Source: Bacteroidia bacterium
GTDB lineage: Bacteria; Bacteroidota; Bacteroidia; CAILMK01; JBBDIG01
NCBI GenBank assembly: GCA_040880525.1
Contig: JBBDIG010000003.1
Coordinates: forward strand, 1 to 51,044
Direction of reading: 5' to 3'
DNA length: 51,044 bases
Made by a program: the position numbers and the translations under genes. Positions within the stretch are counted from its first letter, which is position 1. Each line of letters begins with the position of its first letter. A model generated the notes under the pieces. That model had not been told where the DNA came from. It ran no database searches and saw only the letters and a program-made list of their open reading frames with translations. Below, piece after piece: positions 1 through 51,044 of this stretch.

Positions 1-180
1 AAACAATACCTTTAACAAAATAAATGTAACTTTTTTCTAATCTGTTAAAGTAGAAATAATATGCATTTTTAAAATTTAATAGTGAAGATGCTTAAAGGCC
101 AAAGTATGTATTCTGTCCCTTTTGGAAATTTTCATTTGGGAGACGCAACCCCATTTTCATCACGTACGTCAAATAGGTGT

Positions 181-2241
181 ATGCGAAACTTCTTTCTTTA
201 TATCTTATTCCTGATGCCGGTGGCCGGAATATGCCAGCAGGTGGATATGAAGCAGTTCAGGCCGGAGGGTTATACGCTTACTCACCACGCTTATCTTCAG
301 AAGCAGGACGACCAAAACCTGTTGATCGCTGCTACGGCCATACGCCATTCGGCCCTTGCTGATGAATGGCAACAGCCGGTGCTTATGAGCGTAAGCCAAA
401 ATGGTGAGGTAAACTGGGCCTGGTCTTACGAATATTATGGTGACAATTTCCAGGTAAGCGATCTGGAGGTGGGAGCCGATGGCACCATTTATATTGCAGG
501 TGCAGGCAATCTTATCCGCGCCACTCCTCCTACTCCATTTTTAATTGCCACGACCGCCCAGGGAAAACTGAAGTGGTGCCGTTTTTACCTGGACCGGTTT
601 AGCGAGGTGGAGGTGCGCGTGGAGAGCGCGGCCAATGGAAACCTTTACATGGGCATGGATGGGTCATTGGAATTGGCCAGGATCAACCCCGCCACTGGAA
701 ACCCGATATGGGTGAAGGATTATCCCTGTAACAGCGGAACGGTGGATATGAAGGAGTTTCTTGTGGGCAAGGATGGTTCCCTGATAGTCCTCGCTGAACT
801 CGAAGATCCCAACCATCTTTTTCTGAAGCATCTCGTGATGAAAGTAAACCCTGATGGCTCCGTTTCAAAAGCCAGGATAATTTCAGTTGGCGATTATAAT
901 CATGCCCTGGACCTTACGATTACGCAGGACATGAAGGTGGTGATAACGGGGCAAGGCCAGGACTGGACCGAGTACTTGATGGCCCTGGATTGGGATCTTG
1001 AGGAAGTTTGGGTATCCAAACCTTTCGGCAACCAAACTTACTTTTCAAGCTATGTTGCCGCAACTATAGAAACCAGTGAAGGTGAACTTGTCACTTCAGG
1101 AACGATTCCTTACGATTTTGCACCTCATCCTCCGGGATTAACATTTTATTCGGTAAAGGAAGGAGAATTTCAACCGGGCAAGCAGAAGAGCAGTCGGTTG
1201 GGCAGTACTTACTTCGACCACCTTGGCGCAGAAATGGTGGCTGCGGAGGATGAGGTATTCCTGGCTGTGCTCTCCAAACCAAATTATATGAGCGAATGGG
1301 CCATCAGCCTCGGCAGTTTTTCCAATGACTTTCGCTTTTGCAGCGCAACCGATCCACTGTTGGTGCCACTGGAAGGATTAACCACCGCATGGACTGACTG
1401 CATCATGAATATTAATGACTTACCGGCTACAGCCGGTACTGAACTGATTCTGAATGAATTTGCGGTGACTGTGGTAGATTCGGCAATATGCGACTCATCA
1501 CAGTTTCCCTGTGCTGTTGAAATTTCATTAGGCCCCGATACGACTATATGCGGGGGCAAAAGCCATTTGCTGAATCCCGTCTTGCCTGCTGGCTACAAGG
1601 CGTTGTGGAGCACAGGTGCCACTACTGATTCTATTCTTGTTACCGCTTCCGGAACCTACTCGGTAATGACGTGGGTGGACAATGCCTATGGCTGCGATAC
1701 CCTTTATGACACAATTACGGTGATAATGCCGCCACTCCCGGAAGCCCGCTATAGTTTCACGCCCGAAATGCCGGAGCCTGGCGAGATAGTTCTGTTTACA
1801 GACGGTACAGCAGGGGCTGTCAGCCGCAAGTGGTATTTCGGGGATGGAGGCACCTCCATTGACAGCCTTGCCCGCTACTCCTATCCATTAGCCGGGGAAT
1901 ACAGGGTGAAGCTGGTGGTTGCCGACAGCTTTGGTTGCCATGACAGTGTGCTTTTTAAAATCCGTCCCTACGCATTCTCCTGGTTTATGCCCACTGCTTT
2001 TTCCCCCGACAATAATGAGGTGAATGAGGGCTTTGCACCGGTTGGTATTGGCATCAGCCGCTATGAACTTGAAATATTTAACCGGTGGGGCCAGCAGGTA
2101 TTTTACGGCAATAACACTGCATTTGACGGTACGTCAGGGGATAATCCCCTGCCCGAAGGCGTTTACCTTTACAGGGTAAGAGTATGGGATGTATTTAATA
2201 AATGGGAAACCGCTTCGGGCAACGTCACGCTGGTGAGGTAA
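181..2241 (+). CDS. Secreted protein with PKD domain and gliding-motility C-terminal (CHU_C) domain
   Basis: A predicted T9SS-exported surface or secreted protein of 686 residues. I start it at the ATG at 181, because MRNFFLYILFLMPVAGICQQ is a good signal peptide; an in-frame ATG at 82 would put 33 unsuitable residues before it. The first ~400 residues contain propeller-like segments with recurring GxxL/AxDGxIYIAG-type strands. A PKD-like domain follows (YFGDGG, about residues 545-625), and the last ~90 residues match the CHU_C gliding-motility-associated C-terminal domain (FMPTAFSPDNNEVNEGF, YELEIFNRWGQQVF, PLPEGVYLYRV). That domain directs export by the type IX secretion system. The gene stands alone and converges with the T9SS protein gene at 2313-3737. 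The ligand or substrate is not visible from sequence. Confidence 0.85.
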   Translation: MRNFFLYILFLMPVAGICQQVDMKQFRPEGYTLTHHAYLQKQDDQNLLIAATAIRHSALADEWQQPVLMSVSQNGEVNWAWSYEYYGDNFQVSDLEVGADGTIYIAGAGNLIRATPPTPFLIATTAQGKLKWCRFYLDRFSEVEVRVESAANGNLYMGMDGSLELARINPATGNPIWVKDYPCNSGTVDMKEFLVGKDGSLIVLAELEDPNHLFLKHLVMKVNPDGSVSKARIISVGDYNHALDLTITQDMKVVITGQGQDWTEYLMALDWDLEEVWVSKPFGNQTYFSSYVAATIETSEGELVTSGTIPYDFAPHPPGLTFYSVKEGEFQPGKQKSSRLGSTYFDHLGAEMVAAEDEVFLAVLSKPNYMSEWAISLGSFSNDFRFCSATDPLLVPLEGLTTAWTDCIMNINDLPATAGTELILNEFAVTVVDSAICDSSQFPCAVEISLGPDTTICGGKSHLLNPVLPAGYKALWSTGATTDSILVTASGTYSVMTWVDNAYGCDTLYDTITVIMPPLPEARYSFTPEMPEPGEIVLFTDGTAGAVSRKWYFGDGGTSIDSLARYSYPLAGEYRVKLVVADSFGCHDSVLFKIRPYAFSWFMPTAFSPDNNEVNEGFAPVGIGISRYELEIFNRWGQQVFYGNNTAFDGTSGDNPLPEGVYLYRVRVWDVFNKWETASGNVTLVR

Positions 2242-2312
2242 GCGCTTTTAATATTTTCTCTTACGTACGGGAGCGTGCCTTTCTGTACTTTGGAACTGGC
2301 GGGATCGAAAAG

Positions 2313-3737
2313 CTAATTTTCTAACGGAATCCATTTTCCTGTAACCGTTTCGCCATTTTTCAGGGTTACTTCCACCAATAGCAAACCTTGTGAATTTAAA
2401 GGGGCTTTAAACATTGTCTTGCCCTGCGGAATATCCTCCTTGTGCAGCATTTGGCCCTGAAGGTTGTAAACCCTCAACTGCCCTTTTGAAGGGGTATGAA
2501 TCATTAAATGGTTAGCAAACTGCCGGATGACCTGATCATGCATTTCGTCAGCCAATCCAGAAGTTGCATCAGATACCTTCACCATCATAATGTCGAAATT
2601 ATTAGTCTGAGACCAGCCGCCCCTGCCTGCGCCAATTACCGAGCCTTCGGTGGTAGCGGTTACTGCATGGCAGTGATTCACGGTCTGAAAGTCGCCAACC
2701 CCTTTTGTCCAGAGCGTATCTCCATTCTCATTCGTTTTGATGAAAAGGAATTCAAACCTCGTGGATGTTAGCCGATAGCCACCAATGATGTAATTTCCAT
2801 CAGCCGTGCTCTTAATATCATTGCCTGACATCCCCTGTCCAAGGCCGAAGGATTTGTCCCAAATTAGTTCCCCGTCCGGATTCACTTTTATAAAAAATAA
2901 TCCCTGGGGCCTCGGATCCAGATTGATGTAATTATTTACTCCGGTTAATACATAATTGCCATCATTGGTGGGTTCAATTGACCAGAACCAGTCCTGATCT
3001 TCAGATGAGCCGTACACCTGCCGCCACTGCTCTTTACCGTCCTTATCTACTTTTACAATCCATCCATCATCCAGCGAACCAGTTGCAAAAGACCAGGTTC
3101 CACCCGTAAATATATAACCGCCATCTGCGGCTTCAACAGCATCCCATGCATCATCCAGTTCAGTACCACCAAAGGTTTCATCCCACAGCAGGTTTCCAGC
3201 AGTATCAACCTTCAGCAGCCATGCATCCAGATTCCCTGCGCCTTTGCTGTCTGTAATTCCGGTGATCAGCAAATTGCCGTCACTAAGCTTGAGCAAGTGA
3301 TGCCCTTCATCCCTGCCGGTGCCCCCAAAGTTTTTCCTCCAAAGCTCGTTTCCATTCTTGTCAGTCTTTATCAGCAATACATCCTGAGAGCCGTTGGCAG
3401 AATAACTTTGAGTATAGCCGGTTGCCATGTATGCGTCATCATATTCCACCACGGAGATCAGGACGTCATTCATTCCTCCGCCATATTGTTTTGTCCAGAT
3501 GATCTCTCCATCCTTATCAGCCAACGTTAGAAATCCATTGTAGATGTAATTATTAGTGGTGTTCCGGACACTCAACCCTCCGGCAATCAACATATTCCCT
3601 TCTTTGGTTTCAATAATATCCTGGGCTGCGTCCATTCCGTCATCACCCCATTGAATATTAAAGGAGATATGCTGAGCTGCAGTGATTGAAGTACCAAAAA
3701 TGCTGAGGGCCAATAAAAGCAGTACGTATGATCTCAT
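2313..3737 (-). CDS. Secreted beta-propeller-like protein with T9SS type A sorting domain
   Basis: A 474-residue secreted protein. A signal peptide (MRSYVLLLLALSIFGTSITA) is followed by about seven repeats of roughly 50-55 residues. Each carries a pattern such as GGTGRDEGHHLL..GNLLITG or GGTELDDAWDAVEAADGGYIFTGG, then WLLKVDTAGNLLW or a close variant; this is the repeat style of T9SS cargo proteins annotated as delta-60/kelch-like propellers. The last ~80 residues (RVYNLQGQMLHKEDIPQGK, QGLLLVEVTLKNGE, GKWIPL) fit a Por secretion-system type A sorting domain. No catalytic motif is visible, so it may be a binding or adhesion protein. It is monocistronic, and its promoter side faces the LytS/LytTR regulator genes. 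Confidence 0.82.
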   Translation of the reverse strand: MRSYVLLLLALSIFGTSITAAQHISFNIQWGDDGMDAAQDIIETKEGNMLIAGGLSVRNTTNNYIYNGFLTLADKDGEIIWTKQYGGGMNDVLISVVEYDDAYMATGYTQSYSANGSQDVLLIKTDKNGNELWRKNFGGTGRDEGHHLLKLSDGNLLITGITDSKGAGNLDAWLLKVDTAGNLLWDETFGGTELDDAWDAVEAADGGYIFTGGTWSFATGSLDDGWIVKVDKDGKEQWRQVYGSSEDQDWFWSIEPTNDGNYVLTGVNNYINLDPRPQGLFFIKVNPDGELIWDKSFGLGQGMSGNDIKSTADGNYIIGGYRLTSTRFEFLFIKTNENGDTLWTKGVGDFQTVNHCHAVTATTEGSVIGAGRGGWSQTNNFDIMMVKVSDATSGLADEMHDQVIRQFANHLMIHTPSKGQLRVYNLQGQMLHKEDIPQGKTMFKAPLNSQGLLLVEVTLKNGETVTGKWIPLEN

Positions 3738-3857
3738 GATTTATCTGATTTAATTATTAAAATGAATTGCAGATTTATAGCAATGAGAATTTACCTCAAA
3801 ATATATTAGACCAGGCAGCTTAATTCATAGACAAACTGAATGAAAACACGCGCTTTT

Positions 3858-3898
3858 GCCGGTTGTCTACTGAAACCGGCCACTTGTCTATTGTAGAC
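3858..3898. promoter_or_regulatory. Inverted repeats upstream of the LytS/LytTR operon
   Basis: Two adjacent perfect inverted repeats lie 50-90 bp before the kinase start: GCCGGTT (3858-3864) with AACCGGC (3874-3880), and GTCTA-TTG-TAGAC (3886-3898). The element TTGTCTA also occurs twice as a direct repeat (3863-3869 and 3884-3890), 21 bp apart, which is about two helical turns. LytTR regulators usually bind direct repeats spaced by about two turns, so autoregulation is plausible. The assignment is inferred from position and symmetry only. Confidence 0.4.
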
Positions 3899-3947
3899 TG
3901 CGTTGCTCCATTTCTCAGCAGGATAATGCTAATTTGGCCGGGCAGCA

Positions 3948-4970
3948 ATGAAACATTTATACTCCGGTAATTCACGATTTATTTGGCATGGCCTGGTGTG
4001 GAGCATTTATCTTGTGCCCATCGCAAACTGGCTGTTCAATCTGCTTCACTGGCAGGCGGCAGCCCTTGCCCTCGCGGGGCACGTCCTTCCTATAATGCTG
4101 CTGATTTACTTCAACCTTTATCAATTGCTTCCTAAATACCTGATTCATGAAAACCGGACAACTGCATATATCGTAAGGATTGTCCCTTTTCTCCTGCTTG
4201 TCTCGGCATTCGTCACTTTTTGGCAAATTTGGTCAATAAGCAATTATACATTTTCTGAAAATAGCGTTGCAGTTCTTTTTATTAAATGGGGCAAATCCTT
4301 GGTGGCTTTAACGGTTATGGTTGCTTTAACTTCAGGACTAAAGCTTGGGAAACAGTGGTGGCTTCAAAGAAAGCGGTTGAAGAATATAGAACTGGAAAAG
4401 GCCAAAGCCGAGGTAAAATTTCTGAGGGCACAGCTCAATCCTCATTTTCTTTTTAATACGCTAAATAATCTTTACGCCCTGGCGTTACAGCAGTCGGCCA
4501 AAACCCCGGACATGATCCTGAAGCTGGCCGGACTGATGGAATACATCATGTACAGCAGCCAACAAGAAAGTGTGTCACTTGAAAAAGAGATCAGTTTCCT
4601 TGAAAATTACATTGCACTGGAAAAGCTGAGATTGCCTGTTGATTCAAAAATCCGCTTCAACATTCAGGGAAAGATCAATGGGCAAGGCATTGCTCCGCTG
4701 TTATTTCTTCCTTTCGTGGAGAATGGCTTTAAGCACGGATTCACCGGCAACCGTGCAGGAAATTATTTGAAGATTGACATCCGGGTACAAGCAAAGAACC
4801 TGGAGTTCAGCATGGAAAACAAACTCCGCACTAACCTTAAAAATGGAAGTGGAATTGGTTTGGAGAATTCCACCAATCGTTTAAAGCTGATGTATCCGGA
4901 AAAGCATCATTTAAATATTAACCAGGAAAAAGAAACTTATAGGGTGGAGTTAAAACTAGAATTACGATGA
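3948..4970 (+). CDS. LytS-type sensor histidine kinase
   Basis: A membrane sensor kinase of 340 residues. Four hydrophobic segments span about residues 12-130 (VWSIYLVPIANWLF, LPIMLLIYFNLY, IVPFLLLVSAFVTFW, SLVALTVMVALTSG). A short coiled-coil region (QRKRLKNIELEKAKAEVKFL) leads into the His_kinase domain. The motif LRAQLNPHFLFNTLNNLYAL carries the phospho-acceptor His166, and the ATP-binding N-box is FLPFVENGFKHGF; GSGIGLENSTNRL is the G-box. No extracellular sensor domain is present, as usual for this Bacteroidota family. Its stop overlaps the start of the LytTR regulator by four bases (ATGA), so the pair is translationally coupled and very likely cognate. The stimulus is unknown. Confidence 0.92.
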   Translation: MKHLYSGNSRFIWHGLVWSIYLVPIANWLFNLLHWQAAALALAGHVLPIMLLIYFNLYQLLPKYLIHENRTTAYIVRIVPFLLLVSAFVTFWQIWSISNYTFSENSVAVLFIKWGKSLVALTVMVALTSGLKLGKQWWLQRKRLKNIELEKAKAEVKFLRAQLNPHFLFNTLNNLYALALQQSAKTPDMILKLAGLMEYIMYSSQQESVSLEKEISFLENYIALEKLRLPVDSKIRFNIQGKINGQGIAPLLFLPFVENGFKHGFTGNRAGNYLKIDIRVQAKNLEFSMENKLRTNLKNGSGIGLENSTNRLKLMYPEKHHLNINQEKETYRVELKLELR

Positions 4971-5656
4971 AATGCCTGATCGTGGATGATGAGCCATTGG
5001 CTCGTGAAGTGGTCAAATCTTATATCGGCAAACTGCCGTTCCTGGAGTTTGTGGCAGAGTTTGCAACTGCTACCCATGCTATGGTTTACCTGCACCGTCA
5101 TGAAGTTGACCTGATTTTCCTGGACATCCAAATGCCCGACATGAGCGGACTACAATTCCTGAACGCACTGCAAAAAAGACCCAAAGTAATCATGACCACG
5201 GCTTACCGGGAGTATGCTTTGGATGGCTTTAATTTAGGTGTGGTAGATTACCTGCTGAAGCCTATTCCCTTTGAAAGGTTTGCCAAAGCCGTAGAGAGAG
5301 CCGTGGCAAATACTGCGGTACCTGCACCTGTGCATGAAGCACCCAAAGTGCTGATGGTGCAAACCGGTAAAAAACTGGTGAAGCTGGAGCAGGAAGCCAT
5401 TATCTATATTGAAGGAATGAAGGATTATGCCCGCCTTCATTTGCGCGACAAGCGGGTGATCACCAAACAAACGTTGATCAGTTTTGAGAGGGAACTTCCC
5501 ATCCAATTTTGCAGGATACATAAATCCTACATTGCTAATCTTAACTTACTGGAAGAGATGGAAGGACGCCAATTAAAAGTTGCTGGCATAAATCTGCCTA
5601 TTGGTAAAAGCTACCAGAAAGCACTTAAGGAAAAGATTGAGGGGCTGATGATTTGA
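4967..5656 (+). CDS. LytTR-family response regulator
   Basis: A 229-residue cytoplasmic transcription factor. The receiver domain (about 1-120) has the acidic pair DDE at 7-9, the phospho-acceptor Asp53 in FLDIQMPDMSG, the conserved Thr in MTTAYREYALDGF and Lys in YLLKPIPFERF. The LytTR DNA-binding domain (about 130-229) shows IIYIEGMKDYARLHL, TLISFERELP and FCRIHKSYIANL. It is the partner of the upstream LytS-like kinase (4-bp overlap). The target genes are not identifiable; the inverted repeats just upstream of the operon are a candidate autoregulatory site. Confidence 0.94.
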   Translation: MKCLIVDDEPLAREVVKSYIGKLPFLEFVAEFATATHAMVYLHRHEVDLIFLDIQMPDMSGLQFLNALQKRPKVIMTTAYREYALDGFNLGVVDYLLKPIPFERFAKAVERAVANTAVPAPVHEAPKVLMVQTGKKLVKLEQEAIIYIEGMKDYARLHLRDKRVITKQTLISFERELPIQFCRIHKSYIANLNLLEEMEGRQLKVAGINLPIGKSYQKALKEKIEGLMI

Positions 5657-5765
5657 GAATTCCGGGAATTAGTTAGAAAGTAAAGATCTCGCGGCTCTTG
5701 TGCTTATTCTAATTCGATCTGCCATTCCAATAGGTTCATCAGACCATATTTCTGTGCCAATACTG

Positions 5766-6080
5766 TCATTGTGCTTTCCGATTTAATGAACGAATTAAAT
5801 TTCTCCCTTTCTCAGTTAAACGATATTGTTGATTACTGCTTTGGGGCTTATCTGGGATGGTTAGTTCGATGTATCCATCATCAATAGCAGGTTGCAAATA
5901 TGTTGACCGAAAATGCTCCCTGTCTGAAAGTCCGGTTCTTTCTTGCAATTCTTGACGTTTATGCTCACGATCAAACACTTTCAATAGCACAATGACTTGC
6001 TGGGTGACTTGCGGGGTGACTTGCTGGGTGACCTTCTTGCCGATGGAGTTGCGTGTACGGGTAGCAAGTTTGTCTATCAT
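5766..6080 (-). pseudogene. C-terminal fragment of an ATP-binding/Fic-type regulator (winged-helix tail)
   Basis: The 104-residue product matches only the tail of a much larger protein. It has the linker with alternating VTQQVTPQVTQQV, then a winged-helix part (ELQERTGLSDREHFRSTYLQPA, YIELTIPDKPQSSNQQYRLTEKG). This tail is well known at the C-terminus of AlbA_2/HATPase-type ATP-binding proteins and some Fic-family proteins of 350-550 residues. Upstream in frame there are ten further sense codons (EGIPKPQQ before the ATG), which also look like interior protein sequence, and then a stop. The 5' part is therefore missing rather than just mis-started. It could still be expressed as a small DNA-binding protein, but I read it as a remnant left beside kbl. 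Confidence 0.6.
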
Positions 6081-6159
6081 CTGCTGCGGCTTAGGTATGC
6101 CCTCTTACTCTGAAAGCCAGCCAGGCATTCCACCGCGCTGCAAGGGTTGCGATAAATAA

Positions 6160-6167
6160 TATCTTTG
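6160..6167 (+). promoter_or_regulatory. Candidate -7 box of kbl
   Basis: TATCTTTG matches the Bacteroidota -7 consensus TAnnTTTG and lies 31 bp before the kbl start codon. I see no convincing -33 TTG element at the usual spacing, so this is a partial promoter match. Confidence 0.4.
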
Positions 6168-6198
6168 ACGCCTCAATACAACCAAACAAACACGAGCT

Positions 6199-7386
6199 AT
6201 GGCTGACATCAGGCAACGACTACAAAAGGAACTGGACGAGATAAAGGAAGCCGGACTATACAAATTCGAGCGCATCATCACTTCGGCACAAGGGGCGGAA
6301 ATTTCGCTGACCGGTGGCAACAAGGTGATAAACTTCTGCGCCAACAACTACCTGGGCCTTAGCTCGCACGATGAAACACTGAATGGCGCGCACAAAACGC
6401 TGGATACCCGCGGGTTCGGCATGTCTTCCGTCCGGTTTATTTGTGGTACCCAGGACATACATAAAGAACTGGAGCAGAAGATTGCCGAATTTATGGGCAC
6501 TGAGGATTCCATACTTTATGCTGCGGCTTTCGATGCAAATGGGGGCGTGTTCGAACCGCTTTTTGGAGAGGAGGACGCAATTATTTCGGACACGCTGAAC
6601 CACGCCTCGATTATTGATGGCGTGCGGCTTTGCAAGGCTGCGCGTTTCCGCTACAAGCACAACGACATGGCCGACCTGGAAGAGCAGCTTAAGCAGGCTG
6701 CCAATGCCCGCCACCGCATTATCGTTACGGATGGCGTGTTCTCAATGGACGGCACCATTGCCCAGCTCGACAAGATTTGCGACCTGGCCAATAAATACGA
6801 TTCGCTGGTGATGATTGACGAATGCCACGCCTCCGGCTTTATGGGAAAAACCGGTCGCGGCACGCACGAACACCGTGGGGTGGTTGGCCGCATTGACATT
6901 ATTACCGGAACACTGGGCAAAGCACTTGGCGGTGCATCGGGCGGGTTTACCGCTGCCTCAAAGGAGATTGTGGAGATGCTGCGCCAGAAGTCGCGCCCAT
7001 ACCTCTTCAGCAACTCCCTAGCACCCTCCATCGTAGGCGCGTCCATTGCCGTGCTCGACATGCTGAGCAAAACCACTGACCTCCGCGACAAGCTCATGGA
7101 AAGCACCACCTACTTCCGCAAAGCAATGACCGATGCCGGTTTCGACATCAAGCCGGGCGAGCACCCCATCGTACCCGTCATGCTCTATGAGGCGCCCCTT
7201 GCACAAAAAATGGCCACCCGGCTACTGGAAGAAGGAATCTATGTCATCGGCTTCTTCTACCCCGTAGTGCCCAAAGGCCAGGCGCGCATCCGTGTACAAC
7301 TTTCTGCCGCCCACGAGCAGGCACACCTGGACAAGGCGATCAAGGCTTTTACTAAGGTGGGGAAGGAGCTTGGGGTGATTAAGTAA
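6199..7386 (+). CDS. kbl: Glycine C-acetyltransferase (2-amino-3-ketobutyrate CoA ligase)
   Basis: A PLP enzyme of the alpha-oxoamine synthase family. It cleaves 2-amino-3-ketobutyrate with CoA to glycine and acetyl-CoA in L-threonine catabolism. The 395-residue length is that of the family (E. coli Kbl is 398). Visible motifs are [49 protein letters not shown] and the PLP-lysine site [14 protein letters not shown] with Lys241. The C-terminal domain ends with [22 protein letters not shown], the motif that separates Kbl from BioF and ALAS. No threonine dehydrogenase (tdh) gene is adjacent. The gene is monocistronic, with a candidate -7 box at 6160 and a strong terminator after it. Confidence 0.95.
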
Positions 7387-7428
7387 ATATTTCCCATTCC
7401 CGCTTTTTTCCTGACCAAGGATTCATCT

Positions 7429-7456
7429 AAAACCCCAGCCTATCACGCTGGGGTTT
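7429..7456 (+). terminator. Rho-independent-type hairpin after kbl
   Basis: Perfect 9-bp inverted repeat AACCCCAGC (7431-7439) / GCTGGGGTT (7447-7455) with a 7-nt loop, flanked by short A and T tracts. It lies 42 bp after the kbl stop. The T tract is short (3 nt), so termination strength is uncertain. Confidence 0.75.
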
Positions 7457-7720
7457 GCATTTAAGCCCCATTTCAAAAGCGGGTACTGCCAAGCTATAAT
7501 ACACCAATCTATTTCGGTGCAGTTAAAAGGTATCGCCACTGTTCTGGCACAACTCATCTTACCATTAATCCTCACAAAATCGTCACGCCCCGGTAACTTA
7601 ATTATAACTTATTATAACGAATCTATCATATTGTAAATTAGTGTGTTATGTGGAGAACTAATATTGCCAGCGGATCCTTATGCTCGTATTATCAATTCAA
7701 TTCACTTAAAAAGATTAACA
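7457..7720. other. Intergenic region between kbl and the YncE-like gene
   Basis: About 260 bp without a supported gene. It contains a short direct repeat TTATAAC (in AATTATAACTTATTATAACG, about 7600-7620) and AT-rich sequence that probably includes the promoter of the next gene. I see no ORF or RNA gene. Confidence 0.5.
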
Positions 7721-8770
7721 ATGAAAACTATCTTAAACGCAATGTTTCTGATGTGCCTGATGGCGCTCACAAGCTGCTCAGATGAAATGGTGCTGGACAA
7801 TACTGCTGCAGACCCGGCCGACAAGAAAACGATGAAAGAGCGCGTGGTTGTGGCCAACCGTGCTTCCGGTGATATTTCCGTGATTGATGCCACGACCAAT
7901 ACCGTGATTGGAACCTACGCCATGCCTGACGGTGGCGAACCCATGTATGCCGTGCACATTCCACAGGCAAAGGCCGTTTTTGTGGGCGACCGTGCAAACG
8001 ATCGGGTCGTGGCTTTTGATGAGGACGATTATTCCGTGAAAGGCACTGTGGATGCCGGGAGTGGCGTCTTTCACATGTGGGCCTCGCCAAACGGCAGCCA
8101 ACTTTGGGTGAACAACGATATCGACAACACCACTACGATCATCAATCCGGCCTCCATGCGTGTAAAAGGCACGACACAAACCCCGGCAGATTTGGTGGAC
8201 TTGGGCGGAAAGCCGCATGATGTGTTTGTGGATCCCGATAAAAAGCACGCCTACGTGAGCGTATTGGGCGTGAACGGCAGCAATGATTACATTGTGAAGT
8301 ACAACACCAACCAATACCAAGAGGTAGACCGTGTGGCCGTGGGCAAAGACCCGCACCTCTTTGCCGATAATGTGAACAACCTGCTCTATGTGCCCTGCCA
8401 GGGAAGCAACTCCATTTACGTAATTGACCGCAGCAGCATGAGCGTGGTGCAAACGCTGCCCTTCAATGGTGCCCATGGCATCTTCATGCCCGGCAGTGGC
8501 CAGTACATCTATGTTGGTGATATTGGGGCCAGCCGCATTGGGACGTTCGAAACCAGCAGCCATACCCAAGTGGGAACCCCGGCCAACGCGCCTTTCCCCA
8601 CGGCACATAATCTCACCGTCAATGCTGCCGAAGACAAGCTGTTTGTTACCCACTCTGGCGGAATGGCTGACCAAGTAACCATCTGGGCGCTCAACCACAC
8701 CGCATCCTTTACAACCAGTGTTACCGTGGGCACCAATCCTTTCGGGCTGGTCTACTACCGGTACAGATAA
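7721..8770 (+). CDS. YncE-type beta-propeller lipoprotein (YVTN repeats)
   Basis: A 349-residue lipoprotein predicted to sit on the envelope. The start is the ATG at 7721, giving MKTILNAMFLMCLMALTSCSDE, a lipoprotein signal with Cys19; the in-frame ATG at 7643 would bury this signal. The mature part is a seven-bladed YncE/YVTN propeller with repeats such as VVVANRASGDISVIDATTN, VGDRANDRVVAFDEDDY, PHDVFVDPDKKHAYVS, LYVPCQGSNSIYVIDRSSM and YIYVGDIGASRIGTFE. Such propellers bind partners or metal centres but have no universal catalytic site. The gene stands alone and is followed by a strong terminator. Confidence 0.88.
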   Translation: MKTILNAMFLMCLMALTSCSDEMVLDNTAADPADKKTMKERVVVANRASGDISVIDATTNTVIGTYAMPDGGEPMYAVHIPQAKAVFVGDRANDRVVAFDEDDYSVKGTVDAGSGVFHMWASPNGSQLWVNNDIDNTTTIINPASMRVKGTTQTPADLVDLGGKPHDVFVDPDKKHAYVSVLGVNGSNDYIVKYNTNQYQEVDRVAVGKDPHLFADNVNNLLYVPCQGSNSIYVIDRSSMSVVQTLPFNGAHGIFMPGSGQYIYVGDIGASRIGTFETSSHTQVGTPANAPFPTAHNLTVNAAEDKLFVTHSGGMADQVTIWALNHTASFTTSVTVGTNPFGLVYYRYR

Positions 8771-8795
8771 ATCACATCTTAATTTCTGCTTTTTT

Positions 8796-8840
8796 ATTCC
8801 AACCCGTGGGCCAAGAGGTTCTCTGGGTTGGAATTTTTTT
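8796..8840 (+). terminator. Strong terminator after the YncE-like gene
   Basis: Perfect 10-bp inverted repeat ATTCCAACCC (8796-8805) / GGGTTGGAAT (8825-8834) followed by a run of T. It also sits just past the end of the opposite-strand HTH gene, but on that strand it lacks a T tract. Confidence 0.85.
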
Positions 8841-8865
8841 GTGATTAAAGGTTAAGGATTTCCCG

Positions 8866-9066
8866 TTAAGCCTTCTTGCTTTTTCTTGCTTTCCTCTTGC
8901 GCTGGTAAGTGTTAGTCTTCTCATCCAAATGGATAAAGTTAACCCCATCAATGCTGACCGTAGAGATTGTGCCAGCCTCAATCAATCTGTATACGTGCAT
9001 ACGGGAAAGCTCCTGTTCCTTAGCAAAATTGGTAATCGTACGAAGCTTGGTGGTCTCAATTTTCAT
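8866..9066 (-). CDS. Small helix-turn-helix (MerR/excisionase-like) DNA-binding protein
   Basis: A 66-residue basic protein, last gene of the HNH operon. The segment LRTITNFAKEQELSRMHVYRLIEAGTIS reads as a MerR/Xis-type helix-turn-helix, in which the AKEQELSRMHVYRL part is the recognition unit. It is followed by a wing-like VSIDGVNFIHLDE and a lysine/arginine-rich tail (RKRKARKSKKA). Its start overlaps the stop of the methyltransferase-HIT gene by four bases, so it is translationally coupled. It may be the operon's regulator or a DNA-targeting subunit; nothing in the sequence decides between these. The family name is uncertain because the protein is short. Confidence 0.65.
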   Translation of the reverse strand: MKIETTKLRTITNFAKEQELSRMHVYRLIEAGTISTVSIDGVNFIHLDEKTNTYQRKRKARKSKKA

Positions 9067-9920
9067 TTCTTCAAATAATTTCCCTTGCCAGGAAATAAAT
9101 TTCTAACTCCACCTATAGGATTTTCCACATCTCCTGCGTAGCGGGGAATTAAATGAATATGCGCATGAGGAATCGTTTGTCCAGCAGTTTCACCAATATT
9201 TATTCCTACATTAAACCCCTCTGGCGAAAAACATTCTTGTAAAATTTGCTTCGTTCTATTTAAAGCTAAATTACAGGCAAAATGCGTGTGGGTTGAAAGC
9301 TGAAAGTAATCTGGTTTGTGTTGCTTTGGAATAATAAGCGCATGACCTGTGGATACAGGATACTTATCAAGAATTGCATAAGCAGTGGCTGACTCCGTTA
9401 TCAGCTCCCGTGAAGCCTCTGGGGCACAAAATGGACATTCATTATTTCTTTGAAATTGATTAAAATGCCTGTATTCATAAATTTCACAAAAATCATTAAT
9501 TAGAATGCTTTTATAGGGAAGCTTTACGAGGCATTGATAAGTCGGCTTTTTATGCTCCTTGTGAATCCTGATTCCTTCATGTCTGATATCCCGCCTAACG
9601 GTTAAATATGCCCTTCCGGTGGGTTTCAGCAATTCCGAAATCTGCATCAGAATCTGGGATTGTTCCTTCGGTTCCACAACGTTTAATACATAATGACAAA
9701 TTATTGTATCAAATTTAACTTTGGGTATTTCGGGTTGATAATAATTGTCATATTCCTGAACATTAAAGCCTTTGCTTTTTAGAAATTTTCCATCAGCGCC
9801 ATAGCCGGAACCGAAATCAAGAATTTCCCCATTTAACAATTTTTCCCGAAACAGATGCTTGGTAGGCCAGGAAGGAGAAGTGCGTTCTTTGGCCGTGAGA
9901 TGTGGAAAATGCTTAGCCAT
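9063..9920 (-). CDS. Fusion of SAM-dependent methyltransferase and HIT-family domain
   Basis: A 285-residue two-domain protein. Residues ~1-150 form a class I SAM methyltransferase: motif I is ILDFGSGYGADG (33-44), an acid at the end of strand 2 is in EYDNYY (57-61), and motif IV-like FDTIICHYVLNVVEP follows. Residues ~160-285 are a histidine-triad domain: CPFC (162-165), the strand STGHALIIPKQH, and the active-site HAHIHLIPRY with His252/254/256. HIT proteins act on nucleotidyl phosphates or adenylylated intermediates. The methyltransferase target is unknown. Its 5' end overlaps the HNH gene by 8 bp and its 3' end overlaps the HTH gene by 4 bp, so the three are coupled. Both active-site motifs look intact. 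Confidence 0.82.
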   Translation of the reverse strand: MAKHFPHLTAKERTSPSWPTKHLFREKLLNGEILDFGSGYGADGKFLKSKGFNVQEYDNYYQPEIPKVKFDTIICHYVLNVVEPKEQSQILMQISELLKPTGRAYLTVRRDIRHEGIRIHKEHKKPTYQCLVKLPYKSILINDFCEIYEYRHFNQFQRNNECPFCAPEASRELITESATAYAILDKYPVSTGHALIIPKQHKPDYFQLSTHTHFACNLALNRTKQILQECFSPEGFNVGINIGETAGQTIPHAHIHLIPRYAGDVENPIGGVRNLFPGKGNYLKK

Positions 9921-10836
9921 TTATTTTATGAAATTTCTCCTGATGCATTTCCAAATATTGTTTTTCAGGCCAAAACTCCTTTGCTGCTGGTAGTTTGATT
10001 TTAATATTATGGAATTGTTGGAGGTTAAATACAGAGGATGAATTCTCCCTAATATGGGGCGAAACTTTGACTCTGTAATCATTTTCAATAGTGATGAAGT
10101 GATTGTCATACGCACGGTGGAGATTGGGTGCCAGCGCTATTCCGTTCGTAACGATGTCTTTCTCAGATTTACTGAATTGAAAAATGTGGCAGGCTTCAAG
10201 GAGGCAAATATTGCCGATGGATAGCGCCATGCCTGATACCGGACAGGCATAATTATAAAGCTTAAGCACCTCTTTCCTAAACATGGAATTGCGGATGGGT
10301 ACCAGCCTGGGATTTTTGTTTACTACGCCATATTTAACTTCTCTTTCTAAATCAATGATAAGCTGTTTGGACATATCATCGGGAGTAAAATATTGCGCAC
10401 TTTCCGCCTCGAAGTAGCATTGCAAAATCCGGTGTTTCAGATATAAGAGATTAATTTCTGATTTAAGCAGATCAAAAAGTTCATCGTTTAAATAGGCATA
10501 TTCAATATGCTGATTAAGATTCTTTATGCTCGTATTTCTTTTAACATTTTCTGCATCCGCATTTTTGATCCATTTCAGATAATAAAAAGGTTCGTTACTC
10601 AGATGATAGAAGGGTTTGCCAATATCGCCCTGGTTGCTCCTGACGCGAAACCGCTTATAGTATTCCTTGAATTTCTGAATGAGGGCTTCATTCAAGGGGA
10701 TTTTATTTTCCGTTATTGATCCGTCATAGATGAGATCAAAAATAGCCAAGACCAGGATTGGCTTATGGGGAGCCATGTGTGAATCTCCTCTTTGGAGATT
10801 GAACAGTTCGGTTTCAAATTTTATCAGGTCATCCAT
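9913..10836 (-). CDS. HNH endonuclease (predicted restriction type, COG3440-like)
   Basis: A 307-residue nuclease. The N-terminal ~95 residues (MAPHKPILVLAIFDLI, IPLNEALIQKFKEYY, KPFYHLSNEPFYYL) match the DNA-recognition part of COG3440-like predicted restriction endonucleases; this domain resembles, from memory, the DNA sulfur-binding domain of ScoMcrA-type enzymes. The C-terminal HNH_2 domain has YACPVSGM (198-203), LLEACHIFQFS with His217, and NGIALAPNLHRAYDNHFI with Asn238, His240 and His246. It is the first gene of the operon, followed with 8-bp overlap by the methyltransferase-HIT gene. The substrate, modified or unmodified DNA, is not readable from sequence. Confidence 0.82.
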   Translation of the reverse strand: MDDLIKFETELFNLQRGDSHMAPHKPILVLAIFDLIYDGSITENKIPLNEALIQKFKEYYKRFRVRSNQGDIGKPFYHLSNEPFYYLKWIKNADAENVKRNTSIKNLNQHIEYAYLNDELFDLLKSEINLLYLKHRILQCYFEAESAQYFTPDDMSKQLIIDLEREVKYGVVNKNPRLVPIRNSMFRKEVLKLYNYACPVSGMALSIGNICLLEACHIFQFSKSEKDIVTNGIALAPNLHRAYDNHFITIENDYRVKVSPHIRENSSSVFNLQQFHNIKIKLPAAKEFWPEKQYLEMHQEKFHKING

Positions 10837-10874
10837 TTCGGAGGTAAATATAGAAGTTTGCTGTGATTTAAGCC

Positions 10875-11389
10875 ATGCGAATATCCCATCTCACTTCCTT
10901 TACCTATTCACTCTTTCCGAAACAGCTTGCCTGGCTGGCGGATTTTCAGGAACCAACAGCCGAAGAAGTGCTGACCAAGATTGACCCGTGAATAGCCTTT
11001 CTTTACCGATACGATAAAGCAAATGATGCTGACAACAGGGCGTTTGATGACGTGCGCCAGAAAACGGAGATCACAAAGCCATTGGCGGTATGACCGCGTC
11101 ATTTTCACAGACGGTGACGATGAATCCTGCTATAATATTTATCAGAATCAGGAAACAGCACAATATTGAAGGTGTTAACACTCCCCAATACGTTTTCCGG
11201 GCCATCTTTATGAAAGCAGATGGGTTTATAGCTTCGAAAGATAGTTCGCAGCTATACTGGAAAGTTGCTTCTGAACGAGACAGAAAGCATGCGCGGGTTG
11301 TGACGGAGGTGAAGCTACCAGGGCATCCTCTCATTAGCGGGGAGAGTAAAAGCTGGAAGGCTGTAAAAAAGTTATCAAGAGATCTGTAA
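10875..11389 (+). pseudogene. Decayed gene of unknown family
   Basis: Frame 10875-11093 reads as protein-like sequence (SLFPKQLAWLADFQEPTAEE, then FLYRYDKANDADNRAFDD) but is broken by an in-frame TGA at 10989-10991. One base shift at about 11089 gives YDRVIFTDGDDESCYN, and a further frame (11090-11389) ends with VFRAIFMKADGFIASKDSSQ and ARVVTEVKLPGHPLISGE. These pieces look like one gene of about 170 codons with a nonsense mutation and frameshifts. I do not recognise the family. The alternative is that only part of it was ever coding. Confidence 0.4.
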
Positions 11390-11455
11390 AATCTTTTGGA
11401 GAAATGTTTAGATTTGCCACATTCATGCAATAATATCTTTCAAAAAAACAGAATT

Positions 11456-12985
11456 ATGAAGAGTTTAAACTTGACCCTTATTTGTGTTTTATCCGTAATA
11501 ATTTCAGGCTGTGCTTCTATCCTGAATCCTAAGATGCAAACTGTAACGGTTCATACCGGTCATGAAGAGACCAAGGTTTATGTATATGATGAAATGGCAG
11601 CTACCGGTGATGAGGTTCTCATTAAGCTGGAGCGGAACGCAGCGCCCAAGCAGTTAAAATTTGAACGGGACGGCTACAAGCCTGAGTATTTTGTAGTTCA
11701 TCAAAATAAGAAATCACCCTTGTATCTCCTGTCCGTAGTTCCTTTTGGGGTGCTTATATATCCCATGTTCTACGATATAGGTCGCAAAGCTTTTAACTAT
11801 GATAAATTAATTGCTCCTACGTATACACCCGTAGAGATCAGGAAGAGACAGGAAAACGAAAAATATATTTACCTAAGTACCACTGCCTTAAATGTGCCGA
11901 AAGAAAAATTCAGAATTGAGAATGTTGGTTACCGTCAATACATCAAAAATAAATCTGCCAGATCAAGTGATTATGGTACCGAGGATATAAGCATGGAGAA
12001 CTCCATTTTTTCTGATATGCTCAATGATATACTGAAGTCTAATGGATACGTGGATACTGTTGAAAGTATTTACAGGGGCAAAAACAATACATTGTATGTA
12101 AATGCAGAGGTCACCGACATTACCTTCAGAAAGATTCGGACTTACACCGGTTCCCACTATTTCAATTTCTTTATTGTTACAGAAGCCACGACAACCTGGG
12201 AGGTACTGGACGTATACAAGCAGCCTCAGTACAAGACCGCCATCACAACAAGCTCCGGGGAGTTCAGCAGCAACTATGGAAAAAAAGACAATGAATTTAT
12301 TGTAAAATCAATGGAAGATGCTATTACAGCCTCATTTTTTCAATTGCTTCAGGACGCTGAAGTAAGGGAAATCCTAAAGGTTGGGGACGCCAATATAGAA
12401 ATGGAAAATATTTCATTAAAGAGGCCTTCCACAACACAAACGCTTCAGGATGCTATGGCTGCAACGGTCACCATTGTTCATGATGATGGGCATGGTAGCG
12501 GCTGTGTGATAACTAGTGATGGTTATGTTTTGACAAACTATCACGTGGTTGCAGGCCATGATAAAGCTAAGGTTGTACTGAATGATGGCAGTGAAGTGGA
12601 CTATGAGCTGATCCGTTATAATGACCAGGCAGATCTTGCTCTAATCAAAATCGACAAAAAGTTTTCCCGGGCTTTTGATCTTTCGAATAATAGCTCATAT
12701 TTAATCGGTAACGAAATATACGCAATTGGCACCCCTAATTCTGTTGAGCTCGGTCAGACGCTGAGTAAGGGGATCATTTCCGGTATTCGTAAAAAGGAAG
12801 GAGTGGAATGGATTCAAACAGATGCCAGTGTGAATCCTGGAAACAGCGGTGGTCCCCTTGTAACAAAGGATGGAAGACTTATCGGAGTAGTGAATTCCAA
12901 GTTGGTGGGATTTGGAATAGAAGGAATAGCCTTTAGCATTCCGGCTAAACAGGTTTCTGAATACCTGTTCCTGGATTTTAAATAA
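11456..12985 (+). CDS. Lipoprotein with C-terminal trypsin-like (DegP-type) serine protease domain
   Basis: A 509-residue lipoprotein. The ATG at 11456 gives MKSLNLTLICVLSVIISGCAS with lipid-anchored Cys19; the longer in-frame start at 11396 would hide it. The first part (about 20-115) resembles PEGA-like surface lipoproteins (LKFERDGYKPEYFVV) with a hydrophobic hairpin (LYLLSVVPFGVLIYPMFYD). Residues ~120-320 form a domain I do not recognise. Residues ~340-509 are a trypsin_2/HtrA-type protease: His363 in TNYHVVAG, Asp393 in ADLALIKID, Ser464 in NPGNSGGPLV. No PDZ domain follows. It should act at the periplasmic face of the inner or outer membrane. It is not in an evident operon and lies in the accessory stretch. 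Confidence 0.85.
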   Translation: MKSLNLTLICVLSVIISGCASILNPKMQTVTVHTGHEETKVYVYDEMAATGDEVLIKLERNAAPKQLKFERDGYKPEYFVVHQNKKSPLYLLSVVPFGVLIYPMFYDIGRKAFNYDKLIAPTYTPVEIRKRQENEKYIYLSTTALNVPKEKFRIENVGYRQYIKNKSARSSDYGTEDISMENSIFSDMLNDILKSNGYVDTVESIYRGKNNTLYVNAEVTDITFRKIRTYTGSHYFNFFIVTEATTTWEVLDVYKQPQYKTAITTSSGEFSSNYGKKDNEFIVKSMEDAITASFFQLLQDAEVREILKVGDANIEMENISLKRPSTTQTLQDAMAATVTIVHDDGHGSGCVITSDGYVLTNYHVVAGHDKAKVVLNDGSEVDYELIRYNDQADLALIKIDKKFSRAFDLSNNSSYLIGNEIYAIGTPNSVELGQTLSKGIISGIRKKEGVEWIQTDASVNPGNSGGPLVTKDGRLIGVVNSKLVGFGIEGIAFSIPAKQVSEYLFLDFK

Positions 12986-13488
12986 AAAAGTAATTTTTAA
13001 TATATTAAGAACCGATTTTGTTTAAGGGATTGCAAAATGCCCTTGATATATACAATGGGTTGATAATGTCCAAGTAAACATGTAATAGTTCCCATGCAAC
13101 ATCAGGAGCATATTATTTGATGAATGCTCAAATTAATGTTTAATTGATTTTTTAATACTGCCAGTACCGGATGAACTGCACTTGGAGAATGCTGTGCGGG
13201 AATATCATATTCCTATTTCAAGTATAGTTAGGAATTAAGGCAGGTAAGATAGGTTGTAATGCATTGGTCCCCAGTGTCAATAGCGACTATTGCACATGGC
13301 TCAAAACCAGGTGTTGGGAATTGAGGTTTATTGGGCTCAAAGGTTCTCAAACCTGCCGGAAGTTCACACTAAAACAAATTACCCGTGATGAAAAATGTAT
13401 CTTTGGAGATATAGGAATTAAAATATGTTTGGTTATTATTTCTTTGTTGCCAAGAACTTTTAAAATTCTTTTACGAGTAGCCTCTTCT
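12986..13488. other. AT-rich region with coding remnants
   Basis: About 500 bp with no intact gene. A plus-strand reading frame ending at 13238 (ILPVPDELHLENAVREYHIP) looks like the C-terminus of a lost protein but has no start. The minus-strand sequence between about 13335 and 13488 (REEATRKRILKVLGNKEI in a shifted frame) could be residual coding sequence behind the thymidylate-kinase-like fragment. I recognise neither. Confidence 0.35.
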
Positions 13489-13569
13489 CTATTTGAGCAA
13501 CTCAATCTGGGTGCTCTTTCCACTTCCGTCTACGCCTTCGATTATGATAATGAGAGATTTATCTGTCAT
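13489..13569 (-). pseudogene. N-terminal fragment of a thymidylate-kinase-like P-loop protein
   Basis: On the minus strand an ATG at 13569 opens a 26-codon frame with the N-terminus MTDKSLIIIIEGVDGSGKST and then QIELLK before a TAG. The Walker A motif EGVDGSGKSTQ is the hallmark of dTMP kinases and related dNMP kinase-like proteins, normally about 200 residues. Downstream frames contain short protein-like pieces but no continuing kinase domain (no DR(Y/F/H) motif or LID found), so this is a truncated remnant. Confidence 0.6.
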
Positions 13570-13676
13570 TTTGCAAACTTAAATCAGGATTTCTGATCGG
13601 TGCTAAAAACATTCATTGTCAAAATAAACATTTGTATTTTAACAAAGAACAGTTTTCCTGAAGGTGAAAATTGTAA

Positions 13677-15695
13677 TTATCCGTAATACACCTTCTGCCT
13701 TTCCTTCACATACTTAACAATATCATCCACGTTCTCGGCAATTTCCGGGGGCATTTTCAGGAGGTTGGGCTGGTTGCCGCCCATCAGTTTTAGTAGCGCA
13801 TAGTACACTGGCGATATTTGATCCTTCAATTGAACCATGAATTCACCTTGTTCAAAATGGGCTTTGAGAAGGTTATACTGGTTGTGTACCAATAGCTCGG
13901 TGGTATAATCTTGAAGGAGCCGAATGTTGTCATCCAATAATTTAGTGAGGATTAGATCGTGATTCTTCCGAAACGCTTCCATGCTCCCTTGCCAAAGCAG
14001 GATGAGGTTTTCTTTGTAATCGAATAAGACGCTTTCCGGAAGATTTCTAATCGCGTTGGAAATGAGCTTTATTGCCTTGTCTCCTTTAATATTCTTGGAA
14101 TAGTAGTGGTTAGCCAAGATGTACATGGAATGGGGGTGTTTTCGTTTCACTGCTTTAAGGTACATTGTCTCCGCTTCCTCAAATTTGTCTTGCTGCATGT
14201 GAGCCTCCCCAAGAGCAGTAAATTTATGGGTTCCGTCTTGCTCTACGGAAAGCAGTAGATTTTCCATTTCCTGCCATTTACCTTCTACTGCCAATGCATT
14301 GCATCGTTCAAGAATTTTCAGAAAAGACGCTGGTAATTCCTGCAACCAATCCGCATTCAGGTTCAGATCCTGTGCTCTCGCTAAAAGCTCTTCCCGCTCT
14401 TTTAAAGAAATTTGCTTGTTATGGATTGACGCCTTTGTCATGCTTGCTGCGTAATCCCCTTTCACTGTTCTTGTTTTCAGCGTGTTCATGAACTCCCGAT
14501 AAACATGCTTTATCTCATCCTGATCGTACCAATTTTCCACGAATTCGGTAAGATATTTCACCTCCCGCTTCTGCCGTGGCCCGCCCTGGGTCATGAGCAG
14601 CCACAGGTTGAAGAACCTTTCTTCCAACCGATAGAGTAGGTTTTTGGATCCGGTCTGCACTTTTTCCACTATCCGCGATTTTACCAACTGGCTGAGTTGG
14701 GCCGAGACGGTTTTACCGGGCATTTTGCATACTTCAATCAGCTTTTCAATAGGCGCGGCTTCCCAGAAAAAGGAGAGTTCCAGCAAGATTTTTTGCTGTT
14801 GTTGGGAGAGTTGAAGTAGCCGTTCCTGATAAACAGGCGTGGCGTGATCAATTATTTTCCGCATGTAATCGTAGCCATTTTGCCTGGGGCGGTTCAGCAG
14901 CATCTCCACAAAAAGGAGCATGGTTCGGGGTGTCCCGTCCGTCAACATGCGAATGGCCTGTAACTTTCCGGGGTTTTTCTTCACGAAGGCATTGATATCG
15001 GGTAGGTTTTTTTGTTGACCCCAATGGTTCAGCAGGTTTTTAATTTCCTCAATAGTCAATGGCTCCAGTCGCTTTATGGAGAAAAATTGGTAGAAAGGCA
15101 TATCATGTCGCCAGTAATCTTCTGACATCACAGTACTGCCGCCAATAATACGGACCAAATTATAATTCATCAATTGTTCACGAAGCAAGCTTGTATCTCC
15201 GCCCTTTCCGGCTGTAATCGTTTTAAAAATGCGGTCAATATTGTCCACTAAAAGTATCAGGCGTTTTCCTACCTTATCGAGGCATTGCTGGATTTCACCA
15301 TAAAGCACCCTCGTGTACGCTTTCATGTCATCTTCGTATTCCAACCACGAAGGAGTTTCAATTTCCAACCCCTGCGCTTGCAAGTCCCGGATTACGTAGT
15401 CCCAAAAGTCATAGAGCTTATAAATCCCAGCCTGTTCTTCACTGAGGTTTGTTACGAGGTAATCCTGTTTAAACTTGGGGGTGGTAGAGATTTCTGCCTG
15501 TATCCTCCTTAAGAGGGTGGACTTTCCGCTTCCCCTTCGCCCGATAAAAACATAATGCTGGAATGAGTCGCCACTGGTGGTGGAACGGATGTCCTCCATA
15601 ACCCGCTGGAATTCTTTGGTTCTGACTACAAAGTTGTTGATCACTTCCTCATCGGAGAGGTTGGCCGACTGGTATTGCGCCTGATACTGAATCAT
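13677..15695 (-). CDS. P-loop ATPase with C-terminal TPR-like region
   Basis: A 672-residue ATPase. The N-terminal NTPase has FVVRTKEFQRVM (the REKEL-like box before the P-loop), Walker A GRRGSGKST (52-60), Walker B RLILLVDNIDRIF (145-157) and a sensor-like segment RIIGGSTVM. Residues ~290-380 resemble a winged helix (QQKILLELSFFWEAAPIEKL, MPGKTVSAQLSQLVKSRIV). The rest is alpha-helical with TPR-like repeats (GEAHMQQDKFEEAETMYLKA, SMYILANHYYSKN). This architecture is that of ATPase_2/STAND-like signalling ATPases. Its start lies 4 bp after the stop of the upstream ATPase gene, so the two are co-transcribed. The effector activity, if any, is not visible. Confidence 0.72.
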   Translation of the reverse strand: MIQYQAQYQSANLSDEEVINNFVVRTKEFQRVMEDIRSTTSGDSFQHYVFIGRRGSGKSTLLRRIQAEISTTPKFKQDYLVTNLSEEQAGIYKLYDFWDYVIRDLQAQGLEIETPSWLEYEDDMKAYTRVLYGEIQQCLDKVGKRLILLVDNIDRIFKTITAGKGGDTSLLREQLMNYNLVRIIGGSTVMSEDYWRHDMPFYQFFSIKRLEPLTIEEIKNLLNHWGQQKNLPDINAFVKKNPGKLQAIRMLTDGTPRTMLLFVEMLLNRPRQNGYDYMRKIIDHATPVYQERLLQLSQQQQKILLELSFFWEAAPIEKLIEVCKMPGKTVSAQLSQLVKSRIVEKVQTGSKNLLYRLEERFFNLWLLMTQGGPRQKREVKYLTEFVENWYDQDEIKHVYREFMNTLKTRTVKGDYAASMTKASIHNKQISLKEREELLARAQDLNLNADWLQELPASFLKILERCNALAVEGKWQEMENLLLSVEQDGTHKFTALGEAHMQQDKFEEAETMYLKAVKRKHPHSMYILANHYYSKNIKGDKAIKLISNAIRNLPESVLFDYKENLILLWQGSMEAFRKNHDLILTKLLDDNIRLLQDYTTELLVHNQYNLLKAHFEQGEFMVQLKDQISPVYYALLKLMGGNQPNLLKMPPEIAENVDDIVKYVKERQKVYYG

Positions 15696-15699
15696 GAGA

Positions 15700-16887
15700 T
15701 CAGGATTTAGGATTAATGAGCGGATGGCGGTTTTTCCACCAGTCCTGTAATAACGGGGAAATAAACTTTAGACTATTGCCTTCCTGAAGCAGGTAGCCAT
15801 CGTTAATGAGCACATCGTCAATTTTGGCTTTGTAGCTAATTTCTTTTCTGTGTTTCAGGCCGATATCGTAAGCCTCCTGAATGCTTAGGGAGCCATTGTG
15901 GGCACATTTAGAAAGTATTTCTACATAGAAAGAATAGTCCTCATCAAAAAATACCCGTAGCCGGTAGTCCCAGTCATCAAAATGCTCATGTTGCGTGAGT
16001 AGATAGTCCCACGCTTTATCAATATCTGAGGGCTCCAGGTTTAGGCGACCTTCTTTGTGTAACATATCGTTGCACTGCTCAATGATCAATTGAATAAAGT
16101 ATGGGAGCGGACGGTTCAGCTTTTTGATCAGGTAATCCCTTGTGTTCTGGTTCATTTGCAAAGTAGCCCCTTTCAACAAGAAAGAAATGAACTCATTGGG
16201 TTCCTCTCCTTCCAGCGGGGTGACATCAATTTTGCGGTACACATTAATCACCACCGTGCGATCCACCTTCTTTACGATATGGTCGAGGCCGATGGATCCT
16301 GCCAGCACCAAGGTAAAATGACCCTTGAAGTCATCATTGTGGGTCAGGCTCCTCAAAGTCTGAAGAACATCCCTTGCCACTTCGGAACCTTCTCTTTGTG
16401 TTATGCCGTGGATCACATCCGGGAATTCATCCAGGAGCAGTACGATCTTCACCTCACTCTCTTTAAGTTCTGGCAGAAGGGCTAAAAACCTTTGTTTATT
16501 GTCACCGTCCTTCTGACTAATTTTAAGACCGGTGGTTCCAACCTCGGAAATTCCATGTTCGGTAATCCAATTGGTGAACTTCGCTTTGAAAGCCTGCATC
16601 CCACTAAGTTCCTTAAGGAGAAGGTGCAATAACCTTCCATAGAATTCCTGGGCCTTATCATCCGAACTTATGTTTTGATAGATGCACCGATAACCCTTTT
16701 GCGGATGTCGGGCAATCGCCTTCATTACGGAGGTTTTTCCTAACCGCCTTGGCGCATTAAAACGGATATGATTACCTTTATCAATCTCCCGCCAAATAGC
16801 TTCTTCAATGGATTTTCGGGGGAAATACCGACCGCCTTCCGCTGTACCTCCTGTGATGGTTCTTGGGTGCTTCCAGTTGTGCGACAT
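15700..16887 (-). CDS. ATPase_2-like P-loop ATPase
   Basis: A 395-residue ATPase and first gene of a two-gene operon. I choose the ATG at 16887 (MSHNWKHPRTITGG) over the in-frame ATG at 16935, because a good promoter lies between them. Motifs are YFPRKSIEEAIWREI, Walker A NAPRRLGKTSVM (44-55), Walker B VKIVLLLDEFPDVIHGI with Asp153/Glu154, the sensor strand FTLVLAGSIGL, and a helical lid plus winged-helix region to the end (KIDDVLINDGYLLQE, LKFISPLLQDWWKNR). This matches the AAA ATPases with an APRR(L/V)GKTS signature that are common and sporadic in Bacteroidota. The pairing with a second, larger ATPase suggests a heteromeric complex; function is unknown. Confidence 0.75.
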   Translation of the reverse strand: MSHNWKHPRTITGGTAEGGRYFPRKSIEEAIWREIDKGNHIRFNAPRRLGKTSVMKAIARHPQKGYRCIYQNISSDDKAQEFYGRLLHLLLKELSGMQAFKAKFTNWITEHGISEVGTTGLKISQKDGDNKQRFLALLPELKESEVKIVLLLDEFPDVIHGITQREGSEVARDVLQTLRSLTHNDDFKGHFTLVLAGSIGLDHIVKKVDRTVVINVYRKIDVTPLEGEEPNEFISFLLKGATLQMNQNTRDYLIKKLNRPLPYFIQLIIEQCNDMLHKEGRLNLEPSDIDKAWDYLLTQHEHFDDWDYRLRVFFDEDYSFYVEILSKCAHNGSLSIQEAYDIGLKHRKEISYKAKIDDVLINDGYLLQEGNSLKFISPLLQDWWKNRHPLINPKS

Positions 16888-16904
16888 GACTATAAATTTT
16901 TTGT

Positions 16905-16935
16905 CAAAGATATATAACAATATTTTTATAGTCAA
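16905..16935 (-). promoter_or_regulatory. Promoter of the paired-ATPase operon
   Basis: On the minus strand TTG (16935-16933) is followed after 20 bases by TATCTTTG (16912-16905). This fits the Bacteroidota promoter consensus (-33 TTG, -7 TAnnTTTG) in both sequence and spacing. The expected transcription start is about 10 bp before the ATG at 16887, which supports that start codon. Confidence 0.65.
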
Positions 16936-16980
16936 TAATAGTTCACAATTTTTTCATTGTCAAACTTGTTTCGTCCCGTC

Positions 16981-18888
16981 TCAATCTTCCAGCGTACTCG
17001 TATCCCCCACCTCTGTTCCCATTTCCTTTGCTTTTAGGACTCTGCGCATGATCTTGCCGCTGCGGGTTTTGGGCAGTTTGTCTACGAATTCAATTTCATC
17101 GGGGATGGCGATGCTGCCGAGTTCCTTGCGCACGGCATCCTTTATCGCCTGGACGAGGTTATCGCTGGTTTCATAGCCGTCTTTGATGATAATGAAGGCT
17201 TTGATGCTTTGGCCTTTAACATCGTGTGGCTTGGGGATTACTGCACCTTCGGCCACGGCTTTGTGGGTGATGAGCGCACTTTCCACTTCTGCCGTTCCTA
17301 TCCTGTGGCCTGAGACATTGATCACGTCATCTGCCCGGCCCAGGATCATAATGTTGCCTTCGCGGTCTTTGGTCGCCAGGTCGCCCGGCATGTACATGCC
17401 TTCAATCTGGTTCCAGTAGAAGCGAAACCGTTCAGGTTCTCCCCAGCAGGTGCGGAGGGCGGAGGGCCAGGGCTCGCGGATGGCAAGCAATCCCACCGTA
17501 TCAGGTTCCACCGGTTCTCCTTTGCGGTTTACAACATCAGCCTGCACGCCAAAGAATGGCTTGCCTGCTTTCCCGGGAATCTGCGTCATGCTTGGCAGGG
17601 TGACGATCATGTGGCCGCCTGTTTCGGTTTGCCACCAGGTATCAACCACAGCGCATTTCTTTCTTCCTATATGGTCATGGTACCATATCCAGGCTTCTGG
17701 GTTGATGGGTTCGCCCACGCTGCCCAACACTCTCAGCGATGATAGGTCATATTTTGCAGGCCATTCATTGCCAAGCTTCATAAACAGGCGAATGGCAGTG
17801 GGTGCAGTATAAAATGCCGTCACTTTGTATTTATCTACAAGGCTCCACCAGCGCCCTGAATCAGGATAGGTAGGCGCTCCTTCGGCAATCACAGAGGTGG
17901 TGCCGACTGAAAGCGGCCCGTAAATAATATAGCTGTGGCCGGTAATCCAGCCGGCATCGGCCGTACACCAGAAAATATCATCATCATGCAGGTTAAAGGA
18001 AATCTGGGTGGTATAATGCGTAAAGAGGTTGTATCCACCGGTAGTATGCAATACTCCTTTGGGCTTGCCGGTAGTGCCGCTGGTATAGAGAATGAAGAGC
18101 GGGTCTTCTGAATCCATTGGCTCGGCAGGGCAATCCGCTGATTGCTTTTTGAGCAGGTTGTTGAAATCCACTTCGCGGGCTTTCATTTCAAGGTTGTCTC
18201 CCGTGCGCTGGGCCACCACAATATTTTTCACGATGTCCAATCCATCCACGGCCTCATCCACAATTTCCTTGAGGTCAAGCTTTTTGCCTCTGCGCTTTGT
18301 ATATGTTGCACAAATCACTGTTTCACAATCAGCATCTTCAATACGGAGGCGAAGCGCCTGGGCACTGAAACCCGCATAAACCACAGAGTGGATCGCACCT
18401 ATTCTCGCACAAGCAAGGATCGCCACCACCTGCTCCACCATCATTGGCATGTAAATGCTCACCCGATCGCCCTTTTTTACGCCCAGAGATTTCAGTCCGT
18501 TGGCGCAGCGGCTCACTTGCTCTAGCAGTTGGGCGTAGGTAATGGTTTCTTCCTCATTATCTTCATTTATATAATGAAATGCGATCCGGTGGCCACGTCC
18601 ATTATTCACGTGCCGGTCAAGGCAGTTGTAGGTAATATTCAGCTTGCCGTTGATGAACCATTTGTACTCGTATTTTTCCCGGTTCCATTCGCGCACCTTG
18701 TCCCATTTTTGAAACCAATGAAGTTCCTGTTCAGCAATTTCTCCCCAAAAGCCTTCAGGATCTTTGATGGAACGAGCATACATTTTTTGGTAATCCTCTG
18801 CGCTTATCCAAGCATTATCCTTCACCCGGGCAGGAGGATCGAAACTTTGACTAGCTTTTGATAGTATCTGATCTTCGTTTGATGACAT
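16981..18888 (-). CDS. acs: Acetyl-CoA synthetase (acetate--CoA ligase)
   Basis: An AMP-forming ligase that activates acetate to acetyl-CoA through acetyl-AMP. The 635-residue length is standard. Motifs are the N-terminal ACAS_N segment (YQKMYARSIKDPEGFWGEIA), the P-loop-like FILYTSGTTGKPKGVLHT, WCTADAGWITGHSY, VVDTWWQTETGG, GDLATKDREGNIMILGRADD, NVSGHRIGTAEVESAL, and the C-terminal PKTRSGKIMRRVL with the conserved catalytic and acetylation-site lysine. It is transcribed alone from a probable promoter at about 18918. Upstream on the same strand is ltaE; both feed acetate or glycine/acetaldehyde metabolism, but they are not clearly one operon (111-bp gap). Confidence 0.96.
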   Translation of the reverse strand: MSSNEDQILSKASQSFDPPARVKDNAWISAEDYQKMYARSIKDPEGFWGEIAEQELHWFQKWDKVREWNREKYEYKWFINGKLNITYNCLDRHVNNGRGHRIAFHYINEDNEEETITYAQLLEQVSRCANGLKSLGVKKGDRVSIYMPMMVEQVVAILACARIGAIHSVVYAGFSAQALRLRIEDADCETVICATYTKRRGKKLDLKEIVDEAVDGLDIVKNIVVAQRTGDNLEMKAREVDFNNLLKKQSADCPAEPMDSEDPLFILYTSGTTGKPKGVLHTTGGYNLFTHYTTQISFNLHDDDIFWCTADAGWITGHSYIIYGPLSVGTTSVIAEGAPTYPDSGRWWSLVDKYKVTAFYTAPTAIRLFMKLGNEWPAKYDLSSLRVLGSVGEPINPEAWIWYHDHIGRKKCAVVDTWWQTETGGHMIVTLPSMTQIPGKAGKPFFGVQADVVNRKGEPVEPDTVGLLAIREPWPSALRTCWGEPERFRFYWNQIEGMYMPGDLATKDREGNIMILGRADDVINVSGHRIGTAEVESALITHKAVAEGAVIPKPHDVKGQSIKAFIIIKDGYETSDNLVQAIKDAVRKELGSIAIPDEIEFVDKLPKTRSGKIMRRVLKAKEMGTEVGDTSTLED

Positions 18889-18917
18889 GGGTCTTTTATT
18901 TTTTAATTGGTGGTGAG

Positions 18918-18925
18918 CAAATCTA
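18918..18925 (-). promoter_or_regulatory. Candidate -7 box of acs
   Basis: Minus-strand TAGATTTG matches TAnnTTTG and ends 29 bp before the acs ATG. No good -33 TTG is seen at the expected spacing, so confidence is limited. Confidence 0.4.
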
Positions 18926-18999
18926 AATAAATGAATCGCGGGATAAAACCCTGAAGCAAGATTTGAAGGTAAAACCGGAGATAGTCAGAATGCAAAGTA

Positions 19000-20028
19000 T
19001 CAGATTTTTATGCCTTGCAAAGTGGTAATGGTTTCATCCAGCATTTCATCCGATATATCCAGGTGAGTAACGAATCGCACCAACTGTTTTCCAAACCCGG
19101 CAGCTTTGACGCCTGTCTTTTCCAGGTTTTCCAGGTAGGTTTCTACCGGAATATTTTCATCCAGGCGCATCACTACAATATTTGTTTGTTGCGGATATAC
19201 TTCCACAACATAAGGCAATGCGGCAGCGGCCTCCGCAAGCTTGTGCGCTCGGGCATGATCCTCCTCGAGGCGGCTGACATTATGATCCAGGGCAAAAATT
19301 CCGGCAGCAGCCAAAAAACCGGCCTGTCGCATTCCTCCGCCCATCACTTTGCGCCTGCGCTTTGCTTCATGGATAAATTTCGCGGACCCGAGGATAAGAG
19401 ATCCTGCCGGTGCGCCCAGTCCTTTGCTAAGGCAAATGGATATGCTGTCAAACAGGCTTCCGTACAATTGAGGCTCCTCCTCTGTAACTGCCAACGCGTT
19501 AAATATTCGCGCTCCATCCAGATGCAATTTGAGCCCGTGAGCATCGCAAACGTTTCTAATCCCTTTGATTTCATTTAAAGCCCAAATGCAGCCCCCGCCT
19601 TTATTCGCTGTGTTTTCAATCGTAACAAGACGCGTTCGGGAGAAATGGACATTTTCAGCATTTATGGCTTCCGTGAGTTGATTTGCCGTAAACCTGCCGC
19701 GGTCACCTTGTAGCAACCGGACAGAACAACCAGAATTAAAGGCGATTCCGCCACCTTCAAAGAGATAAACGTGAGCCGACTGATCGCACACTACTTCTTC
19801 GCCCGGCCGTGTATGTACATTGATGCTGATCTGATTGGTCATCGTGCCGCTGGGGCAAAATAGTCCTGCCTCTTTGCCGAAGAGAGTAGCGGCTTTTTCC
19901 TGCAACCGCTTCACTGTAGGGTCCTCATCAAATACATCATCCCCAACTACTGCACGCATCATCGCCTCCAGCATCTCAGCAGAAGGAACTGTAACCGTAT
20001 CGCTTCGGAGATCAATTGTTTGCTTCAT
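19000..20028 (-). CDS. ltaE: Low-specificity L-threonine aldolase
   Basis: A PLP enzyme cleaving L-threonine or L-allo-threonine to glycine and acetaldehyde. The 342-residue length fits. Motifs are [67 protein letters not shown] with Asp171 binding the PLP pyridine nitrogen, and [14 protein letters not shown] with the Schiff-base Lys202. With kbl in the same window, two distinct threonine-to-glycine routes are present. It is followed by acs on the same strand and preceded by the rhomboid gene, which converges on neither. Confidence 0.94.
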
Positions 20029-20063
20029 CGGGTTTTAATATTAAAAATTCGATTTTTCGTTTT

Positions 20064-20672
20064 TCAAAAAAGACCCCGGAACTTGTTGATAAAGTCCAGC
20101 CCGATCTGTGGTTCCAGCACAATGGTGAATACAATTCCGAATACCGCCCCGTAAAAATGCGCGTCATGGTTTATGTTATCTCCGCCTCTTTTGCTCATAT
20201 GCCATGAATAAGCAAGGTATGCGGCACCAAACAGAATTCCCGGCAGGCACAGGAGCCCATAAAGACACAGATCAGCAAAGGGTTGAAACAGGATGCTGGC
20301 AAATACCACTGCGGAAACTGCACCTGATGCACCCAAGCTGTTGTAATGAGGGTCGTCTTTGTGTTTAAAAAATGTGAAAATACTGCTGCAAACGATGGCA
20401 AGCAGGTACAACAAGATGTAGAGTAAATTTCCTTTTTCATCGAAATGCCGGAAAAACTCGAACTCTACATTTGCGCCAAACCAGTATAGCACGAGCATAT
20501 TGAAAATAAGGTGCATCCAGTTAGCATGCAAAAATCCGGATGTGAGAAAGCGGTAATATTCATTACGCTGCTGAATCTGGTAAGGATTGAAAATTAATTT
20601 ATACATAAGTGCTCCATTAGAGAAAGCAGGAATGGAGAGCAGGCAGGTGAGAACGATTATAATCAGAGTCAT
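20064..20672 (-). CDS. Rhomboid-family intramembrane serine protease
   Basis: A 202-residue membrane protein with about six hydrophobic segments. The rhomboid signature is complete: LTSGFLHANWMHLIFNM (conserved His49, His54 and Asn58), the catalytic serine in LGASGAVSA (Ser116 in GASG) and the catalytic histidine in HDAHFYGAVFG (His172). Rhomboids cleave single-pass membrane proteins within the bilayer; substrates are unknown here. It lies 35 bp upstream of ltaE on the same strand, which may make a loose transcription unit. Confidence 0.92.
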   Translation of the reverse strand: MTLIIIVLTCLLSIPAFSNGALMYKLIFNPYQIQQRNEYYRFLTSGFLHANWMHLIFNMLVLYWFGANVEFEFFRHFDEKGNLLYILLYLLAIVCSSIFTFFKHKDDPHYNSLGASGAVSAVVFASILFQPFADLCLYGLLCLPGILFGAAYLAYSWHMSKRGGDNINHDAHFYGAVFGIVFTIVLEPQIGLDFINKFRGLF

Positions 20673-20825
20673 ATATGCAAAAGGCTAAATCGGTTGCAAT
20701 ATTAATGAATTGAAAATACGGCAGAAGAATTCGGCTCAGGCCCCGCCTGTAAAATTTAGTCCAGCATAAAGCCGCTGTTGCAGGTAATTTGAAGTAGTAA
20801 GGTTATCGATTCCAAATCTGAAATT

Positions 20826-21470
20826 TTGAAGCTTATTCCCATATTGTTCATTTTAATCGCGGCAGCATTGGGACAGTCTTGTAGCAGCACAACTATGCTG
20901 GAACTTTCACTGAACGAAGATCGCAGGGACAGCCTTGAGAAGGCGGCTGTTATGCACATCCGGCAGTTGAAGCAAGGAACCCTGCTTGTGAGGTTGCCTG
21001 CAGGTTCCACCAGCGTAAAAGCGCTGAAATCTCTGACAGGACAGCGGGGTCGAATTGATGCAAAAGAAATGGCAGAGATCAATAAACGCGTGATAGATAT
21101 TTTCCATGAAAACTATGATTTCAGCTCCGTTCTCTTTTTTCAGAGCGGAAGGAGCCGTGATTTTCTTTCAGGAAATTATGAGAATCTGTTTCTGAAACGT
21201 ACACTAGAGCCAGTGGATACTCCGCCAGTCTTATCAGGACCTGTGTATATCCTGGACATTGACTACGTTCGTTTACAGGGCCTGGAGAGGACGGTGGACG
21301 GGATGCAGATGATGGATGGTAACTTCCGGATTCTTTCCGCACCTTTTCCCTATTTTGTAAAATACAATACACCTTCCCTTAAAAGCGGAGAGCCGGCATG
21401 GCGCTCATTTGCAGAGACAGTACAAAAGCTGGATCAGAACCTGACGGAGTTCTACTCGCAGCAGGATTAA
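20826..21470 (+). CDS. Small predicted lipoprotein of unknown function
   Basis: A 214-residue protein that appears to begin with TTG at 20826, giving MKLIPILFILIAAALGQSCSS, a signal peptide with a lipoprotein-like Cys19; the residues before the cysteine are not an ideal lipobox. No ATG is available before the signal. The mature part is mixed alpha/beta (MLELSLNEDRRDSL, GTLLVRLPAGSTSVKAL, VYILDIDYVRLQG, FPYFVKYNTPSL) and does not match a family I know, although it looks like the small NADH-ubiquinone-oxidoreductase-neighbouring lipoproteins seen in Bacteroidota. It ends 49 bp from the end of pyrB, on the opposite strand. Confidence 0.65.
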   Translation: MKLIPILFILIAAALGQSCSSTTMLELSLNEDRRDSLEKAAVMHIRQLKQGTLLVRLPAGSTSVKALKSLTGQRGRIDAKEMAEINKRVIDIFHENYDFSSVLFFQSGRSRDFLSGNYENLFLKRTLEPVDTPPVLSGPVYILDIDYVRLQGLERTVDGMQMMDGNFRILSAPFPYFVKYNTPSLKSGEPAWRSFAETVQKLDQNLTEFYSQQD

Positions 21471-21519
21471 CCATTGCAATCTTTTGAATTCGGGCCGATG
21501 GTTCTTTATCCGGAACTTC

Positions 21520-22449
21520 CTAATTTTCAACCTTGGAGGCCAAAAGGTAGAGCACAGCCATCCGGATTGCCACGCCATTTTCCACCTGTTCCAGTATAAT
21601 GGAGTGTTCGGAATCGGCTACATCACTGTCTATCTCAATGCCGCGGTTTATAGGTCCGGGATGCATGATCGTAATAGGCTTTTCAAGCTGTGCGAGGCGC
21701 TTGCGGTTTATGCCATAGGCCATTGCGTATTCGCGCAAGCTGGGGAAATATGCTTCCTTCTGCCTTTCAAGCTGAATGCGTAATACGTTGGCCACATCGC
21801 ACCATTGCAGGCCCCGCTGAAGATCGTATTCCACACGGACGCCCAGTGTATGGATAAACTTCGGCAGAAGCGTAGGCGGGCCGCAGACCATTACTTCCGC
21901 ACCCAGCACTTTAAGGCAAAAGATGTTGCTGAGGGCTACGCGTGAGTGCAGTATATCCCCCACGATCAATACTTTTTTTCCTTCAAGGGTTCCCAGTTTA
22001 TTTCGCAGTGAAAATGCATCCAGAAGGGCTTGGGTAGGATGTTCGTGTGTGCCGTCTCCGGCATTCACTATGTTCGCCTTTATATGGCGGGCCAGCAGCG
22101 CGGGCGTGCCGGCATATGCATGGCGGATCACTACCATATCCACCTTCATTGCGAGGATGTTATTCACCGTATCCAGCAGCGTTTCTCCTTTGCTCAGCGA
22201 AGAGCCGGACGCATTGAAGTTGATCACATCAGCCGAGAGCCGTTTCTCCGCCAGTTCAAAGGAAAGCCGCGTACGTGTGGAGCTTTCAAAAAATACGTTG
22301 GCAATGGTAATGTCCCGGAGAGACGGTACTTTCTTGATAGGCCGGTTAAGGATGTTCTTAAATTGATCAGCCGTAGTAAATATCTTCTCAATGTCATCGC
22401 GGGAGATGTACTTAATTCCGAGAAGGTGCCGGACGCTCAGAGATGACAT
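21520..22449 (-). CDS. pyrB: Aspartate carbamoyltransferase catalytic subunit
   Basis: The enzyme joins carbamoyl phosphate and aspartate in the first committed step of pyrimidine synthesis. The 309-residue length is standard. Motifs are FFESSTRTRLSFELAE (carbamoyl phosphate binding), NAGDGTHEHPTQALLD, LIVGDILHSRVALSN and IMHPGPINRGIEI. No pyrI regulatory subunit gene lies beside it, and the pyrR often found before pyrB is not present in the 150-bp upstream interval. It appears monocistronic. Confidence 0.96.
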   Translation of the reverse strand: MSSLSVRHLLGIKYISRDDIEKIFTTADQFKNILNRPIKKVPSLRDITIANVFFESSTRTRLSFELAEKRLSADVINFNASGSSLSKGETLLDTVNNILAMKVDMVVIRHAYAGTPALLARHIKANIVNAGDGTHEHPTQALLDAFSLRNKLGTLEGKKVLIVGDILHSRVALSNIFCLKVLGAEVMVCGPPTLLPKFIHTLGVRVEYDLQRGLQWCDVANVLRIQLERQKEAYFPSLREYAMAYGINRKRLAQLEKPITIMHPGPINRGIEIDSDVADSEHSIILEQVENGVAIRMAVLYLLASKVEN

Positions 22450-22598
22450 GAAAAAAGTGCGCTTCTGTGGACCGCGAAATTATGAGAATTTATCAAGTCG
22501 GGAATTCCGGAGTTTTGTTTTGTATGAAAATTCTTAAATGATTTGCTAAAAGCCGGGGCTGCAGTTTTATTTAATTAAAATCATGTGGAAACTTCCCT

Positions 22599-24164
22599 TT
22601 AGCTGCTGATCTCAATTTTCAGTTTTTGACCCGGTTTCAATGATTTGATATTGTGGATATTATTGCTGCGCTTAATATCTTCAGCAGAAACCCCTGGATA
22701 TTTCCTGGCAATTTCCCAGAGTGTATCTCCATTCTTAATTATGTAATACTGTACCTCGTTACCGGAAGTGCTACTACTGGCAGCCGCCTGGTATTTATGC
22801 TCAGCGCGCTGCTTCTGGGCAAATGTGAGATGCTCTACCTTCTTGTATTTTTCAGATTGACTTGTCTTTACATAGACCTGAAGTTTCTGGCCGGGACGGA
22901 TGGTATTTCCGGAGATGCCATTCCACCGCCTAAGGTCAGAAGCCGATACATCATACCATTCGGCTATATACCCAAGGTTATCTCCGGATTTTACGGTGTA
23001 ATATAATTTGGTGTTTTCCGATGATGCGGTGGTGTTCGAATTAGTTTGATTCTGAACCAAAGAAACAGCCGCAGACCCGGCAGGCGCGGCCACCACTGGT
23101 AATGCATCCAGCGCATATATTGAATCCTGAAAATCACAGAAGGCAAGACAGCTTTTCATTGGAAGCCTCAATAGGTAGGGTTCTGCCCGCGCGGGAATCA
23201 CATCCTTTTTGTAATGAGGATTTAAATCGCGAATGATTTCAATATCCACATTCAATACTTCCGCAATTTTCTCGAAATTAACCTCATTCTCAATTACCAC
23301 GGTGTCTACAGCCAGTGGCATCGTAACCTCCAGGGGATACAGGTTATGTTCTCTGTGGTAAGTAAAAACATACGTTGCTGCAATGAAAGCGGGGACATAT
23401 CCCCTTGTTTCGCGTGGCAGGTAGGGATAAATTTCCCAGAAATCAGTTTTACCTCCGCTTCTCCTTATTGCCTTGTTCACATTTCCCGGCCCGCAGTTAT
23501 ACGCTGCGATCACGTAAAGGTAGTTGCCATAAATTTTATAAAGATCCTTAATAAATCGGGCTGCGGCATCGGTAGCCATATAAGGATCTCTGCGTTCATC
23601 CACATAGGATGTTACCTGCAAACCATACATTTTGCCGGTAGAATACATGAATTGCCAGCTTCCTGTTGCACCGGCCCGACTCACCGCCTTGGGATTCAAT
23701 GCCGATTCGATGACGGGTAAATACTTAAATTCAAGGGGCAGGTCATACTTGTCAAGTGTTTCTTCAAATAGCGGGAAATAGTAGTGCGCCAAACCCAGCA
23801 TCGCCTGCACGTTATCCCGCCTGCGTAGTGCATACAAATCAATGAAACTCTTTACGGCACTATTAAATGTCATAGGAATTGGCGTCTCAATGAGGGAGAG
23901 CCGGTATTCATAAACTGAATCAGGATAAACGGGAATATCTTCCTCCTTAAAACCGTAAATGTTCATTTCTTCCCGGTTCAGGTTGGGTTTCAGATTGCTC
24001 TTCATCCACTCGGTGAGCAAGTCATCCAGCGGGTTTAGGATGGGTTCCTCTTCCACTTCTATATTTCCCGAGACAGATTCGGTGGTGTCTGTTTCCTGCG
24101 CTTGTAAAACCGCAACTCCAAAAAAGAGATGCAGCAACAACATTAAAGTCAGCAATTTTTTCAT
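22599..24164 (-). CDS. MltD-like lytic transglycosylase with two LysM domains
   Basis: A 521-residue cell-wall enzyme that cleaves the glycan strand of peptidoglycan. The signal peptide is MKKLLTLMLLLHLFFGVAVLQAQ. The SLT domain (about 130-250) has the catalytic Glu153 in YLPVIESALNPKAVS, GATGSWQFMYSTGKMYGL, and YVIAAYNCGPGNVNKAI. Two LysM domains follow, at about 386-431 (YYTVKSGDNLGYIAEWY) and 470-518 (YYIIKNGDTLWEIARKY), separated by a Ser/Gln-rich linker. It starts only 2 bp after the gatA stop, so it belongs to the tatA-gatA operon. This linkage of amidotransferase, Tat component and murein hydrolase is conserved in some Bacteroidota. Confidence 0.93.
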   Translation of the reverse strand: MKKLLTLMLLLHLFFGVAVLQAQETDTTESVSGNIEVEEEPILNPLDDLLTEWMKSNLKPNLNREEMNIYGFKEEDIPVYPDSVYEYRLSLIETPIPMTFNSAVKSFIDLYALRRRDNVQAMLGLAHYYFPLFEETLDKYDLPLEFKYLPVIESALNPKAVSRAGATGSWQFMYSTGKMYGLQVTSYVDERRDPYMATDAAARFIKDLYKIYGNYLYVIAAYNCGPGNVNKAIRRSGGKTDFWEIYPYLPRETRGYVPAFIAATYVFTYHREHNLYPLEVTMPLAVDTVVIENEVNFEKIAEVLNVDIEIIRDLNPHYKKDVIPARAEPYLLRLPMKSCLAFCDFQDSIYALDALPVVAAPAGSAAVSLVQNQTNSNTTASSENTKLYYTVKSGDNLGYIAEWYDVSASDLRRWNGISGNTIRPGQKLQVYVKTSQSEKYKKVEHLTFAQKQRAEHKYQAAASSSTSGNEVQYYIIKNGDTLWEIARKYPGVSAEDIKRSNNIHNIKSLKPGQKLKIEISS

Positions 24165-24166
24165 CT

Positions 24167-25594
24167 CTAAATTTTTTTCATAATGTATTGTGAAAATGCA
24201 AGAAGCCGGTGCTCCTCAAAATTTCTTCCGATAATTTGCAATCCCCAGGGAAGGCCGTTTTTAAGCTTTCCTGCCGGAATGGAGATAGCAGGCAATCCTG
24301 CTAATGAAGCCTGAACGGTAAAAATATCCGCCAGGTACATAGCCACAGGATCTAAAGTTTTGTCGCCTAACCTGAACGGTGGGCCGGGAGATGTTGGTAA
24401 TACAATGAATTCACTATCCTGAAGCAGGCTTTCTGCATGGTCGCGGATCAGCCTCCTTACTTTTTGTGCCTGGCCGTAGTACGCATCATAGTAGCCTTCG
24501 CTAAGCACGAAAGTACCAACCATGATCCGTCTCTGTACTTCCTTCCCAAATCCTTCCGAACGGGATCGAACAATGGTTTCCTCCAGATTAGAGGCGCCTT
24601 CGGCCTGGTAGCCATAAATCATCCCTGCATACCGCGCCAGGTTCGAGGAAGCTTCGGCCGTGCTGAGAACATAATAAGCCGGAACTACCTGTTCAAGATA
24701 AGGAAAGGTCTCGCTGGTGGCGGTATTCCCATCAGCTTTTAACATTTCTACCAGCTGAGTAAATGCTTCCTTAATTTCAGGATCCAGCCCTTCAGCTTCC
24801 ATGCATTCCTGTAGCAATGCAAGATCAACCTTGCCCTGCCATTCCAGTTCGTTAATATATTCTGGTACAGGATGGGAGGAAGCCGTACTGTCTTTATTAT
24901 CGGGACCGGCCATCACTTCCATCAAAAGTGCAGCATCTTCAATGTTATTTGTAAAAGGGCCGATCTGATCAAATGAAGAGGCAAAGGCAATAAGGCCATA
25001 GCGTGAAACTCTGCCGTAAGATGGTTTGAAACCTACCACATCTGAAAATGCTGCCGGCTGCCGTATGGAGCCTCCGGTATCGGAACCCAGGGCTGCGGTG
25101 CAAAGATTGGCTGCAACGGCCGCTGCGGAACCTCCTGAAGATCCGCCCGGAACGAGGGTTGTGTCTATTGGATTTTTAACGGGGCCGTAAGCCGAGTTCT
25201 CATTGGATGAACCCATTGCAAATTCATCGCAGTTGGTGCGGCCAATTATAATGGCATCTTCCCTGATAAGCCGTTCTACAACGGTGGCGGAGTACAAAGA
25301 CTGGAATCCTTCCAGAATTCTGGATGAAGCAGAACATTTATGGCCCTGATAGCAAATATTGTCCTTAATGGCGATAACCATTCCCGCAAGTTTGCCGGCA
25401 GTGCCATCTGCTATTTTTCTGTCAATTAAAGCAGCCCGCTCCCTCGCTTCTGCACCAAATACTTCCAGAAAGCAGTTGAGATTCCGGTGCTCTTCTATTC
25501 TTTCAAGATATTGCTTTACGATTTCGAGCGTGGTAGACTGGCCACTGAAGAGCGCCTGCCGAATTTGCTTATAGGACCGGGTTTCCTTCACCAT
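24167..25594 (-). CDS. gatA: Glutamyl/aspartyl-tRNA amidotransferase subunit A
   Basis: The amidase subunit of GatCAB, which converts Glu-tRNA(Gln) and Asp-tRNA(Asn) to the correct amidated forms. At 475 residues it is family-sized. The Ser-cisSer-Lys triad is readable: Lys77 in VIAIKDNI, cis-Ser152 in PGGSSGGSAA, and nucleophile Ser176 in GSDTGGSIRQP. The zinc- and tRNA-binding residues sit in GatB, which is not in this window. It starts 2 bp after the tatA stop and ends 2 bp before the transglycosylase start, so the three form one tight operon. Confidence 0.95.
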   Translation of the reverse strand: MVKETRSYKQIRQALFSGQSTTLEIVKQYLERIEEHRNLNCFLEVFGAEARERAALIDRKIADGTAGKLAGMVIAIKDNICYQGHKCSASSRILEGFQSLYSATVVERLIREDAIIIGRTNCDEFAMGSSNENSAYGPVKNPIDTTLVPGGSSGGSAAAVAANLCTAALGSDTGGSIRQPAAFSDVVGFKPSYGRVSRYGLIAFASSFDQIGPFTNNIEDAALLMEVMAGPDNKDSTASSHPVPEYINELEWQGKVDLALLQECMEAEGLDPEIKEAFTQLVEMLKADGNTATSETFPYLEQVVPAYYVLSTAEASSNLARYAGMIYGYQAEGASNLEETIVRSRSEGFGKEVQRRIMVGTFVLSEGYYDAYYGQAQKVRRLIRDHAESLLQDSEFIVLPTSPGPPFRLGDKTLDPVAMYLADIFTVQASLAGLPAISIPAGKLKNGLPWGLQIIGRNFEEHRLLAFSQYIMKKI

Positions 25595-25596
25595 TA

Positions 25597-25842
25597 TTAT
25601 TTAGTCCCTTCCTGAACAGGCGGGGGATAAATTCCGGCCTCTTTCTTTTTTTCCTCTTTCATTCCATCTTCAAGGCCTTCCTTTACTTTTTCTTTAGCAT
25701 CATTAAACTCTCTTATGCCTTTACCAATTCCGCGCATCAGTTCCGGAATTTTCCGGCCACCAAATAGGAGAATAATTGCAAGAAAGATCAGGAACCATTC
25801 AGACCCGCCAGGGAATGAAAATAACAGGATAGAGTGTAGCAT
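25597..25842 (-). CDS. tatA: Twin-arginine translocase subunit TatA/TatE
   Basis: An 81-residue membrane protein that forms the pore of the Tat exporter of folded proteins. An N-terminal transmembrane helix (SEWFLIFLAIILLFGG) is followed by the conserved FGGRKIPELMRGIGKGIREFNDA amphipathic helix and a charged tail. The GRKIPELMR motif is typical of TatA in Bacteroidota. It is first in the tatA-gatA-lytic transglycosylase operon. No tatC or tatB is in the window, so the exporter is completed elsewhere. Confidence 0.93.
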   Translation of the reverse strand: MLHSILLFSFPGGSEWFLIFLAIILLFGGRKIPELMRGIGKGIREFNDAKEKVKEGLEDGMKEEKKKEAGIYPPPVQEGTK

Positions 25843-25920
25843 AGCGTATGTTTGATGAGAATGAGCAGATGTGTCAAGTTCTGAACCAAATCTTCACTTA
25901 AAGGACGGGAGGGCAAAAAA

Positions 25921-26286
25921 TTAGTCCTTCTTCAATTCTCCCTCATAGAAGGTGGTTCCTCCACGGAGGTCGTAGATATGCTCAAAGCCATGCTGGGCTA
26001 AAATTTCGCAGGCCATAGCACTTCTCTGGCCGCTTCTGCAGTAAATGAAGTAGGTTTTGTTTTTTTCAAGCTTCTGAATCTGCTTCAGGAACTCCGGGGA
26101 ATGCAATGCGATATTGACTGCTCCGGGTATATGCTCTTCTTTGAATTCATCCGGATTCCGAACATCAAGTAAAACTGCGCTTCCATTCTTCATTTTGATG
26201 GATGAGTGGAGTTCGGAAGCTGAAAGAGTCCGGTACTTTACCTGATCATCCCTCCTGTATACAATATCAACAAGTTTTTTCCACAT
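25921..26286 (-). CDS. Rhodanese-like domain protein
   Basis: A single-domain rhodanese of 121 residues. Motifs are AVLLDVRNPDEFKEEHIPGAVNIAL and the active loop YFIYCRSGQRSAMACEIL with the catalytic Cys in CRSGQRS. Such proteins handle sulfur as a persulfide on this cysteine. It is separated from tatA by 78 bp and faces an intergenic region upstream. The sulfur donor or acceptor is not identifiable. Confidence 0.9.
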   Translation of the reverse strand: MWKKLVDIVYRRDDQVKYRTLSASELHSSIKMKNGSAVLLDVRNPDEFKEEHIPGAVNIALHSPEFLKQIQKLEKNKTYFIYCRSGQRSAMACEILAQHGFEHIYDLRGGTTFYEGELKKD

Positions 26287-26393
26287 GCTTATCGCTTGAA
26301 CTTTTTCTTTTCTAATAAATTTTTTTTACATGTGCTGGATTATTCAACACTCCCCAACTTCACAATTCCGATCCAATACATTCTAACACCTCG

Positions 26394-26533
26394 TTGGTGG
26401 TTACGTTTAAACCGCCATAATCAAAAGCCTTGCGAAACTACGGCCACATGGGCAGTAAAGCCTACTATTTATGGATAATATTTAGGTTTTCTTTCACGTG
26501 TTTATACTTAATCTATTGAACGTAAACCACCAA
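26394..26533. repeat. Inverted repeat flanking a noncoding segment
   Basis: TTGGTGGTTACGTT at 26394-26407 is repeated inverted as AACGTAAACCACCAA at 26519-26533, one extra base apart from identity (14 of 15 positions). The 111 bp between the arms have no ORF. The pattern resembles the ends of a small nonautonomous element, but there is no visible target-site duplication. Confidence 0.45.
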
Positions 26534-26543
26534 GAGCAAGAAA

Positions 26544-26945
26544 TCACTTCAGAAGTAACGACTTCAGTTTCTCGTCCACCGGCACTGCTTTCTGCGTTTT
26601 CATATCAAGTAAGACAAAGGTAATTTTAGCCTCAGCTACTTTTTTATCGGTGGAATTTAATGAAATATCCTGAAAAAGTTGCGCGCTTTTATGGCCAATG
26701 CTTCTAAGGTTTGTTTTAATAATCAACACATCACCCATAGTACTTGGGTGCAAATAATCAATATTAAGATTTACAATTACGAAACCCAGCCCAAGTTTTT
26801 TCATCTTCGCTAAAACTTGCGTTCCGCCAAAGTGTGCCCAGCGGGCTTCCTCAAGAAATTCGATATAGCGGGCATGGTTTACGTGCTGGTAGAGATCCAG
26901 GTGATTTCCCCAGATTGCAATTTTGTAGCTGCTTTGCCTGATCAT
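26544..26945 (-). CDS. Acyl-CoA thioesterase (4HBT/YbgC-like hotdog)
   Basis: A 133-residue hotdog-fold protein. The signature is the catalytic Asp region GNHLDLYQHVNHARYIEFLEEARW, as in YbgC/4HBT thioesterases, followed by strands VNLNIDYLHPSTMGDVLIIKT and KSAQLFQDISL. It likely hydrolyses a short- or medium-chain acyl-CoA; the exact substrate cannot be read. Its start overlaps the stop of the DUF4397 T9SS gene by four bases (ATGA), an unusual coupling between a secreted protein and a cytosolic enzyme. Confidence 0.88.
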   Translation of the reverse strand: MIRQSSYKIAIWGNHLDLYQHVNHARYIEFLEEARWAHFGGTQVLAKMKKLGLGFVIVNLNIDYLHPSTMGDVLIIKTNLRSIGHKSAQLFQDISLNSTDKKVAEAKITFVLLDMKTQKAVPVDEKLKSLLLK

Positions 26946-28600
26946 TCTATTTTAAATACCTTGGAATACCCTGTTTGGTCACCCTCCCTGAACCGGAGGA
27001 AATAAAACCCTGCTTTCTCAGATGAGAGATCAAGGAAGATCCTGTTTTCAGAGAACGGTGGACGAACCTGCTTTAAGATTTGACCGCTTGCGTTGATTAT
27101 CGTTAGCTCCAGCGGTTTGCTGCTATGCGGCCATTCCACGGTGAATCCTTCTCTAAACGGATTGGGATATGTGCTGAATTTTAAGGAAACGCCAGGATTA
27201 CTATTGATGCCTGTGGGAGAATAGTTTATCACCTCCCCGTCTGCTAGGATTATGTTCATGGTCGTGGGAACATCATAAGCTTCATGAAACATCCCCGAAA
27301 ACAGCACAACCCCTACATGGCCGGAGAGTGCCGTAAAATCTCCGGAAAAAGAGGAAAGCACCAAAGGGCTATCAACGAGTTGGAATGTATGTGTTTCAGC
27401 CGGAATTGAGAAATAGCCATCGAATTGCCTGTAGCCTAAAGGGCCGGTAATCGCCAATTGATCATCCGCAATTACCCGTGCGGCTGGAGCATCTGGAATG
27501 GCGTTATACGTTTGAAATTCAAATTCCGAGATCGTATCACCGGTCTCTTTCAATCCTTTTTCCAGCGCCAGTTGAATGTGTGTGCTTTTGCCCTCCGGAT
27601 TAGAAACCGTATCATTTGGAGGCAACAGGCCGGTAATCACTGCAAAATAAGTTTCACCACTGTCCAGCAAGATATCGCGGGTATAAATAACGGTTTGCGA
27701 TCCCGGAACGGTTAGGTCAACTGTGAGGTCCGAATCACCGGGGAAGGTGAGGAATGGAGTAGCGCTGAGATAAGAGAAACCTTCGAAGTAAAGGCGACCC
27801 TGGACGTATACGTCCAGCGAATCGAGTGAGGGGTCTGGTGCGGCATTGAAAAATTGTATGCGCGCGGAAACAGGCTCCTGCAGTTGTACAACACTTCCAT
27901 CCGAAAAGGCAGCAAATACTGCGAAGCTCTCTCCCTGGCGATTATTTTCCGGGTTCATAAATCCGGAAGTAAAAATAATGGCAGTTTCGCCTCTGTAACC
28001 CAAAAAATTTATTTCGTAATTTCCTGACTCCGGAGCTATGTTAAAGATCAGGGGTTCTGGTTCGGAGCTGAAGTATCCGGTTCTCTCTCCATACGCAAGC
28101 TGATTTCCGAATACAATGCCACTTGTGCCGGTGATATCCAGGGGCGGTGCATCCGTTACTCCATTGTAAAACATGAATTCCACCTTGCTGCTGTCCAATG
28201 CCGCCTCTCTTGCTTCTGTATTTAGGAATATATTGAAATCAATTCCTTTTCCTGCCGGATTCACATCAAAGCTGTCAGTGTTCCACACGCCTCCAATGAA
28301 GATATTGTAGAGTTCTCCATCCTCAAAATGCAAAACGAAATTTCTGATCGTATCATTTATGCTGCTGCTGTTGGCAGGGGCAACTCCGAAATTGACATCA
28401 ATGCCGGCCAATACCGTCTGATACTGAGTAGCACTCCTGAAGTTGAAATCATCTATTACGAGCGCTCCCTCGAAATACAGGTCAAGCGTCTCTAGTTCCG
28501 GGTCAGGGCTGTTGTGAATAATCTGAACCTGACCCACCTGGCCAGATAGCGGAAACTGCGAAAATATTAATACAATAAATAAAGATATAAAGCGAGGCAT
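26942..28600 (-). CDS. DUF4397-domain protein with T9SS sorting domain
   Basis: A secreted protein of about 552 residues. I start it at the ATG at 28600 (MPRFISLFIVLIFSQFPLSG), which gives a clean signal peptide; in-frame ATGs at 28621 and 28675 would extend it with unlikely residues. Two or more DUF4397-type domains repeat the pattern IIHNSPDPELETLDLYFEG and RIQFFNAAPDPSLDSLDVYVQG. These are about 100-residue Ig-like beta domains typical of surface proteins. The C-terminus (STYPNPFREGFTVEWPHS, LTIINASGQILKQV, AGFYFLRFREGDQT) is a T9SS sorting domain. It is followed by the thioesterase gene with a 4-bp overlap. Confidence 0.87.
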   Translation of the reverse strand: MPRFISLFIVLIFSQFPLSGQVGQVQIIHNSPDPELETLDLYFEGALVIDDFNFRSATQYQTVLAGIDVNFGVAPANSSSINDTIRNFVLHFEDGELYNIFIGGVWNTDSFDVNPAGKGIDFNIFLNTEAREAALDSSKVEFMFYNGVTDAPPLDITGTSGIVFGNQLAYGERTGYFSSEPEPLIFNIAPESGNYEINFLGYRGETAIIFTSGFMNPENNRQGESFAVFAAFSDGSVVQLQEPVSARIQFFNAAPDPSLDSLDVYVQGRLYFEGFSYLSATPFLTFPGDSDLTVDLTVPGSQTVIYTRDILLDSGETYFAVITGLLPPNDTVSNPEGKSTHIQLALEKGLKETGDTISEFEFQTYNAIPDAPAARVIADDQLAITGPLGYRQFDGYFSIPAETHTFQLVDSPLVLSSFSGDFTALSGHVGVVLFSGMFHEAYDVPTTMNIILADGEVINYSPTGINSNPGVSLKFSTYPNPFREGFTVEWPHSSKPLELTIINASGQILKQVRPPFSENRIFLDLSSEKAGFYFLRFREGDQTGYSKVFKIE

Positions 28601-28693
28601 GTATTGTCGTTCTTGGTTCATTAAAGGAACAGGGCTTATAACGCAATTGTTGATAAACACCGCACACTGCGGCATTTTCCACGCTCGCAGTAT

Positions 28694-31633
28694 TTAATTA
28701 GAACCTGCCTTATTTTGATCAAGAAAACTCTGGTAAATAACCTTTTCTATCTCCGTCCTGATATTCATGGAGATAAGTTTACGATTAGCTGCCGTGGGAT
28801 ATACGCGGTTGGACAGAAAAATATAGATCATGTCATTTTCAGGGTCGGCCCACATGGATGTGCCCGTAAAGCCGGTATGGCCGAAATTGCCTGGTGAAGC
28901 AAGGCTGGAGGTGGGCCCGGTTTTCCTGTGGTCCATTTCCGGTTTGTCAAAACCCAGTCCTTTTCGATTGTTTTTATATTGCTTACGGGTATATAATTCA
29001 ATTGTATTGGGTTCAAAAAATTGCTCTCCACCATACGTCCCTTTATTGAGCAGCATCTGCATAAGGATAGCCAGATCGTTGGCATTGGAGAAAAGTCCTG
29101 CATGTCCTGCCACCCCGCCCAGCATGGCAGCGGCAGGGTCGTGTACAAATCCGTGGATGAGTTCCTTCCGGAAGTAATTATCGTTTTCAGTAGGTACAAT
29201 TCTCTCCATCGGATACCACACGGAAGGATTGAATCCTGTTTGTCCCATGCCAAGCCGTTCGTAAAAATTGTCTTCCAGGTATCCGCGAAAAGACGAGCCG
29301 GTAAGGCTGTCAACAATTCGCTTCATAAAGAAAAACCCGATGTCGCTATACACATAATCTCCACGGCTGCCCAGCGGTGAATTATAGATCTGTTCCCACA
29401 TTTTTGCTCCATAATCACGATATATGTACAGGTTGCGTGCTACTTGTAAGGTAAAATCATTCGGTTCATAGCAGTAGTTGCTGTCGCATATTCCACCGGC
29501 CGTGAGTGTATATTTATAAAAAGGGATCCATGCCTCCAGCCCGGCCTGATGCGTTAAAATTTCTTTTATGGTTAAATTTCCTTTAGGATTTCCCCGGAGA
29601 TCAGGCAGGAATTTTTCGAGTTGATCAGCGGGTCTTAAGGCGCGGATTTCATGCAAGTTCATTATGGCCAAAGTCGTGGCTGCTACTTTGGTAATGGAGG
29701 CCAGATCATATATATCCGTATTCTTTACCGGAAACTCGTTCTCATAGGTATGATACCCAAATGATTTATGATAGATCACTTTACCACTCTTCGCAACGAG
29801 GATCTGGCAGCCGGGCGTTGCACCTTCCTTTATGGCATATTGGGCAATGGAATCAATTCCCTTCAGTTTTGATGAGGCAATCCCTGCGCCTTCAGGCAGT
29901 GTATAAGCGAGTCTTAAAACTTCGGATTGCTGAATGCCTGAATGCAGGGCGAAAGTGGTATCAATCCTTACCGGCAGCCTTCCTTTAACCGGCAGTCCGC
30001 CAAAGATCATTTGCGCGGCTACAGATTCTATCAGGCTGTCATCCTCATAGGCCAGCATCAGGTTGTGTACCTCTCTGAATCGTGAAAGACTATAGGGCGT
30101 TCCGAAATCCACCAGCAACATATTCTGGCGCTGGTTCAGTGCATGTACAAAATTGATGGCATCAGTGGTGATCCCAAATGTCCGGACGTTGTAGCGACTC
30201 ACGTTGTGCAGTCCGACTATTACCCGGTCAAATTCCTGCAATGACCCAAGCAACTCGTCATAAGCAGCCTTTTTGGCTGTTGCCTTAATTGAAAATAGAG
30301 ATACCGGAGCATATCGTGAAATCATCTCCTGAAAAGAATTTCCTTGTTCCGCTCCCATAGAAACAACTGCGATCCGCTGATGGAGAAGCTTTCGTTGCGG
30401 CACAAAATCCGAATCATTCCTCACCAGTGTAATTGCGGCTTCAACGATCTGCTGTTTCAGGTTAATAAATGCAGGGGCGTTCAGCTCTTCGAGCAGGCCT
30501 TCGGTTTCCACCTTGCTAAAGGTATCCAGCCCCAGCCAGTTTTTAGCTTTCAGAATTTTAGCAACATGAAAATCAATTACGCTTTCGGTAATGATGCTGT
30601 CAGCAAGCGCTTGCTTTATTTTCCCGGCAGCGGTGGGCACATCTTCAGGATAAAGGATTATATCATTGCCGGCCATCAGCGCCTTTAATGCCGCCTCTCC
30701 GGGACCGAAGTATTTTGCCACGCCCTTCATGTTCAGGGCATCACTGAAGATCAGTCCCCGGAAGTTCATCTGGACCTGGAGTAAATAATCAATTATTGCC
30801 GGGGAGAGGGATGAAGGCACATTCACAGTGCTGTCAAGCGAAGGAACTGAAAGATGGGCTGCCATAACGCCACCTACGCCCTTGCGTATCAGCCTCCGAA
30901 ACGGATAAAGCTCTAATGAATCCAGGCGCTTTTTGGTAAATGGAATGAGAGGCAGATCGTAGTGTGAGTCGGTTTGTGTGTCGCCATGTCCGGGGAAATG
31001 TTTGGCCACGGCCAATAGTTGCTCGTCCTGCATTCCACGGGTATAAGCCAGGCCCTTTTCGGCCACCTCCACCATGTCTTCACCAAAAGAACGGGTGTGG
31101 ATAACAGGGTTCAGGGGGTTATTATTAATATCCACAACGGGAGCCAAATTTACCGTTACCCCGAGCCGCTTTAGCTGTTTTGCCACGGCACGGCCCATGT
31201 CATAAATAAGGCTGTCGTTTTCTATTGCACCGAGCATCATCTGGCGTGGCCAGCTCATCACGCTGTCCAGCCGCATGGCAGGTCCCCATTCAGCATCCAT
31301 TGAAATGAGCAAAGGAACTTTTGAGGAATCCTGGAATAAGTTCACCAGCCTCACATGTTCCGCAGGAGTTCCCTGAAACATGCAAAGTCCTCCCAGATGG
31401 TAATCCCGGATAAGCGACAGTATCTCTTCAGTATGCTTCTGATCTTTATTGGAATATGCCGCTACCATGAATAACTGGCCGATCTTTTCATCAACCGTCA
31501 TGGTCTGAATCAGGGAATCGGCCCAGGAAGAAGGGCCGTAAATAGCATAGGATTTTTCCTGGTGGAGAGGGTGTTGTGCAAAAAGTGCAACAGGAAATAT
31601 TGCAATAAGCAACCAGGAAAAAATTTTATACAT
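28694..31633 (-). CDS. Fusion of GH3 beta-N-acetylglucosaminidase and beta-lactamase-family serine hydrolase
   Basis: A 979-residue secreted or periplasmic enzyme. The signal peptide is MYKIFSWLLIAIFPVALFA. Residues ~25-370 form a GH3 N-terminal domain (VDEKIGQLFMVAAYS, VAKHFPGHGDTQTDSHYDLP, FRGLIFSDALNMKGVAK with the KHFPGHG motif characteristic of NagZ-type enzymes). A GH3 C-terminal-like region follows (about 390-570). Residues ~600-970 are a class C beta-lactamase-like serine hydrolase: the SxxK motif in DLASITKVAAT, DYVYSDIGFFFM as the Tyr-x-Asn-equivalent, and a C-terminal FGHTGFTGTSM (HTG). This fusion is common in Bacteroidota and probably works in peptidoglycan recycling. Its activity on beta-lactams is doubtful. 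Confidence 0.93.
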   Translation of the reverse strand: MYKIFSWLLIAIFPVALFAQHPLHQEKSYAIYGPSSWADSLIQTMTVDEKIGQLFMVAAYSNKDQKHTEEILSLIRDYHLGGLCMFQGTPAEHVRLVNLFQDSSKVPLLISMDAEWGPAMRLDSVMSWPRQMMLGAIENDSLIYDMGRAVAKQLKRLGVTVNLAPVVDINNNPLNPVIHTRSFGEDMVEVAEKGLAYTRGMQDEQLLAVAKHFPGHGDTQTDSHYDLPLIPFTKKRLDSLELYPFRRLIRKGVGGVMAAHLSVPSLDSTVNVPSSLSPAIIDYLLQVQMNFRGLIFSDALNMKGVAKYFGPGEAALKALMAGNDIILYPEDVPTAAGKIKQALADSIITESVIDFHVAKILKAKNWLGLDTFSKVETEGLLEELNAPAFINLKQQIVEAAITLVRNDSDFVPQRKLLHQRIAVVSMGAEQGNSFQEMISRYAPVSLFSIKATAKKAAYDELLGSLQEFDRVIVGLHNVSRYNVRTFGITTDAINFVHALNQRQNMLLVDFGTPYSLSRFREVHNLMLAYEDDSLIESVAAQMIFGGLPVKGRLPVRIDTTFALHSGIQQSEVLRLAYTLPEGAGIASSKLKGIDSIAQYAIKEGATPGCQILVAKSGKVIYHKSFGYHTYENEFPVKNTDIYDLASITKVAATTLAIMNLHEIRALRPADQLEKFLPDLRGNPKGNLTIKEILTHQAGLEAWIPFYKYTLTAGGICDSNYCYEPNDFTLQVARNLYIYRDYGAKMWEQIYNSPLGSRGDYVYSDIGFFFMKRIVDSLTGSSFRGYLEDNFYERLGMGQTGFNPSVWYPMERIVPTENDNYFRKELIHGFVHDPAAAMLGGVAGHAGLFSNANDLAILMQMLLNKGTYGGEQFFEPNTIELYTRKQYKNNRKGLGFDKPEMDHRKTGPTSSLASPGNFGHTGFTGTSMWADPENDMIYIFLSNRVYPTAANRKLISMNIRTEIEKVIYQSFLDQNKAGSN

Positions 31634-31810
31634 AAAGGAAGGGCTATTGTTAGGTCAGGAGCGTGGGATACGGCAAAAACCTCACCGGGGCCTTACGTTG
31701 AGCATAAGCCGGAAAAATATTTAAAAGTGCTTTAATTTTTACCGGAAATTTAAGTTAAAACTCAAATCCTGGAGTCCACTTGTGATTCTGTATTTGTGAC
31801 TTCAACGCTT

Positions 31811-32572
31811 TTATTTGTCAAGAAAATCATCAAACGTATCGGCTCTTAATCCTAGGCGCAGCGTTTCCAGCGGAATAGCTTCATGAGGTGCGATATTTCC
31901 AAGGTTCACATTTTGACCCAGCAATTTGATGAACCATACCTGTTGAGATTTTTGCGGAGCTTCCCACAATATCTTATCGGCCGGAATTTGCGTGAGGATC
32001 TCATCTACAAGTCCTGAGCGCACCTCGCCTGTTCCACGGAATATTCCCACGTTTCCGCTTTCTCTGGCCTCTGCCACTACCTTCCAGCTTCCGGCTGCCA
32101 TTTCTTCTTTGATGAGTTGTATCCAGCGATAAGGAGGAATAATTTTCTCCGCATCCTTGGAACCCACCTCGCTTAACACCGCGAAATTTTTAGCCAGATC
32201 AGAGATGTATTCGCACTTCTGCTCGTGCTCTAGGGTAATGCTGCCGTCTGAAACCTCTACATGGCCCATTCCAAACCGATCCAGCACACGCTTGTATTCC
32301 TCAAACTGATTTCTTGCAATAAATGCCTCGAAGAGTGTACCCCCAAAGTATACCGGGATACCGGCCTGTTTGTAGATGTCCAGTTTTTCGCGGAGCCGGG
32401 GCGTAACGAACGAGGTTCCAAAACCCAGTTTTACCAGATCAGCATATTGGCCTGCCACAGAGATAAAGTCCTCCGATTCCCGCAAGCTCATGCCTTTGTC
32501 CATAACCATAGTGAGGCCCGCCTCCCGTGGTTTTTGTGTTCTTTCAGGAAGTTGATTTAAATCAAAATTCAT
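31811..32572 (-). CDS. comA: Phosphosulfolactate synthase
   Basis: A 253-residue TIM-barrel enzyme that adds sulfite to phosphoenolpyruvate, giving (R)-phosphosulfolactate. Recognisable parts are GLTMVMDKGMSLRE, YADLVKLGFGTSFVTPRLREKL, VYFGGTLFEAFIARNQ, HVEVSDGSITL, VLSEVGSKDAEKI, VVAEARESGNVGIF and ILWEAPQKSQQVWFIKLLG. It is named for the coenzyme M pathway of methanogens, but Bacteroidota lack coenzyme M. It follows the TPR gene by 10 bp and is probably co-transcribed. The next genes of the classical pathway (comB, comC, comDE) are not beside it. Confidence 0.9.
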   Translation of the reverse strand: MNFDLNQLPERTQKPREAGLTMVMDKGMSLRESEDFISVAGQYADLVKLGFGTSFVTPRLREKLDIYKQAGIPVYFGGTLFEAFIARNQFEEYKRVLDRFGMGHVEVSDGSITLEHEQKCEYISDLAKNFAVLSEVGSKDAEKIIPPYRWIQLIKEEMAAGSWKVVAEARESGNVGIFRGTGEVRSGLVDEILTQIPADKILWEAPQKSQQVWFIKLLGQNVNLGNIAPHEAIPLETLRLGLRADTFDDFLDK

Positions 32573-32582
32573 AGGGGATCAT

Positions 32583-33983
32583 TCAAATTTTGTATTGCTC
32601 AAGCAGGCTAAGAACCATGCTGTTTTCCAAAAGCTGAGGAAAATAATCGAAGAGCAATTTGTGATTATTTGGGTTGAGGGTAAGTGCGTTTTCGAGATAA
32701 AACAGGCCTTTCATGGTTTTTCCTGTGGCCATCATCATTCCGCCCATCAGATAATAAAAATCATCGCATTGTGGCAGTGTGTTGATCGCTTCCCGGAGCA
32801 AATCGAAAGCTTCAGGCTGTAACCCTTCTTCATACAAGAGCACTGCGAAATCTATCCAGCCTTCCTTGCTTTCAGGCTCCAGTTCTATGACGCGCTGATA
32901 GGCCTCGATTGCTTTTTTTACATCTCCGGTGCAAACGTAGCAGTCGGCCAGGGTGTACCAGTAAATTTCGCGGTTTTTATTAAGCTCAATGGCCCGCATA
33001 AAGAAGGTGATTGCCTTGCGGTATTCTTCTTCTGCTTCGTATGTTAATCCAATACCAAACCATGCATCCGCATAATCGCTCTCAATGCTAATGGCTTTGC
33101 GATAATATTTCCTTGCGGCATGTTGGTCCTCCAGAAAACGGCAGGCATCTCCCAACTGGCAAAAAGTATAGGCATCCCCGCCAGAGAGCTTAATGCAAAT
33201 TTGGAAAGAGGAAATAGCCTGGGTAAATTCCTCAAGCTGCATATACATCTTCGCCATGTTAGCATGGGCAGCAGGGAAATCCGGTTTTATAAGAGTGGAA
33301 TATTCATAAGCCTGAAGTGCTTTTTCATAATGATTCTGGCCTTCATACACCAATCCGAGTTGGTACCAAATATTGTAAGCATAAGGATCGCGGTTCAGTA
33401 ATTCTTCGTAATAGCCTATGCTCTTCTCCGGCTGATTCAGATAATCAAAACAAAACGCCAGTTCCTGCATCGCTTCGGCATTTCCCGGGTTTTCGTCAAG
33501 GGCCTGCTCCAGACACTTTACCGCCTCTAAGTATTTGTCCCAGTTCTGGTAGGTGAATGCCTGCATCAGGTATACTTCATCTTTTTCAGAACTAAATGTC
33601 AGTGCTTTTTCATAGGACTGAATGGCTGCCGGAAAGTCATTCATTTCATCGTACTGGTTGGCAAGCTGCAGGAGCAGTTCATAATTGGCCGGCTCAAACA
33701 AGACGGCCTTTTCCAGCAGGCGGAGCGCTTCGTCATGCTTGTTTTCCTGAGAAAGAAGCTGTGCCTTTCGCGACAGAATGGCAACTGCATGAGGATGTTG
33801 TTCCAGCGCACGATCCGTTACCGACTGTGCCCGCTCCGTTTTGTTCTTGAAAAGATAGTAATCTATGATACTCTCGAACTCATCAGATTCGAAGTAAAGG
33901 TGATCCGCCTCACGGAGCATCTTTTCATATCTCCTAACCAGGTAACGGGTTTCGTTATCAAAATGATCCTTATAATCGTTCAT
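32583..33983 (-). CDS. TPR-repeat protein
   Basis: A 466-residue protein made almost wholly of tetratricopeptide repeats of 34 residues (ANYELLLQLANQYDEMNDFP, AEAMQELAFCFDYLNQPEKS, YNIWYQLGLVYEGQNHYEKA, AAHANMAKMYMQLEEFTQA, DAWFGIGLTYEAEEEYRKA, IYWYTLADCYVCTGDVKKA), about twelve in total. No signal peptide is present, so it is probably cytosolic. It is a protein-protein interaction scaffold. It is 10 bp upstream of comA and divergent from the M1 peptidase gene. The partner is unknown. Confidence 0.9.
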   Translation of the reverse strand: MNDYKDHFDNETRYLVRRYEKMLREADHLYFESDEFESIIDYYLFKNKTERAQSVTDRALEQHPHAVAILSRKAQLLSQENKHDEALRLLEKAVLFEPANYELLLQLANQYDEMNDFPAAIQSYEKALTFSSEKDEVYLMQAFTYQNWDKYLEAVKCLEQALDENPGNAEAMQELAFCFDYLNQPEKSIGYYEELLNRDPYAYNIWYQLGLVYEGQNHYEKALQAYEYSTLIKPDFPAAHANMAKMYMQLEEFTQAISSFQICIKLSGGDAYTFCQLGDACRFLEDQHAARKYYRKAISIESDYADAWFGIGLTYEAEEEYRKAITFFMRAIELNKNREIYWYTLADCYVCTGDVKKAIEAYQRVIELEPESKEGWIDFAVLLYEEGLQPEAFDLLREAINTLPQCDDFYYLMGGMMMATGKTMKGLFYLENALTLNPNNHKLLFDYFPQLLENSMVLSLLEQYKI

Positions 33984-34063
33984 TCAGATTTTTCTTGAGA
34001 TTTGCGCAAAAATATCAAATTATCAGGCCAATAGTTACCTTTTCACCCGTACTTGCCAAACCC

Positions 34064-37027
34064 ATGCTGAACATCAAAACGTTAGTTCTTTCCGCTTCAT
34101 TACTATTTCTCTCACCTGCCACCTATGGCCAGGAGCATTGGCAGCAGCGGGCAGACTACAGGATACAAGTTACGCTGGATGATGTGACACACATCCTTAC
34201 GGCTGAAGAGACAATTACATACTACAACAATTCTCCTGACACATTGCGTGAGATGTTCTTGCATCTCTGGCCGAATGCATACCACAGCCGCAATACGCCA
34301 TTTGCTGAACAGCAACTGAATAATGGCAACCTGAAGTTTCAGTTTGCAGCAGAGGCTGACCTGGGTTATATGGATTTTCTTGACTTCAGGGTGGATGAGG
34401 CTCCCGTGAAGTGGGAATTTACTGACCACTCCAAAGAAATTGTCCGGCTAATTCCTCCGCGACCTTTATTACCGCGTTCATCCATTGAGATATCCACGCC
34501 CTTCAGCGTTAAGCTGCCCGCAGATTTTTCCCGGCTTGGCAGGAGCAAAGGCGGATTCCAGGTTACACAATGGTACCCAAAAATGGCCGTCTATGACCGT
34601 AATGGCTGGAACACGATGCACTACCTGGACCAGGGAGAATTTTACAGCGATTTCGGAAACTACGATGTCACCATCACCCTGCCGGTAGATTTTGCTGTAG
34701 CGGCAACCGGGCAATTGCAAACCCCGTCCGAGATCCAGTGGCTTAAGCAGCGGGAGCGGACTTCCCGTATTATTAACTGGCAGGAGCGCGATGAGGTATT
34801 TCTGCGCGATACTACGTTTTCCACCAAAACCATCCGGTATGCAATTGATAATGCGATTGATTTTGCGTGGTTCGCTGACCGGGATTACCTGGTGAATAGT
34901 GAGAAATTTATAGTTCCCGGAAGAAATGACAGCATCACAGCCTGGGCATTTTATACTTTAGAAGCCGGCAGAGCAGAAGGAAAACCCTGGGAAAGTGCTG
35001 TAGAAAATGTGATCAGCGCTGTCCGGTTCTATTCCGGGAAAGTTGGCGTTTATCCCTATGATAATGTAACGGCTGTTTCGGGCGCATTATCTGCCGGAGG
35101 TGGCATGGAATATCCTACCATCACCGTGATCAGTGTGCTGCACGATCTGCCAACGGTGATCCTGCATGAAGTAGGACACAACTGGTTCCAGGCCGTTCTT
35201 GCCACCAATGAACGGGAGCATCCCTGGATGGACGAGGGAATCAATTCATACTATGAAAACCGGTATACAGGAAATCAGTGGAAACCGGGCAGTATCGAAC
35301 TTACTCCGCGGATGGATTTCAGAGAAGCTCCAATGCTCAGTGACCCGCTCCATTTCGTTTATATGATTTATGCCCGGCAGCATCTGGACCAGCCGGAAAA
35401 CCTGCACTCGGCAGATTTTACGTATCCCAGTTATGGATTAGTCGTTTACGGAAAAGCAGCGAGAGATTTCAAAATGTTGGCAGCCTACCTCGGTTTCGAA
35501 GAGTTTGACCGCATCATGCAGCGCTATTACCAGGAATGGAAATTCAGGCACCCTCAACCTGAAGATCTTGCGCAGATATTTAAAGCAAATGCTTCTAAAA
35601 ATGTGGACTGGTTTTTTGATGAAATGCTCACGACCAGGAACAACCTGGATTATGCCATAAAAAAGACAAAGCAAAGAGGTGATTCCCTGCAAGTAACGAT
35701 AGCGAAAAAAGGAGCGCAATATGCCCCCGTTCTGCTGAACGTTTTGCGAAACGACAGCCTGATCTATCAGCGATGGGTGGAGGGCGTCAGAGACAGGACT
35801 ACTATTGCGCTGCCCGTGGGCGATTACGATGTGGTGCAGATAAATCCGGCTCAGTGGGTTCCGGATGTGAATGTTAAAAACAACCTGAAGGCAGGCGGTA
35901 TTCCATTCCGGATACGCCCGGTATTTTCGCTGGAAAAGCCCGGCAAGGAAACCATGCTTATCGCTCCGGCAGTGGGATATAATGTGTACGACAGGTTTAT
36001 GCTGGGCCTCGCATTTTACAATACACCACTGCCACCTTCACGGCTTCAATATGCCTTAGCACCGGTTTATGGTTTTGGCAGTGGGAAGTTCTCCGGGCTC
36101 GGAGAGATAAGATACAACAGTTACGATAGCGATGGCCAGGCATGGAAAAAACTGCAAACAGGCTTGCAGGTTAAATCTTTCCACCTCGATGAATTCGGAA
36201 ACGACCATCTCCGCTACATCCGGTTATCGCCATTTGTGGAAGGAACGATCAGGCCGAAACCCCTGAACAAGCCGGGAGAATTCAAAACCCGGCTGAGAGC
36301 GGTATGGATATCTGAAGACGCCTACCGGCCCGGACCCTGGCCTGAGCGAGACGGCATACAGACAACCCTTCTCGAATTAAGATCAGCATACAGCCATGCC
36401 CACGCGCTCCGGCCATCGAATGTTAATGTCAGCGTTCAATATTCACCGGACGACCAGTTTGTGAAAGCCTTCGGTGAGTTTACCCGCAAATGGATTTATA
36501 ATGAAAAGAAAAAGGGCATAAAACTCCGGTTGTTTGCCGGTGCATTCGCCTATGGAAAGGCCAGCAGCGGGATTTATAATTTTCGTGTAGGCTCCAGGAC
36601 AGGGAGGTTCGATTATGCGTACGATCATCTTTACTTTGACCGAAGTGCTTTTCCTTTCCAAAATTTCTGGTCGCAACAGATAGTGCTGGATGATGGCGCA
36701 TTTAAATATGCAGGCAACCTCGGCAATGCAAATAAATGGCTCGCGGCCGCCAACCTCCGGGCAGACTGGCCGTGGGTGCTCCCGATAAAGCCGTATGCCA
36801 GCATCGCCACTTTTAATGATTCAGAGGAGCTTTATTATGAAGCCGGGATCGTTCTCGTATTTATTGAAGAAATCGCTGAACTTTATCTGCCGCTGTTTTA
36901 CAATTCCGCCATTCGCGAATCCATAAACCTGATTTCCGATACCTACTGGACACAGATCACCTGGATGCTCAATTTGCACAAACTCAATCCGCTGGATGCC
37001 CCAAAACTCGTCAATCGTTTATTTTAA
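34064..37027 (+). CDS. M1-family metallopeptidase
   Basis: A secreted or periplasmic zinc peptidase of 987 residues. The ATG at 34064 opens a signal peptide (MLNIKTLVLSASLLFLSPATYG); the longer in-frame start at 33995 would spoil it. The N-terminal beta domain (YRIQVTLDDVTHILTAEETITYYNNS) precedes the catalytic part: the exopeptidase motif GGGMEYPT, and the zinc site HEVGHNWFQ starting at His368 with the third ligand in the following WMDEGINSYYE. The remaining ~450 residues are beta-rich, without recognised motif, and end in LHKLNPLDAPKLVNRLF; they may form an outer-membrane or accessory domain. It is divergent from the TPR gene. Confidence 0.9.
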   Translation: MLNIKTLVLSASLLFLSPATYGQEHWQQRADYRIQVTLDDVTHILTAEETITYYNNSPDTLREMFLHLWPNAYHSRNTPFAEQQLNNGNLKFQFAAEADLGYMDFLDFRVDEAPVKWEFTDHSKEIVRLIPPRPLLPRSSIEISTPFSVKLPADFSRLGRSKGGFQVTQWYPKMAVYDRNGWNTMHYLDQGEFYSDFGNYDVTITLPVDFAVAATGQLQTPSEIQWLKQRERTSRIINWQERDEVFLRDTTFSTKTIRYAIDNAIDFAWFADRDYLVNSEKFIVPGRNDSITAWAFYTLEAGRAEGKPWESAVENVISAVRFYSGKVGVYPYDNVTAVSGALSAGGGMEYPTITVISVLHDLPTVILHEVGHNWFQAVLATNEREHPWMDEGINSYYENRYTGNQWKPGSIELTPRMDFREAPMLSDPLHFVYMIYARQHLDQPENLHSADFTYPSYGLVVYGKAARDFKMLAAYLGFEEFDRIMQRYYQEWKFRHPQPEDLAQIFKANASKNVDWFFDEMLTTRNNLDYAIKKTKQRGDSLQVTIAKKGAQYAPVLLNVLRNDSLIYQRWVEGVRDRTTIALPVGDYDVVQINPAQWVPDVNVKNNLKAGGIPFRIRPVFSLEKPGKETMLIAPAVGYNVYDRFMLGLAFYNTPLPPSRLQYALAPVYGFGSGKFSGLGEIRYNSYDSDGQAWKKLQTGLQVKSFHLDEFGNDHLRYIRLSPFVEGTIRPKPLNKPGEFKTRLRAVWISEDAYRPGPWPERDGIQTTLLELRSAYSHAHALRPSNVNVSVQYSPDDQFVKAFGEFTRKWIYNEKKKGIKLRLFAGAFAYGKASSGIYNFRVGSRTGRFDYAYDHLYFDRSAFPFQNFWSQQIVLDDGAFKYAGNLGNANKWLAAANLRADWPWVLPIKPYASIATFNDSEELYYEAGIVLVFIEEIAELYLPLFYNSAIRESINLISDTYWTQITWMLNLHKLNPLDAPKLVNRLF

Positions 37028-37120
37028 TTCCTTTCAAAAATCTTTTCTATAAATTTTAATCATTTCACAAAAAATAAATTGAAGTTTTTTAAATGCTGAT
37101 TTTACTATTTTAAACTTTAA

Positions 37121-37128
37121 TAGCTTTG
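37121..37128 (+). promoter_or_regulatory. Candidate -7 box of the DUF885 gene
   Basis: TAGCTTTG matches TAnnTTTG but ends only 11 bp before the ATG at 37140. This would leave a very short 5' leader, so the match may be chance or the real start may be the ATG at 37146. Confidence 0.3.
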
Positions 37129-37139
37129 GCAAATAATAA

Positions 37140-38918
37140 ATGAAAATGAAAAAGATATATCTGTACAACTTGCTGCTGCTCCTGTTTTTCAATGCCTGCG
37201 ATAGCGAACCCGAGAAAGTGGAAGGCGTTCCGAACCAGGATCCTGAATTTGAAGTCTTTAAAGATTATTTTATAAATGAACTCTGGAAAATTTCACCACA
37301 GCAAGCCGTGTATGCAGGTTATTATGATTATGCTGCCGAGCTTCCCGCTCCCTCAGATTCGCTCAGAGAGGCACAAATAGCTTTTGCCAACCGGATGTTG
37401 GATTCGTTGCACCAATACGATCCCGCTTCCCTCTCGCCTGACAACAGCATTAATTATAAAATGATAGAAAATGAACTGGAATCGCAGCGCTGGTACATTA
37501 CTACTTACCAGGGATGGAAATGGAATCCCGCTACCTACAATGTAGCTGGCGTATTCGACCGGATTATAAAAAGTGACTTTGCTCCCCTTGCACAAAAGCT
37601 GGAAATTGTATTTGAAAAAATGGAGCATGTGCCCCAATATTATGCACAGGCGCGTGAGAATATTGACCGGCCTTCCGTACCGCACACTCGCCTGGCGATA
37701 GACCAGATTCGCGGGGGAACCTATATTTTTGAGAACGTCATTCTTGATTCGCTGAATGCAGCAGGCATCAGCGGTGAACAACAAAAAGAAATGCTAGCCA
37801 CGATTAACGAAACCGTGGAATCCATCAATGCTTTTGCGAATTACCTTGAACTGGAAGTGCTGCCGGAATTAAACGGAGAGAATAGCCGCAATTTCCGCCT
37901 TGGGGAAAACCTTTATGAAGAAAAATTCAAATATGATATTGTCTCCACTTACACGGCCAAAGAAATATATGAAAAAGCCAGGGCGCACAAAGATTCGCTG
38001 CACAGGGAGATGACCCGGATAAGCCAGCGGCTGTGGTCAAAATATTTTCCGGGACAAGCACAACCGCTGGGATTGCAGGTGGTCCATCACATGCTGGACA
38101 CGCTGAGTTCACAGCACTCGCACCGCGACAGCTTTATGCAGGATATTGAAAAGCAAATACCCCGGCTGGCGGAATTTGTACGCGAAAAAGACCTCTTGTA
38201 CCTAGACCCTTCCAAGCCGCTGACAGTGCGCGAAACGCCAATGTACATGCGCGGCATTGCCGGGGCATCCATCTCTGCACCCGGACCTTATGACAAGGAC
38301 AAAGAGACTTTCTACAACGTTTCGCCCCTCAATTCACCGCAATACACCACAGCATCGGCAGAGAGCTTTTTGCGCGAGTACAACGATTACATCCTGCAAA
38401 TCCTCAACATCCACGAGGCCATTCCCGGCCATTATGCGCAGTTGGTATATAGCAACGAGAATCCTGACATGATCCGCAGCATCCTCGGCAACGGGGCCAC
38501 CATAGAGGGCTGGGCCGTCTATGGAGAGCGAATGATGCTGGAAGCAGGATATGGCAAGAATGCCGCTGAAATGTGGCTGATGTACTACAAATGGAACCTC
38601 CGCACCACCTGCAACACCATCCTCGACTACAGCGTGCATGTACTGAACATGACAGAGGAACAGGCGCTAAACCTGCTGATGAACGAAGCCTTTCAGGAAG
38701 AGGCCGAAGCCCGTGGCAAATGGCGCAGGGTACAACTATCACAAGTGCAACTCACCAGCTACTTCACCGGTTACATGGACATCGTAAAACTCCGCCAGGA
38801 CTACCAGGAAAAAATGGGCGAAGAATATTCCCTGAAGAATTTCAACGAGACGTTTTTGAAATATGGGAGCGCACCGGTGAAGTATATTCGGGAGGCGATG
38901 TTGGGGGAGCGGGAATAG
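37140..38918 (+). CDS. DUF885-family lipoprotein (predicted metallopeptidase-like)
   Basis: A 592-residue protein with a lipoprotein signal (MKMKKIYLYNLLLLLFFNACDS, Cys20). It belongs to the DUF885 family, whose members are thought to be zinc carboxypeptidases: the C-terminal ILNIHEAIPGHYAQLVYS carries the HExxPGH-like motif, followed by IEGWAVYGERMMLEAG with a conserved glutamate. The length fits this family (about 580-610). It should act in the periplasm or on the surface. It is downstream of the M1 peptidase gene on the same strand with a 112-bp gap, so the two could be separately transcribed peptidases. Confidence 0.9.
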   Translation: MKMKKIYLYNLLLLLFFNACDSEPEKVEGVPNQDPEFEVFKDYFINELWKISPQQAVYAGYYDYAAELPAPSDSLREAQIAFANRMLDSLHQYDPASLSPDNSINYKMIENELESQRWYITTYQGWKWNPATYNVAGVFDRIIKSDFAPLAQKLEIVFEKMEHVPQYYAQARENIDRPSVPHTRLAIDQIRGGTYIFENVILDSLNAAGISGEQQKEMLATINETVESINAFANYLELEVLPELNGENSRNFRLGENLYEEKFKYDIVSTYTAKEIYEKARAHKDSLHREMTRISQRLWSKYFPGQAQPLGLQVVHHMLDTLSSQHSHRDSFMQDIEKQIPRLAEFVREKDLLYLDPSKPLTVRETPMYMRGIAGASISAPGPYDKDKETFYNVSPLNSPQYTTASAESFLREYNDYILQILNIHEAIPGHYAQLVYSNENPDMIRSILGNGATIEGWAVYGERMMLEAGYGKNAAEMWLMYYKWNLRTTCNTILDYSVHVLNMTEEQALNLLMNEAFQEEAEARGKWRRVQLSQVQLTSYFTGYMDIVKLRQDYQEKMGEEYSLKNFNETFLKYGSAPVKYIREAMLGERE

Positions 38919-39065
38919 GAGGATATATGAGACTGCTGTTTGGTATGATAAGGAGACGCATGTACTTGGCATTGATGTCATCAGATGGAGAGCACATCAA
39001 AAATTTGATAGAAATAAGAAATGGGGCTCGAACTTGGATATTTTTCCAGCCTCAGTATTTCAGTA
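38919..39065 (+). other. Possible coding remnant before the TIGR04255 operon
   Basis: The frame starting near 38923 reads IYETAVWYDKETHVLGIDVI and continues to FDRNKKWGSNLDIFPASVFQ before a TAA at 39063. The sequence looks protein-like but has no start codon. It may be the C-terminal remnant of a gene once preceding the operon. The alternative is chance reading in a non-coding leader. Confidence 0.3.
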
Positions 39066-39113
39066 AGTTAATCGGGAATAATTTATGATGATTGAAGTTA
39101 ATTTAATAGCATC

Positions 39114-39854
39114 ATGAACAAATTACCAAAAGCACCTTTACAGGAAGCCATTTTCGAGTTACGCTGGCCACTACAACCGGATTCCACAGGCAGACAGCTT
39201 ATTGATGCCGAATATCTGTTTGCCTTGGGCAAATTTCAGGAGGCGCTAAAAAACAAATTTCCTCATCATGTGGCGAAGTTTCCAAGCGATTTTCCTCATC
39301 AGCTTCTGAACTACCAAGCCGTCCACCAGTTTTGGAAAGAGGAAGATACCTGGCCAGTAATACAGTTGGGTCCGGGCATCGCCACTGTAAATGACACAGA
39401 GAAAAATTATGTATGGGATAAAACCTATCTTCCCAATATAAAAACCGCCCTTGAAGCTTTGAAAAAAAGTTATGGACAGTTAGGGTTTAATTCACTCTCG
39501 CTGCGTTACATTGATGTGGTCCGGGTTGCAGACTACGGAAAAGAAAGCTGGGAAGCTTTTGTGGAGGAATATATCAATTTCAGTTTCATCAATCGGTTTC
39601 ATACTCGTGGGAAATTACAGCGCTTTCATTTTGAGCAAAGCTTTGAAATGGCTGGTTCTGGCCTTTTGAACGTTACCTTCTCAACGGGTTTAAATAACAA
39701 GAAAGAAGATATTTTTATTTGGCAGACCGCTGTAAATCGCCACGAGAAAACATCGAATGATGAGGTGATAAGCTGGCTTAAAAATGCCCATGAATGTTCG
39801 TCTGCAATATTTAAAGAAATTTGTAAAAAAGAATTCTATGCAAGCTTTAGTTAG
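39114..39854 (+). CDS. TIGR04255-family protein
   Basis: A 246-residue protein of a family that occurs sporadically in bacteria and has no assigned function. Diagnostic parts are the N-terminal LPKAPLQEAIFELRWPL, the central GFNSLSLRYIDVVRV followed by EEYINFSFINRF, and the C-terminal VISWLKNAHECSSAIFKEI. No signal peptide or transmembrane segment is present, so it is cytosolic. It is the first of three overlapping genes; the next begins inside it (17-bp overlap). The family's scattered distribution and coupling to small unknown proteins suggest a mobile two- or three-component unit. Confidence 0.75.
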   Translation: MNKLPKAPLQEAIFELRWPLQPDSTGRQLIDAEYLFALGKFQEALKNKFPHHVAKFPSDFPHQLLNYQAVHQFWKEEDTWPVIQLGPGIATVNDTEKNYVWDKTYLPNIKTALEALKKSYGQLGFNSLSLRYIDVVRVADYGKESWEAFVEEYINFSFINRFHTRGKLQRFHFEQSFEMAGSGLLNVTFSTGLNNKKEDIFIWQTAVNRHEKTSNDEVISWLKNAHECSSAIFKEICKKEFYASFS

Positions 39855-40308
39855 TGAGCCTACTGCCACCTATGGCGAAACAACCACACCTTCATTGCGT
39901 GAAGAATTTCCAACTCAGAAGGGTAAGTCATCCAGCATTTACTTCAGCCGGCTAAATAGATTTCCTGAAAATATAGCTGAGATGTTTCAGAAATTGAATC
40001 GCCTCTCCCATTTATCAGAAAACTGGGACAGCTATTCAGCAGAACCACCATCTCCAGCTAGTATAGCAGAAGCCCGTACATTCCTAATTGAAAATCACAT
40101 GATTGACCTGCCCTTTTATTTTCTCGCACCGGGAGTAAAGGGTGAGGTTATGTTAGAATTTCAAAAGGAAAGTAAAGCAGCAGAACTTTATTTTCTGCCC
40201 ACTGGCCAAAATGAATTGATACTGTTTAAGGATGATGAGGTGGAGCTTGAAGGTAATCTAAAGGAAAACTTCCGCAAACTCATAGATTTTTTTCAAAGTA
40301 ATCCATGA
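39838..40308 (+). CDS. Conserved protein with NWDSY motif, partner of TIGR04255
   Basis: About 156 residues from the ATG at 39838 (MQALVSEPTATYGE); an ATG at 39784 in the same frame would overlap the previous gene by 71 bp, so the shorter start is preferred. The segment LSHLSENWDSYSAEPPSPASIAEARTFL is a motif shared by many small hypothetical proteins (NWDSYGA-type). The C-terminal half (VMLEFQKESKAAELYFLPTG, ILFKDDEVELEG) is beta-rich. The function is unknown. It overlaps the TIGR04255 gene by 17 bp and the next gene by 4 bp, so it is translationally coupled on both sides. Confidence 0.65.
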   Translation: MQALVSEPTATYGETTTPSLREEFPTQKGKSSSIYFSRLNRFPENIAEMFQKLNRLSHLSENWDSYSAEPPSPASIAEARTFLIENHMIDLPFYFLAPGVKGEVMLEFQKESKAAELYFLPTGQNELILFKDDEVELEGNLKENFRKLIDFFQSNP

Positions 40309-40661
40309 ACATGGAGGTGATAAATGAATATGACCGATTGCTGCGAAGGGTTCAATTCCTGGATCCCAATTTCATAAAAGATGATGGAAGTCCTGCTTCA
40401 TCAAGCTTCAGCCTCAGAAAAGAAGAAGATGGTTTATCAGTAGATTTAGAGCGCCTTACTACTTACCCGAAAGCCATCCAGGATAAAACCCGTTTCCGGC
40501 TCTTTGCTCTAAAGGCCGGTTTCACGCTATCGTTAGGTTTGGAAAACGTGCATAATCCTCAAGAAGATAATGATGCACATTGCTTAGTAAAGGGGAACAT
40601 CACACGGGGAGTTGCCCGAAAGCTTGCGAAGGCTGTCGTACGAATTGCATATCCAGACTGA
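40305..40661 (+). CDS. Small conserved protein, third gene of the TIGR04255 operon
   Basis: 118 residues, no signal peptide. Protein-like features are SSSFSLRKEEDGLSVDLERL, an FRLFALKAGFTLSLGLENVH segment, and a short basic helix near the end (ARKLAKAVVRIAYPD). The start codon overlaps the previous stop by four bases (ATGA). I do not recognise the family; the 'DGLSVDLERL' pattern recurs in small proteins beside TIGR04255-like genes by my recollection, which a search would settle. Confidence 0.6.
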   Translation: MNMEVINEYDRLLRRVQFLDPNFIKDDGSPASSSFSLRKEEDGLSVDLERLTTYPKAIQDKTRFRLFALKAGFTLSLGLENVHNPQEDNDAHCLVKGNITRGVARKLAKAVVRIAYPD

Positions 40662-40694
40662 TATGTTGGGATATGACCATAAAAATAATGGATA

Positions 40695-40826
40695 ATGTTG
40701 AGAATTCCTTCATACCTTTTTAATCCAGAAAGGTATTCAGCGAGAAAAATCTTATCGGCCTTCCTGATAATTACAGCGCTGTACTTTCTTATAGATTGGA
40801 TACCATGGCAGAATCCATATTACTGA
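40695..40826 (+). CDS. Possible small membrane peptide
   Basis: An ATG at 40695 opens a 43-codon frame (MLRIPSYLFNPERYSARKIL, then the hydrophobic SAFLIITALYFLIDWIPWQN). It overlaps the start of the next frame (40805) by 22 bp. A single transmembrane helix is plausible, but there is no homology I recognise and no separate ribosome binding site. It could be a genuine small gene or part of a scrambled 5' end of the following gene. Confidence 0.35.
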   Translation: MLRIPSYLFNPERYSARKILSAFLIITALYFLIDWIPWQNPYY

Positions 40827-41555
40827 TTTTCAGCTATTTCATGATTCTGCTCCTGATTGTTTCATTTATGTTTAAAAAGAAAGCCGATAATGCACCGATG
40901 TGGCAGCATCGAATGAAAAAAGTGACAATTGTTGGAGCAATGGGTTTAGGATTATTTATATCGTGTTACCCCAGTTTTTTTCTGGTTCCAAAGTGATCCA
41001 CGTTTTACAGATCACATTTGTGATGAAACCTTTTATATTTATGATATAGGTTGGTGGGATCCTGAATACGTTATTAAGCGTAAGAATTTTTTATTTGAAG
41101 AAACAATTGCAACTGGAACTACAGATCGTGATCCCTGCAACTTCTATCCTTGTTGTCCTCAAAAAGATAAAAGAATACTGTTGGCAGAGCTGGATTGTCA
41201 TCAACTTCCTACCGTTGTCACGGCACAGGTACCTCCTCAATTTAGTAGTAGCTATAACAATGATTATTATGAATATTTTAGAGAATGTCTGATCATTCCT
41301 AAAGACTTTCCCAGAGAAATAATCACTATAGTCGAAGTTAAATTCATCATAGGTTGTGATGGAGAAACAACCTTAACCTATATTCAGGCGAGAGGTTCAT
41401 CCCACCACGGACTAATTACAGAAATATCGGCAGCAATTAATAATATGCCTCCTTGGAAGCCAGGCCGCAATAAAGGCCACAACGTCAAAGTTCGAGAGCA
41501 TCTATCTTTTACTATAGTCGAAGGTAAATTAGTTGAAATTGATGATCACCTTTAA
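40805..41555 (+). pseudogene. Frameshifted membrane protein with TonB-like C-terminal domain
   Basis: Two overlapping frames read as one protein. The first (from the ATG at 40805, or TTG at 40796) has a transmembrane helix (LIFSYFMILLLIVSFMF), then a second hydrophobic stretch ending in CYPSFF. At 40975-40981 lies a run of seven T; removing one T joins this to the frame WFQSDPRFTDHICDETFY and continues to 41555. The C-terminal ~100 residues resemble a TonB_C domain (ITIVEVKFIIGCDGETTLTY, INNMPPWKPGRNKGHNVKV). The gene would encode about 250 residues anchored in the inner membrane. It may be a true frameshift, programmed slippage or a sequencing error. Confidence 0.55.
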
Positions 41556-41696
41556 TTGTTTAACATTGAGCGCAAAATTATTAGGATTAAATGCTAATAT
41601 CTTTTCCAGCAATGTTGTACTAGGAAACTCCCCGCTTATTTGAACATTACAAATTGTTTCATCCATGCGTATATTCGCAGCGACAAAGAACATAAA

Positions 41697-41770
41697 GAGA
41701 TGTATGAAGACAGACTTTCACGTACTCTTCTGCGGGAAGGCCGGGGTGAAAATCTCCTGGCTGACCCGAT
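41697..41770 (+). mobile_element. Relic of a group II intron 3' end (domains V and VI)
   Basis: Positions 41697-41730 are exactly 34 nt with a domain V layout: GAG..GTATG at the 5' side and CACGTAC..TTC at the 3' side, pairing at 8 of 10 basal positions. The expected catalytic AGC triad reads AGA here, so it looks inactive. It is followed by a 7-bp hairpin GCCGGGG (41740-41746) / TCCTGGC (41755-41761) with an 8-nt loop, as in domain VI, and by CTGACCCGAT, an intron-like 3' end. No reverse transcriptase gene is near. The call is by eye against remembered domain V consensus. Confidence 0.55.
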
Positions 41771-41838
41771 TCGCGGAAAGCGTGACACAACAAGACGCTC
41801 CCTTAAATAAAGTAATGTCAAATAAATAATAATTACAA

Positions 41839-42264
41839 ATGGCTACAAAAAAATCAAAACGGATTGAAATCAAAACAAAACAAAGTTCTGCAAGTGTTGA
41901 AGATTTTATCAATACTATGAAGGATGAACAGAAACGTAATGACAGTTTTATCGTCCTTAATCTAACGCAAACGATAACTGGAGAGGAACCTAAAATGTGG
42001 GGAGCATCGCTTATTGGCTTCGGTAAGAGACGATACAAAAGCCCCAAAACAGGTAGAGAGGTTGATTGGTTTCAAATGGGCTTTTCGCCACGGAAAGCAA
42101 ATTTATCATTGCATCTTGGAGTTGACATACAACAACATTCAGACGCTTTAAAAAAATTGGGCAAACACACAACTGGCGTTGGTTGCTTATACATAAATAA
42201 ACTGACAGATATAAATCTGGATGTGTTAAAAGATATGATTGAAGCTACGGCAAAAGAAATATAA
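41839..42264 (+). CDS. DUF1801-domain protein
   Basis: A 141-residue cytosolic protein. SVEDFINTMKDEQKRNDSFIVLNL, EPKMWGASLIGFGKRRYK and GREVDWFQMGFSPRKANLSLHL, then KLGKHTTGVGCLYINKLTDI, match the DUF1801 (YdhG-like) family; its function is unproven, though the fold resembles regulatory small-molecule binders. It is alone, directly downstream of the intron relic. The start is the ATG at 41839, with no overlapping gene. Confidence 0.85.
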   Translation: MATKKSKRIEIKTKQSSASVEDFINTMKDEQKRNDSFIVLNLTQTITGEEPKMWGASLIGFGKRRYKSPKTGREVDWFQMGFSPRKANLSLHLGVDIQQHSDALKKLGKHTTGVGCLYINKLTDINLDVLKDMIEATAKEI

Positions 42265-42918
42265 ATGCCTTGCCGGTCACATTGGGGTCTGTAATCTGAA
42301 CTCTGTCCGGCAGCTAAATTACACTCCGTTCCGAATCCCGCACGTTTCTTAGCCAAGACCATTAAGCGTATTTTGCCTTTTGACATGGAAGGAACATAAT
42401 TGTAAAGACATGCTAGCCATTTAGAAAATGCTTTTATAAGAAAGGTTTATACTCTTTTCCAGTATCCTGACAGTGGTACGGGACGAGTTTTACCCTCTAC
42501 ACCTCAGTCGCCCGGCTCCAGCCTGGTGTCAACTGCGATCACAGCCTTTGGCCGCAGTCATTCCGGGCATTTGCGTCCCTGCCCTATGCCTCTGGCCATG
42601 CATTGCCTCAACGTCAGAGATATTAGTCGGGGCAAAAGCCTCGGTGAATATTTTTATTCTACTTTTGATACTCCTAATTTCATAGTTGCGAAAGATTATT
42701 TAATGCTGAACGGTCAATTCAAAAGAAAAGATCAAATAAGATAAATAAAAACAGTGGCAAATGCACTTGCACCCAAGAAGTGGTTGCGTTCTTCGTAGGA
42801 CAGGAAGGCGGTAAAAATCCTTACCTGCTTCGCAAAAAATCACACCTTCATGCAGTGGATGTTGCAAAAGGGGTTGTACCTTTTCCCCTTCAAACTGAAC
42901 CATACTAAACTTGTTGCA
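42265..42918. other. Long intergenic region without a supported gene
   Basis: About 650 bp. A short higher-GC stretch at roughly 42470-42620 opens one plus-strand frame (42526-42744), but its composition does not resemble coding sequence around it and nothing in it is recognisable. The final ~70 bp precede the large T9SS gene and are likely its leader. I see no hairpin terminator or RNA gene. Confidence 0.4.
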
Positions 42919-45900
42919 ATGACCAGCGATTTTTTGGCTCGAATAAGGGCTGCCATAGCCAAAACCTTTGTATGTCTTTTCTTGTGCTTGTGCATTCCCG
43001 CATGGTTGGGAGCCCAATGGAATAAACTAAATGAATTCACTGCTGATCCATTGTATACCGTGGAATTGGATGCTTATGGAAGGGTGATAATCGGAGGCAC
43101 TGATTCCATTTACATAGGCACCAACAATGTTTTCAGTGCCATCTATATCGCTGACACACTTGCCATAGGTTATGATCTCATTGCTGTATACGATATTTAT
43201 TTTACCGATAGCCTGAAGGGCATATTAGTAGGGCCTTCATCAAACCTAAATAATCGCGAACTTATTTTGCAGACTGTGGATGGTGGCGTTACGTGGCACT
43301 CACGAAACAGAACCACCCATAATTCTTCGAAGTATTTCATGGCAATAGATACATCCTCTGCAAGTTCTATATACGTAGCTGGCAATATGCCGCGTATTAA
43401 AAGTTCGATGAATGGAGGAAATACCTGGAATAATGTTGCTCACAACACCTTTTACGGAATAAGTGATATTGCTTTCCCACAGAAGGACACCGGTATTGCG
43501 ATTGGGGAAGGCGTGGTTTTAAGATCATATAATAGCGGACAATCATGGACTCCTGATTATTCAGTCGGATATGGTTTTAGGTGCCTTTCATTCGGGGGAA
43601 CTTACACGGGGTACATAGGAACCGATAACCTGATGCATAAAACAATTGACCGAGGCAACACCTGGGATACCCTACTGACACCATTTTATAATATAAAAGA
43701 AGTATTGGCCCTCAATGAAGATACCCTTTTTGTGATAAGCAAACAGGCACCTAATCTTTTGCCAAATGGCATTTTTAGAAGTACTGACGGAGGTTCAAGT
43801 TGGGAAGAGTTCCGGGTATTGAGGGACAAGAAAATCATCCAATTTGGATTCAGGGGCTCAAAAGGTTATGCCGTTGGAGAAAACGGACTGATCTATTATA
43901 CCGATAATCTGGGAGGTACTGCTCATCCTGTCGCAGCTTTTGATACTACCGCTCTTATTCAATGTGGCTATACTGACATTGTGCTCACCAATAGAGGCTC
44001 CCCCTCCAATACCCATATTTGGAAATTGGGAGATTCAATAGTCTCAAATAAATTTAATGATACCATTCGGATTGATCTGCTTTCAAGCAAGGATACGCTC
44101 AGACTCATTTCATCCAATGGCACTTATACAGATACTGCAGTTATGGAGTTAAACATGCCAATAGTAGAATTTGTGGATGTAGATGCAGGGGACGATATTC
44201 ATATTTGCGATAACGGAATCGTTCAAATGTCGCCAACAGGATATTCTAACTATACCTGGTGGCCAGCAGATGGCTTAAGCGACTCTACGATCAAAAATCC
44301 AGTTGTAAGCATCTCGTCTTCTAAAACTTACTATTTAACCACCTTTAATGATGTCTGTACGGGTACAGATTCTATCACAGTTATATTGGAAGCAAAGGCG
44401 GTTTTGCCAGGTTGGGAAAATATTCCCCTTCCTTCCATTTCTTCGTATGGAGACATCAATAATATTCAGTTCACCAGCCCCGCAGTGGGGTATATGATGA
44501 CTGGTGGCGACATATTTTATCGCACCAATGACAGCGGCAACACCTGGCTCGCTTCCACTCCTTTTTCATGGAATACTTTTTTGTCCAATCTCTATTTTTT
44601 AAATGATTCAATGGGCTATGTGGCCAGCAATGCCCTCTATGAAACCAGAGACTCCGGAAAAACCTGGAACAGAAACTATTATATACCGGGAGGTCCATAC
44701 CGTTCCGTTAGTTTCCCCACGCCTGATACGGGGTATGCAGTGAGCACACGCACGATTATGAGGACGATAGATGGAGGCTTCACATGGAAAAAAATGCACG
44801 AAACTCCTAATAACTTTCATGCCTTGAAAGACGTCTACTGCAATAGCGCGGATGAATGCTTCTTTGTTGGAGGGTATGCCTTTTCTTACAGTTTTATCCT
44901 TATCTCAAAAGATGCAGGTGAAACCTATACAAATGCGAATCTGGAATTACCAATCTTTGATATTCACAAAATCAAGTTTTATGACAAATATCATGGTGTT
45001 GCCACAGGGTTTGGCCCGTATATGATGTTGACCGAAGACCGGGGTTGGAACTGGAAACAAGTGGATATTCCAGTAGACTTTTATCACACCATAAGTGCGG
45101 CTGCTTATAGTACGCTAGACACGCTCTATGCAGCCGTTCAAAACATCATTTTCAAATCGCCAAATGGCGGAGCCTGTTGGGATACTTTGCTCAACCGAAA
45201 TCATGGCTTGGGAGACATCTTCTTTATTAACCCGGTTCGTGGTTTTATTGGGGGAAGCTCCACATTGCACAAAATTGGAGGTGATACGCTATTCCATTTT
45301 GATGTTTCCAATATCTGTACAGGGGAAAAATTGACTACCAAAAACCACTCTTCCCATTGTCAGAGGTATGAGTGGTATGTTGACACGACATTATACGCCA
45401 GTTCCTACGATACTTCTTTCTGGTTTACTAATTCTGGAACCTACAATATCTCATTATATGGTTACAGGGGATCTGATACTTTGATTCAAACCAGAAAGAT
45501 AGAGGTTTTTCCGAGGCCAGTGAAGCCAATGCGTCCACTTGGGCCTGCGGATACAGCTTGCGGCACCCCATACCGCACCCAGTTTCATGTTCCCTCATCC
45601 ACCGGAAAATACCATATATGGTCGTTGATCCCTTCTGAGGCGGGTACTATTCTTAATATGCAAAATGACACCATTACTGTGGAATGGACAAAATACTATA
45701 CTGGAAAAACTACTTTACGGGTACGGATGATTAACGAAGGCGGATGTGAAGGGCCTTGGTCTGACTCCTCTCATTTCGAGATATTTCCAAGCTGGGTTCC
45801 ACCACCCCAACCTACTATCAACGACTGGCCAGATCCCTGGCCAGATACGGTATGTTCTAACCAACCTTTTACATTGTTACATGTTACGGGAACACCATTA

Positions 45901-47958
45901 TCTAAATTTCAATGGAGTATAGAAGACAGCCATTCAGCCACCCTTTCCAGTGATGCTGATTCCGTATTGATTTTCTGGGATACCACCTTTACGGGCAATG
46001 TTCAAGTATATGTTAGGGAATTGGATCAGTATGGCTGTCCAAGTATCCCTTCCGATACAGTAAACATCTATGTCCAGCAATCTTCAAGGATACCAGTTTC
46101 ACCCCACGGAGATAGTGTGGTATGTGGAAGTCCTTCTCCCTCAATCTATCGAATCCCAGTCAAAGCTGAGAACTTCTCCAATGTCCAGTGGCACATTGAC
46201 CCCATAGGAGCTGCTACAGTTAGCAATTACCAAGACTCGATGGTTGCTTCATGGGATACAAGCTTCTCTGGAACTGCAAAAGTTTGGTTTTCTACCAGTA
46301 CATCAAGATGTGGCGCTCAACAAAGTGATACCATTCAGGTCCATGTCTCAGGTACCATTGCATCTCCAGTCATCTTAGGTGCAGATTCAATTTGCAAAAA
46401 TGCGCCCGAACCTTTTCCTATCCTTCCATCTGGCAACAATACTTCTGTACGGCTTGCGTGGGATATTTTTCCATCAACGGCTGGGACATCAAACCTAACA
46501 AGTGACACATTATGGTTGAAGATCACTCAAAATGTGGATTCAGTGAGAATAAGGGCGTGGGCGATAGATAGTTTTGGTTGCCGTTCAGAAACATCGGCAA
46601 GATTAATTAAGATGCTACCCGAGCCTGTTTTTCCTGATTTGATCTTGGGTTCGGATACCTTGTGTTCAGGTAAAAATGCAGTTTTTACCCCTAATAAAAC
46701 GAGTACAGGAAATAGCTATGCCTGGAAAGTATTACCAAAATCAGCGGGCACCACAAGTTATTCAGGGGATAGTCTTTGGTTCGATGCTCATCCTATCTTT
46801 AATGGTCAGGTATCCATCACCCTGTATTCTATGTCAATGCAAGGATGCCCTGGAGATTCAGTTACAAAGTCAATTTTGGTTAAGCCTCTTCCTGCTTCGG
46901 TCTCCACTATATCCGGCCCTGATACGATTTGTGAAGGTTCTGCAGTGCTATATTTCATTGACACAGCTCTCTCGAACCTTACCTACCTTTGGAAGGTCAG
47001 TCCTGATACCGCTGCAATGGTTTATCATAGTGGCGACAGCGCTGCTTTGGTTTCCTCATTTGGTTATACTGGTGATGTGGTACTATCCGTAACACCCGTA
47101 TCGCCATTCGGATGCAAAGGCGACTCCACCTTCATTAATATCCATGTGAGCCAGGCACCCGTCAATCAAGTTCCGGACACACCTCAGGGAACTTTGCAAG
47201 TTTGCGTTAACGAAAACACCACAACATCAACGCAATATATTACAAACGCCCCGCCCAATTCGAGGCTTGAGTGGACGCTGCTGCCACCAGCGGCCGGGAC
47301 CATTGACAAAGATTCAGGGTTAGTAAGCTGGAATTATTATGAAGGCAAAGCCTACATTGCCGTTGCTACGATTTTGCCTTGTGGCCGGAGTGGATTTTCC
47401 GTTCCGATAGAAGTGCAGGTGGCAAAAGCTGTGAAACTGGGCTACTTGCCTTTGGACACTAGCATAAATACAAACATGCCGCTGGAGTTAAATGCAAATG
47501 CCACCGGAACTTTGCCGATCAACTATACTTGGTTTAAGAATAGTGTGCCCCTCCTTGGTCAAACCGATTCAGTATTAAGACTACTACAAGTAGATTCAAC
47601 CGATGGTGGAAGCTATCAGGTGAATGCAAAAAATATCTGTGGAACGGACACGAGCCATATAATACAAGTGAATATAATGACCGTTAGTTCCGTATTCAAT
47701 CCGACTACAGAGGTTATGAGAATAGTCCCCAATCCGACAACCGGTATCGCTTATCTTAAAAATAAACCCTATGGCCCAGCCATAATAACCATTGCTGATT
47801 TTTCGGGTAAAGTTGTAAGGCAGGTTGTGGCGCCACCCCAAGCGCATGAAATTCCCCTCCAAATGCAAGGACTTTCAGATGGGATATACTTTATTACTCT
47901 TCAGTCCGACCGTACCATATTGAAGGGTAAAATCGTACTTGTTAATAGCCTTCGATAG
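42919..47958 (+). CDS. Very large T9SS protein with Ycf48-like and Ig/PKD-like repeats
   Basis: A 1679-residue secreted protein. The ATG at 42919 gives a signal peptide (ARIRAAIAKTFVCLFLCLCIPAWLGAQ); the upstream in-frame ATG at 42850 would add 23 implausible residues. The first half contains BNR/Ycf48-like repeats with the W-box (TVDGGVTWHSRN, STDGGSSWEEF, TNDSGNTWLAS, TRDSGKTWNRN, TIDGGFTWKKM, TEDRGWNWKQV). From about residue 860 there are tandem ~90-residue beta domains opening with C-containing GxDTxC motifs (GPADTACGTP, GADSICKN, GSDTLCSG, GPDTICEG). The end (RIVPNPTTGIAYLKNK, GKVVRQVVAP, GLSDGIYFITLQSD) is a T9SS sorting domain. Confidence 0.88.
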   Translation: MTSDFLARIRAAIAKTFVCLFLCLCIPAWLGAQWNKLNEFTADPLYTVELDAYGRVIIGGTDSIYIGTNNVFSAIYIADTLAIGYDLIAVYDIYFTDSLKGILVGPSSNLNNRELILQTVDGGVTWHSRNRTTHNSSKYFMAIDTSSASSIYVAGNMPRIKSSMNGGNTWNNVAHNTFYGISDIAFPQKDTGIAIGEGVVLRSYNSGQSWTPDYSVGYGFRCLSFGGTYTGYIGTDNLMHKTIDRGNTWDTLLTPFYNIKEVLALNEDTLFVISKQAPNLLPNGIFRSTDGGSSWEEFRVLRDKKIIQFGFRGSKGYAVGENGLIYYTDNLGGTAHPVAAFDTTALIQCGYTDIVLTNRGSPSNTHIWKLGDSIVSNKFNDTIRIDLLSSKDTLRLISSNGTYTDTAVMELNMPIVEFVDVDAGDDIHICDNGIVQMSPTGYSNYTWWPADGLSDSTIKNPVVSISSSKTYYLTTFNDVCTGTDSITVILEAKAVLPGWENIPLPSISSYGDINNIQFTSPAVGYMMTGGDIFYRTNDSGNTWLASTPFSWNTFLSNLYFLNDSMGYVASNALYETRDSGKTWNRNYYIPGGPYRSVSFPTPDTGYAVSTRTIMRTIDGGFTWKKMHETPNNFHALKDVYCNSADECFFVGGYAFSYSFILISKDAGETYTNANLELPIFDIHKIKFYDKYHGVATGFGPYMMLTEDRGWNWKQVDIPVDFYHTISAAAYSTLDTLYAAVQNIIFKSPNGGACWDTLLNRNHGLGDIFFINPVRGFIGGSSTLHKIGGDTLFHFDVSNICTGEKLTTKNHSSHCQRYEWYVDTTLYASSYDTSFWFTNSGTYNISLYGYRGSDTLIQTRKIEVFPRPVKPMRPLGPADTACGTPYRTQFHVPSSTGKYHIWSLIPSEAGTILNMQNDTITVEWTKYYTGKTTLRVRMINEGGCEGPWSDSSHFEIFPSWVPPPQPTINDWPDPWPDTVCSNQPFTLLHVTGTPLSKFQWSIEDSHSATLSSDADSVLIFWDTTFTGNVQVYVRELDQYGCPSIPSDTVNIYVQQSSRIPVSPHGDSVVCGSPSPSIYRIPVKAENFSNVQWHIDPIGAATVSNYQDSMVASWDTSFSGTAKVWFSTSTSRCGAQQSDTIQVHVSGTIASPVILGADSICKNAPEPFPILPSGNNTSVRLAWDIFPSTAGTSNLTSDTLWLKITQNVDSVRIRAWAIDSFGCRSETSARLIKMLPEPVFPDLILGSDTLCSGKNAVFTPNKTSTGNSYAWKVLPKSAGTTSYSGDSLWFDAHPIFNGQVSITLYSMSMQGCPGDSVTKSILVKPLPASVSTISGPDTICEGSAVLYFIDTALSNLTYLWKVSPDTAAMVYHSGDSAALVSSFGYTGDVVLSVTPVSPFGCKGDSTFINIHVSQAPVNQVPDTPQGTLQVCVNENTTTSTQYITNAPPNSRLEWTLLPPAAGTIDKDSGLVSWNYYEGKAYIAVATILPCGRSGFSVPIEVQVAKAVKLGYLPLDTSINTNMPLELNANATGTLPINYTWFKNSVPLLGQTDSVLRLLQVDSTDGGSYQVNAKNICGTDTSHIIQVNIMTVSSVFNPTTEVMRIVPNPTTGIAYLKNKPYGPAIITIADFSGKVVRQVVAPPQAHEIPLQMQGLSDGIYFITLQSDRTILKGKIVLVNSLR

Positions 47959-48030
47959 GTTCTGTATATGAAGTTCAGCACGGACATGCGTCAATATAAA
48001 TAATCATTTCTTATGTAACAATCCGGCAGT

Positions 48031-48315
48031 TCAAAAAAATGCTCCGGCTCCCATTGTCAACAAGCCTGGCGGAGGCACACCACCCGCCAGCGCGTTGCAT
48101 TGTTGGTCATAGCTAACGTTGTAGGTCTGGTAGCCACTTGATATCGAAGACCATTGGTTCCGATAGGCTGTGCTGATCCGGGCCTTCTGCGCTGTTCCGG
48201 CAAATGCAGGATTGTAGTAGACCGGGGCAGCCATGGGTTGGGTAAAATGTGGATCTTGAGCAGATAGGGATAGGACGATCAGCGAGAAGAACAAGGATAG
48301 GGTGAATGGTTTCAT
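48031..48315 (-). pseudogene. Truncated PorP/SprF-family outer-membrane protein
   Basis: A 94-residue product whose N-terminus is that of the T9SS-associated PorP/SprF family: signal peptide, then AQDPHFTQPMAAPVYYNPAFAGTAQ and ISTAYRNQWSSISSGYQTYNVSYDQQ. Full-length members have about 300 residues. Here the frame ends with an unrelated tail (PPPGLLTMGAGAFF). Only 72 bp remain before the neighbouring T9SS gene, so the missing ~200 residues are not present downstream. PorP/SprF genes are usually next to large secreted T9SS proteins, which explains the location. Confidence 0.72.
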
Positions 48316-48742
48316 ATTCTGAGGTGTTTTTCAGCTATAAATGTAATACAATTGATACAACCAAAACAAGAATGGAAACTGAAAGATTGTCATTAAGAGA
48401 AAGAAAATCAACCCCTCAATCCCATCGGCTGATATCCGTTGAGAAACTCTGGGACGTAAAGTAGTTCCACGTTTAGTCATCGCTACCAATATAATAATGA
48501 TTGGCTGAGAATTTTGCTTATTTTAATAGCAGTATTATTTATTAACAGAATTATTTTAGAAAGAAGCAGGCGATTACAATTGCCTGGTAAAAAGAAAAAT
48601 TCGTTGGAATCGATCCAACAATGATCCGAAGCTCCGTTTCCGCGGGATTTCATACTCGTTGCTACCTTTGCGATACACGAACAAGTAACTGCCTTGAAGC
48701 GTGGTGCTTCATACAAAACCAGCGATACTGCAAATCAGGACA
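48316..48742. other. Region without a supported gene
   Basis: About 430 bp between the PorP/SprF fragment and the LuxR-type gene. A start-less frame around 48478-48622 (NNDWLRILLILIAVLFIN) encodes one hydrophobic helix and could be a gene remnant. Otherwise I see nothing. Confidence 0.35.
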
Positions 48743-49222
48743 ATGACTTTTTTGATTAAGATATTTCTCAAGATCAGACATGTAATTCTATATGGAATTT
48801 TCCTGGCAATTCTCGTATTCATCCTCAAATGGCTGCAATGGAAGTTCTTGATCGTTGATAATTCCCTGGATATTTATATTGGGCTCATTGCGGTCTTTTT
48901 TACCACTCTTGGCGTTTGGGTAGCCACACAATTGACCAAACCCAAAGTTGAGAAGGTGATCGTTGAAAAGGAGGTGCTTGTTCCCCAGCCGGAAAAATTT
49001 ACGATCAATGAGGAGGAGATGAGCAAGCTAAAACTCACCAACCGGGAATACGAAATATTACAGCTTGTGGCAAAAGGGCATAGCAATTCCGGCATCGCAG
49101 ACATTTTGTTTCTCTCACTGAGCACGGTCAAAACTCACATCTCTAATCTCTATGTAAAGATGGACGTAAAAAGGCGTGCCCAGGCAATTGAGAAAGCCAA
49201 AAGGCTGAGAATAGTTGAATAA
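48743..49222 (+). CDS. Membrane-anchored LuxR-family transcriptional regulator
   Basis: A 159-residue regulator. The ATG at 48743 (MTFLIKIFLKIRHVILYG) is preferred to the in-frame ATG at 48701, because it begins with the first transmembrane helix. Two transmembrane segments (RHVILYGIFLAILVFILKWL, DIYIGLIAVFFTTLGVWVA) precede a linker (VIVEKEVLVPQPEKF) and a LuxR helix-turn-helix: LKLTNREYEILQLVAKGHSN, GIADILFLSLSTVKTHISNLY, KMDVKRRAQAIEKAKRL. No receiver domain is present, so it is not phosphorylated like NarL-type regulators. It is followed by a DUF4199 gene; this regulator/DUF4199 pairing recurs in Bacteroidota. Confidence 0.85.
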   Translation: MTFLIKIFLKIRHVILYGIFLAILVFILKWLQWKFLIVDNSLDIYIGLIAVFFTTLGVWVATQLTKPKVEKVIVEKEVLVPQPEKFTINEEEMSKLKLTNREYEILQLVAKGHSNSGIADILFLSLSTVKTHISNLYVKMDVKRRAQAIEKAKRLRIVE

Positions 49223-49230
49223 CTGCGCTC

Positions 49231-49280
49231 GTACTTTAGTATGATTTCATACCGGAATACATAGAATTGGTACTAAAGTA
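49231..49280. promoter_or_regulatory. Inverted-repeat operator candidate before the DUF4199 gene
   Basis: Perfect palindrome GTATGA-TT-TCATAC (49239-49252) overlapping TACTTTAGTA (49232-49241), whose inverted copy TACTAAAGTA lies at 49271-49280. The symmetry and position, between the LuxR-type gene and the DUF4199 gene, suggest a binding site for that regulator. Confidence 0.5.
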
Positions 49281-49338
49281 TGAGTGGTCCCAAGCCGGGG
49301 AACTGCAGCTTTGCAGCATAAATTTAAAGCAAATCAAA

Positions 49339-49851
49339 ATGAAAAAGAACGTACTCATCTTCGGTTTGGTGCTAGGGGCAATTCAATGCACCCTTACTCT
49401 CATAATGATCAACATGATGTACACCGATCCAGAGTTCAAAAGCAATGACGTACTGGGATATGCCATAATGGTGGTTGTGTACTCCTTGATTTTCTTCGGT
49501 ATACGGAACTATCGAAATAAGGTGCTGGGCGGGATCATTTCATTTGGCAGGGCTTTTAAAAGCGGCCTGTATATTACTCTATTAGCCTCTTCGCTGTATG
49601 TCGTGGCCTGGCTGTTTTACTATTACTTGTTTGTGCCGGATTTTATAGAGGTCTACACAGATCATGTGTTACATCAATGCACCACTGAAGCAGAATTGGC
49701 CGCTAAAACGGAGGAGATGGAGAATTTCAGCAAAATGTATGAAAACCCGCTATTCGTTGTGCTGATTACGTATGCGGAAGTTCTGCCGATAGGATTGGCG
49801 GTGACACTCGTAAGTTCTCTCATCCTGAAAAAGAAAATCAAGGATAAATAG
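49339..49851 (+). CDS. DUF4199-domain membrane protein
   Basis: A 170-residue membrane protein from the ATG at 49339 (MKKNVLIFGLVLGAIQ); the longer in-frame ATG at 49267 would start inside the operator-like repeat. Four hydrophobic segments are visible (VLIFGLVLGAIQCTLTLIMI, YAIMVVVYSLIFFGIRNY, FKSGLYITLLASSLYVVAWLF, EVLPIGLAVTLVSSLIL). The pattern fits DUF4199, a Bacteroidota-specific membrane family of unknown function. It lies 116 bp after the LuxR-type regulator gene, with the inverted repeats in between, so it is the probable regulatory target. Confidence 0.82.
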   Translation: MKKNVLIFGLVLGAIQCTLTLIMINMMYTDPEFKSNDVLGYAIMVVVYSLIFFGIRNYRNKVLGGIISFGRAFKSGLYITLLASSLYVVAWLFYYYLFVPDFIEVYTDHVLHQCTTEAELAAKTEEMENFSKMYENPLFVVLITYAEVLPIGLAVTLVSSLILKKKIKDK

Positions 49852-49935
49852 AATGAACTGTTTGTCATTCGTGTTCCGCAGGTTATTTAATCTTTTGGAA
49901 ATTCAAGTTACCATAAATTTAAAACATCAATTAAA

Positions 49936-50361
49936 ATGGAAAGCAACACAGTAAATGCAAGCATTAAAATTAATGCAACCCCCTCTCAGGTGTGGGAAGT
50001 ATTAACAAATCCTGAGAAGATTGCCTTATACACAGGCTCCAAAGTGGAAACCGATTGGAAAGCAGGTTCTCCCATTTCCTGGACAGGCGAAATGCAGGGT
50101 GCCCCCTATAAAAACAAAGGAGAGGTTTTGGAAATCAGGCCAGCAAGCCTTTTGCGACACACCTTTTGGACAGGCATGGGCGGTGATGCAGACCAGCCTG
50201 AAAACTATTCGGAAGTTGCCTACACAATAAATGAGGTGCCTGATAATGCGGTGGAATTGACATATTCCCGAACAAAAATTGCCACTGAAACGGAGGTTCA
50301 AATATTCCAGGCTCACATCCGGACCATGCTTGAAGAAATAAAAAGGCTTTCGGAAGAATAA
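49936..50361 (+). CDS. SRPBCC (AHSA1/START-like) protein
   Basis: A 141-residue cytosolic protein of the Bet v1-like SRPBCC fold. It begins with the family pattern VNASIKINATPSQVWEVLTNPEKI, followed by a hydrophobic-cavity strand series (ISWTGEMQGAPYKNKGEVLE, SLLRHTFWTGMG) and the C-terminal helix IFQAHIRTMLEEIKRL. Family members bind hydrophobic ligands or modulate Hsp90; the ligand is unknown. The start is the ATG at 49936. The gene is a separate unit 84 bp after the DUF4199 gene. Confidence 0.9.
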   Translation: MESNTVNASIKINATPSQVWEVLTNPEKIALYTGSKVETDWKAGSPISWTGEMQGAPYKNKGEVLEIRPASLLRHTFWTGMGGDADQPENYSEVAYTINEVPDNAVELTYSRTKIATETEVQIFQAHIRTMLEEIKRLSEE

Positions 50362-50660
50362 TTTGCAAATGTGTGCCTGAAGGCTATGATATTAAAAGGA
50401 GTAATCAGCAAACTTGAATCGATTCGGAAAGCGTACATCGCGGATCTTTAATTGAAGTACATTGTTGCCATACCTGGAACGAACAGCGCACATAACTTAT
50501 GGCAGGGTGGGAGTAAATCGCAGTTTTGGACTTTTTAGTAAGTTTGTCTCAAGGAGCAGAAATGAACTTTGAAAACCGTCACAAGCCAAATGCAAGGCCA
50601 TTCCAGGGTATCTTTGTCCAAATATGAAGTATTCATTCGTCAATAAATAAAAAGCATATT
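50362..50660. other. Intergenic region without features
   Basis: About 300 bp. I see no ORF, repeat or hairpin that I can support. Confidence 0.5.
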
Positions 50661-50960
50661 ATGATAAATATTAAGATTGATTTTGTAATTAAGCAAGACG
50701 AATCACTTCATGTCGTTCGTGATATTATCAATAACTTTATTGATAATATTCGATTGAATGAACCCGAAACGGTTGAATATAGGTCATTTCAGCATTCTGA
50801 TGATGAAAGGCATTTTTTTCATCTGATGTCTTTCAAAGATGAGCATGCGCAATTGAAGCATCGAAATTCAGCCTATTGCAACCATTTTGTGTCAAAGCTT
50901 TATCCGTTATGCGATGGGGAGCCTAAAGCAGTGGACCTGACAAAAGTAAGAGAGAAATAA
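50661..50960 (+). CDS. Small ABM-like (antibiotic biosynthesis monooxygenase fold) protein
   Basis: A 99-residue protein. Its outline matches the dimeric alpha+beta barrel of ABM/quinol monooxygenase-type proteins: one strand and helix (IKIDFVIKQDESLHVVRDII, NFIDNIRLNEPETVEYRSF), a central strand RHFFHLMSFKDEHAQLKHRN, and a short C-terminal helix. Characteristic ABM motifs are not strict, so the assignment is by pattern. It is the last complete gene in the window. Confidence 0.6.
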   Translation: MINIKIDFVIKQDESLHVVRDIINNFIDNIRLNEPETVEYRSFQHSDDERHFFHLMSFKDEHAQLKHRNSAYCNHFVSKLYPLCDGEPKAVDLTKVREK

Positions 50961-51044
50961 TATCATTGTGGAAATATTGGCTGAAATAATTAGAGTCTGT
51001 CTATAAACACAGGAGTGTTGATAACTAAGGGTTTCATGCGACCA

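Follow-up and report, generated by a model that had tools for sequence, protein, structure and literature searches.

A TIGR04255-headed operon of a Bacteroidia genome as a candidate member of a modular family of tripartite toxin-antitoxin-like systems

In the 51,044-nucleotide stretch of a Bacteroidia contig that we analysed (JBBDIG010000003.1; hereafter the window), three small overlapping genes form an operon that begins with a member of the TIGR04255 family. We consider it somewhat better than an even bet, at a probability of about 0.55, that this operon belongs to a large and modular group of tripartite systems resembling toxin-antitoxin units, equipped here with a toxin of ADP-ribosyltransferase fold. 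Across the loci that we compared, a constant TIGR04255 first component is followed by a two-gene cassette whose members are exchanged together. The preliminary description of this DNA had proposed a compact unit of the toxin-antitoxin or defence kind, and comparison supports the toxin-antitoxin side of that proposal well: TIGR04255 genes head three-gene operons, recognised toxin families stand as the third gene in several cassettes, and the third gene of the window has an ADP-ribosyltransferase-like predicted fold.

The genes and overlaps that had been described proved exact, and all lie on the forward strand. Gene 1 (39114..39854) encodes the TIGR04255-family protein of 246 aa, the putative constant head of the unit and perhaps a chaperone or sensor. 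Gene 2 (39838..40308) encodes an NWD-domain protein of 156 aa (named for its NWDSY motif), a putative antitoxin or adaptor specific to the ADP-ribosyltransferase-fold tail, and gene 3 (40305..40661) encodes that tail, a 118-aa putative toxin. Genes 1 and 2 overlap by 17 bp (39838..39854) when the ATG at 39838 is taken as the gene 2 start, and genes 2 and 3 by 4 bp (ATGA, 40305..40308). Alternative earlier in-frame ATGs of gene 2 would give overlaps of 71 and 65 bp with gene 1; in the related operons L044, L045, L050 and L039, an ATG is available at an overlap of 20, 17, 20 and 26 bp, respectively. Since L044, from another genome, keeps the same three genes in the same order at local identities of 46%, 40% and 59%, the three window reading frames are not products of chance. 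The overlaps suggest that the genes may be translationally coupled. An intron relic had also been placed beside the operon; Rfam gave 0 matches over the whole window at gathering thresholds and so did not confirm it.

TIGR04255 genes head tight three-gene operons

We collected 135 TIGR04255 loci, among them four pairs of identical copies. The sporadic spread that had been ascribed to the family is borne out: it was found in 16 of 296 genomes sampled from the phylum and 28 of 395 from the class (the samples overlap), and 80 further loci from named genomes span more than 20 phyla. A second TIGR04255 operon lies in the window's own genome, on contig C52. Among 72,556 plasmid records, 3 carry the family, the same with each of two queries, and a tail query found none in plasmid records. 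The window's TIGR04255 protein had 0 matches in 50,697 phage records, and tail searches of viral contigs returned either nothing or one contig that was already in the locus set.

One set of 42 loci, all from one phylum, was sampled by HMM and not chosen by partner (it includes the duplicate pairs L016/L017 and L025/L026). A same-strand second gene, at anything from a 70-bp overlap to a 20-bp gap, follows the TIGR04255 gene in 41 of these 42 loci; the sole miss is the window operon, because the earliest start codon was counted (-71). With the likely start of that gene, at -17, the figure becomes 42 of 42. Within a further 30 bp comes a third gene in 37 of the 40 testable loci, the exceptions being L025, L026 and L034. 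The corresponding figures for second and third genes are 78/80 and 73/78 in the named-genome set, 8/9 and 8/8 on viral contigs, and 3/3 and 3/3 on plasmids. Starting each gene at its earliest codon overcounts overlap; counting from the latest ATG instead still gives an overlap at 84 of 125 loci. Because this downstream pair is near-constant and an equally close same-strand gene stands upstream at only 13 of 123 loci, TIGR04255 opens a unit of three genes, and it nearly always heads a tight operon on one strand. By the preliminary description, partners that are not conserved beside TIGR04255 would have spoken against such a unit; the arrangement is conserved, but the partner families themselves are exchanged, as pairs.

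Exchange of middles, tails and heads

When clustered at E 1e-2, 118 of 133 second genes (middles) and 118 of 129 third genes (tails) fall into clusters of at least two, and the two partitions agree. The window's middle clusters with 68 further NWD proteins, and 66 of these 69 stand with the window's tail family, the remaining 3 having no assigned tail. One 13-member middle family pairs with DUF7689 tails (12), another with tails bearing 'QGD...TQSCDL' (13), and a 6-member family with 'CNYSH' tails (5). The commonest third gene is the window's tail family, to which L143 and L144 were assigned on weak evidence and L139 on E 1.6e-5; tail proportions in the named-genome set are biased, because the first two rows of the alignment used for fetching were NWD-type heads. 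Tail labels in the HMM-sampled set are window type 16, YSH 6, FWHF 4, HEPN 3, QGD2 3, MazF 3, E171 2, PIN 2 (the label of L034 was given by eye, and Pfam gave no support), DUF7689 1, QGD 1 and none 1.

Several tails belong to Pfam families: PemK/MazF in L015 (49.9 bits) and L138 (26.0 bits), PIN in L041, zeta toxin in L029, DUF7689 in L103, and HEPN in L030 and L037 above the cut-off and in L012 below it. Two observations count against the toxin-antitoxin-like reading, namely that the HEPN tails show by eye no obvious RX4-6H motif and that the QGD, DUF7689, YSH, FWHF and E171 classes have no known activity. One head occurs with tails of RNase type, of kinase type and of ADP-ribosyltransferase fold, and every kind of tail has a middle of its own; on the simplest reading of this, the middle would be the antitoxin or adaptor of its tail and the head the common partner of the middles. 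A chaperone-binding motif shared across middles was found neither by hhalign among nine middle families (from whose profiles the QGD-class rows L093, L095, L099 and L113, with doubtful gene calls, were excluded) nor by eye.

When the 11 tail labels are placed on a phylogeny of 130 TIGR04255 proteins (L024, L032, L080, L026 and L057 are omitted, and 6 loci carry no label), they need 21 changes, against a least possible 10 and a shuffled mean of 52.7; the tree was a quick one, and 21 should be read as a ceiling because QGD/QGD2 and YSH/FWHF are related pairs. Cassettes are thus passed on by descent for some time before they are exchanged. Counting starred branches only, 4 changes are forced for the window's class, 3 for QGD and 2 for DUF7689, and swaps beneath such branches include a MazF cassette (L138) surrounded by QGD cassettes and an FWHF cassette (L052) grouped with two of window type.

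The QGD tail family ('QGD...TQSCDL...FFMRVGLPS'; e.g. L090, L092 and L120) occupies 18 loci, with 3 more of a related subfamily; the two QGD tails scanned (L090 and L031) had no Pfam match, and the start of the protein recalls MazF-like proteins by eye only. DUF7689-type tails with a YNCIAWA motif occur in the TIGR04255 operons L103, L107, L118 and L130, a position that suggests a toxin-like role for this Pfam domain. On a small Vibrio parahaemolyticus plasmid (CP063527.1, 158-2105; L029), a TIGR04255 gene, an unknown gene and a zeta-toxin-family gene stand in a row.

Searching the 296 genomes with a profile of the window's tail family gave 9 loci, spread over 8 genomes, and an NWD-like gene lies just upstream of the tail in all 9 (E <= 7.9e-7). 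Their heads comprise 3 unmistakable TIGR04255 proteins, 1 divergent member (on C52) that passes the NCBIfam cut-off, 1 possible fragment (L149) and 4 others. Since the pair stays together under varied heads at these 9 loci, we regard the NWD protein and the tail as the core pair and the heads as exchangeable too; the pair occurs without TIGR04255, as it is found under other heads or with the NWD domain fused to another domain.

The window's genome holds a third NWD-tail pair on contig C21 (L010), under a 219-aa non-TIGR04255 head that by eye resembles the head of L153, the C-terminus of which is weakly COMM-domain-like. The L010 pair is followed by a gene for a small protein of DprA/SLOG-like type (PF02481, E 5.4e-6, below the cut-off), the whole arrangement occupying 537-2372 and 2399-2881, and L044, the closest relative of the window operon, has a DprA/SLOG-like gene directly after it (3065-3541; PF02481, E 0.00058); among the loci covered by this comparison, these are the only two such followers. 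L149 (195-1887) runs from a HEPN-like gene (by eye) through a possible TIGR04255 fragment of 121 aa to an NWD-like gene and then a tail, and the head there is perhaps decaying or trimmed.

Predicted folds and relatives of the window proteins

The AlphaFold model of gene 3 (44 sequences) has a pLDDT of 90.5 and a pTM of 0.83. Its best PDB rows in Foldseek are Tpt1/KptA proteins (9ldi, probability 0.96, E 0.27; 6e3a, probability 0.89, E 0.12), and none in the PDB reaches E <= 0.001, which counts against the reading. VIA rows 1-16 (Z 8.0 to 6.1) consist of 15 Tpt1/KptA entries, one of them named APE0204, and at row 13 AvrPphF ORF2, which we take to be an ADP-ribosyltransferase-like effector; later rows hold CC0527, the VPA0770 toxin, NAD glycohydrolases and a RES toxin. 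Almost all of these rows thus point the same way, and they take in gene 3 over its full length. The best row, 8tg4_A (rmsd 3.3, 91 aligned), reaches a Z of 8.0, at the edge of the range attained by unrelated models, and lies in the C-lobe of Tpt1; the 118 residues of gene 3 span only this C-terminal lobe.

Aligning the tail family with Tpt1 and RES by hhalign gave probabilities under 1%, a comparison in which the Tpt1-RES control equally fails, and the tail profile linked to no ADP-ribosyltransferase-type chain among PDB sequences. Conserved in the family are R14 (58/61), S45 (63/63) and H92 (60/61; 68 rows, gapped rows set aside). Classical ADP-ribosyltransferase triads are of the R-S-E or H-Y-E type; no equivalent of their Glu was found in the gene 3 family, where the third conserved residue is H92. 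Gene 3 resembles the superfamily (Tpt1/KptA, RES, AvrPphF ORF2) in predicted overall fold and differs from it in its R-S-H set, with no sequence link found. Weighing a near-uniform list of folds against edge-level Z scores and the missing profile link, we infer the ADP-ribosyltransferase fold with good reason, short of proof; catalysis would be a further step beyond the fold.

Gene 1 belongs to the NCBIfam family sporadTIGR04255 (117.4 bits against a cut-off of 30, E 8.8e-34), a family without assigned function, of which no mention was found in the CC-licensed PMC papers searched and to which the present analysis adds an operon and cassette context. Its AlphaFold model (90 sequences; pLDDT 88.5, pTM 0.87) consists of two similar halves, each running strand-helix-strands-long helix. 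Phosphagen kinases fill nearly the entire VIA list (Z 9.1-6.5), which also includes one chain of 7o4i (TBP) at Z 6.6. Foldseek found no PDB match at E <= 0.001; a weak group of rows is the immunity protein Tsi3 (E 0.04-0.09, probability about 0.4-0.5). In BFVD, the model matches viral proteins without names, starting at E 1.8e-6, and a protein resembling a marseillevirus early transcription factor subunit (E 5.7e-5), with low TM-scores. From these model-based matches we claim no fold for TIGR04255. A SecB fold was considered and is not supported, SecB being absent among the VIA rows (an absence that is not exclusion) and from Foldseek matches at the above threshold. Polar residues conserved among 90 family members are E11 (90), Q84 (84), R131 (86), N134 (86), D204 (83) and D206 (81), a possible ligand or active site; the window protein keeps E11, Q84 and R131 and has D134, Q204 and A206 in place of the other three, and its site may be altered.

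Neither gene 2 nor gene 3 has a Pfam or NCBIfam match or a convincing PHROG family. In PADLOC, gene 2 aligns with PDC-M32A over a C-terminal portion only (profile 258-349 of 375, E 3.7e-5), and gene 3 weakly matches PDC-M32B (PDLC04579, E 0.0056). When the five nearest tails, that of the window among them, are combined into a profile, it recovers the tail of the M32 locus L005 (E 1.6e-6) and that of L009 (E 1.8e-7), and the tail and NWD profiles recover both proteins of M32 loci. PDC-M32A, of ~375 aa, has its NWD domain fused to another N-terminal domain, whereas in the window the NWD protein is separate and TIGR04255 is the first gene; judged by these sequence matches, the operon would count as PDC-M32 only as a split relative. 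That M32A might be a TIGR04255-NWD fusion was rejected, as the TIGR04255 profile has no match in its N-terminal part. PDC-M32 is an independently defined phage-defence candidate family of PADLOC, which counts in favour of the toxin-antitoxin-like reading. The PDC names reportedly go back to the 2024 bioRxiv work of Payne et al. on embedded defences. A PADLOC hit to PDC-M32 in Sinorhizobium prophages is mentioned in one paper (PMC12429752).

Candidate mechanism and alternatives

In TAC systems, one constant component occurs with the unrelated toxin-antitoxin pairs HigBA, MqsRA and HicAB, and SecB-type chaperones serve the HigA, MqsA and HicB antitoxins (PMC5105189). CmdTAC is an anti-phage system in which a capsid protein draws off the chaperone and CmdT, an ADP-ribosyltransferase, is released (PMC11618068). 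TIGR04255 loci resemble TAC systems (Mtb HigBA1-SecB; CmdTAC) in being three-gene operons with a constant component and an interchangeable pair. They differ in that the constant component is TIGR04255, whose profile found no relative among PDB sequences at E <= 10 and whose listed folds do not include SecB; in that the gene order is head-middle-tail; and in that the scanned middles match no Pfam family and the tail repertoire is wider. Because genes 2 and 3 form no HigBA-, MqsRA- or HicAB-type pair that Pfam recognises, the window operon is not a TAC member, but a similar way of working is plausible for it by analogy.

In TIGR04255 operons, the putative toxicity and its neutralisation, together with sensing and defence, would follow a mechanism akin to that of TAC systems such as CmdTAC. 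The gene 3 product would be a small ADP-ribosyltransferase-type toxin and the NWD protein its dedicated antitoxin or adaptor, while TIGR04255 would bind or stabilise the NWD protein and sense a trigger. If a phage component, say, were to titrate TIGR04255 or alter it, the NWD protein would stop restraining the toxin, and the freed toxin would modify RNA, DNA or protein targets at the cost of NAD, leading to growth arrest. More tentatively, and with the odds somewhat against so broad a claim, TIGR04255 could act as a shared hub, whether sensor or chaperone, in a tripartite immune or toxin-antitoxin class that has yet to be described, is present in many phyla and draws on at least nine exchangeable cassettes. 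One of these would carry a new ADP-ribosyltransferase lineage of minimal size (~120 aa), whose R-S-H active site would be paired with neutralising NWD-domain antitoxins. If this is true, function and operon logic would be gained for TIGR04255, NWD proteins, PDC-M32B, and DUF7689 and QGD tails; the TAC principle of one head with many toxin-antitoxin pairs would extend to a head not known as SecB; and a single search would supply new toxins and antitoxins that can be put to the test.

It is unlikely that TIGR04255 is itself the antitoxin or immunity component, with the NWD protein as an adaptor linking it to the toxin. Such a role would suit a constant first gene and the weak Tsi3 matches, but a single family would then have to neutralise unrelated toxin folds directly, and the core pair also occurs away from TIGR04255. 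Equally doubtful is a non-toxin role, in which the operon would encode a three-protein enzyme complex of NAD or RNA metabolism (NADase or Tpt1-like transfer of RNA 2'-phosphate) and TIGR04255 would be a further enzyme, of guanidino-kinase-like fold. Sporadic distribution (16/296 and 28/395 genomes), the swapping of the tail with MazF, PIN and zeta toxins, and a 118-aa tail that covers only the C-terminal lobe of Tpt1 all speak against an enzyme complex, although Tpt1/KptA enzymes are the nearest folds of gene 3, phosphagen-kinase catalytic domains give the best VIA rows for TIGR04255 (Z 9.1, rmsd 4.0, 193 aligned), and E11, Q84, R131, N134, D204 and D206 are conserved in the family. The replacement of the last three in the window protein weighs against an enzyme and is counted against our preferred toxin-antitoxin-like reading as well.

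Less probable again is TIGR04255 as the effector, with the other two genes as its regulators: no other component is constant, but known toxin families are found as third genes in several cassettes. That the three are mechanical reading frames or a decaying accessory patch without function is very improbable, for they are kept in order and sequence across genera despite the sporadic presence of the family and its broken copies (L024 and L032).

Around the operons, the nearest flanking reading frames (143 proteins from 80 loci, cut at 330 aa) gave scattered PADLOC matches at E <= 1e-10, from which we claim no enrichment; among the 25 of 115 models listed are restriction-modification, DarG, MzaA and others, at 1-2 proteins per model. 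Flanking Pfam families are mostly housekeeping among the 25 of 173 listed, which counts against a toxin-antitoxin-like reading. Close downstream of the window operon lies a DUF1801 protein gene (41839-42264, E 1.3e-8), and a very large reading frame of 1702 aa (42850-47958), by eye a secreted repeat protein, adjoins the operon. Elsewhere in the same genome, a gene of the RES family, a known toxin type, is found at C48:14101-14529 (L174, E 5.1e-22).
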